Assembly: GCF_036924645.1 (NCBI RefSeq)
Contig: NZ_JAZHRX010000001.1
Span: 434,001 to 498,000, forward strand
Direction: 5' to 3'
Length of the DNA stretch: 64,000 nt
Origin: Bradyrhizobium sp. AZCC 2176
GTDB lineage: Bacteria > Pseudomonadota > Alphaproteobacteria > Rhizobiales > Xanthobacteraceae
Position numbers and translations under genes: made by a program. The stretch's first letter is position 1. Every line of letters starts with the position of its first letter. Under the pieces are notes generated by a model that had not been told where the DNA came from, made no database searches, and saw only the letters and a program-made list of their open reading frames with translations. Positions 1 to 64,000 of the stretch are shown here, piece after piece.

Positions 1-327
1 GCACGCGTCTGGATAAGGGTGCGCGAAGTCGAGCAAAGTCTGTCGCTGATCGAGCAGATTCTGAGCCGGCTGCCCGAAGGCCCGATATGCAGGGAAGTCC
101 CGCTTGGAGGCGAGGTGCGCGAGGGCATGGCGATCGTGGAGGGATTCCGTGGCGACGTCCTGGTCTGGCTGCGCCTGCGCAATGGCCTGATCGAACGATG
201 CCACATGCGCGACCCGTCCTGGTTTCAATGGCCGCTGCTCGAAGCTGTGATCGAGAACAACATCGTCGCTGACTTTCCGCTCTGCAACAAGTCGTTCAAC
301 TGTTCCTATTCGGGCCACGATCTCTAA
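1..327 (+). CDS. Group-4 [NiFe]-hydrogenase-like large subunit (HyfG/HycE family), C-terminal part
   Basis: The frame is open from the first base of the window, so this is the 3' end of a gene that starts outside it. The visible 108 residues resemble the C-terminus of hydrogenase-3/4 large subunits, related to the 49-kDa NuoD subunit of complex I. Such subunits sit on the cytoplasmic side of a membrane-bound complex. In catalytic hydrogenases the C-terminus carries a CxxC pair binding Ni-Fe. Here the two cysteines near the end (FPLCNKSFNCSYSGHDL) are five residues apart and no CxxC is present, which fits the hydrogenase-related (Ehr) complexes better. The N-terminal motif cannot be seen. The downstream gene encodes the matching small subunit. 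Confidence 0.8.
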   Translation, partial: ARVWIRVREVEQSLSLIEQILSRLPEGPICREVPLGGEVREGMAIVEGFRGDVLVWLRLRNGLIERCHMRDPSWFQWPLLEAVIENNIVADFPLCNKSFNCSYSGHDL

Positions 328-375
328 AGCATGATCCCGGAAAAATGGGTACCGGTTTTCCGAGAGGATCATGCT
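328..375. repeat. Intergenic palindromic repeat (Bradyrhizobium-type)
   Basis: Inverted arms AGCATGATCCCGGAAAA (328-344) and a near-complement ending in GGATCATGCT (356-375) fill the gap between the two hydrogenase-like genes. I recognise it as a common dispersed palindrome of Bradyrhizobium-type genomes; that attribution is from memory. Confidence 0.65.
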
Positions 376-395
376 CAAACAAGGGAAGCCACGCG

Positions 396-929
396 ATGCG
401 CAAGCTGCTCTTCGAAAGCGTGTTTCGCCAGCCGCTCACCGAGCGGGCGCCATCGCCCGATGACGCTGCCATGGCGGAGCTTGCAACCGCGCTCGGACAG
501 GCCGGGCGGCGGCGGCTCGGCCGGAGCCTGTCGATCCGCGAGGTCGATGCCGGATCCTGCAACGGATGCGAGCTGGAAATTCACGCGCTCAACAACGCCT
601 ATTACGACGTCGAGCGGTTCGGCCTGCGGTTCGTCGCCTCACCGCGTCATGCCGACGTCCTGATGGTGACGGGACCGGTGACGAAGAACATGCGCGGGGC
701 ACTCGAACGCACCTATGACGCGACGCCGAATCCGAAATGGGTCGTCGCGGTCGGAGATTGTGCACGGAACGGCGGATGCTTTGCCGGCAGCTATGCAGTC
801 GTCGGCGGCGTCTCCGAGGTCATCCCGGTCGACCTGCACATTCCCGGCTGCCCGCCCGCCCCCACGGCCATGCTGCAAGGATTGCTGGCGCTGCTCGAAC
901 GCGCGGACGCGGGCGCCGTTACGTCGTGA
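396..929 (+). CDS. Group-4 hydrogenase-like small subunit / NuoB family (HyfI-like)
   Basis: A 177-residue protein of the NuoB/HyfI family, which carries the [4Fe-4S] cluster next to the large subunit and passes electrons to or from it. The four cluster ligands are present: Cys55 and Cys58 in SCNGCELE, Cys122 in GDC and Cys152 in PGCPPAP. An in-frame start exists 51 bases upstream, but the ATG at 396 is preferred because AAGGGAAG lies just before it and the protein then begins MRKLLFESVF. It follows the large-subunit gene after a palindromic repeat, so the pair is probably the end of one operon. Intact cluster ligands beside a large subunit without CxxC suggest electron transfer without hydrogen chemistry. 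Confidence 0.85.
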   Translation: MRKLLFESVFRQPLTERAPSPDDAAMAELATALGQAGRRRLGRSLSIREVDAGSCNGCELEIHALNNAYYDVERFGLRFVASPRHADVLMVTGPVTKNMRGALERTYDATPNPKWVVAVGDCARNGGCFAGSYAVVGGVSEVIPVDLHIPGCPPAPTAMLQGLLALLERADAGAVTS

Positions 930-935
930 GGAACG

Positions 936-1274
936 CTATCGAACCCGCTCCGGCATCCTCTTCGGTTGGCGGACGGTCTTGCTCTTTGTCTTGAGATTTG
1001 CCTTTGGATTTGCCTTGAGATTTGTGAGATGTTCGCGCAGGCGCACCCCTCGCCCGCCGGTCGCGCTCGCGGCACCCGGATTGATCAGCTCGATCCCGGC
1101 GCTCTCGAGCGCGGAAACCAGCTTCATCAGGGAATCGACGTTGGCGCGGATCACACCGTCGCTGGCTTCCATGCGCTGGATGGTCGGCACCGAGAGATCA
1201 GCCAGCTCGGCCATTTGCCGCTGATCGATGCTCAGAAGCGCGCGCGCTGCCCTGAGTTGATTGGCGGTAATCAT
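936..1274 (-). CDS. XRE-family helix-turn-helix regulator
   Basis: A 112-residue protein whose first ~60 residues form a Cro/C1-type HTH (ITANQLRAARALLSIDQRQM, then LSVPTIQRMEAS). The tail is basic and Lys/Arg/Asn rich. It runs convergently to the hydrogenase-like operon and ends only 6 bases from it. GGGAGAA precedes the ATG. The upstream gap to 1457 is AT-rich for this window and holds a plausible promoter. No antitoxin partner gene is adjacent, and the target is unknown. Confidence 0.8.
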   Translation of the reverse strand: MITANQLRAARALLSIDQRQMAELADLSVPTIQRMEASDGVIRANVDSLMKLVSALESAGIELINPGAASATGGRGVRLREHLTNLKANPKANLKTKSKTVRQPKRMPERVR

Positions 1275-1457
1275 GGGCAGTTCTCCCGGTTCGGAAGCGT
1301 ATATATTTATCCCATCTGAATTACCGTCTCAAGCATCAACTCAGAGGTTCAGAATATCAATCAGGACGCTGCAAAATGATCTCTGCGTGATTGGCATCCG
1401 ATTCACAACATGATAAGCGATGTCTCAAACATCCTATTTGATGCATGGTGATGTCAG

Positions 1458-2204
1458 GTGCGGTTGCTGGGGCGCTATCAGGGCAGGAACGGTGCAATCG
1501 AGATCGTCGAATGCTCCGCGGATGGAACGCGGATCTATTTCGAGGAGGGCATCAGGCAGAGTCAGGCCACGCCCGACGGCGAGAGCGTCTTCAGCTATGT
1601 GAGGCTCATGGATGAGCTCCTGCATCGCGCAACGAACATTCTGGTCCTGGGATGCGGCGGCGGGAATCTCGCCACCAGGCTGGCGCGTCTCGGAAAAGAG
1701 CTAACGATTGTCGACAACAATCCGATCAGCTTCGTGATCGCTCAGAGATATTTCGGGCTACCGGACGGATTGCCGCTGATGGTGTCCGATTTCCGGAAAT
1801 TCATTCTCGATGGCGACCTGCTTTACGATGGGATCGCCATCGATGTCGGAGGTCCGGACTTTCGCTTTGATGATGAATTCGACGTTGAGACCTGCGACGC
1901 CATTCGTGCGCGGCTGACGCCCGGCGGCCGCATCGTCATGAACGTGTTGGTCGCGAACGACATCGACCCGGTACCCGATCGCATCGCCGCGCGGCTTGCC
2001 GGCGACCGGCTGGCAACGTGGATCATCGACGAGCAAGGCGTCCAGGATCGAAATGCGATCATTGCATGCGTGCCGGAAAAGCAGTTGAACGCGCATCCGG
2101 CACTCACCGAGGTGATGCAAAACAGTCTCGAGCGATGGTCGATCCGGCGAGGCAGATTGCGCGGTCGCGACTTCGGCGCGATGTATTCCACCGCTGACAG
2201 GTAA
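1458..2204 (+). CDS. Spermidine-synthase-like, Rossmann methyltransferase-fold protein
   Basis: A 248-residue protein with a glycine-rich AdoMet/nucleotide loop VLGCGGGN (residues 63-70), an acidic residue after strand 2 (VDNNP, 85-89) and a YDGIAIDV strand (123-130), as in the spermidine synthase/fused MFS-spermidine synthase families. The start is a GTG. It stands alone, and I see no ornithine or arginine decarboxylase nearby, so true polyamine synthesis is not established. It could be a methyltransferase-fold protein of other function. Confidence 0.7.
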   Translation: MRLLGRYQGRNGAIEIVECSADGTRIYFEEGIRQSQATPDGESVFSYVRLMDELLHRATNILVLGCGGGNLATRLARLGKELTIVDNNPISFVIAQRYFGLPDGLPLMVSDFRKFILDGDLLYDGIAIDVGGPDFRFDDEFDVETCDAIRARLTPGGRIVMNVLVANDIDPVPDRIAARLAGDRLATWIIDEQGVQDRNAIIACVPEKQLNAHPALTEVMQNSLERWSIRRGRLRGRDFGAMYSTADR

Positions 2205-2234
2205 TCAGCCGCGCCGAGAAACGCTCGCTTCAGT

Positions 2235-2738
2235 TTAAGTAGCGTCACTGCGTTCGACGTGCTGCGCCAGTTTATCGAGGGTCTGATAACCGAATTCGAC
2301 CGCGCCGAATCCGATCCCCGCGTCGCGCTGAGCCTTCGTCGGGTGCAACTGCCGCAAAGTGATGACGGTCTTGCCGTCGCTCTGCTCATCCAGCGTGATG
2401 GTGGTGCGGAATATGCCAGGATCGTTGTCCTTGTCGGCGCCATGATCGATCTCGATCAGGTGCGGCCTCTCGATGCGCCGGAATTGCATCCGATTCGTAT
2501 ATCGCTTACCGTCGGGAGCGATCATATCGAACCGCCATTCGCCGTTGACGCGAATATCCATTGACTTTGTCTCGACCCTAAAACCGGCCGGACCAAACCA
2601 TTGGGGGAGATGGCGCGGATCAACCCAGGCGGAGAAAACCAACTCTCGTGGCGCGTTGATCACGCGCGAGAGGACGATCTCTCGATCGAGCGCCCAAGTG
2701 GACAGGGGCGTTTCATTTTGACTTGCGTTTGCGGGCAT
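2235..2738 (-). CDS. SRPBCC (AHSA1-type) domain protein
   Basis: A 167-residue START/SRPBCC-fold protein of the Aha1-like class (INAPRELVFSAWVDPRHLPQW near the start, FDMIAPDGKRY, then LRQLHP). These proteins bind small hydrophobic ligands; most bacterial members have no known substrate. Its start lies inside the end of the upstream ArsR gene (26-base overlap), the arrangement in which an ArsR-type repressor and an SRPBCC protein are co-transcribed. Expression is therefore probably controlled by that repressor. Confidence 0.88.
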   Translation of the reverse strand: MPANASQNETPLSTWALDREIVLSRVINAPRELVFSAWVDPRHLPQWFGPAGFRVETKSMDIRVNGEWRFDMIAPDGKRYTNRMQFRRIERPHLIEIDHGADKDNDPGIFRTTITLDEQSDGKTVITLRQLHPTKAQRDAGIGFGAVEFGYQTLDKLAQHVERSDAT

Positions 2739-3078
2739 TCGACTTTTCCTTTTTCTTCAGTTTCTCAACGTACATTTCCAGTCGATCCAGTCGTTGCTCC
2801 CAGATCTCCCTTTGGGCCGCCAACCAAACCTCGACGGTTGCGAGAGCTTCCGTCTGCAATGAGCACATCCTGACGCGACCGGTCTTCTCGGACGCAACGA
2901 GGCCGCTGCTCTCTAGAATGCGGATGTGTTTCATCAGGCTCGGCAGCGCCATTTTGAACGGCTTCGCCAGCTCTCCGACGGATGCCTCGCCATCACATAA
3001 TCGCATGACGATCGCACGACGGGTCGCGTCGGACAGGGCCCCGAAAACGTGGTCGAGTTGCTTTGATTGCTTAGCCAT
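2713..3078 (-). CDS. ArsR/SmtB-type transcriptional repressor
   Basis: A 121-residue winged-helix protein: LDHVFGALSDATRRAIVMRL at the start, recognition helix MALPSLMKHIRILESSGLV, then a Lys-rich C-terminal tail. No cysteine pair typical of metal-sensing ArsR proteins is visible, so it probably belongs to the non-metal class paired with SRPBCC genes. The in-frame start at 3114 is less likely than the ATG at 3078 (MAKQSKQ), which matches the family N-terminus. Two copies of a GGCTAACT-type palindrome lie at and just upstream of the start, consistent with autoregulation. Confidence 0.88.
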   Translation of the reverse strand: MAKQSKQLDHVFGALSDATRRAIVMRLCDGEASVGELAKPFKMALPSLMKHIRILESSGLVASEKTGRVRMCSLQTEALATVEVWLAAQREIWEQRLDRLEMYVEKLKKKEKSNARKRKSK

Positions 3079-3088
3079 AAAGCTAACT
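3071..3088. promoter_or_regulatory. Operator-like inverted repeat over the arsR-type start codon
   Basis: TTAGCCATAAAGCTAACT: an imperfect inverted repeat (TTAGC...GCTAA) spanning the start codon of the ArsR-type gene. It shares the half-site with the perfect palindrome 31 bases further upstream, so it is probably the second repressor site. Confidence 0.6.
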
Positions 3089-3118
3089 ATAGCGGAGATA
3101 CAAACGTGTGTCAATCAC

Positions 3119-3138
3119 AGTTAGCCAGACGGCTAACT
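3119..3138. promoter_or_regulatory. Perfect inverted repeat, probable ArsR operator
   Basis: AGTTAGCC-AGAC-GGCTAACT, two perfect 8-base arms with a 4-base spacer, about 40 bases before the ArsR-type start at 3078. The half-site recurs at 3081-3088. Size and location fit an autoregulatory operator for the ArsR-SRPBCC operon. Confidence 0.7.
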
Positions 3139-3401
3139 AATAGGAGCATAGCGTCGTCGATCGAGTTCGCCAACTTATGAAGAGAGAGTGCGTCGCTGCG
3201 GAAGTGTCAGTCGCGATCGAACCGAAGATGGAACTTCAAGAGATCTCTACGTCCGTTGTTGGGCTCAAATTTTCAATCGAATTTCGGCCGCAGGTGTGCA
3301 CATCGCGTCATTGCGCGGCGGCGCCGCAATTCAGTCGCTTTCGGAGCGAAGCGGACATGGGCAAGCCTTTTGCAGAACCGAATTTATGAGTACGCGCCTA
3401 G

Positions 3402-4595
3402 CTAGCCGGCGTGTTCGATGGCGCGGATGGCGCCGCGCAGTTCGGCGAGCCCGCGCAACCGGCCGATCGCGGTATAGCCGGGATTGGTCCGCTTGGTTTC
3501 CGCGAGATCGTCGAGCATGCGATGGCCGTGATCGGGCCGGAACACGATCTGCTTTTCCGGCGAACGCTTGCGGTTTTCGGTAAGCAACACCTTGAGCACC
3601 GCGATCATATCGACGTCACCGTCGAGATGATCGGACTCGAAGAACGACAAGCCATCGCCTTCGCGCTTGGTTGCGCGCAGATGGGCAAAACCGATCCGCG
3701 GCGCGAAGCGCTTGGCCATTGCGGGCAGATCGTTCTCCGCGCGCACGCCGAGCGAGCCGGTGCAGAAGCAGATGCCGTTCGCCTTCGAGGGCACCGCATC
3801 GAACAGCGCCTGATAGTCTTCCGCCGAGGATGCAATGCGCGGCAGGCCGAACAGCGGGCGCGGCGGATCGTCCGGATGCAGCGTCAGCGTCACGCCGAGG
3901 GATTCGGCAACCGGCGTCACACGCGCGAGGAATTCGCTGAGGTGTTTCCGCAACACGACGGAGTTAATCCCGCGATATTGCTGCAGCCGGTCACGGAACT
4001 GCGGAATGGTCAGCGGATCAGTGGTGGAGCCCGGCAGCGCGCTGGCAATGTTGGTGACGAGGACATCGATATCGGCCTGCGTCATCCCTGAATAGACCTC
4101 CTTGGCGCGACGCCGCGCGGCCTCGGAATATTCGGCCGGCGCCTCGGGGCGCTGCAGGATATGCAGATCGAACGCCGCGAACCGCTCCTGGTCGAAGCGC
4201 ATCGCCTTGGCGCCGTTCGGCAGTTCCCATTCGAGATCGGTGCGGCACCAGTCCACGACCGGCATGAAGTTGTAGCAGATGATCTTGATGCCGGCGGAAG
4301 CTACCGCCTCCAGGCTCGCGATCCAGGCCTCGATCGACCGGGTAGCGCCACCCCCGAGCCGCTTGACGTCGTCGGGGATTGGAATCGATTCCACCACCGA
4401 CCAGGTCAGCGGCGAACGGCCGGGCTGGCCGTTCTCGATCAGGTTCTTGCGCTCCTCGACGGCTGCGCGCGTCCAGGCCTCGCCGATCGGCAGTTGATGC
4501 AGCGCCGTCACCACGTCGGTTGCGCCGGCCTGACGGATATCGTCGAGCGACACGGGATCATTGGGCCCGTACCACCGCCATCCCTGCAGCATCAT
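3402..4595 (-). CDS. uxuA: D-mannonate dehydratase
   Basis: A 397-residue enzyme that dehydrates D-mannonate to 2-keto-3-deoxy-D-gluconate, of the TIM-barrel UxuA type. The N-terminus reads WRWYGPNDPVSL, the family signature. Likely metal-binding or catalytic segments are HPDDPP, CFCTGS, FAHLRATKREGDG and FRPDHGH. The start is the first of two adjacent ATGs (4595) because AGGAG lies 7 bases upstream; the longer frame to 4625 has no such site. It is the last gene of the run dctP-dctQ-dctM-dehydrogenase-uxuA on the minus strand and supplies the final shared step of hexuronate degradation. KDG kinase and aldolase genes are not in the window. Confidence 0.93.
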   Translation of the reverse strand: MMLQGWRWYGPNDPVSLDDIRQAGATDVVTALHQLPIGEAWTRAAVEERKNLIENGQPGRSPLTWSVVESIPIPDDVKRLGGGATRSIEAWIASLEAVASAGIKIICYNFMPVVDWCRTDLEWELPNGAKAMRFDQERFAAFDLHILQRPEAPAEYSEAARRRAKEVYSGMTQADIDVLVTNIASALPGSTTDPLTIPQFRDRLQQYRGINSVVLRKHLSEFLARVTPVAESLGVTLTLHPDDPPRPLFGLPRIASSAEDYQALFDAVPSKANGICFCTGSLGVRAENDLPAMAKRFAPRIGFAHLRATKREGDGLSFFESDHLDGDVDMIAVLKVLLTENRKRSPEKQIVFRPDHGHRMLDDLAETKRTNPGYTAIGRLRGLAELRGAIRAIEHAG

Positions 4596-4621
4596 GCGAG
4601 ATCTCCTGAAACGAAATGCGA

Positions 4622-5668
4622 TCAAGCCGTCAGCACGACCTTGACGCTCTGCGAGCGGTCGAGCGCCAGCCGCACAGCATCGGGTGCGACCGCGAGCGGG
4701 CGTTGCGCAGTCACCAGCGACAGCACGTCCACACTGCCATCAGCGATCAGTTCGACCGCCGTGAAGAATTCCGTCCCGAAGCGGAACGAGCCACGGAGGT
4801 CGATCTCCTTGGCCATGACCGCATTCGCCGGCACCGGGATCTGCCCGCCCGGCAAATTGCCGACCTGGACCACGACGCCGCCGCGCCGGACGGCGCCGAT
4901 CGCGCTGGCCAGGCCAGCGGCCGTGCCCGAGACTTCAAATGCAACATCGAACGGGCGCGCCGCAGCCTCGGCCTTCAGCGTCTCCTCGCCGCCGGAGATA
5001 TCGACGACGTGGTTAGCGCCAAGCTTCGTGGCAAATGCCAGCGGCGCCGCCGCGATATCGACGACCGTCGTTTCCGCAATCCCTGCGCGCTGCGCCGCCA
5101 GCATGGTCAGCAAGCCGATGGGACCGGCACCGAATAGCACGGCGCGCTTGCCGGTGACGTCACCGGCGCGAGCGACCGCATGCAAGCACACGGCCAGCGG
5201 CTCGGCAAGCGCCGCCGCCTGATAGGTCACGTGATCCGGAATCTTGACGCATTGCGCCGGGATGGCGTCGAAGTAGGACGCAAAGCCACCCTGCATATGC
5301 GGGGTCTTCGAGGCCGAGCCCATGAAGAAGATGTTCTCGCACAGATTGGGCCGGTTCTCGCGGCACGGCTTGCAGTGGCCGCACCAGCGCGACGGATTGA
5401 GGGCGACGCGATCGCCGACCTTCACATCAGGTGCGGAGCCTGCGATCTCCACGACTTCGCCCGCGATCTCATGGCCGAGTACGAGCGGCGAGGTCACCAC
5501 GAAATCGCCGGTGCGGGCATGGCGATAGTAGTGCATGTCCGAGCCGCAAATGCCGCCGGCGCCGAAACGGATGCGGACCATGCCTGATGCGAGCGGATCG
5601 AGCGGGCGCTCGACCATGCGCAGATCTTCCGGGCCGAACAGCGTTGCGGCCAAAGCCATCGATGTCAT
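4622..5668 (-). CDS. Zinc-dependent medium-chain dehydrogenase, L-idonate/L-gulonate 5-dehydrogenase type
   Basis: A 348-residue zinc alcohol dehydrogenase. Catalytic zinc ligands Cys41 and GHE (65-67), the structural-zinc four-Cys lobe (Cys96, 99, 102, 110) and the nucleotide loop GAGPIG are all present. GGICGSDMHYYRHARTG matches L-idonate 5-dehydrogenase. Its first codon overlaps the stop of dctM (ATGA), so the two are translationally coupled. In a cluster with UxuB and UxuA, the most economical role is oxidation of L-gulonate to D-fructuronate at C5. L-idonate to 5-ketogluconate is the alternative, but that product has no outlet here. Confidence 0.85.
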   Translation of the reverse strand: MTSMALAATLFGPEDLRMVERPLDPLASGMVRIRFGAGGICGSDMHYYRHARTGDFVVTSPLVLGHEIAGEVVEIAGSAPDVKVGDRVALNPSRWCGHCKPCRENRPNLCENIFFMGSASKTPHMQGGFASYFDAIPAQCVKIPDHVTYQAAALAEPLAVCLHAVARAGDVTGKRAVLFGAGPIGLLTMLAAQRAGIAETTVVDIAAAPLAFATKLGANHVVDISGGEETLKAEAAARPFDVAFEVSGTAAGLASAIGAVRRGGVVVQVGNLPGGQIPVPANAVMAKEIDLRGSFRFGTEFFTAVELIADGSVDVLSLVTAQRPLAVAPDAVRLALDRSQSVKVVLTA

Positions 5669-7071
5669 TTTGAGAGTCCCATGTATTTAGGCAGCCAGAG
5701 CGTCAGCTCCGGGATGTAGGTGATGGCGACAAGCGCCAGCAGCAGCGGTACCAGCCACGGCAGGATCGCCATGGTCGTACGCTCGACCGACAGTTTCGCC
5801 ACGCGCGCGAGCACGAACAACACCATGCCGAGCGGCGGGTGCAGCAGCCCGATCATCAGGTTCAGCGTCATGATCAGGCCGAAATGAATGGGGTCGATGC
5901 CAAGCTTGAGCACGATCGGCAGCAGGATCGGCACCAGAATGGTGATCGCGGCGATGGTATCGATGAAGCAGCCGACGAACAGGATCAGGATGTTTGCCAG
6001 CAGTAGGAACACCCATTTGTTCTGGGTGATCCCGAGCATCGCGTCGGTCAGCGTCTGCGCCGCCTGCGACACTGTCAGCAGCCAGGCGAAGATCGAAGCC
6101 GCGGTCACGATGAACAGCACCGATGCCGTGGTCTCGATGGTATCGAAGGTTGCTTTCGCCACCGTCTGCAGCGTCATCGAGCGGTAACGCACCAGCCCCA
6201 GAAACAGCGACCAGATCACGGCGGCAACCGCGGCCTCCGTCGGCGTGAACCAGCCAAGCGTCATGCCGCCGATCAGGATGACGGGGGCCATCAACGCCAT
6301 CACGGCGGAGAAATCGAAGTACCAGTCGAGCGCCAAAAGCGCCACGAGACCGATGCCGACCGCCATGTTCACCGACATCCCGCCGACAACCAGCAGCCAG
6401 ACAACCAGCGGGAACGCCAGGACGATGAAGATCTCGAGGGCGGCCGAACCGATCTGCGGCCAGGAGAACGGCGTGTCGCTGCCCCAGCCGTTGCGGTGGG
6501 CGAAATAGGCCACCGTCGCCATCATGGCCAACGTCATGACAACACCGGGGATCACGCCACCCAGGAACAGCGCGCCGATCGAGACGTTCGCCATCATGCC
6601 GTAGATCACGAACGGCAGCGACGGCGGGATGATCGGGCCGAGCGTGGCGGACGCCGCGGTCACGCCGACGGCGAACTCGGTGGAATAGCCGTGATCCTTC
6701 ATCGCCTTGATTTCGATGGTGCCGAGCCCTGCAGCGTCCGCAATCGCGGTGCCGGACATGCCGGAGAAGATCACGGAACCCACGATATTGACGTGGCCGA
6801 GCCCGCCGCGCATCCAGCCCACCAGCGCGACCGCGAATTTGTAGATGCGGCCTGTCACGCCCGCGATGTTCATGAGGTTGCCGGCCAGGATGAAGAACGG
6901 CACCGCGAGCAGCGGAAAGCTTTCGACGCCGGCGATCATGCGCTGCGCCAGCGTCACGTCCGGCGTGATGCCGGTGACGAGAATGTAGACCAGCGACGAT
7001 GCCGCCATGGACAGCGCGACCGGCAGGCCGAGCAGCATCAGCAGCAGAAATCCCCCGAGCAGCAGCAGCAT
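5665..7071 (-). CDS. dctM: TRAP transporter large permease (DctM family)
   Basis: A 468-residue, highly hydrophobic protein with about 12 membrane segments, starting MLLLLGGFLLLMLLGLPVAL and containing the repeated GxxP-rich half-barrels typical of DctM, for example TLGPIIPPSLPFVIYG. It forms the sodium-driven translocation channel. The frame extends upstream to 7167, but those residues are Arg/Ser-rich and overlap dctQ, so the ATG at 7071, 4 bases after the dctQ stop, is chosen. Its stop overlaps the dehydrogenase start. Confidence 0.93.
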   Translation of the reverse strand: MLLLLGGFLLLMLLGLPVALSMAASSLVYILVTGITPDVTLAQRMIAGVESFPLLAVPFFILAGNLMNIAGVTGRIYKFAVALVGWMRGGLGHVNIVGSVIFSGMSGTAIADAAGLGTIEIKAMKDHGYSTEFAVGVTAASATLGPIIPPSLPFVIYGMMANVSIGALFLGGVIPGVVMTLAMMATVAYFAHRNGWGSDTPFSWPQIGSAALEIFIVLAFPLVVWLLVVGGMSVNMAVGIGLVALLALDWYFDFSAVMALMAPVILIGGMTLGWFTPTEAAVAAVIWSLFLGLVRYRSMTLQTVAKATFDTIETTASVLFIVTAASIFAWLLTVSQAAQTLTDAMLGITQNKWVFLLLANILILFVGCFIDTIAAITILVPILLPIVLKLGIDPIHFGLIMTLNLMIGLLHPPLGMVLFVLARVAKLSVERTTMAILPWLVPLLLALVAITYIPELTLWLPKYMGLSK

Positions 7072-7075
7072 CGCC

Positions 7076-7654
7076 CTATCCTTCCGTTCCGTCGAAGGCG
7101 CCGGGGCGCTCCAGGATGGAGTAGCCCCGCCGCCAGTTCTCGACCGCGATCTGGATCGAGCGCGCAAACATCAGCACGAAGCCGAGCAGCACGGCGTAAT
7201 AGACAAAACCTTTTTGAAACTTGATCGTGGTCATCCGCTCGTCGCCGATGATCTGGATGAATTGCCACACCAGCTTGATCGCATAACCGAAGAACGCGAT
7301 CCGGATTACATCGATCACGGTCGACAGCGCGCGCGCCGGCAGATGAGGCAGATAGCGGAACAAGAGATCGACCTGGATGTGCCGCGACAGCCGCACGCAC
7401 ATCGCCGAGCCGATGAAGACCACGCCGATCAGGCAATAGGTCGCAATCTCCTCGGTCCAGGCGTAGCTGTCGTTGAGGACATAGCGGGTGAAGAACTGCA
7501 GGAACACGGACAGCGCCATGACCCAGAAGATCGCGAGCGCCAGCCAGTCCTCCGTAGCATATTGGCTGAGGTCGGCGCCCTTGGGGACCTCCTCCTCGAA
7601 CGTGTGGGCGATCTCGTCCGCCGTGATCTGCTTGTGCACTTCAACCGCAGGCAT
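7076..7654 (-). CDS. dctQ: TRAP transporter small permease (DctQ family)
   Basis: A 192-residue protein with four predicted membrane helices; it contains FLQFFTRYVLNDSYAWTEEI, the conserved DctQ segment between helices 1 and 2. It pairs with DctM. A cytoplasmic N-terminal leader of ~37 residues precedes helix 1, slightly longer than usual. It lies between dctP (117 bases upstream, separated by a REP-like palindrome) and dctM (4-base gap). Confidence 0.92.
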   Translation of the reverse strand: MPAVEVHKQITADEIAHTFEEEVPKGADLSQYATEDWLALAIFWVMALSVFLQFFTRYVLNDSYAWTEEIATYCLIGVVFIGSAMCVRLSRHIQVDLLFRYLPHLPARALSTVIDVIRIAFFGYAIKLVWQFIQIIGDERMTTIKFQKGFVYYAVLLGFVLMFARSIQIAVENWRRGYSILERPGAFDGTEG

Positions 7655-7679
7655 GCGTTTATTCCCCTGGTAGCTCCCA

Positions 7680-7762
7680 CGTCATTCCGGGGCGGCTCTA
7701 AGAGCCGAACCCGGAATCTCGAGATCCCGGGTTCGACGCTTACGCGTCGCCCCGGGATGACG
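7680..7762. repeat. REP-like palindrome between dctP and dctQ
   Basis: Arms CGTCATTCCGGGGCG (7680-7694) and CGCCCCGGGATGACG (7748-7762) pair with one mismatch, and inner arms also pair (CCCGGAATC/GATCCCGGG). This is the common REP class of Bradyrhizobium-type genomes. Its place between a binding-protein gene and its permeases suggests it may stabilise the dctP message. Confidence 0.75.
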
Positions 7763-7771
7763 ACTTCGTCG

Positions 7772-8749
7772 TTACTTCACCGCCTGGATGCGTTCCCAGT
7801 CGGCCTTGCGGTAGTCGAAGCTCTCGAAGCTGACGGTCTTGAGGACGGTGTCGCGGAACTCAGACTTGTTGACCTCGGTCACCGTCAGGCCCTTCTGCTT
7901 GAAGAAATCGACCAGCTTGGCTTCGTTGGTCTTGATCTCGGCGGTCGCCTTCGCCGCCGCTTCCTGGGCGACGTCGGTGAAGATCTTGCGGTCTTCCTCG
8001 GACAACTTTTTCCAGAGCGCGCCGGAAACCACGGTGTTGAGATGATCGACAATGTGGCCTGTCAGCACGATGTGCTTCTGCACTTCGTAGAATTTCTTGG
8101 CCTCGATGGTCGTGAGCGGATTTTCCTGGGCTTCAACGGTGCCGTTCTGCAGGGCGAGATAGACCTCGGCAAACGCGATCGGCGCAGTGTTGGCGCCGCA
8201 GGCGCGCGGCATCGCGAGATAGGCCGGCACATCAGGCACGCGAATCTTGAGGCCCTTCATGTCGGCGCAGGTCTTGATTGGCTTGTTCGACGAGGTGTGA
8301 CGCACGCCGTAGTAAGTCACCGCCACGATGCGATGGCCGGTCTTGTCCTCGTAGCCCTTGGTAAGCTCCTTGAAGACGTCGCTCTTGGTATAGGCAAGGA
8401 GATGGTCTGCATCGCGGAAAGTGTAGGGATAATAGGTCACGCCGATCGGCGGAAAGCTCTTGGCCGCAAAGCTCGAGCCGGAAATGATCATGTCGACCGA
8501 GCCCAGCGAAAGGCCCTGGTTGATATCGGTTTCCTTGCCGAGCTGCGAGGCCGGATAGACGTCGATCTGGTAACGGCCATTGGTGCGCTTGTTGATTTCG
8601 CCCGCGGCCCAGACCGAAGCGGTGTGGAACGGCTCCGAGGTTTCGTAAACGTGGGCCCATTTCAGCTTGGTCTGCGCCATGCCCGATGTGGTCGCGGCCA
8701 ACAGCGCCGCAGCAGACGCCGCGAATGCAATCGTCAATTTCTTCAACAC
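7772..8749 (-). CDS. dctP: TRAP transporter substrate-binding protein (DctP family)
   Basis: A 325-residue periplasmic protein with a signal peptide (residues 1-25, ending TTSGMAQ). Family features are Arg150 in YGVRH, Arg170 in KGLKIRVPD (the arginine that usually clamps the substrate carboxylate) and the helix EVYLALQNGTVEAQENP. It delivers a carboxylated solute to DctQM. Given UxuA, UxuB and a C5 dehydrogenase next door, the ligand is probably a sugar acid such as L-gulonate, D-mannonate or a hexuronate; the sequence alone does not fix it. Confidence 0.92.
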   Translation of the reverse strand: MLKKLTIAFAASAAALLAATTSGMAQTKLKWAHVYETSEPFHTASVWAAGEINKRTNGRYQIDVYPASQLGKETDINQGLSLGSVDMIISGSSFAAKSFPPIGVTYYPYTFRDADHLLAYTKSDVFKELTKGYEDKTGHRIVAVTYYGVRHTSSNKPIKTCADMKGLKIRVPDVPAYLAMPRACGANTAPIAFAEVYLALQNGTVEAQENPLTTIEAKKFYEVQKHIVLTGHIVDHLNTVVSGALWKKLSEEDRKIFTDVAQEAAAKATAEIKTNEAKLVDFFKQKGLTVTEVNKSEFRDTVLKTVSFESFDYRKADWERIQAVK

Positions 8750-8842
8750 GTGAATTCCTCCCTTGCTACAATTTGCTTTTGTTACTCAACCGGCCCGGCA
8801 TTTCGCCGAACCGTTCGAATTCCTGGTCGTTTTCTTGGTCGT

Positions 8843-9580
8843 TCAGCCACTCCTCGCACGGACGCGGGACGCGGACGAAGCTTCGGTTCCGAAATTTTGC
8901 GCAAAGCGGGCCTGCGAACGCGCCAGGTGCTCGCGCATCGTCACGCGCGCCGCGTCCGGATCATGTGCGGCAACGGCATCGCGGATCGCCCGGTGCTCGG
9001 CCAGCGCCGCGCTCCACGATTGCGGATTCTCGAAATAGTGCGCGAGCTTGGCGAAGTAGGGATTGAGCCGCTGGTCGAACAACTCGCCGACCACGCGGAC
9101 CAGCACGGCGTTGTCGAGACAGCCGGCCACAGCTACATGAAACGCGCGGTCATGGATCATTGAGGCTTCGCCGGGATGCTGCACCGTGGCCATCGCTTCC
9201 AGCGACGCGTCGATGCGCGCGATGTCCTCAGGTGTCGCCACCCGCGCGGCCTGTTCTGCAATGGCGCCCTCGAGGAATTCGCGCGCGCGCAGCAGTTCGA
9301 ACGGGCCTTCGATCTCGGTCGCCGCCGGCAAGGGCTGCGCGAGCGCCGCCGGTTCACTGACATAAATTCCGGAGCCGACGCGAATCCGGACCCGGCCCTC
9401 GACTTCCAGGGCGATCAGCGCCTCGCGCACCGTCGGCCGCGACACCTTCAACTGTTCGGCAAGATCGCGCTCGGTCGGAAGACGGCTGCCCACGGCATAT
9501 TCGCCGCTGTCGATCAAGGCACGGAGTTGATCGGCAACCTGGCGATAAAGGCGTCGCGCTTCCACGGCTTCGAGCGGCAC
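8843..9580 (-). CDS. GntR-family regulator, FadR/UxuR-like subgroup
   Basis: A 245-residue regulator with an N-terminal winged helix (residues ~11-75: LPTERDLAEQLKVSRPTVRE) and a C-terminal FCD helical ligand domain (~95-220). The subgroup includes UxuR and ExuR. It is divergent from uxuB and upstream of the TRAP/uxuA genes; a palindrome ATTGG-CCTTA-CCAAT sits in the divergent promoter region. It is probably the cluster's repressor, responding to a pathway sugar acid. Confidence 0.9.
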   Translation of the reverse strand: MPLEAVEARRLYRQVADQLRALIDSGEYAVGSRLPTERDLAEQLKVSRPTVREALIALEVEGRVRIRVGSGIYVSEPAALAQPLPAATEIEGPFELLRAREFLEGAIAEQAARVATPEDIARIDASLEAMATVQHPGEASMIHDRAFHVAVAGCLDNAVLVRVVGELFDQRLNPYFAKLAHYFENPQSWSAALAEHRAIRDAVAAHDPDAARVTMREHLARSQARFAQNFGTEASSASRVRARSG

Positions 9581-9657
9581 GCTCGGCTCTCCCTGACGAT
9601 CCCCTGATGAATCGATTTTTCTTGCTTTGATCGGGCCAAGGCCAATAAATCGGGAAT

Positions 9658-9672
9658 ATTGGCCTTACCAAT
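9658..9672. promoter_or_regulatory. UxuR-type operator candidate
   Basis: ATTGG-CCTTA-CCAAT, a perfect 5-base inverted repeat between the divergent GntR and uxuB starts, 30 bases before uxuB. It resembles the ATTGGTATACCAAT type of site known for UxuR/ExuR. A related half-site (GGCCAAT) lies at 9640-9646 and TTGACCAA at 9672-9679. Confidence 0.6.
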
Positions 9673-9701
9673 TGACCAAAGTTTGATAGATCGAGCCTCC
9701 C

Positions 9702-11222
9702 ATGTCAAGCGAAACGGCGAAAACCCCGCCTTCCGGCCCGAAAAACGGCGATTTGCGCCTGTCCGACGCCAACCTCGACCGACTTCCCGGCCCGATCCGC
9801 CGTCCGGCCTATGACCGCGTCCGCGTCACGCCGGGTATCGTTCATCTCGGAATCGGCGCGTTCCACCGGGCACACCAGGCGGTGGTGATCGACGACCTCC
9901 TTGCAAGCGGCGCGACGGATTGGGGAATCGTCGGAGCCAGCCTGCGCAGTTCGGAGACGCGCGATGCGCTGGCTCCGCAGGGCTGCCTCTACACCCTCGC
10001 CGTTCGCTCCGGCGCGGGCACCGATCACCGGATCATCGGCTCGGTTGTCGCATGCGAAGTCGCCACCGAGAAACCCGCCCCCCTGATCGCGCGCCTCACC
10101 CACCCGGCCACGCGCATCGTCTCACTGACGGTTACCGAGAAGGGCTATTGTCATACGCCGCAGACCGGCGATCTCGACGAGCATCATCCCGACATCGTTC
10201 ATGACCTGCAGAATCCGGGCACGCCGCGCTCGGCCGTCGGATTTCTCGTCGCCGCGCTGGCGCGCCGGCGGATTGCGGGCGCAGCCCCTTTCACCGTTTT
10301 GTCCTGCGACAATCTCTCCGCCAACGGCCAGACCGTCGGGCGCTTAGTGACGCAGTTCGCCGCCTTGCGATCGCGCAATCTCGCCAAATGGATTGAGGCT
10401 GAGGTGGCCTTCCCTTCGACCATGGTGGACCGGATCGTGCCGGAGACCACCGACCTCGACCGGGCCGAGGTTTCCTCCGCGCTCGGCCTGACCGACGCGT
10501 GGCCCGTGGTGACGGAGCCATTCACGCAATGGATCGTTGAAGATCGCTTTCCGGCAGGACGGCCGGATTTCGCGGCCGCAGGCGTGCAAATGGTCTCGGA
10601 TGTGACGCCGTTCGAGCACATGAAACTGCGGCTGCTCAACGCCAGCCATTCGGCGCTGGCCTATCTCGGCTATCTCGCCGGCCATGAGACCATCGCTTCC
10701 ACCATGACCGACCATCGCTTCGCGGCGTTTGCCCAGCGGGTAATGCAGGATGCAGCGCCAACGCTGACGATGCCTGAAGGTACCGACCTTGCCGCCTACA
10801 GCACATCGCTGCTGCAGCGCTTTTCCAACGCCGCCCTGCACCACCGCACCTGGCAGATCGCGATGGACGGCTCGCAGAAACTGCCGCAGCGGCTGCTCGC
10901 GACCATGCAGGACCGGCTGCGGCTGGGCCTTTCGATCGACACGCACGCACTCGCCGTTGCCGGTTGGATGCGCTACGTCACGGCAAAGGACGAACAGGGA
11001 CGCGCCATCGACGTGCGCGATCCGCTCGCGAAGGAATTGGCTGATATCGCCGAGCGCGCCGGACCGGTCGCGGAGCGGCTTGTGCCCGCGCTGCTTGAGG
11101 TGCACTCCATTTTCGGCAACCTCGGCAGCGATCCTCGCATGCGCAGCACCGTCACCGAGGCGCTCTCAAAACTCTATGCCATGGGTGCACGACAGACGGT
11201 GCAGACGTTTCAGCCAAGATAG
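9702..11222 (+). CDS. uxuB: Mannitol-dehydrogenase-family oxidoreductase, D-fructuronate reductase type
   Basis: A 506-residue polyol/hexuronate dehydrogenase. It has HLGIGAFHRAHQAVV at the nucleotide end, TEKGYC, SCDNLSANG, FPSTMVDRIVP and the catalytic segment MKLRLLNASHSALAYLG, in which Lys, Asn and His form the proton relay. In this context it interconverts D-fructuronate and D-mannonate, linking the C5 dehydrogenase to UxuA. Mannitol or arabinitol dehydrogenase is possible by family alone. It is divergent from the GntR gene, and a terminator-like hairpin follows at 11224. Confidence 0.88.
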   Translation: MSSETAKTPPSGPKNGDLRLSDANLDRLPGPIRRPAYDRVRVTPGIVHLGIGAFHRAHQAVVIDDLLASGATDWGIVGASLRSSETRDALAPQGCLYTLAVRSGAGTDHRIIGSVVACEVATEKPAPLIARLTHPATRIVSLTVTEKGYCHTPQTGDLDEHHPDIVHDLQNPGTPRSAVGFLVAALARRRIAGAAPFTVLSCDNLSANGQTVGRLVTQFAALRSRNLAKWIEAEVAFPSTMVDRIVPETTDLDRAEVSSALGLTDAWPVVTEPFTQWIVEDRFPAGRPDFAAAGVQMVSDVTPFEHMKLRLLNASHSALAYLGYLAGHETIASTMTDHRFAAFAQRVMQDAAPTLTMPEGTDLAAYSTSLLQRFSNAALHHRTWQIAMDGSQKLPQRLLATMQDRLRLGLSIDTHALAVAGWMRYVTAKDEQGRAIDVRDPLAKELADIAERAGPVAERLVPALLEVHSIFGNLGSDPRMRSTVTEALSKLYAMGARQTVQTFQPR

Positions 11223-11223
11223 C

Positions 11224-11271
11224 GCCTTATAGGTTCCGATTAGATCAGAACCCATAAGGCTCTTGCTTTTT
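11224..11271 (+). terminator. Probable intrinsic terminator after uxuB
   Basis: Stem GCCTTAT/ATAAGGC (11224-11230, 11254-11260) continues into GGTTC...GAACC and is followed by TCTTGCTTTTT. It lies 2 bases after the uxuB stop. The same hairpin opens a dispersed repeat that continues to ~11334, so it is both repeat and probable terminator. Confidence 0.7.
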
Positions 11272-11334
11272 GTTGTGACTTGTTGTGACGCGTTTTCTTT
11301 ATGCGAACCGGAATCCACTTCGCGCGAAAACCCT
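11272..11334. repeat. Dispersed intergenic repeat, copy 1
   Basis: Contains GTGACGCGTTTTCTT, GCGAACCGGAATCCACTTCGC and GAAAAC, matching a second copy at 17131-17229 in the same order. This is a known-looking interspersed element of Bradyrhizobium-type genomes, found here in two convergent intergenic gaps. Confidence 0.7.
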
Positions 11335-11339
11335 ATGAC

Positions 11340-11798
11340 TCAACGCGGCACCACTGCGGTAGCTTCGATCTCGACACGGGCGGCTTTCTCGACCAGGCGC
11401 ACCACCTGAACCAGCGCCATCGCCGGATAATGCGCGCCAAAAATCTCGCGATAGGCGCGGCCGAGCTGTTTGAGGCTCGCGAGATATTCCTCGATGTCGA
11501 CGACATACCAGGTCAGACGCACGAGATGCTCGGGCCTGGCGCCGCCTGCGGCAAGAATCTCGGAAATGTTGGAGAGCGTCTGGCGTGCCTGCACGACGAA
11601 GTCCGGCGCCAGATGCCCTTGCGTATCCCAGCCGATCACGCCGCCGGTCACCACCAGCCGGCCATCGGCGGCCATGCCGTTGGCGTATCCCTTCGGCATC
11701 GGCCAGCCGCTGGGCTGCAGCACTTGCGAGCCCGGCAACGATGTATCGGTCTTGGAATTAGGCACCACGCTCAGCGTGGGGCCTTTGGGGGCGGTCAC
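11340..11798 (-). CDS. RidA/YjgF/Rid-family protein
   Basis: A 152-residue Rid-family protein (GRLVVTGGVIGWDTQGHLAP, then VVQARQTLSNISEILAAGGA and VEIEATAVVP). Rid proteins hydrolyse reactive enamines/imines or act as small-molecule hydrolases in catabolic clusters. It follows the CoA-ligase gene at 24 bases on the same strand, so it is probably in the ligase operon. A deaminase role on an amino-enoyl intermediate of 2-aminobenzoyl-CoA breakdown would fit, but this is inference. Confidence 0.88.
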   Translation of the reverse strand: MTAPKGPTLSVVPNSKTDTSLPGSQVLQPSGWPMPKGYANGMAADGRLVVTGGVIGWDTQGHLAPDFVVQARQTLSNISEILAAGGARPEHLVRLTWYVVDIEEYLASLKQLGRAYREIFGAHYPAMALVQVVRLVEKAARVEIEATAVVPR

Positions 11799-11822
11799 CG
11801 GCTTTCTCCATCAGGTTAGGCG

Positions 11823-13520
11823 TTATTCCGCGGCGACGCTTGGAGACGCCGGGCCGGCAGCGGCCATCTGCCGGAGCGCAAAGCGCCTCAGCTTGCCGGT
11901 CTCGGTCTTCGGCAGTTGCGCGACATATTCGATCGCACGCGGATATTTGTACGGCGCAATGGTCTGCTTGACGTGATCCTGCAACGCCTGTGTCAGCGCG
12001 GCATCGGCAGCCGCGCCGCCCGCCAGAACCACATAGGCCTTGACGATCATGCCGCGTGCCTCGTCGGGTGCGCCGACCACGCCGCATTCGGCCACCGCTG
12101 GATGCGACAGTAGCGCCGCTTCGACTTCGGGACCCGCGATGTTGTAGCCGGATGAGACGATCATGTCGTCCGAACGGGCGACAAAGGAGAGCCGTCCGGT
12201 CGCGTCGCGGACGAAGGAGTCGCCCGTCAGATTCCAGCCGTCGCGTACATAGTTCGATTGCCTCTTGTCGGCGAGATAGCGGCATCCGGTCGGCCCGCGC
12301 ACCGCAAGCTTGCCGACAGTATCAGGCGGCAATTCGTTCATGTCGTCGTCGACGATTTTGGCCTCGTAGCCCGTGACCGGATGTCCCGTCGTTCCCGCGA
12401 CCGCGTCGCCGACCCGGTTGGTGATGAAGATGTGCAGCAGCTCAGTCGATCCGATGCCGTCGAGAATGGTCTTGCCGGTCTTGCGGGTCCAGCTTTCGAA
12501 CACCGGCGCGGGCAAGGTTTCGCCGGCGGAGACCGCGATCCGCAACGACGACAGATCGGCGCCATTGTCCATCGCCGCCATCATCGCGCGATACGCCGTC
12601 GGCGAGGTGAAGCAGATCGTCGCCTTGTAGGTTTCGATGATCCTGACCATCTCGGGCGGCGCCGCGTTTTCCAGCAGCGTTGCGGTCGCGCCGAACCGCA
12701 AGGGGAAGATCGCCAGTCCGCCGAGCCCGAACGTAAAGGCCAGCGGCGGCGAGCCGACGAAAACATCGTCTTCAGTTACGTTGAGGACTTCCTTGGCGTA
12801 ACCGTCCGCAACAATCATGAGGTCGCGATGGAAATGCATCGTCGCCTTCGGTTCGCCCGTGGTGCCCGAGGTGAATCCAAGCAGCGCGACGTCGTCGCGT
12901 CCTGTCTTCACGGCGTCGAACTTCACCGGTTTGTTCAGCGCTACCCGATCGAGCTCGGCATCATGGTTGGACGTGCCGTCGAAATTCACTACCTGCTTTA
13001 GGAACCGGCTGTTCTTCGCGCACGCGACCAACTCGTCGGCGATGCGGCTGTCGGTCAGCGCCAGCGCAATCTCGGCCTTGTCGACGATCTTGCCCAGTTC
13101 GCCGGCGCGCAGCATCGGCATGGTGTTGACGACAACGGCGCCGGCCTTGGTGGCCGCAAGCCAGGCCGCGACCAGCGCCGGGTTGTTGCCGGAACGGATC
13201 AGGACGCGGTTGCCTGGCTTGACGCCGTAATTCTCCACCAGCGCATGCGCGAGGCGGTTGGACCAGTCAGCCAGCTCCTTGTAGGTGCGCTGGCGGCCGT
13301 TGCCGATCAGCGCGATCCGGTCGCCCCAGCCTTTTTCGACGATACGGTCGGTCAGTTCGACCGCGGCATTCAGATATTCCGGATACTGAAACTCGGCCCG
13401 GTCGAGCAGCAGGTCCGGCCATTGTTCGGACGGCGGCAGATTTCGCCGCGCAAAGTCATCGACATGGGCCGATGGGCCAAGGGTCCGACCAAGGGTCTGG
13501 CTGGGAGTTCTACCTGACAT
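11823..13520 (-). CDS. Aromatic-acid CoA ligase, 2-aminobenzoate/benzoate-CoA ligase type
   Basis: A 565-residue AMP-forming acyl-CoA synthetase. P-loop TSGTTGEPKA, GIGSTELLHIF, the hinge RSDDMIVSSGYNI and the C-terminal lysine in PKTETGKLRR are all present. Overall it resembles 2-aminobenzoate-CoA ligases, which open the hybrid aerobic pathway by making 2-aminobenzoyl-CoA in the cytoplasm. The fused monooxygenase/reductase at 21778-24126 supports that substrate; salicylate or benzoate are alternatives. GGGGAG precedes the ATG. A MarR-type palindrome lies 77-98 bases upstream of the start. Confidence 0.88.
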   Translation of the reverse strand: MSGRTPSQTLGRTLGPSAHVDDFARRNLPPSEQWPDLLLDRAEFQYPEYLNAAVELTDRIVEKGWGDRIALIGNGRQRTYKELADWSNRLAHALVENYGVKPGNRVLIRSGNNPALVAAWLAATKAGAVVVNTMPMLRAGELGKIVDKAEIALALTDSRIADELVACAKNSRFLKQVVNFDGTSNHDAELDRVALNKPVKFDAVKTGRDDVALLGFTSGTTGEPKATMHFHRDLMIVADGYAKEVLNVTEDDVFVGSPPLAFTFGLGGLAIFPLRFGATATLLENAAPPEMVRIIETYKATICFTSPTAYRAMMAAMDNGADLSSLRIAVSAGETLPAPVFESWTRKTGKTILDGIGSTELLHIFITNRVGDAVAGTTGHPVTGYEAKIVDDDMNELPPDTVGKLAVRGPTGCRYLADKRQSNYVRDGWNLTGDSFVRDATGRLSFVARSDDMIVSSGYNIAGPEVEAALLSHPAVAECGVVGAPDEARGMIVKAYVVLAGGAAADAALTQALQDHVKQTIAPYKYPRAIEYVAQLPKTETGKLRRFALRQMAAAGPASPSVAAE

Positions 13521-13596
13521 TTTCGTCTCCCCTCGCTTCGATCAATGAAAGGCTCGAGATCAATATCGAGGACGCCCTGGCAACGCCGTCTCGCAA

Positions 13597-13618
13597 ATCA
13601 TTTTAGGCTTAAAGCAAT
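13597..13618 (-). promoter_or_regulatory. MarR-type operator-like palindrome, site 1 (CoA ligase promoter)
   Basis: The core TTTAGGCTTAAA (13602-13613) has A/T flanks spaced as in the other four sites. A -35-like TTGCGA (minus strand, 13627-13622) precedes a TAAAAT -10-like sequence inside the palindrome, so binding would block the ligase promoter. Confidence 0.68.
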
Positions 13619-13705
13619 TTTTCGCAAGGGGTAGAATCGTGGGCGGAATCACGCCTCTCCGCCGCCGAGATTGACCTGACGGCGGCAGCGCCATGGAACC
13701 CATCC

Positions 13706-15196
13706 TCAAGCTGCGCGGTAAGCCGGCGCCGAGGCCAGGAAGCGGCCATAGGCCGCGGCATCGGGCGGGGTAAATTTCTCCACGAGCGGATTGGTCCGGC
13801 GTCCGGATACGCCGATATCGGCCAGTAATTCGTCGAAATGCTTGAAGTGATAGGGCGCGACGCATAACCCGCCATAGACGCCAGCCGCCGGCCGCTCGAC
13901 GCGCTTGAAATGCAGCATCATCTCGATGTTGTCCCTCATCTCCTGAGGCGTGGGCTGACGGACGAGTTGGCCATCGGCGTAGCGCACCAGCCAGTTCGCG
14001 GCGAGGTCTGCGCACAACACCGTGCAGAAGCTCGAATTGAAACCGACGAATCCCATCTCGGGCAGATCCGGATTGGCGATCAGCCGATAGAGCCGGTACT
14101 GCCCGTCGGGATCGACCAGCCTGTCGCGGTACGCCTGCGGCAGGAACGGCACGCCCAGTTTGTAGCCGATCGCGAGCACGGCCGCGTCGGCCTGGACGCG
14201 CTGTCCGCCGGTCATCACAATCGAATTGCCGTCGTAGCACTCGAAGCTGCCGCGAATGGCCTTGATGCGGCCGTCGGCGACCATCGGAAAGAATCCCGGC
14301 GTGGCAATCGGCACCGAGCAGTTGACGCCATCCTCGATCCTCTCTTTCGGCACCATGTCGCATTTGCCGAGCTTGAGCTGAACCTTCAGCAGGCTCTCCA
14401 GTCCGCGCCAGTTGGCCCAGACGAGCGGCTTTGCAACCGCATGCGCGAACCGCGACATCGCGCCGATGCCCCAGCTCCGGAACATCTCTTCCTGCGCGCG
14501 GATGTAGAGAATGCGTTTGAAATTGACCAGGCCACCGATGAAATACGGAATCCGCCACACCGGCTCGCGGTACACCAGCGTCACTTCCGCCGCGCCGGAA
14601 TTCACCGCATTGACCGCAATATCTGTCGCCGATTTCGATCCGCCGAGCACGACGATCCTGCGGCCTTTGGCGATCGCCGGATCGTTGTATTGCGAGGAGT
14701 GCAGGATGCGCCCGCCCTGCCCCTTGAAAGATTCTTCGCCGGGCAGGTTGAGCGTCTGGGGCTCGTTGAACTGCCCGGTACAAACAGCGACAAAATCGAA
14801 ATCCTCGTGACTGATACCACCGTCCGGCCCCCGCAACTCGAGCCGCCAGCCGGGCGCCGAATCGGGACGGCGGTCCATCTGCACCACGGACGTGTTGAAG
14901 CGGATGGCCCCGAGGAGATCGTTGTCTTTGGCGTAGTCAGTTAGATAGGCATGGACCTGCGGCCCCTTCGGCCATTCCGGATAGGAATCCGGCATCGCCT
15001 TGTCGGTGTAACGATAGAGATCCTTCGGGCTTTGCGTCTGCACCTCGGGATAGGAGCGCGATGGCTCCCAGACGCCACCGAGATCGCCGCTGCGCTCGAC
15101 AACCGTGATCTGATGTCCGCGCGCGGCGAAGGCTTTTGCTGCGGCCAGCCCGGATACACCGGCGCCGATGATGCAAACCTGTTTTTGCGTGACCAT
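13706..15196 (-). CDS. Flavin-containing (class B-type) monooxygenase
   Basis: A 496-residue flavoprotein: FAD loop GAGVSGLAAAK at residues 11-21, a variant of the FMO fingerprint (FKGQGGRILHSSQY) and a second nucleotide loop GGSKSAT. Such enzymes use NADPH and oxygen to oxygenate N, S or ketone groups in the cytoplasm. It follows the cupin gene on the same strand and precedes the CoA ligase. Its substrate in the aromatic cluster is unknown; the family includes Baeyer-Villiger-type enzymes. GGAG precedes the ATG. Confidence 0.85.
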   Translation of the reverse strand: MVTQKQVCIIGAGVSGLAAAKAFAARGHQITVVERSGDLGGVWEPSRSYPEVQTQSPKDLYRYTDKAMPDSYPEWPKGPQVHAYLTDYAKDNDLLGAIRFNTSVVQMDRRPDSAPGWRLELRGPDGGISHEDFDFVAVCTGQFNEPQTLNLPGEESFKGQGGRILHSSQYNDPAIAKGRRIVVLGGSKSATDIAVNAVNSGAAEVTLVYREPVWRIPYFIGGLVNFKRILYIRAQEEMFRSWGIGAMSRFAHAVAKPLVWANWRGLESLLKVQLKLGKCDMVPKERIEDGVNCSVPIATPGFFPMVADGRIKAIRGSFECYDGNSIVMTGGQRVQADAAVLAIGYKLGVPFLPQAYRDRLVDPDGQYRLYRLIANPDLPEMGFVGFNSSFCTVLCADLAANWLVRYADGQLVRQPTPQEMRDNIEMMLHFKRVERPAAGVYGGLCVAPYHFKHFDELLADIGVSGRRTNPLVEKFTPPDAAAYGRFLASAPAYRAA

Positions 15197-15280
15197 GACA
15201 ATTCTCCAGCAGGGATCGGCCCCAGAACTGAGGGCTCAACGCGTTGCGGTTTCCGGCGCAGTTGCCCGGCGGTTGTGAAG

Positions 15281-15730
15281 CTATTCGTTGGCTTCGGGCG
15301 GCAGGAAGTTCACTTCATGTTGCGCGGATATCCGGACTACCTCTTCGGGATCCGTCAGATTGTGAAGCTGGTTGAACAGCGCTTCGAGCTTCTGCATCGG
15401 CGACACCCAGAACAGCGCGCGCGCCGGCTTGTCGGACTTGTTGAAATAGCCATGCGGAATGCCGCGTGGCATTCGAACGAGGTCGCCGGCCTTGGCCTGC
15501 ACCCAGACGCCGTCGAGCTTGAGGTCGAGCGTGCCCTCCTGCACCAGGATGAATTCATCCTGCGTCGGATGGATATGCACCGGCACGAACTGGCCAGGCT
15601 CGCTGTTTGTCTCGAAGGCAAAGGTTGAATCGGTCACGGCTTTGGGGAAGTAGACTTGACCCAGGATGTTCCAGGTCTTGCCGCCGTAGCCCGTGCCATT
15701 GGCAGTGACGCCTTTTTCGAGTGCTGCCAT
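15281..15730 (-). CDS. Cupin-domain protein, copy 1
   Basis: A 149-residue single-domain cupin with both metal motifs: VPVHIHPTQDEF(ILVQEG) and PRGIPHGYFN. The His/His/Glu and His ligands are present, so it probably binds Fe or Mn. It is clearly homologous along its length to the cupin at 19979-20434 (shared HIHPxQDE, GDLVR, PHGxFNKS, LFWVSP, NFLPP-like end). Function is unknown; a dioxygenase, isomerase or ligand-sequestering role are all open. AGGAG lies 8 bases before the ATG. Confidence 0.85.
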   Translation of the reverse strand: MAALEKGVTANGTGYGGKTWNILGQVYFPKAVTDSTFAFETNSEPGQFVPVHIHPTQDEFILVQEGTLDLKLDGVWVQAKAGDLVRMPRGIPHGYFNKSDKPARALFWVSPMQKLEALFNQLHNLTDPEEVVRISAQHEVNFLPPEANE

Positions 15731-15885
15731 GTCGCCATCTCCTGTGTCGCGGTTGGGTTGGTTGCGAAGGTCAGAATGGTTCGCGCAGGCTCTGCCGCGG
15801 CGGGCCGGCCGTCTAGCCGGAAAACGAATCCCGTCCGCGTGACATGAGAAGTTTCGGATTGCTGCGGCGCGGAAATATCTGGCGT

Positions 15886-16010
15886 CGTCATTCCGGGACG
15901 ATGCGAAGCATCGAGCCCGGAATCCATTTCACAGCAGCGCATACCGCCCGATGGACTCTCTGATGTGCAAGTGCACATCAGAGCTCGCGCTACGCGCGCC
16001 CCGGAATGAC
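15886..16010. repeat. REP-like element between divergent cupin and araC genes
   Basis: Outer arms CGTCATTCCGGGACG (15886-15900) and CGCCCCGGAATGAC (15997-16010) resemble the element at 7680-7762. Inside is a separate perfect stem CTCTGATGTGCA-AG-TGCACATCAGAG (15958-15983). No gene is seen in the 380-base divergent gap apart from this element and the operator-like site at 16076. Confidence 0.72.
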
Positions 16011-16075
16011 TGCGACTGCCCTCCAATCAGGCAACCAATGGCCATCAAACCGCCTTCCCAACCACCGCCCCGCCA

Positions 16076-16097
16076 GATATTATAGGCTTCAAATAAT
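16076..16097 (+). promoter_or_regulatory. MarR-type operator-like palindrome, site 2 (araC promoter)
   Basis: Core TATAGGCTTCAA (16081-16092) followed by ATAAT, matching the other sites of the cluster. It ends 16 bases before the GTG of the AraC-family gene. No clear TTG-type -35 is seen here, so it is the weakest of the five. Confidence 0.55.
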
Positions 16098-16112
16098 GCG
16101 AGGGGCCGGGCC

Positions 16113-17132
16113 GTGGCGAGAGCTACCAGCATTCCCCAGCATGACCCCGCCGCCCGGCTGGCGGCGTTCAACCGCGTTTCGACCGACAGTGTCGACGATG
16201 CCGCCGACGCGGTAGGACGGATATTCTGCCCGCATCGCCTTACGCCCGAGCACAGGACATCGCCCGACTTTTTTGCGCTGCATAACAGCGCGGTCTTTGG
16301 CGGATTCTCCGTCAACTACGTCGCCTATGGCGGGTCAGTGTCGATCGACCCCGGCTGTCTCGAGCGCTTCTTCCTGTTGCAAATTCCCGTGCACGGTTCG
16401 GCGCGGATCCAAACGGCCTCGCGCGACATTGCAACCGATCCTGGCACCAGCGCTTCGCTATTGTCGCCGACGATTCCCACCCGAATGACCTGGCAGAACA
16501 ATTGCGCCCAGATCATTCTGCTGGTCGAGCGCCGTGTGCTGGAACAACGGGCTGCGGCGCTCTCAGGCCGGCCTGCAGGCGCGGTCGAGTTCGAGCCCGT
16601 GGTCGATCTCTCCTCCATGGGCGGCCGGGCGCTTCAATCGCAGATTTTGGAATTAGTCGATCTCGCCGAACGTCTCGGACCGCAACGGCAGCTTTCGCCG
16701 ACAGCGGCGGCCGCCATGCGCGAGACGCTGCTGGGTGCCTTGCTCCACGGCCAGCGCCATAGCGCCAGTGACGCGGTCGACCGATTTGGCGGTCGGGCCG
16801 AAGCACTGCCACCGTCGTTACGGCGGGCACGCGAGTTTCTCCATGCGCATGCAGACGAGCCGCTCGACCTTGCGCAACTGGCCAGAACCGCAGGCACGGG
16901 CATTCGTGCGCTGCAGCTCGGCTTTCAGCGGCACTTCGGAACGTCGATTTCGGAAATGCTGCGCGACATCCGGCTCGCGCATCTCAATATCAGATTGGCC
17001 GCCGCCTCCCCCGACGAAAGCATCACCGATATCGCATTCGAACTCGGGTTTACCCATCTCAGCCGAATGGCAAGCGCCTATCGCGCCAAATTCGGTGAAA
17101 CGCCCTCGGCGACCCTGCGCGGCATGAACTAG
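16113..17132 (+). CDS. AraC-family transcriptional regulator
   Basis: A 339-residue activator with an N-terminal cupin-like ligand domain of the AraC_binding_2 type (residues ~60-190) and two C-terminal HTH motifs (residues ~235-335: EPLDLAQLARTAGTGIRALQ and ESITDIAFELGFTHLSRMA). It starts with GTG. It is divergent from the cupin/FMO/ligase run and lies in the middle of the aromatic cluster, so it is a plausible second regulator besides MarR. Confidence 0.88.
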   Translation: MARATSIPQHDPAARLAAFNRVSTDSVDDAADAVGRIFCPHRLTPEHRTSPDFFALHNSAVFGGFSVNYVAYGGSVSIDPGCLERFFLLQIPVHGSARIQTASRDIATDPGTSASLLSPTIPTRMTWQNNCAQIILLVERRVLEQRAAALSGRPAGAVEFEPVVDLSSMGGRALQSQILELVDLAERLGPQRQLSPTAAAAMRETLLGALLHGQRHSASDAVDRFGGRAEALPPSLRRAREFLHAHADEPLDLAQLARTAGTGIRALQLGFQRHFGTSISEMLRDIRLAHLNIRLAAASPDESITDIAFELGFTHLSRMASAYRAKFGETPSATLRGMN

Positions 17133-17229
17133 AGCGCGGTTCTGATTGAATCAGAACCGGACTCTAGATTCTCGTTTTGACGCGTTTTCTTGACGCGAAC
17201 CGGCGTCCACTTCGCTTGAAAACGCTCTA
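17131..17229. repeat. Dispersed intergenic repeat, copy 2
   Basis: Begins with the hairpin GGTTCTGATT-G-AATCAGAACC (17138-17158), then GACGCGTTTTCTTGACGCGA and ACTTCGCTTGAAAACGCTCT. It parallels the element at 11224-11334 and fills the convergent gap between araC and the hydrolase. Confidence 0.72.
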
Positions 17230-18051
17230 CCGCCCGGCGAGTTGCTTCAGCCGCAGCGTCATCGGCGAGTTGGGATCGGCGAGCGGCGCAATGGCTGTAA
17301 AATGGTTGGCGTCGGGAACCGTCGCAAATCGCGTCGCGATGCCGGCCGCATTCCAGGCGTCGACAATGGTGTGGCTCTGCCGGAGATATTCGGCGCTCTC
17401 TTGGCCTCCGACCACCGCGTCCAGGGTGCCGTGCGACGGCGATTTCCAGAACAGGGGGCTTACCGCTCTCGCGGATGCATCGTCGAGCTTCAAGGCCGAG
17501 TTGATGGATGTCGCGACCAGCGGACGAAGATCAAACAGGCCCGAAATGGCGTAGGCTGCGGTCACGAGTGGGTCAGGCAGCGACGCATCGAAGGCGCGCC
17601 AGTCGGTCGCCAGCATGCAGGCGGCGAGATGGCCACCCGCGGAGTGTCCGCTGACGACGAGCGGCCGCCCGAGTTTTGCCAGTTCCCGCAAGGCCGCTCG
17701 CATCTCGCCGATGATCTCGGCTATCGAAACAGCGGGACACAAATCGTAGCTCGGCACGGCGACGTCGATGCCGTGGGCGTTCAGCCCACAGGCGAGATGA
17801 CTGAAGAACGAGCCATCCAGCGCCTGCCAGTAGCCGCCGTGAATGAAGACGACCATCGCGCCCGCACCGTCGCCGGAAAACAGATCGATCCGGTTGCGTT
17901 GGCCTGTCCCGTAAGCAATCACCTCGAGACGCGCCTGATGCGCCTCGCGATAGGCCGCTGCATCGCGCGACCAGCCGACGATGATCGCGGGGTTTTCCGG
18001 AACCCGCACGCGATTGTTGTATTCGGTTTCGTAGTCCACATCCGCGCTCAA
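17227..18051 (-). CDS. Alpha/beta hydrolase, kynurenine formamidase (arylformamidase)-like
   Basis: A 274-residue hydrolase with the HGGYW oxyanion motif (residues 71-75) and nucleophile Ser137 in SGHSAGGH; a C-terminal His in PDANHF completes the triad. HGGxW plus GxSxGG is typical of eukaryotic-type kynurenine formamidases, which release formate from N-formylkynurenine. That pathway leads through kynurenine to 2-aminobenzoate, the likely substrate of the neighbouring ligase, which makes the assignment attractive. A general carboxylesterase is the alternative. It probably starts at TTG with AAGGGTG upstream and follows marR on the same strand at 24 bases. Confidence 0.75.
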   Translation of the reverse strand: MSADVDYETEYNNRVRVPENPAIIVGWSRDAAAYREAHQARLEVIAYGTGQRNRIDLFSGDGAGAMVVFIHGGYWQALDGSFFSHLACGLNAHGIDVAVPSYDLCPAVSIAEIIGEMRAALRELAKLGRPLVVSGHSAGGHLAACMLATDWRAFDASLPDPLVTAAYAISGLFDLRPLVATSINSALKLDDASARAVSPLFWKSPSHGTLDAVVGGQESAEYLRQSHTIVDAWNAAGIATRFATVPDANHFTAIAPLADPNSPMTLRLKQLAGR

Positions 18052-18075
18052 CGGATCACCCTTCCCGCTACCGCG

Positions 18076-18570
18076 TCAGCCCGTCCGTGCCTTCGCGGAC
18101 TTCTGCGCCGACGCCTTGGTCTTGGCCAATAGACGCATCAATTCGCGGACGTCCTTCGGCGTCAGGTCCCCGAAGACATCGGCAATCCACAATTCGTGCT
18201 CCGCCGCCATCTTGCGGAATTCGGCCCGCCCCGCCTTGGTCAGGCGGATCACCTGCACACGGCGATCGGCATCCGACGTGCGGCGGTCGAGATGCCCGGA
18301 TTCGACCAGGCGCTCGACCAGCCCGGTGACGTTGCCGTTCGAGACCATCATCCGCTTGGAAACATCGGACAGCGTCATGCCCTCCGGTACCTTGTCGAGT
18401 TGGGCCATCAGATCGAACCGCGGCAGTGTGACGTCGAAACGCTCGCGCAGGCGGCTGCGCACCTCACCCTCGATCAGGGTCGTGCAGGTCAGGAGGCGAA
18501 GCCACAGCCTGAGTTCGTCGCCATGATGTTCCGGGAGCTCGACGGCCTTGGTTTCTGAATCAAGGATCAT
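18076..18570 (-). CDS. MarR-family transcriptional regulator
   Basis: A 164-residue winged-helix regulator (MTLSDVSKRMMVSNGNVTGL recognition region, then RRTSDADRRVQVIRLTKAG wing). Aromatic-CoA-responsive MarR repressors are common in such clusters. The ATG at 18570 (MILDSETK) is preferred to an in-frame start at 18618, though neither has a strong ribosome site. A 22-bp palindrome (18639-18660) lies in the divergent promoter, and four similar sites precede other genes of the cluster, making this the best candidate for the regulon's repressor. Confidence 0.88.
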   Translation of the reverse strand: MILDSETKAVELPEHHGDELRLWLRLLTCTTLIEGEVRSRLRERFDVTLPRFDLMAQLDKVPEGMTLSDVSKRMMVSNGNVTGLVERLVESGHLDRRTSDADRRVQVIRLTKAGRAEFRKMAAEHELWIADVFGDLTPKDVRELMRLLAKTKASAQKSAKARTG

Positions 18571-18638
18571 GATGCAAATCTTGTCCGGCTTGGGCGTTCG
18601 GTGATCCGAACAGACCACAGCTTGCGATCATTGCCCAG

Positions 18639-18660
18639 ATTTCTTTAGGTTTCAAGTAAT
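18639..18660. promoter_or_regulatory. MarR-type operator-like palindrome, site 3 (marR/binding-protein divergent promoter)
   Basis: ATTTC-TTTAGGTTTCAA-GTAAT. On the plus strand TTGCCC (18631-18636) is a -35-like box 17 bases before AAGTAA inside the site. It lies between the divergent marR and binding-protein genes, so one bound repressor could control both. Confidence 0.7.
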
Positions 18661-18780
18661 TGGCGCGTGGCTTGCATGGAGGCGATGTGCTTGCAGGTGC
18701 CGTCACCATCAGAATAAGCTGCATCCCGAGCATTTGGTGCGACCTGGGTTTCGGCTGCAGAGGCCGAACGGAGAATAATC

Positions 18781-19956
18781 ATGAAGCAGTCGTTGAAGCT
18801 GAGCGGACTTGCCGTTTTGCTGGGTGTTGCCACAGCTCCAGCCGCAGCGCAGGAGAAAATCAAGATCGGCGTGATCACGACCTTGTCCGGCCCGGCCGCC
18901 GTCCTCGGCCAGCAATCGCGCGATGGCCTGCAACTCGGAATCAAGGATCTCGGCGGCAAGATGGCGGGCAAGGACGTCGAGGTCGTCGTCGTCGACGACG
19001 AACTCAAACCCGACGGCGCCGTGACCAAGGCCAAGGGCCTGCTCGAGCGCGAGAAGGTCGATTTCGTGGTCGGGCCGATCTTCTCCAACATCCTGCAGGC
19101 CATTCACCGGCCGGTGACCGAGAACAAGACGTTCCTGATCAGCCCGAACGCGGGGCCATCGAGCTATGCCGGCAAGGAGTGCAGCCCGTTCTTCTACGTG
19201 ACCTCGTACCAGAACGACCAGGTTCACGAGATCCTCGGCAAGGTCGCCCAGGATCGCGGCTACAAGCGCATGTACGTGCTGGTGCCGAACTATCAGGCCG
19301 GCAAGGATTCGGCAGCCGGATTCAAGCTCGACTACAAGGGCGAGATCGCAGAGGAAAGCTACACGCCGCTGGGTACGCTGGATTTCCAGGTCGAGCTGAC
19401 CAAGATCGCATCTTCCAAGGTCGATGCGCTGTTCACCTTCATGCCGGGCGGCATGGGCGTCGGCCTCGTCAAGCAATACCGGCAGGCCGGCCTCGCGGAC
19501 AAGATTCCGGTGCTGTCGGCATTCACGGTCGATGAATCGACCCTGCCGGCGCAGCAGGACGCCGCCGTCGGCATGTTCGGCGGCGCCAATTGGGCGCCGA
19601 ACATGGACAATCCCCAGAGCAAGAAGTTCGTAGCCAGCTATGAAGCTGCCTACAACAGCGTGCCCGGCACCTACGCCATGCAGGGCTATGATACGGCCAT
19701 GCTGATCGACAGCGCAGTGAAGGCGGTGAGGGGCGACCTCAAGAACAAGGACGCCGTTGCCGCCGCGCTGAAAAAGGCCGAGTTCACCTCGCTGCGCGGC
19801 GACTTCAAGTTCAACGTCAACGGATATCCGATCCAGAATTTCTATCTGACCAAGGTTGCCAAGCGTCCGGACGGAAAATTCCAGACCGAGATCGTCGAGA
19901 AGGTGTTTTCGAACTACGGCGACCGCTACGCCAAGGATTGCACGGCGGCCAAATAA
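18781..19956 (+). CDS. ABC transporter periplasmic binding protein (branched-chain amino acid/aromatic type)
   Basis: A 391-residue protein of the Peripla_BP_6 (LivJ/LivK-like) class with a signal peptide (residues 1-23, ending APAAAQ) and a mature start EKIKIGVITTLSGPAA. Members in aromatic clusters bind benzoate derivatives or amino acids. No permease or ATPase gene is beside it, so it must use a transporter encoded elsewhere. It is divergent from marR across operator-like site 3 and 22 bases ahead of the second cupin gene, with which it is probably co-transcribed. Confidence 0.9.
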   Translation: MKQSLKLSGLAVLLGVATAPAAAQEKIKIGVITTLSGPAAVLGQQSRDGLQLGIKDLGGKMAGKDVEVVVVDDELKPDGAVTKAKGLLEREKVDFVVGPIFSNILQAIHRPVTENKTFLISPNAGPSSYAGKECSPFFYVTSYQNDQVHEILGKVAQDRGYKRMYVLVPNYQAGKDSAAGFKLDYKGEIAEESYTPLGTLDFQVELTKIASSKVDALFTFMPGGMGVGLVKQYRQAGLADKIPVLSAFTVDESTLPAQQDAAVGMFGGANWAPNMDNPQSKKFVASYEAAYNSVPGTYAMQGYDTAMLIDSAVKAVRGDLKNKDAVAAALKKAEFTSLRGDFKFNVNGYPIQNFYLTKVAKRPDGKFQTEIVEKVFSNYGDRYAKDCTAAK

Positions 19957-19978
19957 TAATTGAGGAGGGAGTGACACC

Positions 19979-20434
19979 ATGAAGACCGAAATCGCCGGCA
20001 TCACCCGCGCCAATGAAGGCATCCAGGGAATTTCCTGGAGCATCCTCGGCCAGACCTACGTGCCGAAAAACGTCACCGAGCATTCCTTCTCATGGCATGC
20101 GACCTTCCCGCCCGAAACCTTCGTGCCGCCACATATTCATCCCGACCAGGACGAATATCTCTATATCCTCGAGGGCCAGCTCGACTTCTTCCTCGACGGC
20201 GCCGACACGCAGGCTACGCCCGGCGATCTGGTGCGGCTGCCGATGGGCAAGCCGCACGGCATCTTCAACAAGTCGGGCCGCACCGCGAAGACGCTGTTCT
20301 GGGTGTCGCCGACGCGGCGGCTCTACGATCTGTTCTGGGCGATCCACAACATGAAGGAGCAGACGCCGGACGCGGTGGTGGCGCTCGCGGCCGAGCACAA
20401 CATCCACTTCCTGCCGCCACCTCCGGGGGCGTGA
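19979..20434 (+). CDS. Cupin-domain protein, copy 2
   Basis: A 151-residue cupin, paralogous to the one at 15281-15730. Both metal motifs are intact (VPPHIHPDQDEY, PMGKPHGIFN), as is the C-terminal block LFWVSPTRRLYDLFWAIHN. GAGGAGGGAG precedes the ATG. It follows the binding-protein gene closely. Keeping two copies in one cluster suggests related but distinct substrates; the reaction is not identifiable. Confidence 0.85.
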   Translation: MKTEIAGITRANEGIQGISWSILGQTYVPKNVTEHSFSWHATFPPETFVPPHIHPDQDEYLYILEGQLDFFLDGADTQATPGDLVRLPMGKPHGIFNKSGRTAKTLFWVSPTRRLYDLFWAIHNMKEQTPDAVVALAAEHNIHFLPPPPGA

Positions 20435-20447
20435 GGCTACCGGACTT

Positions 20448-21698
20448 TTACCGCACCGCCGCCAGTCCGAGCGGCGGCGACGCGAAGCCGGCCTTGGAGG
20501 CGTAGCCGCGCACGATCGCCTCGCGCTGGGCGTGGCTCAGCACCTTCTCGATGTCAGTAAAGCCATCCGGCGCCAGTTGCTCGACCGCGTCGATCACCCC
20601 TTCCGGCCCGCCGCGGCGGTTCGCGCGCACGATCTCCGCTGTCATCGGCAGACGCTTCTTTTCATAGGCCACCAGCGCCTGACGCGGATGCTCGGCACGC
20701 GCCAGTTCGTCGGCGAGCGCTCGCGCATCGAGGATTGCCTGCGACGCGCCGTTCGATCCGACCGGATACATCGGATGCGCGGCGTCGCCGAGCAGCGTCA
20801 CCCGCCCCCAGCTCCAGTACGGCAGCGGATCGCGGTCGCAGCACGGATATTCGTAGAATTCCGGCGTCGCCGAGATCAGGCTGCGCACATCGACATACGG
20901 CACCTTGAACCGCTCGACGTGCGGCATCAGTTCTTCGCGCTTGCCGGGCCGCGACCAGTCCTCGCGGCGCGGCGGCGGCACATTGCCCTCGCCGATCTTC
21001 ACCATGACCGCCCAATTGGTCAGCCGGCTCGCGGGGTTCGATCCTTCCGCGATCGGATACACCACGACCTTGGCGTTCAGCCCGCCCGCCACGATCATCG
21101 AGCGGCCGGTCAGGAAGGCCGGCCAGTCGCGCGCGCCGCGCCACAGCATGTGTCCGTTCCAGCACGGCGGCCCTTCGTCCGGAAATAGCATCTCGCGCAC
21201 CCGCGAATGAATGCCGTCGGCGCCGATCAGGATATCGCCGCGCGCGGTTTTGACATGGGCGCCGGTGCGATCGAAGAAATGCGCGACCACGCCGCCCTCG
21301 TGCTGCGCGAACGCGCCGAGACGGCAGCCGGTGTGGATCGCCTCAGGCCCGAGCCGTTCCTCGACGGCGCGATGGATCACGCTTTGCAGGCGGCCGCGAT
21401 GAACCGAGAATTGCGGCACGTCGTGACCGGCATCGAGCCCGCGCGGTTCGCTCCAGACTTCCTGGCCATGGCGGTTGAGATAGTACAATTGATCGGTGCG
21501 AACGGCGGCAGCATCCAGCCGGTCCAGCAGCCCGAGGCCGGTCAATTCTCTGATCGCATGTGGCAGCGTGTTGATGCCGACACCGAGCTCGCGGATACTT
21601 TCGGACTGCTCGAACAACTCGCAGTCGATGCCGCGCGCCCGCAACATGAGCGCAGTGGTGAGACCTCCGATGCCGCCTCCGGCGATGATCGCTTTCAT
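20448..21698 (-). CDS. FAD-dependent aromatic hydroxylase-type monooxygenase
   Basis: A 416-residue single-component flavoprotein monooxygenase of the PHBH/salicylate-hydroxylase/PhzS class: FAD loop AGGGIGGLT (residues 6-14), a mid-chain GADGIHS and the ribityl-binding GDAAHPMYPVGSNG. It uses NAD(P)H and O2 to hydroxylate or decarboxylate an aromatic ring. It ends convergently 13 bases from the cupin gene and lies 79 bases after the fused monooxygenase/reductase gene on the same strand. The specific substrate is unknown. Confidence 0.85.
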   Translation of the reverse strand: MKAIIAGGGIGGLTTALMLRARGIDCELFEQSESIRELGVGINTLPHAIRELTGLGLLDRLDAAAVRTDQLYYLNRHGQEVWSEPRGLDAGHDVPQFSVHRGRLQSVIHRAVEERLGPEAIHTGCRLGAFAQHEGGVVAHFFDRTGAHVKTARGDILIGADGIHSRVREMLFPDEGPPCWNGHMLWRGARDWPAFLTGRSMIVAGGLNAKVVVYPIAEGSNPASRLTNWAVMVKIGEGNVPPPRREDWSRPGKREELMPHVERFKVPYVDVRSLISATPEFYEYPCCDRDPLPYWSWGRVTLLGDAAHPMYPVGSNGASQAILDARALADELARAEHPRQALVAYEKKRLPMTAEIVRANRRGGPEGVIDAVEQLAPDGFTDIEKVLSHAQREAIVRGYASKAGFASPPLGLAAVR

Positions 21699-21777
21699 GC
21701 GCGCTACTCCAAACTCTCTCCTTCAACCTCGCCCCGCTTGCGGGAGAGGGAGGGATCGAGCAAGCCTGCCATCCGGC

Positions 21778-24126
21778 CTATTCGGCTGCAAGTGGCTTTG
21801 TCGCTTCGGCTTTCAGCTCGGCGCGGGTTTTCGGCTTACCCTTGATTTTGAGGTCCTCGAAATCCTGCCGGTCGCGCACACTGTTGCGGAAGATTTGTTC
21901 CTTGCCCGGCAGATATTGCGGCGGACAGGCGATATCGGCGCCGTACCAGGCGGCCGCCCGCATCGTGAACGACGGATCGACCAGATGCGGACGGGCGAGC
22001 GCCACCAGGTCGGCGCGGCCAGCGGCCAAAATCGTGTTCACCTGGTCCGCCGTCGTGATGTTCCCGACGCACATGGTCGCGACCCGGGCTTCGTTGCGAA
22101 CCTGATCGGAGAACGGCGTCTGGAACATGCGGCCATAGATCGGTTGCGCGTCGCGCACGGTCTGTCCTGTCGAGACATCGACCAGATCGACGCCGGCTTC
22201 GCCGAACGCGCGTGCAACCGCCACCGCGTCGTCGCCGGTGATGCCGCCCGCCGCCCAGTCGGTGGCGGAGATGCGAACCGACATCGGCTTGTGCGCCGGC
22301 CATGCCGCGCGCATCGCCTCGAACACTTCGAGCGGATAACGCAGCCGGTTGGCGAGCGTGCCGCCATATTCGTCGGTGCGCTGGTTGGTCAGCGGCGAAA
22401 TGAAACTCGCCAGCAGGTAGCCATGGGCGCAGTGCAATTCCAGCATGTCGAAGCCGCAGGCCTCGCCGCGCAGCGCTGCCGACACGAACTCCTGCTTGAC
22501 GCGGTCCATCGCGGCGCGATCCATCTCGCGCGGCACCTGGCTATCGGGGAAGTAAGGCAGCGGCGACGCCGAGATCGTATCCCAGCCGCCCTGCTCGAGC
22601 GGCCGGTCCATGCCCTCCCACATCAATTTGGTCGCGCCCTTGCGGCCGGCGTGTCCAAGCTGCAGGCAGATTTTGGCGGCCGAATTGGCGTGGACGAAAT
22701 CGACGATGCGCGTCCATGCCGCCTGCTGCTCGTCGTTCCACAGACCGGTACAGCCGGGCGTGATGCGGGCGTCGCGGCCGACGCAGGTCATCTCCGTGAA
22801 GATCAGGCCGGCGCCGCCGATGGCGCGCGAGCCGTAATGCACCAGATGGAAATCGCCGGGCACGCCTTCCTTCGCGGAGTACATGCACATCGGCGATACC
22901 ACCGCGCGGTTTCTGATTTCCATCTCACGCAGCCTGAGCGGCTGGAACATCGGCGCTACTGGCTTGTCGATATCGACATCGAAGCCCTTTGAACGGACCT
23001 GCTTTGCAAAGGCCGTGTCGACCTCGCGGACGAACTCGGGCGCGCGCAGCGTGAGGTTATCGTAGGTGATCGCCTTGGCGCGAGTCATGACGCCGAACGC
23101 GAACTGCACGGGATCGAAGTTCCAGAAGCGGTCGACATGCTCGAACCAGACCAGCGACACGTCGGCAGCATGCTGGGTCTTCTCGACCTCCTCGCGCCGG
23201 CCGTGCTCATAGGTCTGCAACGCGGCATCGACTGTCGGCGCCTGTGCCATGGCATCGGCAAGCGCGATTGCGTCTTCCATGGCGAGCTTGGTGCCGGAGC
23301 CGATCGAGAAATGCGCGGTCGCCTTGGCATCGCCAAGCAGCACCATATTGTCCTTGACCCAGCGCTGGCTGCGGATCATCGGGAAATTGCGCCACATCGA
23401 GCGGTTGATCAGCAGGCGATGGCCGTCGAGGAACCAGCCGAAAATCTCGGCCATCCGATCGGCCGATTGCTGTTCGTTCAAGCCTTCGAGCCCGGCGCGT
23501 TGGAAGGTTTCGGCGTCGGTTTCGAAAATCCAGGTCGAGCGGCCGGCCTCGTACTGATAGGCATGCGCGATGAACGGACCCCACTCGGTCTCCTGGAAGA
23601 TGAAGGTGAAGGCGTCGAGCGGCTTGGTCGAGCCCATCCAGGCGAACTTGTTGGAGCGCAGGTCGATCTGCGGCTGGAAGTGCTCGATATATTTGTCGCG
23701 GAAGCGGCTGTTGATGCCGTCGGCGAGCACGATCAGATCGGCATCGGCAAATCGCGCCTCGTCGTCGATATCGGTTTCGAACAGCAGCGTCACGCCCAGT
23801 TCGCGGGCGCGCTCCTGCAGGATCAGCAGCAGCGTCCGGCGCGAGCAGCCGCAAAAACCGTTGCCGCCGACGCGGTGCACGGTGCCGCGGAAATGCACGG
23901 CGATGTCGTCCCAATAGGCGAATTCCTGGGTGATGCGGCGGTAGCTCGGCGGATCGTATTTCTCGAAATTGTCCAGCGTCGCATCGGAGAACACCACGCC
24001 GAAGCCGAAGGTGTCGTCGGCGCGGTTGCGCTCATGGACCGTGATCTCGGCCTGGGGCCGCTGTTTCTTCAAGAGGATCGCGGCGTAGAGACCGGCCGGT
24101 CCGCCGCCGATAATCGCGACCTTCAT
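21778..24126 (-). CDS. Fused 2-aminobenzoyl-CoA (salicylyl-CoA) monooxygenase/reductase
   Basis: A 782-residue two-domain flavoenzyme. Residues 1-~380 are a flavoprotein monooxygenase ([18 protein letters not shown] at 4-21; [17 protein letters not shown]). Residues ~395-770 are an old-yellow-enzyme-type reductase ([40 protein letters not shown]). This fusion is characteristic of 2-aminobenzoyl-CoA monooxygenase/reductase, which hydroxylates and then dearomatises the CoA-bound ring; databases also name it bifunctional salicylyl-CoA 5-hydroxylase/oxidoreductase. With the CoA ligase it defines the hybrid aerobic pathway. Operator-like site 4 lies 38-59 bases before the ATG. Confidence 0.92.
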
Positions 24127-24163
24127 CTACCGCCTCCGAAACAGGCTGTCGGGCTAGTTCGAA

Positions 24164-24185
24164 ATTACTTTAAGCCTAAAATAAT
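24164..24185 (-). promoter_or_regulatory. MarR-type operator-like palindrome, site 4 (monooxygenase/reductase promoter)
   Basis: ATTAC-TTTAAGCCTAAA-ATAAT: ATTA-N-TTTA-N4-TAAA-N-TAAT is a perfect inverted repeat, the best of the five. On the minus strand TTGCCG (24195-24190) and TAAAGT, 17 bases apart, form a promoter that overlaps it. Confidence 0.75.
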
Positions 24186-24211
24186 TTTCCGGCAAGGGGG
24201 CTTGGCCGGTT

Positions 24212-24300
24212 CGTAGCCCGAATGGAGCGTAGTGCAATCCGGGATTCTCGCGAGATCAGGCAGCGGTCCCCGGGTTTCGCTTCGCTGCACCCGGGCTACG
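24212..24300. repeat. Dispersed palindromic element
   Basis: Perfect terminal arms CGTAGCCCG (24212-24220) and CGGGCTACG (24292-24300), with inner GCAATCCGGG/CCCCGGGTT pairing. I recognise this type from Bradyrhizobium-like genomes. It separates the enoyl-CoA hydratase gene from the promoter of the fused flavoenzyme. Confidence 0.7.
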
Positions 24301-24307
24301 ACCCCCC

Positions 24308-25144
24308 TCAGTTCCCTTGAAAAACCGGGGTCCGCTTGTTCGAAAAAGCCTCGAAAGCGCGGGCGAAATCTTCCGTGGTCATGCAGAGCGCCTGCGCCAC
24401 CGCTTCGGCCTCGATCGCCTCTTCCACCGACATCGCCCATTCCATCGCCAGCATACGCTTGGTCATGGTGTTGGCGAAGGTCGGCCCATCCGAAATCTGC
24501 TTGGCCAGCAACTGCGCCTGCGGCAGCACCGCGTCCGGTGTGACGATGCGGCTGAAGAAGCCCCAGCGCTCGCCCTCCTCCGCGGTCATGAAACGGCCGG
24601 TATAGAGCAACTCGGATGCCCGCGATTGGCCGATGATGCGCGGCAGGATCGCGCAGGCGCCCATGTCGCAGCCGGCGAGGCCGACCTTGTTGAACAGGAA
24701 CGCGACCTTGGCGCCGGTGGCAGCCAGACGCAGGTCGGAGGCCATCGCGACGATCGCGCCCGCGCCGGCGCAAATGCCCTCGACGGCGGCGACGATCGGC
24801 TGCGGGCACGCCCGCATCGCCTTCACGAGATCACCGGTCATCCGGGTGAAGGCGGTCAGCCCCTTGGTGTCCATCTGTATCAAGGGACCGATAATCTCGA
24901 ACACGTCGCCGCCCGACGAGAAGTTTCCGCCCGCGCCGGTCACGACGATGGTCTTGACCTCGTCATCCATCGCGCAGGCGCGGAAGAAATCGGTGAGCTC
25001 GCGGTAGCTTTCGAAGGTCAGCGGATTCTTTCGATCGGGACGATTGAGCGTCACCGTGGCGACGCGATCGACGACGGCCAGCAGAAAATGCTTCGGCGAA
25101 TAGTCAGCCAGCGGCAGCGTGACGGGATTGGCGGGCTTGCTCAT
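24308..25144 (-). CDS. Enoyl-CoA hydratase/isomerase family protein
   Basis: A 278-residue crotonase-fold enzyme: oxyanion-hole segment [13 protein letters not shown] near residues 70-82 and [21 protein letters not shown] with the second backbone amide. It probably hydrates or hydrolyses the ring-opened or dearomatised CoA ester made by the fused flavoenzyme. It follows the SDR gene at 41 bases on the same strand, so the two form an operon. The substrate is assigned by context only. Confidence 0.88.
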
Positions 25145-25185
25145 GGGATCTCCCTGAATTTAATCGTTATCGATGTAGCAGCCGA

Positions 25186-25947
25186 TCAGACTTCGCCGCC
25201 CGCCACCGCAATGGCCTGTCCGGTGATGGCGCCGGCGCCCTCGCCGCACAGCCACAGCACGGCGTCGGCTACTTCCGACGGCGCCACGAGGCGTCCTTGC
25301 GGATTGTGCTTCGATAGCTCCGCGATCGCCTGCTCGCGGCTGCGGCCGGTCTTCTTGATGATGTTCTCGATCGAGCCTTCCAAGAGATCGGTCTCGGTGA
25401 AGCCCGGACAGACGGCGTTGACGGTGATGCCGCTTTTCGCGGTCTCCAGCGCCAGCGAACGGACGAGGCCGATCACGGCATGTTTCGCCGCGCTATAGGC
25501 CGAGACATAGGCGTAGCCCTTGAGGCCGGCGGTGGAAGCGACGGCAACGATCCGCCCGTGGCGGCGCTCCACCATTCCAGGCAATACCGCCTGCGTGGCG
25601 TGGACTACGCCCATGAAATTGACGTCCATCATCCGCTGGAACAGCGCCGGATCGGAGCGGCCGAAGGGTGCGGATTCCGCCGCGCCGGCATTGGCAATCA
25701 GCCAATCGATCGGCTGCCGCGCGGCGGCTTCCGCAACGGCCGATTTGACCGACGCCTGATCGGCGACATCGGCTACGGCTGCGAACTGCGCCGCGCCGGA
25801 TGCGACGGCTTCGTCGAGCGTTGCGCGGTTGCGGCCGAGCACCGTTACCGTTGCGCCCGCTTTCGACAGCGCCGCCGATATCGCAAGCCCGATGCCGCGC
25901 CCGCCACCGGTGACGAGCGCATGGGAGGAACGCGACAATGGGGACAT
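25186..25947 (-). CDS. SDR-family dehydrogenase, 3-hydroxyacyl-CoA type
   Basis: A 253-residue short-chain dehydrogenase: TGGGRGIGLA nucleotide loop, NAGAAES, catalytic YSAAK with the upstream Ser, and PGFTETD. It resembles 3-hydroxybutyrate/3-hydroxyacyl-CoA dehydrogenases and probably oxidises the hydroxyacyl intermediate of aromatic-CoA degradation. The frame opens at 25977, but AGGAGG 7 bases before the ATG at 25947 fixes the start. Operator-like site 5 is then 30 bases upstream. Confidence 0.88.
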   Translation of the reverse strand: MSPLSRSSHALVTGGGRGIGLAISAALSKAGATVTVLGRNRATLDEAVASGAAQFAAVADVADQASVKSAVAEAAARQPIDWLIANAGAAESAPFGRSDPALFQRMMDVNFMGVVHATQAVLPGMVERRHGRIVAVASTAGLKGYAYVSAYSAAKHAVIGLVRSLALETAKSGITVNAVCPGFTETDLLEGSIENIIKKTGRSREQAIAELSKHNPQGRLVAPSEVADAVLWLCGEGAGAITGQAIAVAGGEV

Positions 25948-25976
25948 GGTCAAGCCTCCTGGATGAGGGTTCAGCA

Positions 25977-25998
25977 TATATTTTAAACTTCAAGCTTT
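25977..25998 (-). promoter_or_regulatory. MarR-type operator-like palindrome, site 5 (SDR-enoyl-CoA hydratase promoter)
   Basis: TATAT-TTTAAACTTCAA-GCTTT (core 25982-25993). On the minus strand TTGCAA (26003-25998) lies 17 bases before TATATG, giving a promoter overlapped by the palindrome, as at sites 1, 3 and 4. Confidence 0.65.
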
Positions 25999-26037
25999 TG
26001 CAAGGAAGCGGCGGGGGAACGTGGTTACGGCGGTGCG

Positions 26038-26081
26038 GTCGTCCCTGCCTAGTGCGCAATTGCGCACTAGGCAGGGACGAC
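26038..26081. repeat. 44-bp perfect palindrome
   Basis: Left arm GTCGTCCCTGCCTAGTGCGC plus AA (26038-26059) is matched exactly by the right arm (26060-26081), with no spacer. It lies 90 bases upstream of the SDR gene, at the border of the gene-poor stretch 26.1-27.4 kb. It could extrude as a cruciform; the arms resemble REP sequences. Confidence 0.85.
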
Positions 26082-26154
26082 GTGAGGATGGATTTCGGGT
26101 TCGACCGTCAAACAGCTCGCCCGCAATGAAGTAGATATGGTTTCACGATCTCGC

Positions 26155-26745
26155 GGCGCATTGCGCCCGAGGTTTGCCTGAAAACTTCCGGCCCTCGTTG
26201 TCAGAGGGCGCAGGGAAGACCGGGTGCTTGCTGCACCCGCGGTCTCGCGTGCGATTTGCGCAAACAAAACTGCACACGAGCATACAGGGCAGCGGGAGCA
26301 TTCCGGCCTTCCCTGCGCAATGGCTTTACGGCTTACTTCGTGCTCTTCCCGGAGAACGGCTCTATTGCCTCCGTCGCCAGCGGGATACTTCCCGCCAACT
26401 TAGCGCCAGCACCGCGGCGCCCGAACCACACGACTTCACCGTACGCGTCCGGCGCGTACGTCTAGCGCGCCATCTGCGTCCATCGCATCTCACCGCACGT
26501 TCGTGACGATCGCGAGCCGCCCCTCTTCTTACGGTGAGACGAGCGGAGTTATCCGACTGATTTGGGTTAGAACGAAAGCGGAATATTTTTGATTCCGGGT
26601 CTTGACGCGATTTCTGAAAATCAGAAGTGATTTGCCCGTCGCGTTATCGTGTCGCAGGCCGCTGCATGAATTGCGCTTGCGCGCGAAGCAAATCAGTTCA
26701 CGGTCCGTAAGGTGGGCAAAGCGCAAGCGCGCCCGCCTTGCTTGT
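26155..26745. repeat. Large interspersed intergenic element
   Basis: A ~590-base stretch with no credible gene that I recognise as a recurrent element of Bradyrhizobium/Rhodopseudomonas genomes, often over-annotated with short hypothetical proteins. Internal long inverted arms GCGCAGGGAAGACCGG (26208-26223) and CCGGCCTTCCCTGCGC (26303-26318) differ by one base. It ends in a segment of the type GATTTGCCCGTCGCG...GGTGGGCAAAG. Boundaries are approximate and the attribution is from memory. Confidence 0.55.
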
Positions 26746-26772
26746 TCATAAGCGATCGGACTTTGGTTGCAA

Positions 26773-27015
26773 TCATCCCGCTGCAGCGCCTAATTCATAT
26801 CGGTCAACCAGTTGTATTTGACGATTGTCGATCGAATAGCTCCCCGCTCCGCGAACGAAGAAATGAATTAAGCCGCCGAGGATGGCAGTATTTTTGAGGA
26901 GTGGGCCGACATGGCCCGGGGCGAGATGAACTGAAATCGTTACTGGCACAAGCGTGACGAGAAGAGCCAAAGCTGACAGTCGCGTCAGATAACAACCTAA
27001 CGCGAAATCCCCCGA
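26773..27015 (-). pseudogene. DoxX-family membrane protein remnant
   Basis: About 80 codons on the minus strand encode LTRLSALALLVTLVPVTISV, then GPLLKNTAILGGLIHFFVRG and SYSIDNRQ, the last two transmembrane segments of a DoxX-type protein. Upstream the frame meets a TGA, but QMIGGF continues the family sequence in the neighbouring frame across a run of five G (about 27011-27015), which indicates a frameshift. The first ~60 residues of the family are missing. It lies between the interspersed repeat and the small secreted-protein gene. Confidence 0.6.
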
Positions 27016-27449
27016 TCATCTGGTCAATGCAGATTTTGATGCATCTGGAATTGGCACCTTTGAAAAAGTCTGCTTTTCGCAGGGTCGGTTGGAAGTGATC
27101 GGCGCAAGGTCAAAATGACGTGATTGTGAGGGGCTTCGGATGCCGGCCCACCGTGACGGCGCTACGGACTCCAGGGCTGGCGTCCGAAACCCTTCACAAC
27201 AGCGGAAGTCACGGGACGTCACTCCGGAAGTCCGGAGGTACGCTCGTAGAGCGGCTGACGAGATGGAACAGGAGCCGCCAGGTTGTGCGAAGGGAAGCCC
27301 CGCTCGTCGAGGCTGAACATGAACGGAAGCCGGGCCTTCTGTTCATGGTGAATTCAGTTTCGCCGGCTAACGTGATCTCACGGCCACCAGAGGTGGCCGG
27401 GTTTCCAGCTCCTGGACTGTTTCCAACTCCTAGACTGAAAGGACACCAC
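27016..27449. other. Non-coding stretch upstream of small secreted-protein gene
   Basis: No convincing gene. An open frame runs through from 27120 into the small gene at 27450, but its composition and the ribosome site at 27438-27443 argue that translation starts at 27450. A perfect stem-loop CGGCCACC-AGA-GGTGGCCG (27381-27399) lies 50 bases before that start. Confidence 0.5.
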
Positions 27450-27671
27450 ATGCTCAAGAATATATCTGCTCCGGTTCTTGTTGCATCGCTCCTCGCTGGA
27501 TCTGCAGCAATTGCTGCCGGTAGCGCCGTAGCTCACGATATCAAGTCTTCTGTGGACGCAAAGGCGCAGGCGACAGTAGACCAGCCGGTCGCGCTGAGTA
27601 ACTCCGAGATGTCGGCCGCCAAGAAGGCCGCGAAGACGAAGAAGACCAAGAAGACAAAGAAAGAGATGTAG
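27450..27671 (+). CDS. Small secreted protein with Lys-rich tail
   Basis: A 73-residue protein starting MLKNISAPVLVASLLAGSAA, a clear signal peptide with cleavage expected after AVA or AHD. The mature part is about 45 residues and ends in a strongly basic tail KKAAKTKKTKKTKKEM. GAAAGGA precedes the ATG. No family is recognised. The tail could bind nucleic acid, LPS or other polyanions in the periplasm; that is speculation. Confidence 0.7.
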   Translation: MLKNISAPVLVASLLAGSAAIAAGSAVAHDIKSSVDAKAQATVDQPVALSNSEMSAAKKAAKTKKTKKTKKEM

Positions 27672-27751
27672 GTCCTCGCTTTGCGGGAGGTGCGCGATGA
27701 CGCGGCTGAAGCGGCATCGCGCCACCGCGGCGGCGGAATTTGGCTGCGTGC

Positions 27752-28141
27752 CTAGCCCGGCATGAAGGCGTCGAATGCGGCCCAGAGCTGCGCGCGATAG
27801 CGGTCGTCTTCCTGCAGGATTTCGTGCCTCGCACCCGGAATCACGCGATGCGATGCCGCCGGAAGATGTTGGGCAAACTCCGCATTGGCTGGGGCCGATA
27901 CGATGCGGTCGTTGCCTGCCGCGAGCATCAGCACCGGCTGGCGAATCCGGCCGGCAAACTCTGGCGGACGAAACTCGCCCATCGCCGCAAAGGCCGCGTC
28001 GAACCACGCCACGGTCGGCGACGCAATCCCGAGCGTTGGATCGGCCTCCAGGATAGCCGCGCCGCACCGTTTCGAAATATTTTTCGATGCATTCGCCGCG
28101 CCCGGCGAAGACGAACAGGGCGCCGGGTCACCAAGCGCCAT
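27752..28141 (-). pseudogene. Alpha/beta hydrolase (lysophospholipase-type), C-terminal fragment
   Basis: About 120 codons match the C-terminal third of monoacylglycerol-lipase/lysophospholipase-type hydrolases: PVLMLAAGNDRIVS (acid residue) and GARHEILQEDDRYR (catalytic His). The nucleophile GxSxG and the first ~200 residues are absent: 17 bases upstream the coding sequence of the CoA transferase ends. The fragment is a deletion remnant, probably not expressed as an enzyme. Confidence 0.7.
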
Positions 28142-28158
28142 GTCATCGGCCGCCGCAT

Positions 28159-29346
28159 CTAGATGATCCCGCCTCCGCGCAGCGCGGCGATCGCATCCGA
28201 ATCATAGCCGATATCGGCGAGCACGTGATCGGTGTGCTCGCCGAGCGTCGGCGGCCGCGACACGATTTCGCCCGGGGTCTCCGACAGCCGCACCGCGGCG
28301 CGCGCCGTCGGTGCAGGGTTCGGCAAGCCCGGATAGTCGACATCCTGCATGAAGCCGGTGGCGCGGATGTGCGGATGTTCCAGCGCCTGTTGCGGGCTCA
28401 GGACAGGCCCTGCCGGAATCATCGCTTGGCCCAGCGTATCGACCGCTTCCTGTGTGGTGCGCTCGGCGCACCAGCGCGCCATTCGCTGGCTGATGATCGG
28501 GCCGTTGTCGCCGCGCTTGAGATCGTCGGCGAAACGCGGGTCGTTCAGCCAGTGGTCCGCCTCGCCCATCAATCTGGCCCAGCGGATGAACAGCGGCTGG
28601 CCGGTGACCTGGCACAGCACCCAGCCGTCCTTGGTGCGATAGATATCGGCGGGTGCCGCGGTCTGGCCGAGATTGCCGGTCGGGACACGGTTGGCTGATA
28701 TCACCGCCTGCTCGATCAGCGTTGCGTTGGTGAAGGAGAGCGCGGTCGCCAGCAGCGCGCCCTCGACGATCTGCCCGCGCCCGGATTTGCCGCGCTCGAT
28801 CAGGGCGGCGAGCGTGCCGAACGCGCAATGCAGCGCGGTGCCGAAATCGACCCAGTTCACCGCGGCCCGGTACGGCGGATCGCCCTTGCCCGTCATATAC
28901 ACCGCACCCGACATCACTTGGCCAACGCCATCGAAGCCGACGCGGTCCGACCACGGTCCCGGCCCGCCGAAAGCGGTTGCCGTGGTCAGGATGATGTCCG
29001 GCTTGATCGCTTTCAACGATTCATAGTCGAGCTTCATCGCCCGCAGCGTCTGCGGCGGCAGATTGGCGACGACGACATCGGCGGTCGCGACCAGCCGGCG
29101 CATCACCTCCTGCCCTTCCGGCTTCATCGGATCGAGCGTGATGCATTTCTTGTTGCGGTTGACCTGCAGGAACAGCGCGCCCTCGCCGCCTTCGCCCACG
29201 GGTGCGACAAAGCGATCCTCGCTGCCGTCGCGTTTCTCGACGCGAATGACTTCCGCACCGAATTCGGCCAGCAAGGTCGCGCAATATGGCCCCGCGATAT
29301 AACGCCCGAAATCGAGGACGCGGACGCCCTCCAGAACTCCCCCCAT
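28159..29346 (-). CDS. CaiB/BaiF-type (class III) CoA transferase
   Basis: A 395-residue family III CoA transferase (GVRVLDFGRYIAGPYCATLL at the N-terminus; FGAEVIRVEKRDGSEDR). It moves CoA between carboxylic acids in the cytoplasm. The frame extends to 29412, but the ATG at 29346 with GGGAAAG before it fits the family start. It is divergent from a DapA-family gene and follows no catabolic operon, so its acid substrate is unknown. Confidence 0.9.
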   Translation of the reverse strand: MGGVLEGVRVLDFGRYIAGPYCATLLAEFGAEVIRVEKRDGSEDRFVAPVGEGGEGALFLQVNRNKKCITLDPMKPEGQEVMRRLVATADVVVANLPPQTLRAMKLDYESLKAIKPDIILTTATAFGGPGPWSDRVGFDGVGQVMSGAVYMTGKGDPPYRAAVNWVDFGTALHCAFGTLAALIERGKSGRGQIVEGALLATALSFTNATLIEQAVISANRVPTGNLGQTAAPADIYRTKDGWVLCQVTGQPLFIRWARLMGEADHWLNDPRFADDLKRGDNGPIISQRMARWCAERTTQEAVDTLGQAMIPAGPVLSPQQALEHPHIRATGFMQDVDYPGLPNPAPTARAAVRLSETPGEIVSRPPTLGEHTDHVLADIGYDSDAIAALRGGGII

Positions 29347-29443
29347 CGATCTTTCCCTTGTTCTTGCCGCTCGATTGTGCCGAGTTGATGAATGAATTGG
29401 ACGGCCATACAATCACTGATCCCCTTCGAATGGAACATCCAGA

Positions 29444-30373
29444 ATGACCCCGACTGCACAACGGCCCTATCGCGGTGTTTTCCCCGTCGCTCCGACCATT
29501 TTCGACGACCGCGGCGAGCTCGATCTCGCCGGGCAACGCCGCTGTATCGACTTCATGATCGACGCCGGCTCCAATGGCCTCTGCATCCTGGCCAATTTCT
29601 CCGAGCAGTTCGTGCTGACCGATGCCGAGCGTGAACAGGTGATGCACGCAGTGCTGGAGCATGTCGCCGGCCGGGTGCCCGTGATCGTGACGACGACGCA
29701 TTTCGGCTCGCGCATCTGCGCCGAGCGCAGCCGCCAGGCCCAGGACGCGGGGGCGGCCATGGTGATGATCATGCCACCGTATCACGGCGCCACGTTCCGC
29801 GTGCCGGAAAAGGCCATTTTCGACTTCTATCGCACCGTGTCTGACGCCATCGATATCCCGGTCATGATCCAGGATGCGCCGGTTGCCGGGACGCCGCTTT
29901 CGGTCGACTTGCTGGCGCGCATGGCGCGGGAAATTCCGAACATCCGCTATTTCAAGATCGAGGTGCCGATGGCGGCAGCGAAGCTGCGCGACCTCATCGC
30001 CGCCGGCGGCGACAACATCGAAGGGCCCTGGGACGGCGAGGAAGCCATTACGCTGATGGCCGATCTCGATGCCGGCGCGACCGGCGCGATGACGGGCGGC
30101 GGCTATCCCGATGGCATAAGGCAAATCGTCGATCCGTATCTGGCGGGGCGCCGGGAAGAAGCGATGGCGTCCTATGCGCGCTGGCTGCCGCTGATCAATT
30201 ACGAAAACCGCCAGTGCGGCTTGCAGGCTGCGAAGATCCTGATGAAGGAAGGCGGCGTGATCGGCTCGGACGCGGTTCGTCACCCCCTGCAAAGGGTTCA
30301 CCCGGCGGCGCGCGCGGGCCTCATTGAAATCGCCCGCCAGTTCGATCCCGTGGTGTTGCGCTGGGGACGGTGA
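29444..30373 (+). CDS. DapA/NanA-family lyase or dehydratase
   Basis: A 309-residue TIM-barrel of the dihydrodipicolinate synthase family. The Schiff-base lysine is Lys171 in RYFKIEVP. The usual catalytic Tyr (as in YNVP) is replaced: the strand reads VMIQDAPVAG. True DHDPS activity is therefore unlikely; the protein looks more like sugar-acid members such as 2-keto-3-deoxyarabonate dehydratase. It is divergent from the CoA transferase and alone in its operon, or with the small gene at 30456. Confidence 0.85.
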   Translation: MTPTAQRPYRGVFPVAPTIFDDRGELDLAGQRRCIDFMIDAGSNGLCILANFSEQFVLTDAEREQVMHAVLEHVAGRVPVIVTTTHFGSRICAERSRQAQDAGAAMVMIMPPYHGATFRVPEKAIFDFYRTVSDAIDIPVMIQDAPVAGTPLSVDLLARMAREIPNIRYFKIEVPMAAAKLRDLIAAGGDNIEGPWDGEEAITLMADLDAGATGAMTGGGYPDGIRQIVDPYLAGRREEAMASYARWLPLINYENRQCGLQAAKILMKEGGVIGSDAVRHPLQRVHPAARAGLIEIARQFDPVVLRWGR

Positions 30374-30455
30374 TATCGCCATGACGGCTAGACGCAAAAG
30401 CTCTCGGTAACGGAACCTTCGTTTCGGTCAAACGTAAAAGTCAGGGAGGACTGAC

Positions 30456-30644
30456 ATGACCGAACAACAGACCTTTGCCTTGCTGCTCGGCGAGGCGGCG
30501 ATGGCCGTTTGGGGCGATATGCCGCGCGACATTCAAGAAGCGCTATTCGAGACCGCGATGCGCGAGCGGGAAGACCTGCGCCACGGCCTCGCCTGTCTGC
30601 TGCATGAGCGGCACCCCAGAACGCAGCATCCGGCCAGGCCTTAA
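30456..30644 (+). CDS. Small conserved-looking hypothetical protein
   Basis: A 62-residue, mostly helical acidic protein (MTEQQTFALLLGEAAMAVWG, then DMPRDIQEALFETAMRERED) ending in a His/Pro-rich tail. AGGGAGGA lies 6 bases before the ATG, which makes it a real gene despite its size. I think I have seen it in Bradyrhizobium genomes, without a function. Confidence 0.65.
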   Translation: MTEQQTFALLLGEAAMAVWGDMPRDIQEALFETAMREREDLRHGLACLLHERHPRTQHPARP

Positions 30645-30672
30645 CTGGCCAAGCCCGCCTGATGCCGGCGCT

Positions 30673-31356
30673 CTATTCCGGAAACCCGACATCCGCGATT
30701 ACAGGGAGGTGGTCCGAATAGGCACGGGCCTTGCGATCGGTCCAGGCGGCACGGATCGTCAGATCGCGCGAGGCATAGATGCGATCGAGCCGCATCATCG
30801 GCAACCGGGCGGGGAACGTCCGCAACCGGGTTCGGACCGGGCAAATCCGCGCCAGCACGCCCCTCACCGACTTCACCCAGAACCAGTCATTGAAATCGCC
30901 GAGCACGAGCGTCCGCGTTGGCTGCACCAGGTCCGCCAGGGCATGCGCCTGGGCGTGCCTTTCATGGATGCTCAGGCCGAGGTGGGTGGCAATGACCGTT
31001 ACCTCGCCGTGATCAGACAAGATGCGTGCGGTAATGGCCCTGCGCGGCTCGCGCTCCTGATACGAGACGTCGGAAATTTTCGGCGCCTCGGCGAACGGCC
31101 AGCGGCTCAACAGCACCTGTCCGTAATCGCCGTCCTCGGTGACGATCGATCTTGCATCGACGCTGTGGTCGCCGACGGCTTTCGCCAGCAGGGCAAAGGG
31201 ATCATCGGTTCTTCCGCGCGAATCGACCTCCTGCAGCGCCACGACGTCGGGCGACCAGTGGCGGATCACGGAGCAAACGCCGTCCAGATCGAAACCCGGA
31301 TTGAGGTGGAAGATGCCATGAACATTCCACGTCATGATGCGAAGCGCAGCCGTCAC
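30673..31356 (-). CDS. Endonuclease/exonuclease/phosphatase (EEP)-family hydrolase
   Basis: A 227-residue EEP-fold protein: MTWNVHG (metal/catalytic Asn), ALQEVD (metal Glu), GDFNDW and SDHLPV with the catalytic His. Members cleave phosphodiesters of nucleic acids, phosphoinositides or sphingomyelin. The GTG at 31356 is chosen because it overlaps the stop of the upstream phospholipase-D gene (GTGA), giving translational coupling; a longer in-frame start has low-quality sequence overlapping that gene. Pairing with a phospholipase suggests action on lipid-derived phosphodiesters. Confidence 0.85.
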   Translation of the reverse strand: MTAALRIMTWNVHGIFHLNPGFDLDGVCSVIRHWSPDVVALQEVDSRGRTDDPFALLAKAVGDHSVDARSIVTEDGDYGQVLLSRWPFAEAPKISDVSYQEREPRRAITARILSDHGEVTVIATHLGLSIHERHAQAHALADLVQPTRTLVLGDFNDWFWVKSVRGVLARICPVRTRLRTFPARLPMMRLDRIYASRDLTIRAAWTDRKARAYSDHLPVIADVGFPE

Positions 31357-33500
31357 GTTCTTCGTCCCGCCATCCACGTCACCAAAAACTGCACGCCGAG
31401 GCAGAGCGCGATCCAGGCCAGGATCGCCAGCGCCAGCAGCACCGCATTCGTCCACGAGGCGTTTCTGGCGAGATCGGCGATCTGCGCGCCGAGCGCGGCC
31501 ATGACCGCGATGCCCGGCGCCATGCCCAGCACGGTGCCGAGCAGAAAGTCGCGCAGGCTCAGCTTGCTGGCGCCCGCCACCACGTTCACGATCGAGAACG
31601 GCGCGATCGGCACCATCCGGATCATCGCGACTGCAACAATCCCCTGGCCGATGATGCGGCCCTGAACCCGCGCGGCCCGCCGCCCGAGCAGCCGCTGCAG
31701 CCGAGCCTGGCCCAGCACGCGGCCGATCGAAAACAGCGTGAGTGCGCTGAGCAGCACGCCGGCACCGGCGCTGAAGAAACCTATCCACGGCCCCAGTGCC
31801 GCCGACGTCGCCGCGATCAATACCAGCACCGGAAACACCACCAGCCCGCCGACGACGAAGGCGGCAATCGCGAATAGCGGCGCGAATTGCGAGCGCGCGG
31901 GTTGCGAAATGACCGAGGAGACGAAGCCGACATCAGCGAAATCGCGCAGCGACGTGTACTGCCAGGCCAGCGCGAGGCCGGCGAGCGCCGCGGCGAGGCC
32001 GGATACCGCCAGAATGGTTCTTGCCGTCCACATGCGATTGGCGGCGCGGTCGAGGTGAAGCGGCTCTCGGGGATCGGCGACCGGTTGCACCATGGTTGCC
32101 ATGCTGCCGGCCGTCGCGGCCGGGTCGATCGGCTGCAACGATTTCGCGCCGCCGGCGTCCGGCAGGCGGTCGAGAAATCCAAACAGATCGGCTTCGTTGC
32201 TTTCGATCTCCCGCTCATCGATGCCGCAGAAATGCCCGATCAGGCTGCGGCGAAGCCGGGCGATATAGTCCCGATGCGTACCGCACGTCGCCTCGAAAGC
32301 GAGATCGCATTCAGCGTCGGCGCCCATCGAGCGATTGTTGAGGTTGGCCGAACCCACGCGCAGGATGCGATCGTCGACGATCATCACTTTGCTATGCACC
32401 ATGACCGCGGCGGCCTGGTGCGCATCCCGCGTCGATGGATAGAGAAAGCGAATCCGGTCCATGACGCCTGCCGCCACGAATTGGGCGATGAATCCGCCGC
32501 GGCCGCTCTGCATGGCCTGCGATTCGAACCAGGACGAATGCATCTTCGGCGTGACGATCAGCACGCGAAGCTGTGGCACGTCCAGCATCCGCTGCGCCAA
32601 CAGGCGCGCGATGTCGGTGGCGCTGGTGAACTGGTTCTCGATATAGATGAGGCGATCGGCCGCATTGATGGAGGCCTCGAACAGACGCGCGACCTCGTTC
32701 ACGCCGGCTTCGCTCGCGGTGGCGATCTCGGTCCGCGCGATGCCCACCGTCATTCCCCGGCATTGCACCGGCACCGAGGCCGGCCAGCGCTCGTCCCCGA
32801 CGGACACGGCTGTTTCCACCGTGCAGCCGGCGGCGCGCCACCTGTTCTCGGCCAATTCCGTCAGGCTGACCGCGGCTTCACCATCCACCATGCATTGCAC
32901 GTCGTGAAACGGCAGATAGGGCTTGCCGTCGGGATCGGTGCGGAGCGGATGATGGGCTTCGTGGGCGCTGGTGTCCCAGCGCCGTATCGTGAGGTCGAGG
33001 CCGCCGACGAACGCAAGCGCGCCGTCAATGACGACGATCTTCTGGTGCTGCGCCGACCCCAGAGGAAGGCTGGAGTCGAAACAGAAACGAAGCCGGTCCG
33101 GCGCTTCCGACCTGAATTTGGCGACCGAATTCCACTCCCGCTCCGCCGCGTAGAGCGCCGGAAAATTCCAGCTCAGGATGTTGATCCGCAGCTCGGACTT
33201 CTCCTTCAGCAGGGCTTTCAGAAACGCGCCGAGCTCTGGCGGATAACCATCGTCGGCCTGCCCCGAGGGCCCGACGAACCGGGTCTGGCTGTGGATGTCC
33301 CAGCCGATGATGTACACCTGGCCCGTCGCGAGCAGCAGCGCTTCCCGCAAAGCGGCGAAATACGCGGCTGCGTCATTGAGGATTGCCAGCCGCCCTGCCT
33401 TGCACCTTCTCCAGACGGTTTTGCCCGGGATGAGGATGGATGAGCTTTGCAGCAGGCGGCACCTCGGCAAGACATGAAAGATCAAGACTTGAAAGATCAA
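31353..33500 (-). CDS. Phospholipase D-like protein fused to a VTT/DedA-type membrane domain
   Basis: A 715-residue fusion. Residues ~35-450 hold two HKD motifs, His152-Lys154-Asp159 (HQKIVVID) and His369-Lys371-Asp376 (HSKVMIVD), as in phospholipase D and cardiolipin synthases. After a linker (~450-500), residues ~500-705 form a six-helix VTT/SNARE-associated domain (FSAGAGVLLSALTLFSIGRV; IRMVPIAPFSIVNVVAGASK), a lipid-scramblase-like fold. The enzyme is therefore held at the membrane by a domain that may move its substrate. Start uncertain: the first ~25 residues may be untranslated. Confidence 0.88.
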   Translation of the reverse strand: MIFQVLIFHVLPRCRLLQSSSILIPGKTVWRRCKAGRLAILNDAAAYFAALREALLLATGQVYIIGWDIHSQTRFVGPSGQADDGYPPELGAFLKALLKEKSELRINILSWNFPALYAAEREWNSVAKFRSEAPDRLRFCFDSSLPLGSAQHQKIVVIDGALAFVGGLDLTIRRWDTSAHEAHHPLRTDPDGKPYLPFHDVQCMVDGEAAVSLTELAENRWRAAGCTVETAVSVGDERWPASVPVQCRGMTVGIARTEIATASEAGVNEVARLFEASINAADRLIYIENQFTSATDIARLLAQRMLDVPQLRVLIVTPKMHSSWFESQAMQSGRGGFIAQFVAAGVMDRIRFLYPSTRDAHQAAAVMVHSKVMIVDDRILRVGSANLNNRSMGADAECDLAFEATCGTHRDYIARLRRSLIGHFCGIDEREIESNEADLFGFLDRLPDAGGAKSLQPIDPAATAGSMATMVQPVADPREPLHLDRAANRMWTARTILAVSGLAAALAGLALAWQYTSLRDFADVGFVSSVISQPARSQFAPLFAIAAFVVGGLVVFPVLVLIAATSAALGPWIGFFSAGAGVLLSALTLFSIGRVLGQARLQRLLGRRAARVQGRIIGQGIVAVAMIRMVPIAPFSIVNVVAGASKLSLRDFLLGTVLGMAPGIAVMAALGAQIADLARNASWTNAVLLALAILAWIALCLGVQFLVTWMAGRRT

Positions 33501-33595
33501 GGCTTGGATACGCGATCGCGAAACGCACGTTCGCCCGACGAGAGATCAACGTCTTGCGGCCAAGACGGTTCCGGCGAGCCCGGGTGGGAGAATTC

Positions 33596-33757
33596 CTATT
33601 CCTCGCCCACGGGCTCGATGTAGGTGCTGTGCAGCGATGTCGGCGACTTGAAGCCGTCGAACATGACGCGGACGGTGCTGCGATAGCGGCCTGAACCGAT
33701 GATGACCCCCTCCCGGCCGGCGAGATTCGGGCATCGCGTCGCCCCGAGCGCGCTCAT
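33596..33757 (-). CDS. Small KOW-like conserved protein
   Basis: A 53-residue protein (MSALGATRCPNLAGREGVII, then RYRSTVRVMFDGFKSPTSLH) with an SH3/KOW-like beta pattern. I recognise similar short proteins from Bradyrhizobium genomes. The frame is open to 33850; the ATG at 33757 is chosen from similarity, although the ribosome site is weak. Function unknown. Confidence 0.55.
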   Translation of the reverse strand: MSALGATRCPNLAGREGVIIGSGRYRSTVRVMFDGFKSPTSLHSTYIEPVGEE

Positions 33758-33932
33758 CCTGACGCGCGTCCGTTCAGGCAGCGGAGGCTGTTGATCAGGC
33801 GGCTCTTTATGAGATCGCCTCCTCGGACCAAGCGCCTTTGCGGGGTTCATCTAGGCGCCCGGCAAGGACGTGAGCATGGCGCCCTCCTTCCCACCGCGTG
33901 CCTGCCAACGGGACAATTCCGGCACATCAGCC

Positions 33933-35504
33933 CTACGCCGAGGCCGAGTGTAGGCTGGCGGTCGGCCGGTCCGGCGTGGGCCGCCAATCGCGCCACTTCC
34001 GGACCGACGGGGCGCTCGCCGGCTCGATCGCGGCCAACAGCGCGGCGTTGACTTCCGCCATCCGCCCGAGCTTGGCCATGCACCTGGCAGCCGCGACGAA
34101 TCCGTCCGCCTGATCCGGTTGCAGCCGCATGTATTCGAGGTGCTGGCGCAATGCTTCCTCGTGTTGACCGAGGCTCTCGCAAACCTGGCCCAGACACTGC
34201 CACGCCTTGGCGGCGTCGGGCCGAACCGTCGTCAGGATCCGGAACAGCCGCTTGGCCGCGGCGAAGTCACTCTTCGCCGCCAGCAACTGGCCGAGCCGGT
34301 GCAACGTGTCGGCGTGCTTCGGATCGACCTCCAAAATGCGGCGGTAGCCGATCTCCGCATCGGCGGTCCGTCCCTTGCGGTGAAGTTCGGTCGCCTGTTG
34401 CAGCAGATCAGGGATGCACCTGGCATCGATCCGGCCGCCCAGATTCCTGCCGTTCCTGGTTTCCAGAACGATGGAGTGGATCCTGCGCTCCTTGCAACCG
34501 AACGAATATTTGTACGGCTCGTTGCCGCGCAGGAAATCGTACTCGACAAAACCGCGCTCGATGGCGTCGCGAATGCTGTAGGCATGCAGGATCATGCCCG
34601 CGGGCGGTCCCTCGAACGTCTCGTCGCGTCCGGTCATGTAAAACGAGAAAGTCCGCTTGCGCGGCTCCACCAGCGTCGCCAGCGCCGCAACCGGCCGGTC
34701 GCCATGCCAGAAAGTCGGCAGGTACAGCAGACCGGACTGGAAACTGCGCGTCAGCATGGTGCCGTTGGAGCGGATCAGGCTGTCCATCCGGTCAGCTTTA
34801 CGGGCACGCCATTTCGTATCCCAGAATCCCAGCAGGGTCTTGAGGTCCCGGTCGAACGTCTCTGATGTGGCGACGGTTATGCGATATTCACTGGGCGCTT
34901 CGACCTGCTTCAGCAGCCGCCGGATCTTCTGCCGCGTATTGGTGCTGAGCGCGTCGAGATAGCTGTTCCAGTCGTTCGGCAGCGCGGCGTAGGGGCAGAG
35001 GCTGTTGTCGATCCCGTCGACCTTGATAACCTTGTCGACTGTGGTCGAGGTGAAACTTGCCTTCGGGAAGCAGGCGGTCAGCAGCCGCCAGCGCCGCTCG
35101 GATATTCTGACATTGTCGAGATGGAGACGCGCCCAGTTCATCTGCCTGACGGTGCGGGCAAAGGCGGGAATGACCTTGTGCTCCGCCTCTGGCCTGCAGA
35201 CGATGCCGGTGTAGTCGGCGCCGAAATTGCCCGCCATCCTGACGTCGCCGTAAACCTCGGATTTCTCGATCGTGGTCTGCAGCCGCAACGGAAGGAATGC
35301 GACGTACGGCAGGTCGGCGGCGTCCCGCTCTTTCGCCGCCAGGATGAACCAGGGTCCGGGGATGCAGGACAGCCAGCCGTTGAGCCATTTCCATGACAGG
35401 AAAATCTGCGCCTCGTCGTCCGCATCGTAGACGGCGTTCCAATTGTCCTCGAGCTTGGCCAGCGACGGCAAGGTTTCGATGATGTCGATATGCACGGCGG
35501 ACAC
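33933..35504 (-). CDS. GNAT (BioF2/CelD-type) acyltransferase fused to TPR repeats
   Basis: A 523-residue protein. Residues ~1-360 form a double GNAT-like fold of the CelD/BioF2 class (FLSWKWLNGWLSC; NTRQKIRRLLKQVEA; PPAGMILHAYSIRDAIERGF). Residues ~380-490 form about three TPR repeats (AEIGYRRILEVDPKHADTLH; AAKRLFRILTTVRPDAAKAW; ALRQHLEYMRLQPDQADGFV). It follows the secretion membrane-fusion gene by 21 bases on the same strand, so it belongs to that operon and may acylate a secreted protein or polysaccharide. It starts with GTG near an AGGAAAG site. Confidence 0.82.
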   Translation of the reverse strand: MSAVHIDIIETLPSLAKLEDNWNAVYDADDEAQIFLSWKWLNGWLSCIPGPWFILAAKERDAADLPYVAFLPLRLQTTIEKSEVYGDVRMAGNFGADYTGIVCRPEAEHKVIPAFARTVRQMNWARLHLDNVRISERRWRLLTACFPKASFTSTTVDKVIKVDGIDNSLCPYAALPNDWNSYLDALSTNTRQKIRRLLKQVEAPSEYRITVATSETFDRDLKTLLGFWDTKWRARKADRMDSLIRSNGTMLTRSFQSGLLYLPTFWHGDRPVAALATLVEPRKRTFSFYMTGRDETFEGPPAGMILHAYSIRDAIERGFVEYDFLRGNEPYKYSFGCKERRIHSIVLETRNGRNLGGRIDARCIPDLLQQATELHRKGRTADAEIGYRRILEVDPKHADTLHRLGQLLAAKSDFAAAKRLFRILTTVRPDAAKAWQCLGQVCESLGQHEEALRQHLEYMRLQPDQADGFVAAARCMAKLGRMAEVNAALLAAIEPASAPSVRKWRDWRPTPDRPTASLHSASA

Positions 35505-35525
35505 CTTTCCTCGTGTTGACTGCTG

Positions 35526-36890
35526 CTAGCGTTCGCGGAATGCGCGCATCATGCTGTCGTGGATCGGCCTGACGATGTACTGGAAGAACGTCCGTTCCGC
35601 CGTCTTGATATAGACCTCGGCCGGCATGCCGGGGGTGGGACTGAAGCCCGGAATATTCCTGCTCTCCTCGCTGTTGAGCTTGACGCGCACGATATAGATG
35701 TCGGTCGGCCCGACCTGCTGGGACTTCTTCTCGTCCGCTAGCGTGTCGGCCGACAGGTAAATGACGTCGCCGGTGACCATCGGCGTGATGCGCTGGTTCA
35801 GCGCCGTCAGCCGCACCATTGCCGTCTGTCCCTGTTTGACGCTGTCAATGTCCTGCGGCCGCAATCGCGCCTCGATGATCAGCTCGTCCTTTAGCGGCAG
35901 AAGCTCCATGATGTTCTTGCCGGCCTCGACCACGCCGCCGCGCGTATGATAGCGGAGCTTCACCACCACGCCGCTCACCGGCGCGGTGATGCGGACGCGA
36001 TCGAGGATGCCCTTGGCGCTCAGCATCCGCTCGCGGACGTCAGCCAGTTCGCCGCGGATTTCGTGCATCTGCTCGACCGCGGTCTTGATCGCGGTCTTGC
36101 GCACGCCATTGATCTGCTCGAGCGCGCGGGCGATACGTTCCTTGGCATCGCCGATGTCGCCCATGATACGGCCGACCTCGCCTTCCAGATTGGCCTTCGA
36201 CCGCTGCAGCACCATCAGTTCCGGCTTGCGCACCAGCCCTTGCTGCACCAGCTTGTCCTTGGTCACGATTTCCTCGTCGAGCAGGACGATCTGACGGTGG
36301 GCGGCGTCGAGTTGCACCCGGGATCCCCGGATTCGCTCCTCCAGCGCGTTGATGCTCTCCTGGATGCTCTTGACGTCGCTGTTGAGGTTGTTGCGGCGCG
36401 CCGTGAACGTCATCTGCTGGCTGTCCACGATTTCCTTCACCTCGGGCGAGCTGGCCAGCCATTGGAGGATCTCGGGCGGCAGGGTGATCTCTTTGTCCTC
36501 CCTCATCTCGGCCTGCAGCCTCGCGTCGATGGCCGTCAGGCGGATGCGCCGCAGGAACAGCCGCTGCAGCTCCGCGCGCGCTGCGGTGTCGTCAAGCTCG
36601 AGCAGCGCTTGCCCGGCTTCCACCGTGTCGCCTTCGCGGACGTAGATTTCGCGGATCATTCCGCCTTCGAGATGCTGGATGATCTTGTTCTGTCCGGTAA
36701 CCACGAACACACCGGAGGCGACCACGGCGCCGGCGATCGGCGCCATGTTGCCCCAGACACCGAACCCCATCGTTACCACCGCCATGATCAGCGCACCGGC
36801 AACGGTTGGCAGTTTGGTCGATCGCGGCAGCGTGTCGTACCAGGTACCTTCTGATTCCGCGGAGCGGTCCGCAATCTTCCTGTTGGCCAT
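35526..36890 (-). CDS. Type I secretion membrane fusion protein (HlyD/PrtE family)
   Basis: A 454-residue periplasmic adaptor with one N-terminal membrane helix (~residues 28-52: [20 protein letters not shown]), lipoyl half-motifs ([20 protein letters not shown] and [20 protein letters not shown]) around a long coiled-coil hairpin (~110-290). It bridges the PrtD-like ABC protein to an outer-membrane TolC-type channel, which is not encoded here. It lies 42 bases after the ABC gene. This is a protein-secretion type HlyD, unlike the drug-efflux one at 55916. Confidence 0.92.
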
Positions 36891-36932
36891 CGCGTAACCT
36901 CGTTGCTGTCAAACCCCGGCCGACGCCCTCGA

Positions 36933-39140
36933 TCAATTCAACGAAGGCGGATCGCCCGGCCCGGTCGGGATGTTGTTCGGCTTGCGTCCCGTGATCATCG
37001 GAATGATCTCGTCGCGGCTGCCGAAAGCCTGCACCGCGCCCTGATGCAGGATCATGATCTTGTCGACGCTCATCAGCAGCGCCGCGCGCTGGGTGATCGT
37101 CACCACCGTGATCTGCTTTTCCTTGGCGCGAACCAGCGCCTTGGCCAGCGCCCGCTCGCCATTGGCGTCCAGATTCGAATTCGGCTCGTCGAGCACGATC
37201 AGGCGCGGGTTGCCGTAGAACGCGCGCGCCAGCCCGATGCGCTGCCGCTGGCCGCCCGACAGCGGACTGCCGTCCATGCCGACGATGGTCTCGTAGCCCT
37301 GGGCGAAGCTCGAGATCATCTCATGCACATCGGCGGTCTCGGCGGCGTCGAACACATCCTCGTCGCGCGCATCGTCACGCATCCGGCCGATGTTGGCCTT
37401 GATCGATGCCGGGAACAATTGCACGTCCTGCGGCAGGTAGCCGACGCTCTCGCCGAACTGGCGTGGATCCCAGTTGCGCAGATCCATCATGTCGAGCCTG
37501 ACGCTGCCGGCGGTCGGGATGATGGATCCGACCAGCATGCGCGCCAGCATGGTTTTCCCGGTGCCGGAATCTCCCACGATGGCAAGCGATTCCCCGGGTT
37601 TCAGTTGAAAACTGATTCCGTTCAGGATCACCTTCTTGTTCGGCGGCGGCACGTAGAGAATGCGCTCGACGTTGAGGTAGCCGGCGGGACGGGGCAGACG
37701 GAGCCGCTCCAGGTTGAGCGGTGAATTCAGCAGCAGCGCCCTGATGCGGGCGTAGGCCGAACGCGCCTGCACGAAGCTGCGCCAGCCTTCGATGGTGCCC
37801 TCCAGCGGCGCCAATGCGCGGCTCGCCACGATCGAGGCGGCGATGACCATACCGCTGGTGATATGGGCTTCCAGCGCCAGCCATGCGCCCCAGCCCAGGA
37901 TGGCGATCTGGGTGCACAGCCGCAGGAACTTCGACAACCCCGTCATCAGGATGTTGAGATCCTGTCCGATCACCTGCGCCTTCAGCGACTCCACGGTTTC
38001 GCGGCCCCATACCTGGACGCCTTCCGGAATCATGCCCATCGCATTGATGACCTGGGCATTGCGGGCCATCGATTCCGCCTGCAGGTTTGCCCTGGCGCCA
38101 TAATTGTTGGCCTGGTTGAACGGGACTGCAGTGACCCGCTGGTTCAGCAGTGCCACGATGACCAGCCCGACGCCCGATCCCAGCACGATGAATCCGAGAT
38201 GCGGATGGATCAAAAACACCACGGCAAAATAGACCGGCGCGACCGGCGTATCGAACATCGTCAGCAATACCGGACCGGTAATGAACGCGCGGAGGTGCTG
38301 CAGGTCGGCCAGCGTCTGGAATTCGCGGCTCGATCCGCCCTGCGCGGCCTTGGCGGCAGCGCTGAGGACGGGTCCGCCCAGTCGGGCCTCGGTTTCGACC
38401 GCAACCCGCATCAGGATGATGCGGCGCATCATGTCCATCAGCACATGCGCCCCGATCGCGATGATCACGATGATGGTCAGCATCACCAGCGTATCCGTGC
38501 TGCGGCTGGTCAGCACGCGATCGGACATGTTGAACAGGTAGATCGGAATGGCGAGTACCAGCAGGTTGACCGCCACCGAGAACATCCCCACGGTCACCAG
38601 GTTGCGGCGGGCATTCGCAAGACCGGCACCGAGCACGTCCCTGAATTCATTGTCGCTGGAACGCTTATGCAGCGGCGGCGAGTTACCACCACCGCCACCT
38701 CCACCACCGCCGCGGCCGCCTGAAGAGCCGCCACCGTCCTTGCGGCCTCCCGTGCGCAACGGGGGAGCCGGGACCGCCTGCTCGATCACGACGGTGGATC
38801 CCGGCGGCGGGGTTTTGGCTTCCGTTCTTGCTTCCGTTTTGGCTTCAGTCTTCGTTTCAGTCTTTGTTTCAGTCTTCGCTTCGGTCTTGGCTTCCGTTTT
38901 GACCTCAGTCCTGGCCGCCTCCGGCCGGGATGGCCCGACCGATGGCAACTCCGCGGTCCTGGCTTCCGCCAGACGATCCTTCTCATCGGCAAATTTGACG
39001 TGCGGATCTTCGGTGCGCGAATGCGGCGGATCAAACCACGGGCGGAGTGGAATTATCTTGGCTGTGCTCGCCGTTGCTTCGTCATGCTGACTTAGGCGCC
39101 CACTCGCGGCGCCGCCTGGACGATCATCCCAGCCCCACAT
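36933..39140 (-). CDS. Type I secretion ABC permease/ATPase (PrtD family) with long disordered N-terminus
   Basis: A 735-residue exporter. Residues ~1-165 are a low-complexity extension: (E/T)AKTE-type repeats, a Gly-rich tract of 9 Gly, then NSPPLHKR. Six membrane helices follow, and the ATPase has Walker A GDSGTGKT (523-530), LSGGQ (627-631) and Walker B LIVLDEP (647-653). The switch-loop His is replaced by Gln (TITQR). Typical PrtD proteins have ~570-580 residues without this extension. The ATG at 39140 has AGGAG 9 bases upstream; a TTG at 39158 is possible. Two repetitive proteins encoded just upstream are the likely cargo. Confidence 0.92.
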   Translation of the reverse strand: MWGWDDRPGGAASGRLSQHDEATASTAKIIPLRPWFDPPHSRTEDPHVKFADEKDRLAEARTAELPSVGPSRPEAARTEVKTEAKTEAKTETKTETKTEAKTEARTEAKTPPPGSTVVIEQAVPAPPLRTGGRKDGGGSSGGRGGGGGGGGGNSPPLHKRSSDNEFRDVLGAGLANARRNLVTVGMFSVAVNLLVLAIPIYLFNMSDRVLTSRSTDTLVMLTIIVIIAIGAHVLMDMMRRIILMRVAVETEARLGGPVLSAAAKAAQGGSSREFQTLADLQHLRAFITGPVLLTMFDTPVAPVYFAVVFLIHPHLGFIVLGSGVGLVIVALLNQRVTAVPFNQANNYGARANLQAESMARNAQVINAMGMIPEGVQVWGRETVESLKAQVIGQDLNILMTGLSKFLRLCTQIAILGWGAWLALEAHITSGMVIAASIVASRALAPLEGTIEGWRSFVQARSAYARIRALLLNSPLNLERLRLPRPAGYLNVERILYVPPPNKKVILNGISFQLKPGESLAIVGDSGTGKTMLARMLVGSIIPTAGSVRLDMMDLRNWDPRQFGESVGYLPQDVQLFPASIKANIGRMRDDARDEDVFDAAETADVHEMISSFAQGYETIVGMDGSPLSGGQRQRIGLARAFYGNPRLIVLDEPNSNLDANGERALAKALVRAKEKQITVVTITQRAALLMSVDKIMILHQGAVQAFGSRDEIIPMITGRKPNNIPTGPGDPPSLN
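38685..38735. repeat. Gly-codon repeat in the secretion ATPase gene
   Basis: CCACCGCC-type repeats (minus strand GGCGGTGG) encode the poly-Gly linker between the disordered N-terminus and the membrane domain. Prone to length change. Confidence 0.8.
38816..38909. repeat. 12-bp-period repeat encoding TEAK/TETK units
   Basis: About eight degenerate 12-base units (minus strand ACTGAAGCCAAA and variants) encode T-E-[AVT]-K repeats in the secretion ATPase's N-terminal extension. Confidence 0.85.
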
Positions 39141-39188
39141 TTGAAAACTCTCCTGCAACTATAATGAACAAAACACCTGCTCTTGCCG

Positions 39189-41120
39189 CTAATGCAGCAC
39201 GCTTGCCATCGGGTCTGACTGCACCGAATTGGCAATCACTGCCGGCGGCGGGCTCGCCGTCTCCTGAGGGTGGTCGTCGACGAAAGCAATGAGTTCGGTC
39301 ACCAGGGTGTTGGTATCGGCGTTGACGGCATTGGACTCCGCCGGCACCAGATCGGCCTGCACCAGAATGGAATCGGTGTAGATCTCGCCCCTGACGTAGG
39401 TCGCATCAGGGTTGACGTCGACGATCGCAGCATCGTTGGTAAGTTCGTTGCCCCCGGTGGTGACCGACTGCGTCACCGCGCCGTCGGGATCAAGCGCCAT
39501 CAGGTCGGCCAGGGGCTGGTTCTGAAGCTGATACATCACGTCGACGTCGGAGGTGATGTTGGTCTGCCAGATCGCATTGATGTCATAATGGTCGCCGGTG
39601 ATGTAGAGGACCTTCAGGGGACCGCCATGGCCGATGAGGGCGCCGGCCAGTTCGGGATCGAGTGACGTCAAGCCGGCGGCCAGCAGGCTTTCGATCAGCT
39701 CGAGGTTTGCGGGCAGTTCGTCAAAGGTATCGCCGCCATAGTTTGCAACCGCGGCTTCGTTCAACAGGCTGTTGTCACCCGAATTCGCGGACTGAGACGG
39801 ATCGGCGCCGTCGGCCGCCATCTTGATCTTGTCGTTGTCCAGCAAGATGTTGTTTTGAAAGATGACGTTCAGGCCGTGATAGCCGCCCTTGATGATGATC
39901 AGGTCGTATTCAATGCTGCCGTCAAGGATCTGAGCCAGATTGCCCTGGGTATTGTAGCCGCCGACGAGGTTGTAGTGGGAACTGCTGCTGACCTGCGTTG
40001 CCACGTCGTTGTCGGAAAGATAATTGACCTGAGCCACCGCGTGAACGCTGTAGAAGTCGCCGTCGACCACATCGACGGTCCAGTTCGTGCCAGCAAATTG
40101 GGCCTGGAAGCCGGCGTAGATGCTGGGGTTCTGGAGAAAATCCGCGATGTTGGTCGCGACGTTCTGATCGCTGGTTGATGTTGACTCGTGGTCCCCGCCC
40201 GATACGCGGACCCGGTCATCGTCCATAATGGTATTGGTCTGGAAGATGGCATTGGTCTTGAAGTAGTCTCCCATCACCACCATGGCGCGGGCGGACTCGC
40301 CGAGATCGACGAGCAGCGCTGCGTTGATGCTGAAGTTGCCGCCCAACGAGGCCCACTGGCCGATCCCGTCTCCGGTGTCCGGCAATTCCGGCGGCTCGGC
40401 CGGCGGCGTCGTTTCAGACGGCCGCTCCTGCAGCTCGCCGTTGACATAGTAGCCAGGGGTTACCGAGTGCGCATCCGGCTCGCCGCCGCCGTCGGCCCAG
40501 GCCGCATCGTGGGCGACCAGGAAATCTGTAGTGCCGGCATCGGTCTGCGGCATCTGCCAGTCGACGGGAATCGCCGCGTTCGCATCTGCCGCCAACTCCT
40601 CGATAGTGGCCATCGCATCGCTGTGGAGGCGCTCGATCAGAGGCTCAACCACGGCCAGGGCATTCGCCGGCAGATTGACGTCGTCATCAAGCATGAAGTT
40701 GTATTGATGAACCGTCAGTTGGGTCTCAGGGCCACCATCCTCGTATTTCACCTTGACGTGGTGGTCGGCGCTGCCTCCGCCGCCGCCGCCCGGCGGTTTC
40801 GGCAGCGGGATGCTCGGCGCCGACGAACGCGGAAAGAAATCGAAATCGTCGTCCTGTGGACCATGGAGCAGCTTCAGCGGGCGTCCGCGAATGAAATGGA
40901 TCGGATCGTCCGGCAGCAGCTCCGGCACCGGGCCTGCCGCGGTTTCCATATCGTCAGGCACGAAGCGATAATCGTAATTCGGCCGCAGCGTTGTGTAGTC
41001 GCCCGACGGACGAGGCGCGAGACTCTCATCGTACTCCATGCGGTCGCGGGCGATGTCATGGAAGATCTGCAAATATCCTGCGAAGTGGGAAATGATTTCG
41101 ACGAAGCTCGCCGACGCCAT
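39189..41120 (-). CDS. Unrecognised repeat protein, candidate type I secretion substrate
   Basis: A 643-residue acidic protein with no recognised domain and no signal peptide. A Gly/Pro hinge (108-116) divides it. From residue 280 a ~70-residue pattern recurs: hydrophobic strand, then G-[DG]-x-[YF]-x3-[AV]-[IV]-x-Q-x-N-x3-D-x-D. Copies are at 284-304 (GDYFKTNAIFQTNTIMDDDR), 354-373, 412-432, 509-528 and a weaker one at 578-590. Between them are Asn/Ser/Gly-rich turns. A beta-solenoid or adhesin-like secreted protein is plausible. GGGAGG precedes the ATG. It lies 48 bases upstream of the ABC exporter gene on the same strand. Confidence 0.75.
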   Translation of the reverse strand: MASASFVEIISHFAGYLQIFHDIARDRMEYDESLAPRPSGDYTTLRPNYDYRFVPDDMETAAGPVPELLPDDPIHFIRGRPLKLLHGPQDDDFDFFPRSSAPSIPLPKPPGGGGGGSADHHVKVKYEDGGPETQLTVHQYNFMLDDDVNLPANALAVVEPLIERLHSDAMATIEELAADANAAIPVDWQMPQTDAGTTDFLVAHDAAWADGGGEPDAHSVTPGYYVNGELQERPSETTPPAEPPELPDTGDGIGQWASLGGNFSINAALLVDLGESARAMVVMGDYFKTNAIFQTNTIMDDDRVRVSGGDHESTSTSDQNVATNIADFLQNPSIYAGFQAQFAGTNWTVDVVDGDFYSVHAVAQVNYLSDNDVATQVSSSSHYNLVGGYNTQGNLAQILDGSIEYDLIIIKGGYHGLNVIFQNNILLDNDKIKMAADGADPSQSANSGDNSLLNEAAVANYGGDTFDELPANLELIESLLAAGLTSLDPELAGALIGHGGPLKVLYITGDHYDINAIWQTNITSDVDVMYQLQNQPLADLMALDPDGAVTQSVTTGGNELTNDAAIVDVNPDATYVRGEIYTDSILVQADLVPAESNAVNADTNTLVTELIAFVDDHPQETASPPPAVIANSVQSDPMASVLH

Positions 41121-41253
41121 GGGAACCTCCCGTCGCCGAAGGCCGTGAAGGCCGCGGTACGGCCCTCAGTCCTTGTCGGCAACTGCAGCGACTGAAATGA
41201 AATGACCGGGAAAAAAATCCGCGCGGCTGCCGCCGCGCGGATCGAACGCAAAG

Positions 41254-42075
41254 CTAGCCTATGTCGTTATCGGTCAGACCGTCACCGGCAGCCTGAATGG
41301 TGATGCTGTTGAACTGGATGTTCGCACCCTGCGTGATGTTCTGGTCGAATGCAGACTGGTTGAGGACTGCATCGGCGCTGGAAGACACATCGGCGCGCGT
41401 ACCAATATCTCCGGCGTCGATCCTGGACGTCCCGCCCTCGATCTTGGCATCCATGTCGAAGCTGGCGCCCGGCTCACACCACGATCCACCGTTGCCGCCA
41501 TGGTAGGTGGCAGACGAGCTGTTGGTGTCTTGATCGACCAGGTTGTTGACCTGATCAATATTGAACTGGTTGCCGTCGTTCATCTTCTGGTCGACCACGT
41601 CGGGCATGACCACAGACCCGGCCGTGGTGAAGTTGTAGAGATCGATGACCGGGCTGCTCAGCCCGCTTGTGTCCACATCGACATCCACGTCGACATCAAC
41701 GTCTACCTTGCTCTCGACGGTGTTTTCGATCTTGTTTTCGATGTTGTTGTCGATCTTGTTGTCGACCTTGTTATCGACATCGTTGTCGAGATCGTTGTCT
41801 ACCTTGTTGTCGAGCTTGTTGTCGACGGTATTCTCGTTCTTGTTCTCGTTCTCATTCTTGTTGTCATTGTCGTTGTCGTTGTCATTCTCGTTCTCGCTCT
41901 TGGAGTCCAGCGACTGAACGGCGAACTGCAATTGGCCCTGACCCTGGCCCTGGCCCTGACCTTGGCCCTGCAACTGAGCCTGGAGATTGGCTTGCGCCTG
42001 CAACTGGTCTTGCTTCTGGTCCTGGTCTTGATCCTGGTCGTTCTTGGGATCCCACTTCGGCTTTGGCTTACTCAT
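41254..42075 (-). CDS. Highly repetitive Asp/Asn/Gln-rich protein, candidate type I secretion substrate
   Basis: A 273-residue protein made of blocks: QD/DQ and QA repeats (12-34), QG repeats (36-48), EN/DN repeats (61-82), a tetrapeptide repeat [VLI]-[DE]-N-[KDNT] with ~10 units (83-122), DV repeats (124-135), then a less repetitive Asn/Gln/Asp-rich C-terminus with one Cys (200) and SFDMDAKIEGGTSRIDAGDI. No signal peptide. The ATG at 42075 has CAGGAG 8 bases upstream. Acidic, Gly/Asn/Asp-rich, signal-less proteins beside a type I exporter are usually its cargo. I do not recognise a family. Confidence 0.78.
   Translation of the reverse strand: MSKPKPKWDPKNDQDQDQDQKQDQLQAQANLQAQLQGQGQGQGQGQGQLQFAVQSLDSKSENENDNDNDNDNKNENENKNENTVDNKLDNKVDNDLDNDVDNKVDNKIDNNIENKIENTVESKVDVDVDVDVDVDTSGLSSPVIDLYNFTTAGSVVMPDVVDQKMNDGNQFNIDQVNNLVDQDTNSSSATYHGGNGGSWCEPGASFDMDAKIEGGTSRIDAGDIGTRADVSSSADAVLNQSAFDQNITQGANIQFNSITIQAAGDGLTDNDIG
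41701..41833. repeat. 12-bp-period coding repeat (V-D-N-K units)
   Basis: About eleven degenerate 12-base units, mostly TTGTTGTCGA(C/T)C on the plus strand, encode the tetrapeptide [VLI]-[DE]-N-[KDN]. Variation is concentrated at third positions and in the hydrophobic codon, so the repeat looks selected for protein sequence. Confidence 0.9.
41834..41905. repeat. 6-bp-period coding repeat (E-N / D-N units)
   Basis: Tandem TTCTCG/TTGTCG hexamers (plus strand) encode EN and DN dipeptides in the repetitive protein. Confidence 0.88.
41935..42050. repeat. 6-bp-period coding repeats (G-Q and D-Q units)
   Basis: CTGGCC/CTGACC hexamers around 41936-41970 encode the QG tract; CTGGTC/TTGATC hexamers near 42005-42040 encode the DQ/QD tract of the same protein. 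Confidence 0.85.
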
Positions 42076-42375
42076 GACGTGCTCCTGAGGTTGGAGCATC
42101 GCGGGCGGAACGAGATCGCTGATCTTCTAAGTCTGCGGTCTTCGAAGCGCGGCGGTGCTCTTTACGTCGGTTCTTCCGACTGCCGGCACTTCGCCTTATT
42201 GCGGATGCCGGCGTGGTCAGAATGCCGCCATACGTTCGCCAACAACATGCACGCATTAGATGCATCGCTGTATCTTGCGATATCAACCATCGAAACGGTT
42301 GCTGCTTCGACAGAGTCAGTTTGTGAATGAACAGAAGCGGGACGAGGCAGGATTGCTCGTCATGCGCGGCCTGGT
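42076..42375. other. Non-coding gap upstream of the repetitive-protein gene
   Basis: Exactly 300 bases with no credible gene on either strand. It must hold the promoter of the secretion operon (minus strand), but I see no single convincing -35/-10 pair or operator. Confidence 0.5.
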
Positions 42376-42966
42376 TCAAGCCGCATCAACGGACACGCTT
42401 TGTGGCTGCAGATTGCCGCAGACATGCGCTTCAAGGCGCGGCAGCAGATCCCATATCTCCCGATTGATCTTCGTCATTTCATGGGTTGTCCGCACCATCT
42501 CCTGCAGACGGCCTTCGTCCAGCGCCTTTATCTCTCCGAACCTCAGGCTCGACCTTGTTTCCATCAATCGCATCGACTGGGTGTGGGTGATGGCGCCTGT
42601 GGAATCGAAGATGAACATGCAATGGTTCAGTTCATTGCGAACCTTGGTGGACTCGGAAAACCGTTCGATAAGGGCGGTCAGATTTTTCGACAGAGCCTTG
42701 TCGATAACCCTGATCTTCGCCAGTCGCTGTATCAGATCGAGTCTCGCGCGGGTGGTGTTCAGCGTCGCGAACACGACTGCGGCGGAAGCCTCGTCGGTGC
42801 GCAGAAGAATCATCAGCACGTAGATGAAAAGGCTTTCGTTGTTCGACCAACTGCAGATCAGGTTCCCCATCAGAGCGAGAACGAATGTGCGGCGATCCGC
42901 CGAGGCGGGAGCCGCGGCGGCGAGCATGTCGAAGTCCGGCTTTGGGGGTAACTTGCTGGCAAACAT
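42376..42966 (-). CDS. Hypothetical protein with an Rx4H (HEPN-like) motif
   Basis: A 196-residue, mainly helical protein. Residues ~25-55 are hydrophobic (FVLALMGNLICSWSNNESLF, then IYVLMILLRTD) and the middle carries TKVRNELNHCMFIFD, with the R-N-x3-H spacing of HEPN-type RNases. I have no family name; similar proteins appear in Bradyrhizobium genomes as hypothetical. The ATG at 42966 is preferred to a TTG at 42996. It lies upstream of the repetitive-protein gene on the same strand, with 300 bases between, so co-transcription is uncertain. Confidence 0.65.
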   Translation of the reverse strand: MFASKLPPKPDFDMLAAAAPASADRRTFVLALMGNLICSWSNNESLFIYVLMILLRTDEASAAVVFATLNTTRARLDLIQRLAKIRVIDKALSKNLTALIERFSESTKVRNELNHCMFIFDSTGAITHTQSMRLMETRSSLRFGEIKALDEGRLQEMVRTTHEMTKINREIWDLLPRLEAHVCGNLQPQSVSVDAA

Positions 42967-43317
42967 TGCAATGTGTCCGCAGGTACAGGCCGACAATATT
43001 TATTTTGATCGTACCGGCTTCGTCGCAAAAGACGTACATATCGAAAGATATACTAGCGAAGGTCGGGGCGCTTTTCTGCAACCACCACAAGAAAATGTCG
43101 CTTTCTTGCTGCTATCTTGCTGCGGTTCCCTTGTTCCCGCCGACTTCTTGTCACACTCACGTTTCTTTACATGCCATTTGAAGCTCCTTGGCATTCCGTA
43201 TGAACAAGAGTAAACTTTTATGCACAATTAAGATGCTAAGTGATCTATTTCACAACGACCCAGAAGAGTCGGAAGCAATCTATCGATAGTCATACGACGT
43301 AATGTAAGGGGCGCGTT
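42967..43317. other. AT-rich divergent intergenic region
   Basis: About 350 bases between the Rx4H gene and the LuxR-type gene, clearly richer in A+T than the rest of the window. It holds a perfect palindrome CTATCGATAG (43280-43289) 29 bases before the luxR start. No gene is seen. Confidence 0.55.
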
Positions 43318-44193
43318 ATGTCAGTCCCATTTAAGAAGACGGTTTTCCTTGTCGACGCGATGGCCTTCAGACGAGCTCGCGCAGAGAGCTTCCTGAATCC
43401 GTGGGCCCGGAACGAAAGCGTCGAACTGATTTCGCTCGATCCCGACGAAGCCCATACAAAGCTCGTCGAGCGCGCTGTATGCGACATGCTGATTTACAGT
43501 GTCGGCGCTCCATCTCCCCACGAGGTGTTCACCGAGATACAGGTGTTACATACCCTTCGCCGGGACGCGGCGCTCGCCATCGTCTCCGACGATGAAAATC
43601 CCGCGACCGTTCTCGCCGCGATCCGTTGCGGGGCCCAAGGCTATTTCAGCAATTCCATGGCACCCGAGCTTGCGTTGCAGGCCCTTTCGTTCGTGCTTCA
43701 CGGCGGCACTTATTTTCCGCCAACCGCCATCCTGGCCAGCCAGGCCTTCAGCGCGCCGGCGCCCATCGAATTCAGACAACCCGACCTTTCCCCGGAGCTG
43801 CCGCTTCCGAGACCTGAACAACAGACGCAAGCGCCGCCCCTCGGACCGGAGGACGGCCCTTACGAGCAGCAAGGCCTCCTTTTCGACGACAAGATGCCTA
43901 GCCTGCAGCGCGACCATGGCTTCAACGGCGCGCGGAACGCACCCGAGTTTACCGAGCGGCAGTACGCCGTTCTCGTTTGTCTCTGCCAAGGCGACCCCAA
44001 CAAGATAATCGGTCGCAAGCTCGGCATGACCGAAACGACCGTGAAAGTCCATGTCCGCGAAATCATGCGCAAGCTGGGCGTAAGCAACCGGACCCAGGTC
44101 GCGATCGCCGCGGCGCACGTCTGCCTGGACAATCCCATTGCACTGGTTCCCGCGGATTCACCCATGGCGATCAAGCCGTCGATATCTCATTAG
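43318..44193 (+). CDS. LuxR-type regulator with degenerate receiver domain
   Basis: A 291-residue regulator. The N-terminal ~120 residues have a CheY-like fold (KKTVFLVDAMAFRRARAESF; RCGAQGYFSNSM), but the phospho-acceptor strand reads CDMLIYSVGAPSP without the expected Asp and the usual Lys near GYxxK is absent. A Pro/Gln/Glu-rich linker (~135-200) leads to a C-terminal LuxR HTH (FTERQYAVLVCLCQGDPNKI; TETTVKVHVREIMRKLGVSN). It should act without phosphorylation. AAGGGG precedes the ATG. It is divergent from the secretion-linked genes and is their likely regulator. Confidence 0.88.
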   Translation: MSVPFKKTVFLVDAMAFRRARAESFLNPWARNESVELISLDPDEAHTKLVERAVCDMLIYSVGAPSPHEVFTEIQVLHTLRRDAALAIVSDDENPATVLAAIRCGAQGYFSNSMAPELALQALSFVLHGGTYFPPTAILASQAFSAPAPIEFRQPDLSPELPLPRPEQQTQAPPLGPEDGPYEQQGLLFDDKMPSLQRDHGFNGARNAPEFTERQYAVLVCLCQGDPNKIIGRKLGMTETTVKVHVREIMRKLGVSNRTQVAIAAAHVCLDNPIALVPADSPMAIKPSISH

Positions 44194-44323
44194 CGATGAA
44201 TTTTCGGCACTGCGTCCCAAGCGCCATGGCGCCATCCTTGCGGAAATGAATCAGCACCCGGTCGGTTCCACAATGAGCACGTTCGAGTAGGCCCCAGATC
44301 ATTGGTACTAATCCTTCCGACAT
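44171..44323 (-). CDS. Possible small protein antisense to the luxR 3' end
   Basis: A 50-residue frame (MSEGLVPMIWGLLERAHCGT, then LIHFRKDGAMALGTQCRKFI) that ends inside the luxR-type gene. Its sequence looks protein-like, but the GGAG is only 2 bases from the ATG and the frame is open further upstream with poor composition. Possible, not established. Confidence 0.3.
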   Translation of the reverse strand: MSEGLVPMIWGLLERAHCGTDRVLIHFRKDGAMALGTQCRKFIANEISTA

Positions 44324-44630
44324 AGCTCCACGAAACAACGAGTGCCGAAGCGGCTTTCGAATTCCCTTCGTTCTTGCGTCAGCGCTCCTGCCAGAATTTG
44401 CGGTAAGGACGTAGCTCAGAAGGAAAGGGGGCCGGCCTCCCCGACGCGCAGCCGACGGCGCGCCTGCGGCAATCGATCGGCACAAGCAGGCCAGCGCGAA
44501 GGGTCTCAGTCGACGTCGCACCCGATCGACTACGCGAAGGCGCCAGCCGGTTCTATTTTTCTCCCTCCGGCGGTTCCGTCAGGCAGCGCCCGTTTGCGGA
44601 ATGCGGCAGCATCCCATTGCAACCCCAACA
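44324..44630. other. Gap without a recognised gene
   Basis: Roughly 300 bases between the luxR-type gene (or the small antisense frame) and the thiolase promoter. Open frames here have no recognisable sequence or ribosome site. Confidence 0.45.
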
Positions 44631-44650
44631 TATATGATTATCGTCATATA
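44631..44650. promoter_or_regulatory. Inverted repeat at the thiolase promoter
   Basis: TATATGA-TTATCG-TCATATA, two perfect 7-base arms, 32 bases before the thiolase start and overlapping the likely -10 region (CATATAATA). TetR- or MarR-type repressors use sites of this shape; no such gene is adjacent. Confidence 0.6.
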
Positions 44651-44681
44651 ATAAACCCGCGACCGAACAGGAGATCCCGTG

Positions 44682-45880
44682 ATGTCCGCAAACCCCGATC
44701 CCGTCGTCATCCTTTCCGCCGTCCGCACGCCGCTTGGCCGGTTCATGGGCGACTTGTCGCCCTTCAGTGCACACAAGCTCGGGGCGCATGTGATCGGCGC
44801 CGCGCTGGAGAGCGGGCGAAACTCGCGCCGGAACGCATTGACGAGGTCTTCATGGGCAATGTGCTGCCGGCCAGACAGGGCCAGGCGCCGGCGCGACAGG
44901 CCGCGCGCGGCGCCGGGCTGCCGGATGCCACCGGCGCCACCACCGTCAACAAGGTCTGCGGCTCCGGAATGAAAGCCACCATGCTGGCGCACGACACCAT
45001 CAACGCCGGCTCCGCCGCCATCGTGCTGTCCGGCGGCATGGAGAGCATGAGCAATGCGCCCTATCTGCTGGCCAAGGCCCGGAGTGGCTATCGCGCCGGC
45101 CATGACCGGATCATCGATCACATGATGATGGACGGGCTGGAAGACGCCTACGAGACCGGCCGCTCGATGGGCGACTTTGGCGAGGCCACCGCGGAGGCCT
45201 ATCAGTTCACGCGCAAGGACCAGGATACTTATGCCATGGAGACGCTGACCCGCGCCCGCAAGGCGGTCGGGGATGGCGCGTTCAACGCCGAGATCGCGCC
45301 GATCACGCTGGCCGAGAAGGCCGGTCCGCGCGTCGTCGCCAATGATGAGCATCCGCTCAAGGTGGACCCTAGCAAGATTCCCGGATTGAAACCCGCGTTC
45401 CGCGCCAACGGCACCATCACGCCGGCCGCCTCCTCCGCGAATGCCGATGGCGCCGCGGCGCTCATTCTGGCCAAGCGCTCGCTCGCCGATCGCGGCGGGC
45501 TGCCGGTGCTCGCCGAAATCAAGGGCCACGCTACCCATAGCCAGGAACCGCAATGGTTCACCACCGCGCCAATCCCGGCGATCCGCAAGCTGCTCGACAA
45601 GGTCGGCTGGAGTGTCAGCGACGTTGACCTGTTTGAGATCAACGAAGCGTTCGCGGTGGTGGCGATGGCGGCGCAGAAAGATCTTGGCATCGCGCGCGAA
45701 AAACTCAACGTCAATGGCGGCGCCTGCGCGCTCGGGCATCCGATCGGCGCCACCGGCGCGCGATTGATCGTGACGCTGCTGCATGCGCTGGAAGCGCGCA
45801 ACCTGAAACGCGGCGTCGCCGCGCTCTGCATCGGCGGCGGCGAAGCGACCGCCATCGCGGTCGAGCGCGTCACTCGCTGA
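44682..45880 (+). pseudogene. Acetyl-CoA acetyltransferase (thiolase) with a 2-bp frameshift
   Basis: Joining 44682-44810 to 44813-45880 gives a normal ~398-residue thiolase: VVILSAVRTPLGRFMGDLSP, nucleophile Cys in NKVCGSGMK, NEAF, GHPIGATGAR and the second Cys in ALCIGGGEA. The reading frame breaks after codon GAG at 44808-44810, where an extra AG (44811-44812) duplicates the preceding two bases; the family sequence LE-RAKLAPERID resumes in the other frame. Apart from this, all catalytic residues are intact, so the change is either very recent or a sequencing error. AGGAG lies 8 bases before the ATG. If functional it condenses or cleaves acetoacetyl-CoA-type thioesters. Confidence 0.85.
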
Positions 45881-45959
45881 CAACTGGAATGACATGCGGG
45901 CGGCATGAACGGTATCGCTCGGCGCGAGCGCCAGAGAAAAGTGGCCGCGGCCTCGCGAG

Positions 45960-48263
45960 CTAGGCTCGCTTCGGGTGCAACGTCAAAACCGAGCGCATAT
46001 TGGCCTGTACGCGCATTGCCTCCTCGATGGCGGCCACCAGCGCCGTCTGATCGAGCGGCTTGGAAATGCGCGGCAGATGAGGCTGCGTGGAGCCTGGAAG
46101 CTCGGCATATCCTGTGCAGAGCAGCACGGGCGTGCCGGGACGCTCGGCGGCCACTACCTCGGCAAGCTGAAGTCCGTTCATTCCCGGCATGGCGTAATCG
46201 GTCACCACGATGTCGATCTTCGGCATTCGGGGCAGCAGCCGGACTGCCTCCTCGCCAGAGCGCGCCTCGATTACGGCGTGGCCGAGATCATCGAGCATCG
46301 CAGCGATGCTGTCGAGAACAAGCAGGTCATCATCGACGACCAACACGGAGATCGGTCGACCGCTGCGGGATGCGGAGCGCGACGGCTCAGCAGCCGGATG
46401 GGGCACCGGCACCTTTTCGTCCTGACAGGCGGGCAGCCAGATCTCGGCCGTGGTCCCTTCGCCGATGCGGCTCTTCAGCCGCAGCACGCCTCCGGACTGT
46501 TCGGCTAGCCCTTTCACCATCGAGAGGCCGAGACCGGTTCCCTTGCCAACCCCCTTGGTCGTAAAGAACGGCTCCTGCGCATGCTTCAGCGTCTCCTCGT
46601 CCATGCCGCATCCGGTGTCGCTCACCGAGAGCGCGACGTATCGTCCCTCCGCAAGGCCGTCGATGGCAGGCTCTTCGCGTGCAGCGATGCTGATCACCCC
46701 GCCGCCCACCGCTATCGCATCCCGCGCATTGACGGCGAGATTGAGGATCGCGAGCTCCAGCTGGTTGGCATCGACCTTCACATTTGCGAGTTCGATCGGA
46801 AAACCGGTTTCGACCCGGATGCCCGGATCAAGCTTCAAGAGAGTTGCCATTCCGCGCACCAGCTCCGGGACATTCACGACGACGGGCTTGAGGTCCTGCT
46901 TGCGAGCGAACGCAAGCATGCGCTGGGTCAGCGAAGCACCCCGGAGGGCACCCTGGATCGCGTTGTCGAGGAGCCGGTGAATCCTGGGATCTTCCGGCTG
47001 GAGGCGCTTCTTCGCGAGTTCGAGGCTGCCCAGGATCACGGCGAGTATGTTGTTGAAGTCGTGGGCTACCCCGCCGGTAAGCTGTCCGACAGTCTCCATC
47101 TTCTGCGATACTGCGAGCGCGTCGCGCGTGCGCTCCAGCGCTTCCTGGGCTCGGCGGCGTTCCGTCACGTCCCGAACGATCTTGGCGAAGCCTATGGTCT
47201 CGCCCTGCTCGTTCCGCACCACCCGTATCGTCGTCTCGGCCCAGAAGCGGTTGCCGTCCTTGCGCACGCGCCAGCCTTCGCCTGTCGACTTGCCGTCCCG
47301 CTTTGCGTCCAGAAGCACGGCATCGGGAACTCCGGCGTCGCGCTCCTCGTCGGTGTGAAGGATGGCGTAGTGCATTCCAACGATCTCGTCGCCGTAGCCG
47401 ATCAGCCGGCGCGCGCCGAGATTCCAGTTCGCCACCCGTCCCTCGGGGTCGAGCATGAAGATGGCATGATCGGCCACACCCTCCACCAGCAGCCGGAATC
47501 TCTCCTCGCTTCGCCTCAGCGCCTCGGCTTCGCGACCGGCTCGTTCCGCCGAGAACCGGTCGTACACGGCCGCAGCAAGTCCCATGATAAGGACGACAAT
47601 CGTGGTACCAGCGATCAGAAACGCCAGCGGCGCTTGTCCCACCACGCCGTGTGCCGCGCGGCCAAGGACGGCACCCGCGGGAACGAAGGAGGAGCCCTGC
47701 ATGGCGGCGTAGTGCATCCCGGAAATCGCCACGCCCATGACGGCTCCCGCCGATATGCGCTCGAGCACGCTCGTCATGTGAAAAGCGAGGCGCAGCGCTA
47801 TGATGGACGCTCCGATCGCAATGGCGATGGAAAGCACGACCCAGACGGGATCGTAATGGATGGATGCCGCCATCCGCATGGCGCTCATGCCGGTGTAGTG
47901 CATGCCGGAAATCGCGAGCCCCATTCCAATGCCGGAAACGACGAGCGCGTTCGACCGCCGACTTACGACGACGAACGCGGCTGCCGCGACCAGGATGGGA
48001 ATCGCAAGCGAGAGGAGCGTGAGGAGCGGATCGTAGGAGATATCAACGCCGGGCAGGCTAAAGGCCAGCATGGCCACGAAATGCATGGACCAGATGCCGC
48101 CGCCCATGGCGACTGCCGCAGCCCCGAGCCAGCCCAGGCTGGCGGAACCCGAAGCGGCCCGCATGCGAGTCGCGAGATCCAGCGCCGTATAGGAGGAAAG
48201 CGCGGCGATCAGGACCGACAGCGCGACAAGAACGGGGTCATGGGAGCCTGGGTGGTGATGCAT
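45960..48263 (-). CDS. MHYT-PAS hybrid sensor histidine kinase with receiver
   Basis: A 767-residue membrane sensor. Residues ~1-245 hold seven helices with the three MHYT-type motifs (SMHFVAML, GMHYTGMSAM, GMHYAAMQG), thought to bind a metal and sense O2, CO or NO. Then a PAS domain (~255-375), a dimerisation/phosphoacceptor helix with GGVAHDFNNILAV, an ATPase domain (DTGCGMDEETL; GKGTGLGLSMVKG) and a C-terminal receiver (VLVVDDD; VTDYAMPGMNG, phospho-Asp). The ATG at 48263 (MHHHPGSHDPV) fits the domain start. No response-regulator gene is adjacent; output is probably through the receiver or a distant partner. Confidence 0.92.
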   Translation of the reverse strand: MHHHPGSHDPVLVALSVLIAALSSYTALDLATRMRAASGSASLGWLGAAAVAMGGGIWSMHFVAMLAFSLPGVDISYDPLLTLLSLAIPILVAAAAFVVVSRRSNALVVSGIGMGLAISGMHYTGMSAMRMAASIHYDPVWVVLSIAIAIGASIIALRLAFHMTSVLERISAGAVMGVAISGMHYAAMQGSSFVPAGAVLGRAAHGVVGQAPLAFLIAGTTIVVLIMGLAAAVYDRFSAERAGREAEALRRSEERFRLLVEGVADHAIFMLDPEGRVANWNLGARRLIGYGDEIVGMHYAILHTDEERDAGVPDAVLLDAKRDGKSTGEGWRVRKDGNRFWAETTIRVVRNEQGETIGFAKIVRDVTERRRAQEALERTRDALAVSQKMETVGQLTGGVAHDFNNILAVILGSLELAKKRLQPEDPRIHRLLDNAIQGALRGASLTQRMLAFARKQDLKPVVVNVPELVRGMATLLKLDPGIRVETGFPIELANVKVDANQLELAILNLAVNARDAIAVGGGVISIAAREEPAIDGLAEGRYVALSVSDTGCGMDEETLKHAQEPFFTTKGVGKGTGLGLSMVKGLAEQSGGVLRLKSRIGEGTTAEIWLPACQDEKVPVPHPAAEPSRSASRSGRPISVLVVDDDLLVLDSIAAMLDDLGHAVIEARSGEEAVRLLPRMPKIDIVVTDYAMPGMNGLQLAEVVAAERPGTPVLLCTGYAELPGSTQPHLPRISKPLDQTALVAAIEEAMRVQANMRSVLTLHPKRA

Positions 48264-48437
48264 TCCATTCGACGACGCGCTGAAAACATCTGAATAGCAC
48301 CGTTTTTCCAACAGTGCATTGTTCCGGTGCCGAATAGTTGAAGAGGCCAGGTTCGGCGAAAAGCCTGGCCGGGCCAGGAGGGATCGCGCCCCGAATGGCG
48401 GAATCAAAATCCGCTTGGTTATTCAATGGCTTCAATG

Positions 48438-48490
48438 GGCATTTGAAAAAATGCCAAAAATGCCCCTGGTATCAAAAATGCCCCTGGTAT
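48438..48490. repeat. 18-bp perfect tandem duplication with adjacent hairpin
   Basis: CAAAAATGCCCCTGGTAT occurs twice in tandem (48455-48472, 48473-48490), directly after a hairpin GGCATTT-GAAA-AAATGCC (48438-48455). It lies in the gap upstream of the sensor-kinase gene. The rest of the gap (48264-48792) holds no convincing gene; a second, bulged hairpin with AGCATTCG arms lies at 48734-48766. Confidence 0.8.
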
Positions 48491-48792
48491 TTTGATAGCT
48501 TGGCAGTCGTTTCCAAATAGAGAAGCAGCCCTCAGGATCAGTCTCGCAAGACCTGAGGCAACGGGCTGCGCGCGTGCCGATTCCGTTGACGGTCCGAACG
48601 CGAGGCTGGTCAACAACGCCGGCAGTCGGCCGCTTCGAGCCAGTGCCCGCTTTGATTGAGAACCGATAAGCGCATGCACGTCTCTTCGTACTCTCAATAA
48701 AACCGACAATCCTTTTGAGCAGATCTCTCACCGAGCATTCGCCGTGCGCACCGGCACGCGAATGCTTGCTTTGAAAGCGACGAGGCAACGCG

Positions 48793-49090
48793 ATGAAGCC
48801 AGAATTGGGAAAGTCCGTCACAGCGCTGGCCACGCTCACTCTTAGCCCCGCCGTCATTGTCGCCGCCGTTTGCATCGCGCTGGCGTGGGCAACAAGCCAA
48901 AACCAGTCTTATCGGCAGCATCGCCGCGGCGGCACGCGTGATGGCGCAATCGGGCTGGGACGAGCCGCTCAATCCGCTGTTCAGCCTCCCCGCCGGTCCG
49001 GCGCGCGCGGCAAACGCGATCGTGAGCCCCTTGCCCCAGGTCTGTTCGGCGGCGCGGACGGCCGAGGCCCCGGTCTGCAGCGCTTCAGAT
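48793..49090 (+). pseudogene. Degenerate small exported-protein gene
   Basis: An ATG at 48793 opens MKPELGKSVTALATLTLSPA plus VIVAAVCIALAWATSQNQ, signal-peptide-like. The following protein-like sequence, SLIGSIAAAARVMAQSGWDE and PLNPLFSLPAGPARAANAIV, is in another frame, implying a 1-base slip near 48900. The extension overlaps the end of the convergent dehydrogenase gene. The composition supports a damaged small gene rather than chance, but no family is recognised. Confidence 0.4.
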
Positions 49091-50137
49091 CAGCGAACCG
49101 GGAACCTGGACGGACTGCTTCGCTGCGAGCGCGACGAGGCGGGACAATGTGCCGGCGGCGACTGGAATCCCTTCTCGTGTTCGCTTCTCCAATTCTGCAA
49201 GGCCGCGCTCGCCCGGCAGCAAGACCTGTTCAGCCTCCGATGCAGGAGGAAGGCCTTTGATCGCCTGGCACAGTTGATCGACGGCGCGCGTGAAGCCTTC
49301 CCTTGAGCCGAATGCCCCCGGATCGATCGCCATGACGAGACCATTGAGGCCGGCATCCGCTCCGCCATTCAAGGACGCGCTGATGATGGGATTGGCAACA
49401 AGGACGCTGGACAGGATCTCGATCATCAGCGAGAGGCCCGAACCTTTGGGGCCGGCCATCGGCAACACCGCCTTGACCGCCTTGGGGTCGGTGGTGTCGG
49501 CACCATTCTCGTCGACGCCCCAACCTGGCGGGATAGCCTTGCCTGCATCTTTTGCCGCCATGATCTTGCCGAGGGCAACTGCGGCAGTGGACATGTCCAG
49601 CAAGACAGGGCGGCCGGGGCTTCCGGTCGGCGCGGCGATCGCAATCGGATTCGTTGAAACGCCCTCCGCCCTGGATCCGAAATAAATCATGAGCGGCTTC
49701 GATGCCGTCATGACAATGCCAATCATTCCGGCCTGGGCGACCTTGTCCGCGTAATAGCCGATGGCGCCGGCATGCGTGATGTTCTTCGCAGAGCACCAGC
49801 CGATGCCGCTCCTCGAAGCCAACGCGATTGCCTTTTCCGCCGCCAGCATCATGCCTACGGCACCCGGCGCACGGTCGGCGTCGAGGACGGCAACGACGCC
49901 GAGATCGGTGACGAACTGCGGCTCGGCCCTGGGATTGACGATTCCGAGCTCGACCATCTCCACGTAGCGGGGAATGCGCAGCACGCCGTGAGAATCCGCG
50001 CCACGCAGGTTGGCCCAAACCAAAAGATCAGCCGTCTGTGCGGCGTGGTCGGGCGCAAATCCGCCCGCCTGCAGCAGATCCGCGGCAAAGGCGCGAAGCG
50101 TGTCGCTGTCGACGATCCGCCTGCCGGTCGGTTTCAT
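49085..50137 (-). CDS. Malate/L-lactate dehydrogenase-family (Ldh2/YlbC) NAD(P)-dependent oxidoreductase
   Basis: A 350-residue protein of the Ldh_2 family (RGADSHGVLRIPRYVEMV with the catalytic His; GIGWCSAKNITHAGAIGYYA; PMAGPKGSGLSLMIEI). Members reduce 2-keto acids or related imines, such as malate, sulfolactate, ureidoglycolate and delta-1-piperideine-2-carboxylate. The ATG at 50137 is 2 bases after the stop of the upstream hydrolase gene, giving a tight operon with the hydrolase and the extradiol dioxygenase. It may reduce a keto acid released by ring cleavage. Confidence 0.85.
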   Translation of the reverse strand: MKPTGRRIVDSDTLRAFAADLLQAGGFAPDHAAQTADLLVWANLRGADSHGVLRIPRYVEMVELGIVNPRAEPQFVTDLGVVAVLDADRAPGAVGMMLAAEKAIALASRSGIGWCSAKNITHAGAIGYYADKVAQAGMIGIVMTASKPLMIYFGSRAEGVSTNPIAIAAPTGSPGRPVLLDMSTAAVALGKIMAAKDAGKAIPPGWGVDENGADTTDPKAVKAVLPMAGPKGSGLSLMIEILSSVLVANPIISASLNGGADAGLNGLVMAIDPGAFGSREGFTRAVDQLCQAIKGLPPASEAEQVLLPGERGLAELEKRTREGIPVAAGTLSRLVALAAKQSVQVPGSLI

Positions 50138-50139
50138 GG

Positions 50140-51024
50140 TCACCACGCCCCGAGCGGCGAAGGAAAGAATTTGTCGAGCCACCCCTTGATCATGGCCTTG
50201 GTGCGCGGTGCGTCCTGTTCGGAGAGCGGAAAGTGCGACGTTCCGGTAATCAGCATCAGTTCGGCCGGCATGCCGGCCTTCTCGAACATGCGGATCGATT
50301 GCTCCGTCGGGGTGATGCTGTCGTTCGCCGTGTGGAAGAACAGCACCGGCCGTGGCGCGATATTGGCGACGACGTCGTCCGCGCGGAAATTGTACATGCT
50401 CCATGCCGTTTCCACGGGGATCTCCATGATCGCCCTGGGCGAGAGATTTTTGCGCAAAGGCTTCGGAATCGGCACCGCGTCGAAGCGCGAGATCCACATG
50501 CTTTCGCCGGTTTCCTTCTTGTGCTTGCGGCCTTTCTCCAGAAGGCCCGTGAACTTTTCCCAGGCCTCCGGTGTCGGGTGCTGTCCGCGAAACTTCCGTT
50601 CCCCGTCGCCCCAGCCGCAGGAAGAGATCACGCAGGCAAAACGTTCGTCGATGCCGGCGGAGTAGACCGCAACCGCGGCCCCGAAGCTGTGCCCGACAAC
50701 TCCAATTCTGGCAGGGTCGATCTCTTCCCGGCCGGCAAGAAAGGTCAGCGCATTCTTCGCGTCAGCGACCTGGTCGAAGCAGCGCACTTGCGCCCGCTCG
50801 CCCTCGCTTTCGCCGCAGCAACGAAAATCGAACCGAAGGGCCGCGTAGCCCATACTCTCGAGCATTCTCGCCTGTATCTCGGCGTGGGACTCATCCTTCG
50901 ACCCGACAAACCCGTGCAGGACGACGAAGGCGGGCAAGCGTTGACCCGGCTTGCGCCCTTCGGGCACGTGCAGCACCGCCGACAGCTTCAAGCCGTCGGA
51001 AAAAAACGATAACTTCTCTTGCAT
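50140..51024 (-). CDS. Alpha/beta hydrolase
   Basis: A 294-residue hydrolase: VLHGFVGSKDE oxyanion region, nucleophile in GHSFGAAVA, acid near HTANDSITP and His in GTSHFP. It lies between the extradiol-dioxygenase gene and the Ldh2 gene, where the second enzyme of a meta-cleavage route (C-C hydrolysis) is expected. Its sequence is closer to general esterase/S9-like hydrolases than to classical MhpC/BphD, so the reaction is uncertain. Confidence 0.85.
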   Translation of the reverse strand: MQEKLSFFSDGLKLSAVLHVPEGRKPGQRLPAFVVLHGFVGSKDESHAEIQARMLESMGYAALRFDFRCCGESEGERAQVRCFDQVADAKNALTFLAGREEIDPARIGVVGHSFGAAVAVYSAGIDERFACVISSCGWGDGERKFRGQHPTPEAWEKFTGLLEKGRKHKKETGESMWISRFDAVPIPKPLRKNLSPRAIMEIPVETAWSMYNFRADDVVANIAPRPVLFFHTANDSITPTEQSIRMFEKAGMPAELMLITGTSHFPLSEQDAPRTKAMIKGWLDKFFPSPLGAW

Positions 51025-51100
51025 CGATGATCTCCGGAAAACTTGGTCAGGCGCGCATTGGCGGAACCGCCCCTAAGGAGCGGAACGAGAGCCGCGACAT

Positions 51101-52003
51101 TCAGGCAATCTTCGCGAACGGGAAGCGGTATTCCCTCCATTCCAGCGGGGCCGGCGTACCCCACACATTCAAGCAGCGGACGTTGTCGGGACGCGCCAGA
51201 TTGGTAATGACGTTCGGGACGAAGCCATCGTCGTCTGCAATCAGCGCCATCTGCGCCGAGCACTCGATCATCGCGCCGCTGACATCGGTGTAGTAGGCGT
51301 AAGTGTTGTCGCCGGGGCGGTGTCGACCGGGGCCCCACAACATCTGCCTGTCGAAGCGATCGAGCAGATCGCCAAGCTTCAGATAGTCGTTGAACTCGAA
51401 CAGTTCGAAGGAATAGTGATGGAGCCCGACCTCACCCTTCACGATGCCCAGGATGTGATGCTGGCGGTTGCCGCCATACATCCAGCTAAGGCTGTCGTTC
51501 ACCATCCGCTCCGAAAGCTTCATTCCACCAATGGCGCTCAACTGCCTGCGCGTGGCCTCGGGGTCGGGCGAGATCAGGTTCGCGTGGTCCATCCGGCTCG
51601 GGCCGACGCCATGCGTGGGATGACGCCGGTCGTAAATCCCGTTGCGGATCGGCGTATGAATTTCGAAGCGGAGGCCTTCGGGGGTAGCGAAGGTCACGCC
51701 GGCCTTGATGCACGCCAGGCTCGGCTGGCGTGAAAGGATCCGGCAGCCCGCGGCCTCGATGCGCGTCTCCGCTTCGCGCACGGCGTCAGCCGTCAGGGCC
51801 TCGAGGCCGATCGTGTGGGCGGAATTTTCGTCGGACTTCACAAGAACCAGTTCGGCGGCCCGCCCGTTCGAACTAAGCCACACCTGTTGATCGTCCCTGT
51901 GCTTGACATGCAGCCCCAGGATTTCGGTGGCGTCGCGGACGACTCCATCAGTATCCGTGGCGTTGATTTTGATGTGCCCTAGGGCGTGAACGAGGTGCGA
52001 CAT
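51101..52003 (-). CDS. Extradiol ring-cleavage dioxygenase (VOC family)
   Basis: A 300-residue type I extradiol dioxygenase with two VOC modules. The likely iron ligands are in the second: His in MDHANLISPD, His in GLHHYSFELFE and Glu in AMIECSAQM. It would open a catechol-type ring next to its hydroxyls. The third codon of the open frame (ATG 52003, MSHLVHALGHIK) has GGGAG 6 bases upstream. It is the first gene of a three-gene operon, and two TTTCGAAA-cored palindromes lie in its upstream region. Confidence 0.88.
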   Translation of the reverse strand: MSHLVHALGHIKINATDTDGVVRDATEILGLHVKHRDDQQVWLSSNGRAAELVLVKSDENSAHTIGLEALTADAVREAETRIEAAGCRILSRQPSLACIKAGVTFATPEGLRFEIHTPIRNGIYDRRHPTHGVGPSRMDHANLISPDPEATRRQLSAIGGMKLSERMVNDSLSWMYGGNRQHHILGIVKGEVGLHHYSFELFEFNDYLKLGDLLDRFDRQMLWGPGRHRPGDNTYAYYTDVSGAMIECSAQMALIADDDGFVPNVITNLARPDNVRCLNVWGTPAPLEWREYRFPFAKIA

Positions 52004-52071
52004 CACCATCTCCCAGCAAAGCCGTTTCTGTTATCTACACCGCCTATCGCATTTGCCGCCCGGACTCAACG

Positions 52072-52083
52072 ATTTTCGAAAAT
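52072..52083. promoter_or_regulatory. GntR operator candidate before the dioxygenase operon
   Basis: ATTTTCGAAAAT, a perfect 12-base palindrome, identical to the one upstream of the GntR gene at 53267-53278. It lies 69 bases before the dioxygenase start. Confidence 0.7.
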
Positions 52084-52202
52084 TTTTCGTAGGCCTTGAA
52101 TTGACGAATCCCAGCGCTGTGGCGCATTAGCCGAGGCTAGGGCTTTGCAGCGCGCCCATCGCCGCGGCCTCGAATATCGCCTATTTACGGAAAATTACTA
52201 TT

Positions 52203-52213
52203 ATTTCGAAAAT
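52203..52213. promoter_or_regulatory. Second GntR operator candidate in the dioxygenase upstream region
   Basis: ATTTCGAAAAT, sharing the TTTCGAAA core with the two perfect sites, in the AT-rich tract 52190-52220. It is 200 bases from the dioxygenase start and may be an auxiliary site. Confidence 0.5.
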
Positions 52214-52470
52214 TATATGCCAGACGTAGGGCCGTGGGCGAAGGCGAGCGCGCACCTCTCCTCCCCCAAAAATGCCACTTGGAGGAAACCCTGTAAAAGC
52301 CTGACACGTGACGTCGCCCACGATTTTGAGCCCGCGCCGACGCGGGGTATTACCCGACGGAGCATGCCGCGGATCAGACGTTGATTGAATGGGCGCGGAG
52401 CTGCGAAGGCGTTTACCGCCGGCCCACCTGCCGCCGGCAGGGCGAGCGATGGCTCGTCGCCAGGAAGTAG

Positions 52471-53175
52471 CTACTTGACGGGACCGAGAACGTCTTTCGC
52501 ATATTTGACGACATTGTCCGTCGTGCTGCGGATGTGCCTCTCGATCAGCGCGACGGCCTGATCCGCATCGCGGTTTCTTGCCGCGAGCATCAGCGCGCGA
52601 TGTTCTCCCGCCTTGTTTCGACTGACGGGCCGATACGCGGCCGACAGGCTGCGATAGCGCTCCGACCGGTCATACAGGGAGCTTCGAATCGACAGCAATG
52701 TCGGCGAACCGCACGCGGACACAAGGGCATGATGAAACTCCTTGTGTGCAGTTCTCCACTTGGGATCATCGGCCGGCGAACCGGACAGGCGCTCTTCTAT
52801 CTTGTTCAGCCGGTGCAAGGCCGACATCATCTCAATTTCCCATTCGTCATCGCCTTTGTCGATTGACTGGCGCAGCACGTTAATCTCGATCAAGACTCTC
52901 GCATTGGTGACATCCAGGAGATCATCGATCGTCGCCGGCGCAACGTGGAAGCCGCGCTGCCCCTCCATGACGACAAGCCCATCCGCAACGAGCGACATCA
53001 GGGCCTCTCGCAAAGTCGTGAAACTGGCGCCGAAGCTGGCGCGCAGGGGCTCGAATTTCAGCGGTTCGCCAGGCTTGAGCCGGCAGCTAATGATCTCTTC
53101 GCGCAGCCGATGAGTGACGTCGGCGGCAACCGTATTGCCGAACTCTTTGCGCGGTTTGACGATTTGAATATTCAC
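52471..53175 (-). CDS. GntR-family regulator (FCD subgroup)
   Basis: A 234-residue regulator: N-terminal winged helix (VAADVTHRLREEIISCRLKP; FGASFTTLREALMSLVADGL) and an FCD domain with metal-ligand-type residues (EFHHALVSACGS; EHRALMLAARNRD). It starts with GTG preceded by AGGGAA. It lies upstream of the dioxygenase operon on the same strand. The palindrome ATTTTCGAAAAT occurs before both, so it probably represses itself and that operon, with a pathway acid as inducer. Confidence 0.9.
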   Translation of the reverse strand: MNIQIVKPRKEFGNTVAADVTHRLREEIISCRLKPGEPLKFEPLRASFGASFTTLREALMSLVADGLVVMEGQRGFHVAPATIDDLLDVTNARVLIEINVLRQSIDKGDDEWEIEMMSALHRLNKIEERLSGSPADDPKWRTAHKEFHHALVSACGSPTLLSIRSSLYDRSERYRSLSAAYRPVSRNKAGEHRALMLAARNRDADQAVALIERHIRSTTDNVVKYAKDVLGPVK

Positions 53176-53266
53176 TCGGCGTTCCCTGCATCGCGCAGGC
53201 CAATGGAATCGGCAGAAATGTTACCATGGTCGAAAGTCGACCGCAATCATTTTCGTAATCTATATT

Positions 53267-53278
53267 ATTTTCGAAAAT
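53267..53278. promoter_or_regulatory. GntR operator candidate before its own gene
   Basis: ATTTTCGAAAAT, a perfect palindrome 92 bases upstream of the GntR start and identical to the site before the dioxygenase operon. A partial copy (ATTTTCGTAAT) lies at 53249-53259. Confidence 0.7.
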
Positions 53279-53435
53279 TGTGGCGTAGCCCGCCGACTGA
53301 AACTGCCTCACGGCCGCCGCGTCCAAAGATCCGCGTCTAAAGATCATTGTCCCCCGTTCGCAGGGGGAATATCCAAAGAATAGCCGCAGGCTCATCATAA
53401 CCGACAGACCTTTATCCCGTCTGAGAGCGTACTGC

Positions 53436-54218
53436 ATGACCGATCGAGTGACGCTGATTACCGGTGCATCGGCGGGAATAGGTATCGAACTGGCGCGCCT
53501 TTTCGCATCGAAGGGCCATCGACTGGCCTTGGTTGACCGATGCGGGGATAGCCTCACGAGGTTGGCGAACGAAATCGTCGCCGGCGGCGGCACGGTGCCT
53601 GTTTTGATCCCTTGCGATCTCGAACACCCCGATGCCTGCGACAAAATTGCCGACGCGTTGGCCGCCAAAGATGTGGAGGTTGAGTTCGTCGTCAACAATG
53701 CGGGATTCGGTCTGTTCGGCCATGCGATCGAACTCGACCGGGCGGAGCAACTCGGCATCATCGCCGTCAACATCCTCGCCTTGACCGATTTGTCGTTACG
53801 GTTCTCCGACAGTCTGATCCGGCATCGCGGCGGTATCCTAAATCTCGGTTCGCTTGCGGGCTTTCTGCCGGGCCCCGGGATGGCTGTGTATTATGCGTCG
53901 AAGGCTTATGTCCTGTCGTTCAGCGAAGCGCTGCGCCAGGAGCTCGCTCCGCACGGAGTGCGCGTGACGACGCTTTGTCCCGGATCGGTGTCGACGGAAT
54001 TTCAGGCGCGGGCCGGAATTAAGCCCGGAATTGAGCATGAAATCCTGAACGTCTCCGCATCGGATGTCGCCCGGGCAGGGTATCGCGGGCTGATGGCCAA
54101 CAAGCGCGCCGTGCTGCCCGGTTTCGGCATGAAGATTGTTCCGTTTCTGCTCCGGCTGTTTCCGCGCGGGTTTATCCTGGCGGCGATCGGTCGTGTTCAA
54201 CTGCGAAAACGCAGATAA
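53436..54218 (+). CDS. SDR-family oxidoreductase
   Basis: A 260-residue classical short-chain dehydrogenase: TGASAGIGIELA at residues 9-20, NNAGFG, and catalytic YYASKAY with an upstream Ser (LNLGSLAGF). The C-terminus has a hydrophobic, basic end (PFLLRLFPRGFILAAIGRVQ), which hints at membrane association as in DltE/YqjQ-like members. It stands alone and convergent to the efflux pair. Substrate unknown. Confidence 0.87.
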   Translation: MTDRVTLITGASAGIGIELARLFASKGHRLALVDRCGDSLTRLANEIVAGGGTVPVLIPCDLEHPDACDKIADALAAKDVEVEFVVNNAGFGLFGHAIELDRAEQLGIIAVNILALTDLSLRFSDSLIRHRGGILNLGSLAGFLPGPGMAVYYASKAYVLSFSEALRQELAPHGVRVTTLCPGSVSTEFQARAGIKPGIEHEILNVSASDVARAGYRGLMANKRAVLPGFGMKIVPFLLRLFPRGFILAAIGRVQLRKRR

Positions 54219-54305
54219 GGTTGAAAGCCTCAACAAGGCCGCGAGCTGACATTTTAACCGCTTTTCAGCTCGAAGCTTCGCCGCCGGAGCTATTTGGAGT
54301 CTCAC

Positions 54306-55919
54306 CTAATGCCCTTTCGCTGGCGCGCTCAAGTCGATGGGCTTGATGACAAGTGCGAGTGGAATCATCAAAGCACCGATTATTGTCAGCGTCCAAAACA
54401 CATCGATATAGGCGAGGAAATCGACCTGCCGCTGCAACGTTTGTCCCACCCAGGCAATCGCCTGTGACGCAGCCTCGGAGGCGTTCGAGCCTTGCGAACT
54501 GAAATAGCGCGTCACCGCATCGATGGTCTGCTGGTAGCCGATGTCGGACGGCGCAATGTGTTCGATCAGGTGGCTCTGATGGAATTGCTGACGCTGCGCC
54601 AGAACGGTCTGCGCCAACGCGACTCCCATCGATCCCCCGATGTTGCGGGCGACGTTGATCAGGGCCGACGCCTGGTTGGTCTTGTCCGGCGGCAAGCCGT
54701 CATAGGACGCCGTCGTGACCGGCAGGAACAGGAACGGCAGCCCCAGCGCGAGGAAGATGCGCGACCACGTAGCGTAGGCATAGGTGATATCGCCGTTCAG
54801 GCCGGTAAGGTGCCACATCGCAAACGCCACGATACAGGCGCCGGTCATGATCAGGTATTTTGGCTGCACGACGCCGACCAGCTTTCCGACGATCGGCATC
54901 AACGTCAGCGTAAATATCGCACCGGGCGAGAGTGCCAATCCAGCCAGCATCGCAGTGTATCCGAGTTCGGTTTGCAGCAGTTGCGGCAATAGCTGCGTCG
55001 TCGAAATCAGCACGGCTCCGGTGCCGAGCATCACCAGGAAGCAGGCACCAAACTGGCGGCGTCCCAACAGGCGGATGTCGACAATGGGATCCTTTCGAGT
55101 CAATTCCCACGGAATCAGCGCCAGTAGACAGAACGCCGAGGCAAGTGCGAACCCAAGGATCATGTTGGACCCGAACCAATCCTTGCGCTGGCCCTGGTCA
55201 AGGACGAATTCGAGCGAACCCAGCCCGATCGCAACCAGCACGAAGCCGATATAATCGACCCGCAAGCCATTCCTCAGGAGCTCTTGCCGCTCCTCCTCGG
55301 CGCCGGAGGGCTCGCTAACCAGCGTCCCCACCAGCAACAGCGACAACAGTCCCATCGGAACGTTGATCAGGAAAACCCAATGCCAGGAATAGGTGTCGGT
55401 GATCCAGCCGCCAAGCGTCGGACCTATGACCGGGGCGACCACGACCGCCACGCCATAGATGGCGAATGCCTGGCCGCGCTTGGCCGGTGGGAAGGAATCG
55501 GCAAGGATCGCCTGCTCACTGGTCGCCATCCCTCCCCCGCCAAGTCCCTGCAGGATACGGAATAGAACCAGGGATTCCAGGCTCCAGGCAAATCCGCACA
55601 GCAACGACGCGAAGGCGAACGTTGCGACGCAAATCATGTAAAAGCGCTTGCGGCCGATAACCGTGGACAGCCAGCCTGAGATCGACAACACGATCGCGTT
55701 GGCGACGAGGTAACTCGTAATGACGTAGGTGCTCTCGTCGATGCCAACGGCCAATCCGCCGGCGATATGACGCAACGCAACATTGGCAATTGTAGTGTCC
55801 AGAACCTCCATGAAGGTTGCGATCGAGACCACGAAGGCGATGAGGTAGGGATTATGTCCGCCGGCCGCGGAACGTTCTGGCGACCAGGAGGAGCTCGTTC
55901 CATCCGCGACGTCTGTCAT
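54306..55919 (-). CDS. emrB: DHA2-family drug:H+ antiporter (EmrB type)
   Basis: A 537-residue MFS protein with 14 membrane helices. Motif A-like (LSTVIGRKRFYMIC), motif C-like (GPTLGGWITDTYSWHWVFLI) and the start LDTTIANVALRHIAGGL are typical of EmrB/QacA. It works with a periplasmic adaptor, whose gene overlaps its start by 4 bases (ATGA), and an outer-membrane channel encoded elsewhere. No regulator gene is adjacent. Confidence 0.92.
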   Translation of the reverse strand: MTDVADGTSSSWSPERSAAGGHNPYLIAFVVSIATFMEVLDTTIANVALRHIAGGLAVGIDESTYVITSYLVANAIVLSISGWLSTVIGRKRFYMICVATFAFASLLCGFAWSLESLVLFRILQGLGGGGMATSEQAILADSFPPAKRGQAFAIYGVAVVVAPVIGPTLGGWITDTYSWHWVFLINVPMGLLSLLLVGTLVSEPSGAEEERQELLRNGLRVDYIGFVLVAIGLGSLEFVLDQGQRKDWFGSNMILGFALASAFCLLALIPWELTRKDPIVDIRLLGRRQFGACFLVMLGTGAVLISTTQLLPQLLQTELGYTAMLAGLALSPGAIFTLTLMPIVGKLVGVVQPKYLIMTGACIVAFAMWHLTGLNGDITYAYATWSRIFLALGLPFLFLPVTTASYDGLPPDKTNQASALINVARNIGGSMGVALAQTVLAQRQQFHQSHLIEHIAPSDIGYQQTIDAVTRYFSSQGSNASEAASQAIAWVGQTLQRQVDFLAYIDVFWTLTIIGALMIPLALVIKPIDLSAPAKGH

Positions 55920-57079
55920 CGCACCCTGGTCCAGGGCACGACCGACATGCCCGGGCCGACCGGAATATCGGACGGCCAGTCGTCGACCACGATCTTGACC
56001 GGAACACGCTGCACGACCTTCACGAAATTGCCGGTGGCATTTTCCGCAGGCAACAGGCTGAAGGCCGTGCCCGAACCAGGCTGCACCGAATCCACGTGCC
56101 CCTTAAGTTTGCGACCAGGATAGGCATCGATCCTGATCTCAACCGACTGACCGGGGCGCATATCGGCGAGCTGTGTCTCCTTGTAATTGGCCGTGATCCA
56201 GACTTCATCCGGCACGAACATCATCAAGCTTTGTCCCGCGGTCGCGAAGGTGCCCTTCGCTCCGCTCAGCTTGACGACACGGCCGGATTGAGCCGCCTGG
56301 ACATTGGTGTATTGCAAATTGAGCTTGGCCTGATCGAGCTGGGCGTCCGCTTGCTGTTTTGATGCTTCCGCGCTCTTGTGCTGGGTTTGCAGCACTTTCA
56401 ATCCCAGCTCCGCGCCAATCACGGCCGCCTTGGCGCGGCTGGCGTTGGCCTGCTGGGCTTCGAGATCTGACTTTGTCTGTTGGGCGCGCTGAACCGTGCC
56501 GGCGCCTTTCTGAACGAGATCCCCGGCGCGATCGGCCTCCTCTCGCGCAAATTGAAGCTGCGCCTCGGCCTGTTTGAGCTGCGCCCTGGCCTGATCGATT
56601 TGTGCCTGTTGGCTGTCGATCTGCGCGTCGATATTGGCGACGTTGGCTTGCGCGACTGCGACCTGCGCTTGCGCCTGGTCGACGGCGATCCGGTAGTCGC
56701 GATCGTCAATGCGAGCCAGCAGATCGCCTGCATTGACATGCTGGTTATCGGTGACGGGCACTGCGGCAACATAGCCGCTCACCTTCGGCGCGACCGAAAA
56801 GCTGCGCGCAGCTACAAACGCATCGTCGGTCGATTCGAAATGGCGGGCCTGCAGCCAGTACGCAACGCCGCCGATCAGCGCGATCAACAGCAGGCATGCC
56901 GCCAGGCTTGCCGGGATCCAATGCTCGCGCAGCCGTTCCCGCCACGACGGCTTGCCGGGAGATGACTCCGCTTGCTCGGCTTCAGCGCCGCGCGCGAGTT
57001 CAGGCGTCTGTTGCGGCCGGCGTTCAGGCTGTCGCGTCGTGTCCGCGGACGGCCCACGCTCCTGGGTTTGTGCATCCAA
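55916..57079 (-). CDS. emrA: EmrA-type membrane fusion protein
   Basis: A 387-residue adaptor: a disordered N-terminus (~50 residues), one membrane helix (IPASLAACLLLIALIGGVAY), a lipoyl part (FESTDDAFVAARSFSVAPKV), a long coiled coil rich in QAQ repeats (~135-250) and a C-terminal beta domain (TNVQAAQSGRVVKLSGAKGT). It connects EmrB to an outer-membrane channel. It probably starts at TTG with GAGGTG upstream, and its stop overlaps the emrB start. Confidence 0.9.
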   Translation of the reverse strand: MDAQTQERGPSADTTRQPERRPQQTPELARGAEAEQAESSPGKPSWRERLREHWIPASLAACLLLIALIGGVAYWLQARHFESTDDAFVAARSFSVAPKVSGYVAAVPVTDNQHVNAGDLLARIDDRDYRIAVDQAQAQVAVAQANVANIDAQIDSQQAQIDQARAQLKQAEAQLQFAREEADRAGDLVQKGAGTVQRAQQTKSDLEAQQANASRAKAAVIGAELGLKVLQTQHKSAEASKQQADAQLDQAKLNLQYTNVQAAQSGRVVKLSGAKGTFATAGQSLMMFVPDEVWITANYKETQLADMRPGQSVEIRIDAYPGRKLKGHVDSVQPGSGTAFSLLPAENATGNFVKVVQRVPVKIVVDDWPSDIPVGPGMSVVPWTRVR

Positions 57080-57369
57080 CGCAGCACCTCAAGCGATCGG
57101 GCATGCGGTCCAGTCAGGCCTAACCACGCGGGCCGGAAACCGGTTCCCCGAACGAAGGCTCGAGGCACCGCGCGCGGCCATCAAAACAAGACCCCGCCAG
57201 TTAATGAATAACTGACGGGGCACTTAGAGCGTTCGCTTCTTCGGGATTTTCTCCTTCCAAAGTTACTGGCTCCATCCCACCAACGAGCTGCCATCCATGT
57301 CGTTCCTGAACCCCGTGCCGGGACGCAAATCTTTCCGTGGCAGCGATAGTCGGGAACCAAGTCCTGGAG
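57080..57369. other. Gap between emrA and the YbhB gene
   Basis: About 290 bases without a gene. Apart from the hairpin at 57192-57220, nothing is recognised. The emrAB promoter must lie near 57100-57180 on the minus strand. Confidence 0.45.
57182..57220 (-). terminator. Probable intrinsic terminator after the YbhB gene
   Basis: Read on the minus strand: CCCCGTCAGTTA-TTCAT-TAACTGGCGGGG (57220-57192), one wobble in a 12-base stem, followed by TCTTGTTTTG. It lies 150 bases after the YbhB stop and would separate that gene from the efflux pair. Confidence 0.65.
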
Positions 57370-57834
57370 TCACCGCTGGTACGTCCCAACGAGTTCGGCT
57401 TGACCAAGCATATGCTTTTCAGCCGCTTTCCAAATGTCGGCGATAGGCATCGTTGGCGCGCGCGAAAGCTCCTCGACATCCAGTGCCGCGAGCTTGAAGT
57501 GATAGTGATGGGTTCCGTGGCCCTTCGGCGGGGCGGGTCCGCCATAGCGCGGCTCGCCGAAGTCGTTCATGCCCTTGCCAAGCTTTTCGGTTTTCGGACC
57601 ACGACCGACGCCCTCCGGCAGCAACGTCCTTTCACCCATGATGTTATAAAGCCCCCAATGCCGGAACATGCCGGATGGGGCATCGGGATCCTCGACAATC
57701 AAGGCGAAGCTCTTGGTGCCCGCGGGCGGGTCCGACCATTCGAGCGGCGGCGAGAGATTTTCGCCATCAGCCGTGTATTTTTTCGGAATCAGTTCGCCAT
57801 CGCTGAATGCGGAGCTTTTCAGGCCAAATGTCAT
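57370..57834 (-). CDS. YbhB/YbcL-family (PEBP) protein
   Basis: A 154-residue phosphatidylethanolamine-binding-protein-fold protein (LIVEDPDAPSGMFRHW and GHGTHHYHFKLAALD, the two conserved anion-pocket segments). It is cytoplasmic, with no signal peptide. Bacterial members have no settled function. It stands alone with its own terminator-like hairpin downstream. Confidence 0.92.
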   Translation of the reverse strand: MTFGLKSSAFSDGELIPKKYTADGENLSPPLEWSDPPAGTKSFALIVEDPDAPSGMFRHWGLYNIMGERTLLPEGVGRGPKTEKLGKGMNDFGEPRYGGPAPPKGHGTHHYHFKLAALDVEELSRAPTMPIADIWKAAEKHMLGQAELVGTYQR

Positions 57835-57952
57835 ATCCAGACTCCTGCAGATTAGTTCGGAGATTGGTTCGGAACGGTTGCACGCTTTCGCGAACTTGCA
57901 TCAAAGCCCTCGCCACGGCCGGCTTCGAGGGCAAACATGACCCGGTATTCCA

Positions 57953-58132
57953 TCAGAGCCCTCCAGCAATCCGAATGCCCAGGGCCAGAAGAACGCAGCC
58001 CGCAAGGCCGGCTATGAAAACCGCACGCATCCACGGCTTGCGCAGGATGATCTCGCCCTGCCGTGCCTTCTCGCCGGGATAGGTTCGGGGACCATCCGAA
58101 TGTCGACCTGTTGGATTTTGCTTTTCAGGCAT
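57953..58132 (-). CDS. Small single-span membrane protein
   Basis: A 59-residue protein: a polar N-terminal half (PEKQNPTGRHSDGPRTYPGE), then KARQGEIILRKPWMR and one membrane helix AVFIAGLAGCVLLALGIRIA. GGGAGGG lies before the ATG at 58132; the frame continues upstream with poor composition. I recall similar short proteins from Bradyrhizobium, sometimes misnamed peptide transporter permeases. Function unknown. Confidence 0.7.
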   Translation of the reverse strand: MPEKQNPTGRHSDGPRTYPGEKARQGEIILRKPWMRAVFIAGLAGCVLLALGIRIAGGL

Positions 58133-58236
58133 TTGAGCACCCTCCCGGCAAGATGCCCCGCGCGTATGAGGGAGTTCCTGATGGAACGCCGTCCGCGCCC
58201 ATCGCGTTGCCGATAATGTCAATGGAATAACTATCG

Positions 58237-58905
58237 ATGCCACGATTTGATCCGTTGACGGGGCGAAGCTCATTGGTTGGACGAGAGGTCACGGTTGGAC
58301 CTTTCGGGCTGAGCGGCTATCTGGCTGCACCGCAAGCGGACCATGGGATGGTGTTGTTTGCGCATGGCAGCGGCAGCGGGCGGGACAGTCCACGGAACCA
58401 GTTCGTAGCCCGCGTCCTGCAGAAATCCGGTTTCGGTACATTGCTGCTTGATCTGCTGACCGATGCGGAGGCGCAGGATCGCACCAACGTGTTCGATATC
58501 GGTCTGCTCGCGGACCGCCTGCGTGCGGCAACAGAGTGGCTTGGCCAGCGCGAAGACCTGCGCAAATCCCGCATCGGGTATTTCGGCGCCAGCACCGGCG
58601 CCGGCGCCGCCCTCGTCGCCGCGGCGGATTCGCCGCAGCCAATCTACGCTGTTGTCTCGCGCGGCGGCCGGCCAGATCTTGCTGGCGATCGGCTGCGCCG
58701 GGTCAACGCACCTACGCTTCTGATCGTGGGCGGTGCGGACACCGATGTACTGGCGCTTAACCGCTGCGCGCTTGAACTACTGCCTGCTGAAAAGCAGCTC
58801 AGCATTGTGCCGGGCGCGAGCCACCTTTTCGAGGAGCCGGGCGCGCTCGAGCAAGTCGTGGGCTTGGCGAGCCGCTGGTTCGAAATTCATTTGAGACAAG
58901 CGTAG
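58237..58905 (+). CDS. Dienelactone-hydrolase-like alpha/beta hydrolase
   Basis: A 222-residue hydrolase: FAHGSGSGRDSPRNQ oxyanion segment, a nucleophile position in GYFGASTGAGAAL (Ser), Asp in GGADTDV and His in GASHLFEE. The G-x-S-T-G variant and the short length fit DLH-type or phosphoribosyltransferase-associated hydrolases. It is divergent from the small membrane-protein gene and alone in its transcription unit. Substrate unknown. Confidence 0.85.
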   Translation: MPRFDPLTGRSSLVGREVTVGPFGLSGYLAAPQADHGMVLFAHGSGSGRDSPRNQFVARVLQKSGFGTLLLDLLTDAEAQDRTNVFDIGLLADRLRAATEWLGQREDLRKSRIGYFGASTGAGAALVAAADSPQPIYAVVSRGGRPDLAGDRLRRVNAPTLLIVGGADTDVLALNRCALELLPAEKQLSIVPGASHLFEEPGALEQVVGLASRWFEIHLRQA

Positions 58906-58978
58906 CCATCATGTGTCACCGTCTGTTCCGCTGGGCCTCCGTCTCTCAGTCGTGTGCCCCCGCACGATGTGCAATCCG

Positions 58979-60481
58979 TCAACTGACGGGAATAGCAACA
59001 AATCGGGTTGTTTCGTTTGACTTTACCCGCGCCAATGCGATGCGCTTGCCTTTACTTTGAACTTCGGTCAACGCCTTGTAGAAGTCGACAGGAGTCTTCA
59101 CGGCGTTGCCGCCTACGTCGACAATAACATCCCCGGTCGAAAGTCCGCTCTCAGCCGCAATACCTCCGGGATCAAGATCGGCGACGATGACACCTCGGAC
59201 GCCGGGACCAATGTCGTCTGCAGGCATCAGCGTCAGTCCGACGTTTGGCTTATCGCCATCTGGCGTCGGTGATTCCGATTTTTCAGCAACCGAGCGGCTC
59301 TCACTGCGAGGAACCGGAAGTTCGCCCAGCGTTACGTTGATATTTTTTTGTTCGTTCTGACGGATCAGGCCAAGCTCGATCGATTTTCCGGGGGGCATAT
59401 CGCTGACCCTCCTTATCAAGTCGCGATCATTGCCGGCTGGCTGGCCTGCAACCGAAGTGATGACGTCGCCCGGCGCGATGTCGGCGTTCGCAGCCGGGCT
59501 GTCCGGCTGGATTTCGGCGACCAAGACGCCGTGGACCGGTTTGTTGAGACCGAGACCCTCCACGAGGTCGGGACTCACCGACTGAACCTCGACGCCGATC
59601 CAGCCACGGGAGACCGTCCCGTTCTGTTTGAGCTTGTCCGCGATCGTCGTCACTGTTTCCGCTGGAATGGCAAAGCCGACACCGACCGAACCGCCTGTCG
59701 GCGAAAATATTGCGCTGTTGATGCCGATCACCTTGCCGCTGACATCGAAGGTCGGTCCACCGGAACTGCCCTGATTGACCGGCGCATCGATTTGGATGAA
59801 GTCGTTGTAGGGACCAAGGATGTTGCGTGCGCGGGCCGAGACAATTCCAGCCGTCACCGTCCCGCCGAGTCCAAACGGGTTGCCGACGGCAAGAACCCGC
59901 GCGCCGATCCGAGGCGCCTTGTCGGCGATCTGGGCAACCGGGAATTCCTTTTCGCCGTCGATCTTGAGCAGCGCGAGGTCCGTTTTCGGGTCGGCGCCAA
60001 CCAGCTTCGCGGGGTAAATGTTGCCGTCGTCGGTGGTCACCTCAATTTTTTCGCCGCCCCTGACCAGGTGGCTGGTCGTCATGGCGTATCCATCCGATGA
60101 TATGAAGAAGCCTGACCCCAGAGTGGTGGTGGTACGGGGCTGTGAGGTGCCTCGGCCGCCCGTCGGCGCATCGGAACGATTCGGGGGCGCGCCGCGACCG
60201 GAAGGCCGTTCCTGTTCGTCTTCGTCGGCGTCCTGCTCTACCTTCGCGCGCACCCCCACGACCGTCGGCTTGATGCGATCCACGAGGTCTTCAAAGCCCA
60301 CTGGCAGGGCGGCAGATTGAAAGCCAACCGCGGGATTGTACCAGGAGTACAGTTCTCTCCACGTGGAGACATTCGATCCGTTCAGCCAGGCGGCCGTTCC
60401 GGCTCCGAGAATTCCGATTGCAAGAATAGAGGCAGCGAGAATGGCGCGGCGCATCTTGCCAGCGTTACGTTGTTCGGCCAT
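58979..60481 (-). CDS. degP: HtrA/DegP-family periplasmic serine protease
   Basis: A 500-residue protease-chaperone: N-terminal membrane anchor or signal (residues 11-32), a Gly/Pro/Arg-rich linker (~85-118), trypsin-like domain with His138 (TTSHLV), Asp168 (TDLALL) and Ser240 (GSSGGP), and two PDZ domains (~300-385 and ~420-495). It degrades or refolds damaged envelope proteins. GGAGAAGG precedes the ATG at 60481. The gene downstream of its promoter side encodes a DUF2267-CBS protein; the ~100-base gap suggests separate control. Confidence 0.92.
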   Translation of the reverse strand: MAEQRNAGKMRRAILAASILAIGILGAGTAAWLNGSNVSTWRELYSWYNPAVGFQSAALPVGFEDLVDRIKPTVVGVRAKVEQDADEDEQERPSGRGAPPNRSDAPTGGRGTSQPRTTTTLGSGFFISSDGYAMTTSHLVRGGEKIEVTTDDGNIYPAKLVGADPKTDLALLKIDGEKEFPVAQIADKAPRIGARVLAVGNPFGLGGTVTAGIVSARARNILGPYNDFIQIDAPVNQGSSGGPTFDVSGKVIGINSAIFSPTGGSVGVGFAIPAETVTTIADKLKQNGTVSRGWIGVEVQSVSPDLVEGLGLNKPVHGVLVAEIQPDSPAANADIAPGDVITSVAGQPAGNDRDLIRRVSDMPPGKSIELGLIRQNEQKNINVTLGELPVPRSESRSVAEKSESPTPDGDKPNVGLTLMPADDIGPGVRGVIVADLDPGGIAAESGLSTGDVIVDVGGNAVKTPVDFYKALTEVQSKGKRIALARVKSNETTRFVAIPVS

Positions 60482-60583
60482 GAGCCTTCTCCAATCGCCA
60501 AATCCAGACCCTGCCGAGCGGCCTCCAGCACCCGATGGCACCAAGCGGTCAGCGAACCCTTGAGGACGCAGCAGCGTAATCCG

Positions 60584-61483
60584 TTACGCGGACGAGACGT
60601 GAGAACCTCCCGGTTCAACTACGCCGCACATAGCGGCGCCGGTCGCCGCAGGGTCGTATTTCATCGCGGCGTCAGCCAGCGAGACGATACCTACGAGGCG
60701 CTTGTTTCGATTGACGACCGGCAATCGCCTGACCTGTGCATCACTCATGTTTTGAATTACGTCGTCGATGCTATCGTCTTCAAAGCAGTACTTGATGTCC
60801 CTGGTCATCGCGTCGCGGACACGCGATTGCCCGTCCCTGCCCTGCGCGATAGCCCGTGCCACGATATCGCGATCGGTGATCATTCCGACCAGACGATCGT
60901 TCTCTCCGACAGGCAACACGCCCACATCCTTGGCTGTCATCCGCTTGGCGACTTCTCCCAGCGTGTCGTTCGGACTTGCAAGTTGCACATTTCGACTCAT
61001 CACGTCGGCAACTTTCATTGATCCGTCTCCATGCTTGACCTGGGGGATGCGAGCGTTTGGCTGCCAGAGCATCCTGATGTCCACTGGCAATGCGTGGCGC
61101 ACTTTTGCCGTTTCGGCCTCGACGACGTGGCGCTGGATGGCGGAGAATACGGCCTTGATGGCTTTCTCCGGATTTATAGGCTTTCCTCCGCCTTCAAGGC
61201 CATCCGCAACGCGAGCTACGAATTCCTCGCGCGAACGCATCGGGTCTGGCTGAACACCGGGACGATACTGCTCGTAGAACGCCCCACGAATCAGCAACGG
61301 CAATTGGGCAGCAAGGTGCGCCGCGTCCTCGGCGCGGAGCCGATCGCGCAAGGCCCGAAGGACGACGCCAAGAACCCGCCAGGCCAATCGACGATCCGGT
61401 CCGATCTCCTTTGAAATCTCCTTGAGCCAGACATTGGTCGCGTGAATCGATCTGTCAAAAGTTTCAAGGCCATTCGCGCTCAT
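60584..61483 (-). CDS. DUF2267 domain fused to a CBS pair
   Basis: A 299-residue protein. Residues ~5-135 are a DUF2267 helical domain (HATNVWLKEISKEIGPDRRL; HLAAQLPLLIRGAFYEQYRP). Residues ~156-280 are two CBS motifs (MKVADVMSRNVQLASPNDTL; VGMITDRDIVARAIAQGRDG; RRLPVVNRNKRLVGIVSLAD), which bind adenosyl nucleotides. These are usually separate genes. At the junction GGAG stands 8 bases before an in-frame ATG (61018), so a CBS-only product could also be made. Stress or energy sensing is likely; partners unknown. Confidence 0.88.
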   Translation of the reverse strand: MSANGLETFDRSIHATNVWLKEISKEIGPDRRLAWRVLGVVLRALRDRLRAEDAAHLAAQLPLLIRGAFYEQYRPGVQPDPMRSREEFVARVADGLEGGGKPINPEKAIKAVFSAIQRHVVEAETAKVRHALPVDIRMLWQPNARIPQVKHGDGSMKVADVMSRNVQLASPNDTLGEVAKRMTAKDVGVLPVGENDRLVGMITDRDIVARAIAQGRDGQSRVRDAMTRDIKYCFEDDSIDDVIQNMSDAQVRRLPVVNRNKRLVGIVSLADAAMKYDPAATGAAMCGVVEPGGSHVSSA

Positions 61484-61699
61484 GTGCCAACTCCGCCAAT
61501 GGATATCACTGGCGAACGGACGCCTGCCGAACTGGTTCCATGCCAAATAGTGGCGATTGCGTGAGCAGGTCGAATTGCACACCCCTTCAGCCTTTCGCGG
61601 AATGCATGGCTGCTACCGATAGAGCGCAACTGATTCCCAATGAACGCCATCTTGATTGAGGCGTTTCCATTTCAGGGTTTGCACCCAGAGGAGATGGAC

Positions 61700-61993
61700 A
61701 TGAGAAAACTGACACTGACATTGCTCGCCGGCGCCGGTGCCCTCATAGCCTCGAATGCATATGCGGCCGACGAGATTAAAACCGGAGGCAGTTCCCCCCT
61801 CCTTCAGCAGGCTCGGGTAATCTGTGACGACGCCGGCCGCTGCTGGAATACCCGGAGTGATCGGCGCGTGATCAGAGATGGATACTATGCAGCTCCGCGA
61901 TACTATGACGACTACGATCGCCACTACTATCGCAGGCCGGGCATAGGCGTTCATGGGCCGGGGTTCAGCTTCGGCATCGGCCCAGACTGGTAA
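61700..61993 (+). CDS. Small exported Tyr/Arg-rich protein
   Basis: A 97-residue protein with signal peptide MRKLTLTLLAGAGALIASNA (cleavage after AYA), two cysteines (ICDDAGRCWNT) that may pair, and a C-terminal Tyr/Arg/Asp-rich stretch (GYYAAPRYYDDYDRHYYRRP) ending GFSFGIGPDW. AGAGGAG lies 6 bases before the ATG. Such short YY-rich exported proteins are common in Bradyrhizobium; function unknown. Confidence 0.72.
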   Translation: MRKLTLTLLAGAGALIASNAYAADEIKTGGSSPLLQQARVICDDAGRCWNTRSDRRVIRDGYYAAPRYYDDYDRHYYRRPGIGVHGPGFSFGIGPDW

Positions 61994-62147
61994 AGGCCCG
62001 TTCAGCGGCGCTTTGGAGGCGCGCCAATTCTGGAGGCGCGCCTCGGAGGTATGACGGCCACGGCGGACAATTTGCAAGCACCTGCTGAAGCGATTCCATG
62101 TCCTTCGGCAGATGCGCGCCGCTATGGCGCGAGACGACCGTTTTCAA
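61965..62147 (-). CDS. Possible small protein antisense to the end of the exported-protein gene
   Basis: A 60-residue frame beginning KTVVSRHSGAHLPKDMESLQ, which reminds me of a short Bradyrhizobium hypothetical family, but the remainder looks diverged. It would start at TTG without a clear ribosome site and overlaps the convergent gene by 29 bases. The rest of the gap to 62372 holds no gene. Confidence 0.3.
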   Translation of the reverse strand: MKTVVSRHSGAHLPKDMESLQQVLANCPPWPSYLRGAPPELARLQSAAERAFTSLGRCRS

Positions 62148-62372
62148 CGCGCATCAAACGCGCTTGAACTCGGCTAAACGATCATTTCTCGCGTTTGCGC
62201 ACCTAGGCGAGCTTCCTACGCCATCTTCCAAGTCAGGATCTGCGAGCGGAGTGGTGAAGATACTGCCCGGGCCGGCTTAATGGAGGCCTACTCCGGCTGG
62301 CCGGTCTGATTATGCGAGGAACTATTTTTCCCAAGGCGACGTTTGTTATCCGTCTTCCAGGGAGAATACGCG

Positions 62373-62855
62373 ATGTGCGACTATAGTCTTCACGCTGTCA
62401 GATCTCGGGCCGCCAAGGCGGGCGACCGATTAATTTCAACCCGATTTCCAGGGACCGAAACGCGAGGCTTCGCGGCGGTCGGCGAGCCGGGAGTGGCGGT
62501 ATGCCTTCTCCCGGGCACCGAACTCGTTTTCGAGCGCGAGATCGAGACCGTTCATGCCTTCGCTCCCCTCCTGCCGAGCTTCGGGTTTGGCATGCAAGGC
62601 GAACGGCTTGCCCGGTTTCGATGGGTCGACCCCCGCCAGCCGCACGTACATCATGACGCCCTCGAGCTTGCCAACGGCAGGATCATCCTCGTGACGAGGC
62701 TCAGAGAGGGTCAGCGCGCGAGCGTCCTGCAGCTACCGGCGAACTCGCAGACCGGCAAGGCGGACGAGGGTCACCATCAGTCGACAGATGAGATTGCTCG
62801 TGCGACCGATGGTCGCCAGCAAGCACATAGGGTACGCGATATCGGGGTGGCGTAG
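62373..62855 (+). CDS. Conserved hypothetical protein (MCDYSLH family)
   Basis: A 160-residue protein beginning MCDYSLHAVRSRAAKAGDRL, with GFAAVGEPGVAVCLLPGTEL, HHDALELANGRIILVTRL and EGQRASVLQLPA. I recognise this as a widespread alphaproteobacterial family of unknown function. The last ~35 residues (QTGKADEGHHQSTDEIARAT onward) are polar and may be variable. AGGGAG precedes the ATG at 62373. Confidence 0.8.
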   Translation: MCDYSLHAVRSRAAKAGDRLISTRFPGTETRGFAAVGEPGVAVCLLPGTELVFEREIETVHAFAPLLPSFGFGMQGERLARFRWVDPRQPHVHHDALELANGRIILVTRLREGQRASVLQLPANSQTGKADEGHHQSTDEIARATDGRQQAHRVRDIGVA

Positions 62856-62873
62856 CCAACAACCGTCGGGTCG

Positions 62874-63806
62874 ATGGAGAATGTGAACGGTCGCATCCAG
62901 ACAGATAAACTTGTCGTCGTGTTTGGCGGGACCGGCTTTCTTGGACGCCGAGCAGTCTGGCATCTACGCAGGCGCGAGTTTTCCGTTCGTGTTGCGTCGA
63001 GACGTCCCGATCGAGGCCGGGAGCTGTTTGGGTCCAACGATTCCCGTATTGAATCGATCGAAGCGAACATACACAGCGAGCCGTCAATCGCTAGAGTTGT
63101 TGCCGGCGCTTATGGCGTGGTGAATGCAGTTAGTCTTTATGTCGAGCGTGGACGGGAGACGTTCCATTCCGTACATGTCGAAGCTGCTCGCCGCATAGCG
63201 GCGCAGGCGCAACAAGCTGGAGTCGAGCGGCTCATACACATTTCTGGAATCGGCTCCGACGCGACCTCGTCATCGCTCTATATCCGCAAACGCGGCGAGG
63301 GCGAGGCGGCAGTCCGCGCAGCATTTGCCGGCGCGATCGTCGTTCGTCCGGCGGTAATGTTCGGCCCGGATGATACGTTCATTACCACTATAATCGCGCT
63401 CCTCCGGCGCTTCCCCGTTTATCCAGTGTTCGGGCAAGGACTGACGAGATTGCAGCCGGCCTACGTAGAGGACGTGGGAGAAGCCATTGCGCAGGTAATG
63501 CAAGGGTCTGAAACGGGTGCCACCTTCGAGTGCGGCGGCCCGCGCGTCTATTCTTACAAGGAGCTCGTCAGCACCCTCGCGCGCGAAGCCGGAGTTAAAC
63601 CTATGCTTCTTCCCGTTCCCTTCGCCGCATGGCATGCATTGTCGCGGATTTTGGCAATATTGCCGAGGCCGCCAATTACTCGTCATCAAGTAGCGCTTAT
63701 GCAAGTCGACAATCTGCAGTCGCCGGAGATGCCGGGATTTGAACAGCTTGGAATTTCACCGCGTGCGGTCGAGGAAATCATCCAGACCATGCTGAGAGGC
63801 CAGTAA
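62874..63806 (+). CDS. NAD(P)-binding SDR, complex I NDUFA9-like
   Basis: A 310-residue atypical SDR: nucleotide loop VVVFGGTGFLGRRAV (residues 14-28), VVNAVSLYVERG, a variant of the catalytic region with YIRKRGEGE, and RPAVMFGPDDTFI. It matches the NDUFA9-like subgroup associated with quinone or complex I assembly. It starts 18 bases after the MCDYSLH gene, so the two may be co-transcribed. Role uncertain. Confidence 0.85.
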   Translation: MENVNGRIQTDKLVVVFGGTGFLGRRAVWHLRRREFSVRVASRRPDRGRELFGSNDSRIESIEANIHSEPSIARVVAGAYGVVNAVSLYVERGRETFHSVHVEAARRIAAQAQQAGVERLIHISGIGSDATSSSLYIRKRGEGEAAVRAAFAGAIVVRPAVMFGPDDTFITTIIALLRRFPVYPVFGQGLTRLQPAYVEDVGEAIAQVMQGSETGATFECGGPRVYSYKELVSTLAREAGVKPMLLPVPFAAWHALSRILAILPRPPITRHQVALMQVDNLQSPEMPGFEQLGISPRAVEEIIQTMLRGQ

Positions 63807-63836
63807 ACGCGCCCGACCCCACATAACTTGCCGGGG

Positions 63837-64000
63837 CTAGATTCGGTCGCGTAGACCCTTAACGCCTTCGCCTTCGGCGCAATGCTCGCAACAATAAAAT
63901 GTGCCCCCCTTCTCCAGGCCATGCCCGACGATGCGGATTCCGCAATGATCGCAGGTTGGCGCGAGCGCATGAATGGCGCATTCGAAGCTATCAAAGGTAT
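63837..64000 (-). CDS. Prokaryotic metallothionein-like Cys-rich protein, 5' end outside window
   Basis: On the minus strand a frame ends in TAG at 63839-63837 and stays open to the window edge, giving at least 53 residues: TFDSFECAIHALAPTCDHCG, IRIVGHGLEKGGTFYCCEHC, AEGEGVKGLRDRI. Six cysteines (FEC, CDHC, CCEHC) and several His fit the short metallothionein-like family of Bradyrhizobium that binds Zn, Cd or Cu in the cytoplasm. The start lies outside the window. It is convergent with the NDUFA9-like gene. Confidence 0.75.
   Translation of the reverse strand, partial: TFDSFECAIHALAPTCDHCGIRIVGHGLEKGGTFYCCEHCAEGEGVKGLRDRI

Follow-up and report, generated by a model that had tools for sequence, protein, structure and literature searches.

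On the (−) strand of the window, the whole stretch of 64,000 nucleotides from Bradyrhizobium sp. AZCC 2176 that was analysed, open reading frames and searches give the order X, B, a hairpin, A, a PrtD-type exporter, an HlyD-type adaptor, and a GNAT protein with TPR repeats (GNAT-TPR). The genes, strands and sizes of this exporter cassette agree with the original prediction, apart from the strand of the flanking LuxR-type gene, which sits on the opposite (+) strand to the cassette; its core claim, that two repeat proteins are encoded upstream of an ABC exporter and its HlyD partner on the same strand, was borne out. Two further (−) parts had been overlooked, namely the 206-aa gene X (42376-42996) and the hairpin (41216-41243).

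Conservation of the cassette and its exporter

The prediction was to be taken as contradicted if most homologues proved to lie apart from type I exporters. We found the reverse: a PrtD gene lies next to A, on its 3' side and on the same strand, at 70 of 77 named A loci, and at the remaining 7 the contig stops within 600 bp of A; all 15 additional A loci, 3 of them very divergent, are likewise exporter-linked. In a profile search of 397 genomes of the order, strong A matches occurred in 32, and the identical 32 carry the matching exporter clade, scoring at least 972 bits against the ToaD profile where the next-best score was 786. Within one family, A was present in 31 of 151 genomes. Weak matches to the A profile in 8 more genomes (E 6e-5 to 7e-4) were discarded; among the loci fetched for these (L146-L150), L146 was read and lacks an adjacent exporter, and its match is to what we take to be a glutamyl-tRNA synthetase. 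The five next-nearest exporters outside the ToaD clade (L189-L193) have no A-like gene upstream.

The exporter itself (36933-39158, −) scores 689 bits against TIGR01842 (cut-off 510) and has a low-complexity N-terminal extension of ∼175 aa; the adjoining periplasmic adaptor, ToaE (35526-36890, −), scores 378 bits against TIGR01843 (cut-off 209). TolC-type proteins above the TIGR01844 cut-off are encoded at two loci in the genome, both unlinked to the cassette. The exporters linked to A group in a single clade (support 1.0), separate from seven same-genome paralogues and from PrsD and TobD. In Rhizobium johnstonii 3841, three PrtD proteins exceed the TIGR01842 cut-off, at 0.09, 0.67 and 3.85 Mb, positions that match RL0072 (ToaD), RL0623 (TobD) and RL3658 (PrsD), respectively; the cassette exporter of this strain (locus L068) is ToaDE, and the A, B, X, LuxR-type and GNAT-TPR genes all surround it. 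A dedicated exporter and two acidic repeat proteins thus appear, from sequence comparison, to travel together in Bradyrhizobium-type soil bacteria, and the two proteins look like its cargo.

Proteins A and B

The proposed main cargo, A, is an acidic repeat protein of 643 aa (39189-41120, −), delimited by its open reading frame, the homologue alignment and the PrtD linkage. It is conserved across its full length among 56 homologues, and searches of Pfam and NCBIfam returned nothing for it at E≤1; a search of solved structures with its profile returned a single irrelevant chain (E 0.71). The repeat region, approximately residues 139-596 (39333-40706, −), was defined by motif patterns compared with shuffles and by invariant alignment columns. 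Five units of ∼70 residues, each with one motif, had been predicted for it. Five copies do exceed chance, but their spacing is irregular (58-155 residues), each unit carries two motifs rather than one (motif I, Q-x-N-x-[LI]-x-D-x-D; motif II, G-x-N-x3-N-x-A-x-[IV]), and there is a sixth, partial copy at Q588. In the window protein the pattern Q-x5-D-x-D begins at residues 139, 294, 364, 422 and 519 (5000 shuffles: mean 0.29, maximum 3), and N-x3-N-x-[AS]-x-[IVLF] at 262, 320, 390, 450 and 558 (mean 0.09, maximum 2). D-x-D follows every motif I, and the net negative charge of the 56 A proteins has a median of 72.5.

The claim that these proteins are not of the RTX type was upheld in the window, where neither A nor B contains tandem GGxGxDxUx or any GGxGxD nonapeptide; elsewhere, 4 of 56 A proteins have a match to the RTX pattern, at chance level, and 0 of 30 B proteins do. 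No RTX or cadherin-type domain was detected in A, a crude hydrophobicity scan found no signal-peptide-like stretch at its N-terminus, and no membrane segment was seen. Its C-terminus reads D-x-[MLFI]-x2-[VIMTA]-[LVMIT]-x in 48 of 56 homologues as against 31 of 11200 shuffled ends (the pattern having been written after the ends were seen), and such a conserved end fits a type I signal. Taking these features together with gene order, we consider A very probably a cargo of the adjacent ToaD-ToaE, and likely the representative of a non-RTX cargo family that has no Pfam entry.

The product of the B gene (41254-42099, −; open reading frame and alignment) is 281 aa long if translation begins at the first start codon and 273 aa long if it begins at the second ATG (42075); by HMM search, 74 of 77 loci have B upstream of A. 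B had been described as consisting almost wholly of di- and tetrapeptide repeats; this holds for approximately the first 145 residues, the D/N/Q-rich half, whereas the remainder is a conserved core. In an alignment of 30 B proteins, F171, Q175, D181, D183, F243, G250, A251, N252 and N256 are invariant. Pfam and NCBIfam yield only sub-cut-off matches for B, all to the low-complexity part, and the A-type C-terminal end is absent from it. B is probably a second cargo, though with less assurance than A. Comparison of the A and B profiles (hhalign) gave P 0.022 and a probability of 2; motif I of A scores on B inside the shuffle range, and motif II reaches 20.0 and 13.0 bits in two of the 30 B proteins, the other 28 scoring at most 7.2 (shuffle maximum 8.6). 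Because the profile comparison is weak, motif I scores as in shuffles and motif II rises beyond them in 2 of 30 proteins, a repeat unit common to A and B is only suggestive.

The hairpin and the neighbouring genes

Between B and A, a scan for terminator-like structures identified an RNA hairpin (41216-41243, −) with a 12-bp stem followed by a T run. Each of the 70 gaps measured between B and A contains a perfect stem (shuffles: mean 1.58, maximum 5), and the stem shows covariation; the hairpin lies 3' of B in 69 of 69 cases, 3' of A in 0 of 76 and 3' of PrtD in 0 of 69. Two Rhodobacterales loci (L060, L064) lack the stem 5' of the A start used, a start that is itself uncertain, and a comparison of 41000-43400 with Rfam gave no match. 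Stem and T run occur together in just 27 of 70 gaps (shuffles: mean 5.1, maximum 8), and on this count we rejected a plain terminator. Since many Rhizobium gaps have no T run, roles as stabiliser and as terminator are both possible. We propose that, lying immediately 3' of B, the hairpin either stabilises the B transcript or terminates it, so that B would be produced at a higher level than A and the exporter.

X belongs to no assigned family and by alignment carries RN-x3-H, a HEPN-like motif of which R109, N110 and H114 are invariant in 28 X proteins; the HEPN superfamily is characterised by R-x4-6-H within a helical bundle. It is found in 70 of the 77 named loci, the 7 loci without it ending at contig ends, and in 32 of 32 strong-A genomes, occupying any of three cassette positions yet being retained. 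X also occurs without A, strongly in G363 and G422 (where the copy is split between two frames) and weakly in G409 and G392; A, B and the adaptor were not found in the stretches read around X in these genomes. The PDB holds no sequence relative of the X profile. RN-x3-H is familiar from HEPN RNases of toxin systems, and one could envision the cassette as an antibacterial toxin system with A or B as effector and X as immunity or toxin component, a role that would also suit the way X shifts among positions but persists. However, domain searches of A and B revealed nothing toxin-like; A is one family conserved over its full length, unlike a polymorphic effector; and Pfam recognises HEPN (HEPN_Cthe2314) in just 1 of 28 X proteins, weakly (E 0.068). 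We regard a toxin system as very improbable.

The LuxR/NarL-type regulator (43318-44193, +; PF00196, E 4.8e-16) is present at 71 of 77 loci; in an alignment of 18 proteins that included no experimental receiver, the receiver of the window protein has no aspartate at the expected phosphorylation place. As a guess, X and this pseudo-receiver protein may control expression of the cassette. On the other side, GNAT-TPR (33933-35504, −; Acetyltransf_6, PF13480, E 2.9e-21, plus TPR families) does adjoin the cassette in the window as described but, being found at 46 of 77 loci, is a clade-limited partner rather than a constant part.

A link to curlin repeats

In one divergent cassette (L143), a four-unit repeat protein takes the B position upstream of A. 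The motif II profile derived from A matches this protein four times with 42.7 bits (maximum 18.5 among the 867 shuffles reported), whereas the motif I profile and three B-core profiles match it no better than shuffles; profile alignment of the L143 family with A gave E 2e-5 and a probability of 77. Two homologues of the L143 protein, P0145 and P0146, which were taken as protein sequences alone, apart from their gene neighbourhood, contain Curlin_rpt (27.3 and 28.8 bits; cut-off 20.7), and 0 of 9 shuffled or reversed controls exceeded the cut-off. Curlin_rpt (PF07012) itself is above cut-off in 0 of 56 A proteins, in 0 of 30 B proteins, and not in the L143 protein; it has 0 matches in the Bradyrhizobium genome, and neither the L143-family profile nor P0146 has a sequence relative among solved structures. 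These repeats in distant relatives of the cargo lend some indirect support to the earlier guess of an amyloid-like protein and suggest that the cargo may be a secreted matrix or fibre protein of a type so far little described.

Other secreted roles have to be weighed here. Once secreted by ToaDE, A and B might serve in calcium-dependent adhesion or as matrix proteins that bind polysaccharide, similar to CabA or the Rap proteins, rather than as amyloid-like polymers. The D-x-D after motif I and the strong acidity of A would suit calcium binding, the Acetyltransf_6 GNAT adjoining in 46 of 77 loci might modify a surface polymer, and there is a precedent in CabA of Vibrio vulnificus, which the part of its description used here presents as a type I-secreted, calcium-binding structural matrix protein that depends on exopolysaccharide; its gene, as in our cassette, adjoins genes for its own type I ABC protein and adaptor (CabABC, likened by description; PMC4584020). 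With no RTX or cadherin-type domain detected and curlin-type repeats in some L143-family members, we think such adhesins or matrix proteins unlikely, though less so than a toxin system.

Discussion

In our preferred reading, to which we assign a probability of roughly 0.6, the cassette encodes a type I secretion system of the ToaDE clade that is devoted to a non-RTX cargo of its own. ToaDE was reported in 2008 as an exporter with no known substrate; as far as the portion of that report used here extends, the exporter alone was named, known type I substrates were absent within 10 kb, and the neighbours, which in strain 3841 are those of our window, were not taken for cargo (PMC2275737). The same portion describes a toaD mutant of R. 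leguminosarum (johnstonii) 3841 with unchanged supernatant proteins, biofilm, motility and nodulation, and its authors allowed that ToaDE is possibly not a protein exporter (PMC2275737). A and B would then be cytoplasmic or membrane-associated accessories, and the exporter would transport some other substrate, such as a small molecule or a polysaccharide. This would agree with the unaltered secreted proteins of the mutant and with the absence of a recognisable type I end from B. The PrtD and HlyD subfamilies TIGR01842 and TIGR01843 are, however, protein exporters going by their names, the C-terminal end of A is conserved and no membrane segment was seen, and the family of the L143 upstream protein includes members with curlin repeats, which are known from extracellular fibres; we find an accessory role improbable.

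If A and B are cargo, A would be exported by ToaD-ToaE in concert with a TolC whose gene is unlinked to the cassette; its recognition would depend on the conserved end at its C-terminus and perhaps also on the long disordered N-terminus of ToaD, and B would follow as second cargo. Outside the cell both may form beta strands with Q/N/D ladders and then assemble into a beta-rich matrix or fibre, in which A would serve as multi-unit scaffold and B would be the abundant partner. That A and B form an extracellular beta-rich polymer or matrix of some kind seems to us slightly favoured; that the assembly is a true curli-like amyloid is a tentative proposal with the odds against it. Somewhat more doubtful again is the fullest version, a type I-secreted curli-like amyloid without Csg machinery, in which B would be the abundant subunit, A the nucleator or scaffold, and X the control partner; a HEPN-like protein in control of such an amyloid would be unprecedented.

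The nearest known systems share some features with this arrangement and differ in others. Curli (CsgA/CsgB) share with A and B the alternating Q/N pattern and the lack of RTX, but their subunits are built of Curlin_rpt, which A and B proper lack and only homologues of the L143 protein contain, and, according to the part of the source used, they leave by a Sec signal and the CsgG route (PMC3521004), whereas the gene neighbour of A and B is a type I exporter. PrsDE, with its Rap, Ply and NodO substrates, is likewise a rhizobial PrtD-type exporter without a linked TolC gene; in the part of the 2008 report used here it serves at least 13 dissimilar proteins encoded genome-wide (PMC2275737), and PrsD falls outside the A-linked clade, while ToaDE accompanies one pair.

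The orphan exporter ToaDE thereby gains a concrete candidate for its cargo, in a genetically tractable strain where a toaD mutant already exists. The cassette gains two constant parts to which annotation gave no pointer: the HEPN-like protein X, and an RNA hairpin that shows covariation and from which an excess of B is predicted. Dueholm and colleagues, in the portion of their paper used here, made the open remark that curlin subunits without the other Csg proteins occur in many Alphaproteobacteria (PMC3521004). The curlin link, if true, bears on this remark, and a type I-secreted curli-like amyloid, if true, would be one route for amyloid export in Alphaproteobacteria that lack most csg genes.

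Results

The genome holding the window is one contig of 7.15 Mb. The minus strand carries, listed in the direction of transcription, X (42376-42996), a 206-residue protein with a HEPN-like motif; B (41254-42099), rich in D, N and Q; A (39189-41120), the 643-residue acidic repeat protein proposed as the main cargo; the exporter PrtD (36933-39158) and its adaptor HlyD (35526-36890), which score above the curated TIGR01842 and TIGR01843 thresholds, respectively; and a GNAT-TPR gene (33933-35504). From the gene coordinates, the gaps are 276 bp (X/B), 133 bp (B/A), 30 bp (A/PrtD), 42 bp (PrtD/HlyD) and 21 bp (HlyD/GNAT-TPR). The GNAT-TPR and LuxR-type genes named in the original prediction as flanking the cargo are both present, the latter divergent (43318-44193, plus strand), and profile HMMs recovered them in 46 and 71, respectively, of 77 named loci.

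These loci came from a profile scan of contigs, one genome per species; because the scan relied on two peptide patterns, the set is incomplete. The genera include Bradyrhizobium, Afipia, Nitrobacter, Microvirga, Methyloceanibacter, Rhizobium, Shinella, Ciceribacter, Phyllobacterium, Devosia, Stappia, Hongsoonwoonella and others, with two Rhodobacterales (Sulfitobacter and Palleronia). The linkage of A homologues to PrtD/HlyD, proposed earlier as a check on the cargo assignment, was borne out: HMMs identify PrtD after A, on the same strand, in 70/77 loci, the remaining seven having 2-590 bp of contig past A, and HlyD is found in 69/77, the eight misses having at most 2368 bp. X was detected in 70/77 (in all seven misses, one side of the locus is truncated by the end of the contig) and B in 74/77; of the misses for B (L052, L057 and L092), L052 begins at A and L057 shows, upstream of A, a long frame that is D/G-rich and B-like. 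A further 14 loci, overlapping the genomes of the 77 in part, all contain A, PrtD, HlyD and X, and PrtD and HlyD adjoin A in all 15 of 20 additional stretches that contain it. Five contigs labelled 'Rhizobiales bacterium isolate AFS' (L058, L070, L084, L086 and L093) stop 237-590 bp past A, perhaps because the repetitive N-terminus of PrtD disturbs assembly.

Of 397 genomes from the order, 43 gave a match to the A profile. Of these matches, 32 were strong (best E no higher than 6e-91; 17 genera, on our own count from the table), three divergent (G178, G358 and G336) and eight weak, the last rejected as A. The linked-exporter profile matched 40 genomes at E≤1e-205, 32 at ≥972 bits and eight at 690-786 bits, and the higher-scoring 32, compared by hand, are identical to the 32 strong-A genomes. 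X matched those 32 and four others (two strong, two weak), 36 in total. A occurs in 31/151 genomes of the family of G094 and in 8/398 of a phylum sample, every one within the same class; one locus from another order (L170) has A, B, X, PrtD, HlyD and LuxR together. Loci and genomes counted for A have common ancestry and should not be treated as independent trials.

The window's genome encodes eight PrtD proteins scoring above the TIGR01842 cut-off. Among 41 exporters placed in a tree, the 32 linked to A (31 picked from loci, and the R. johnstonii exporter in a second copy) are monophyletic with support 1.0, the seven own-genome paralogues, PrsD and TobD falling outside. With starts chosen mechanically, the low-complexity N-termini of A-linked exporters (median 199 residues, range 7-879, n = 86; 175 in the window's PrtD) exceed in length those of the seven paralogues (11-54 residues). 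An RTX-bearing ORF lies near two of those seven in the 10-kb stretches examined, and TolC-type genes in the genome are unlinked to the cassette. The disordered extension of the window's PrtD consists in part of a 12-bp tandem repeat (38815-38915; 8.4 copies, coding K-T-E-A), and B has tandem arrays of 6, 12 and 18 bp (41672-42039); length variation through slippage is likely. Next-nearest exporters outside the clade have, directly upstream, long repetitive non-RTX proteins unrelated to A by profile (L189, 7672-11541, minus; L190, 7821-11810, minus; L191, 7969-10855, minus; L192, 8071-10131, plus). Their repeats include VVSTVGDTVGNVVGTVTDTV and TLTDDVGGTIAPVEAAAQPVLATVSD, and the long gene is itself preceded by another repetitive gene in L189, L191 and L192. 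These are possibly further non-RTX cargo classes.

The window's A, described originally as lacking a recognised domain, indeed matched nothing in Pfam or NCBIfam at E≤1, and among 56 aligned A proteins no family was common to more than two (best E 0.0075, in one). The five units predicted for it are matched in number by five copies each of Q-x5-D-x-D (shuffle maximum 3) and N-x3-N-x-[AS]-x-[IVLF] (shuffle maximum 2); motif I (Q-x-N-x-[LI]-x-D-x-D) has in addition a sixth, partial copy, because six glutamines (Q139, Q294, Q364, Q422, Q519 and Q588) are invariant across the 56 homologues. We read the alternation of motif I (Q, N, L, D and D two apart) as that of a putative beta strand. B, by contrast with its description as a 273-residue protein almost wholly of di- and tetrapeptide repeats, is low-complexity in its first half only. 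The repeats there are not the same in every clade (Bradyrhizobium has DQDQ/QGQG/DNK, Rhizobium TDTD and Devosia DNSND), and D/N-richness is kept despite these differences. In the second half, Q-x5-D-x-D and GAN-x3-N each occur once and resemble motifs I and II, a likeness for which direct tests were weak. In L151 (3191-8023, plus) and L152 (3203-7906, plus), B extends by ORF length to about 1,600 residues and is thereby six times as long as in the window.

Ten bases past the B stop codon in the window is an RNA hairpin with a 12-bp stem and a T run. Among 70 B-A gaps (69 named loci and the window; 8/77 lacked a defined B or a plausible gap and were excluded), 70/70 have a perfect stem no shorter than 9 bp with six or more GC pairs, beginning 8-35 nt past the stop, vs a mean of 1.58 and a maximum of 5 in 50 rounds of dinucleotide shuffling. 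Within 80 nt downstream of the stop, the same test gave 69/69 for B, 0/76 for A, 0/69 for PrtD, 4/69 for HlyD, 5/46 for GNAT-TPR, 4/70 for X and 4/71 for LuxR. Folding-energy z was below -2 in 63/70 gaps. Stem sequence varies among clades while the stem itself is kept. Across an alignment of 18 gaps, pairing in the helix reaches 94.4% and 5/12 pairs have changed on both sides, a number equalled in 1/500 shuffles, and slid partners are 31-55% paired. The hairpin follows B in 13/14 further loci and lies upstream of A in five of the eight excluded ones; none was found upstream of A in L060 and L064.

In the divergent cassette L143, the ORF before A (8601-9404, minus), likewise followed by a hairpin, has four units alternating motif I-like and motif II-like stretches (G-x-N-x3-N-x-A-x-[IV] for motif II). 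The A-derived motif II profile matches it four times (42.7 bits vs a shuffle maximum of 18.5) and the whole-A profile scores 17.5 vs 7.3; motif I and B-core profiles did no better than on shuffles. Among its 19 relatives from a protein search, P0145 and P0146, 50% identical, exceed the Curlin_rpt cut-off with four stretches each; 5/14 aligned family members match at E≤1, and none of nine shuffled or reversed versions of P0146 does. Curlin_rpt had no match in the L143 protein itself, 56 A or 30 B. Aligned as profiles, the family matches A over four units (E 2e-5, probability 77) and B at P 0.0018 (probability 15). Matches to PF07012 were 354/354 correct in one study (PMC3521004), and our literature search found no paper pairing 'curlin repeat' with 'type I secretion'.

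Discussion

A is very probably, and B probably, cargo of the ToaDE clade. In a study of Rhizobium leguminosarum 3841, toaDE is RL0072/RL0071, tobDE RL0623/RL0622 and prsDE RL3658/RL3657, with no gene for a known type I substrate reported within 10 kb of toaDE or tobDE (PMC2275737). That genome encodes three PrtD scoring above the cut-off, located at 0.092, 0.671 and 3.854 Mb. Of these, the first is our locus L068, whose gene order (the adaptor has the lower coordinate and is followed by the exporter and A) agrees with toaDE. The same study found supernatant protein bands, biofilm, motility and nodulation unchanged in a toaD mutant; its authors considered unsuitable conditions, the resolution of the gels or a substrate other than protein as explanations (PMC2275737). 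The excerpt of a 2024 review gives the toaDE names and nothing more (PMC10925705), and a search of the literature, supplements outside it, for toaDE, RL0072, RL0073 and RL0074 gave no further paper among the matches listed.

Intercistronic hairpins are known from hly, where they separate cargo from exporter genes, and from puf; by this analogy the B message should exceed the A-exporter message. Of the remaining proteins, X has an invariant R109-N110-x3-H114 (28/28), which resembles the HEPN motif, although Pfam HEPN matched only 1/28 (E 0.068). X lies downstream on the same strand in 31 cases, upstream on the same strand in 20 and upstream on the opposite strand in 19. The receiver of the LuxR-type protein appears, on our reading of its residues, to be without the phosphorylation aspartate.

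A curli-like form of the polymer may be considered as a lead, reached through one divergent branch. On present evidence, the best mechanism that we can propose is that A and B would form an extracellular beta-rich polymer.
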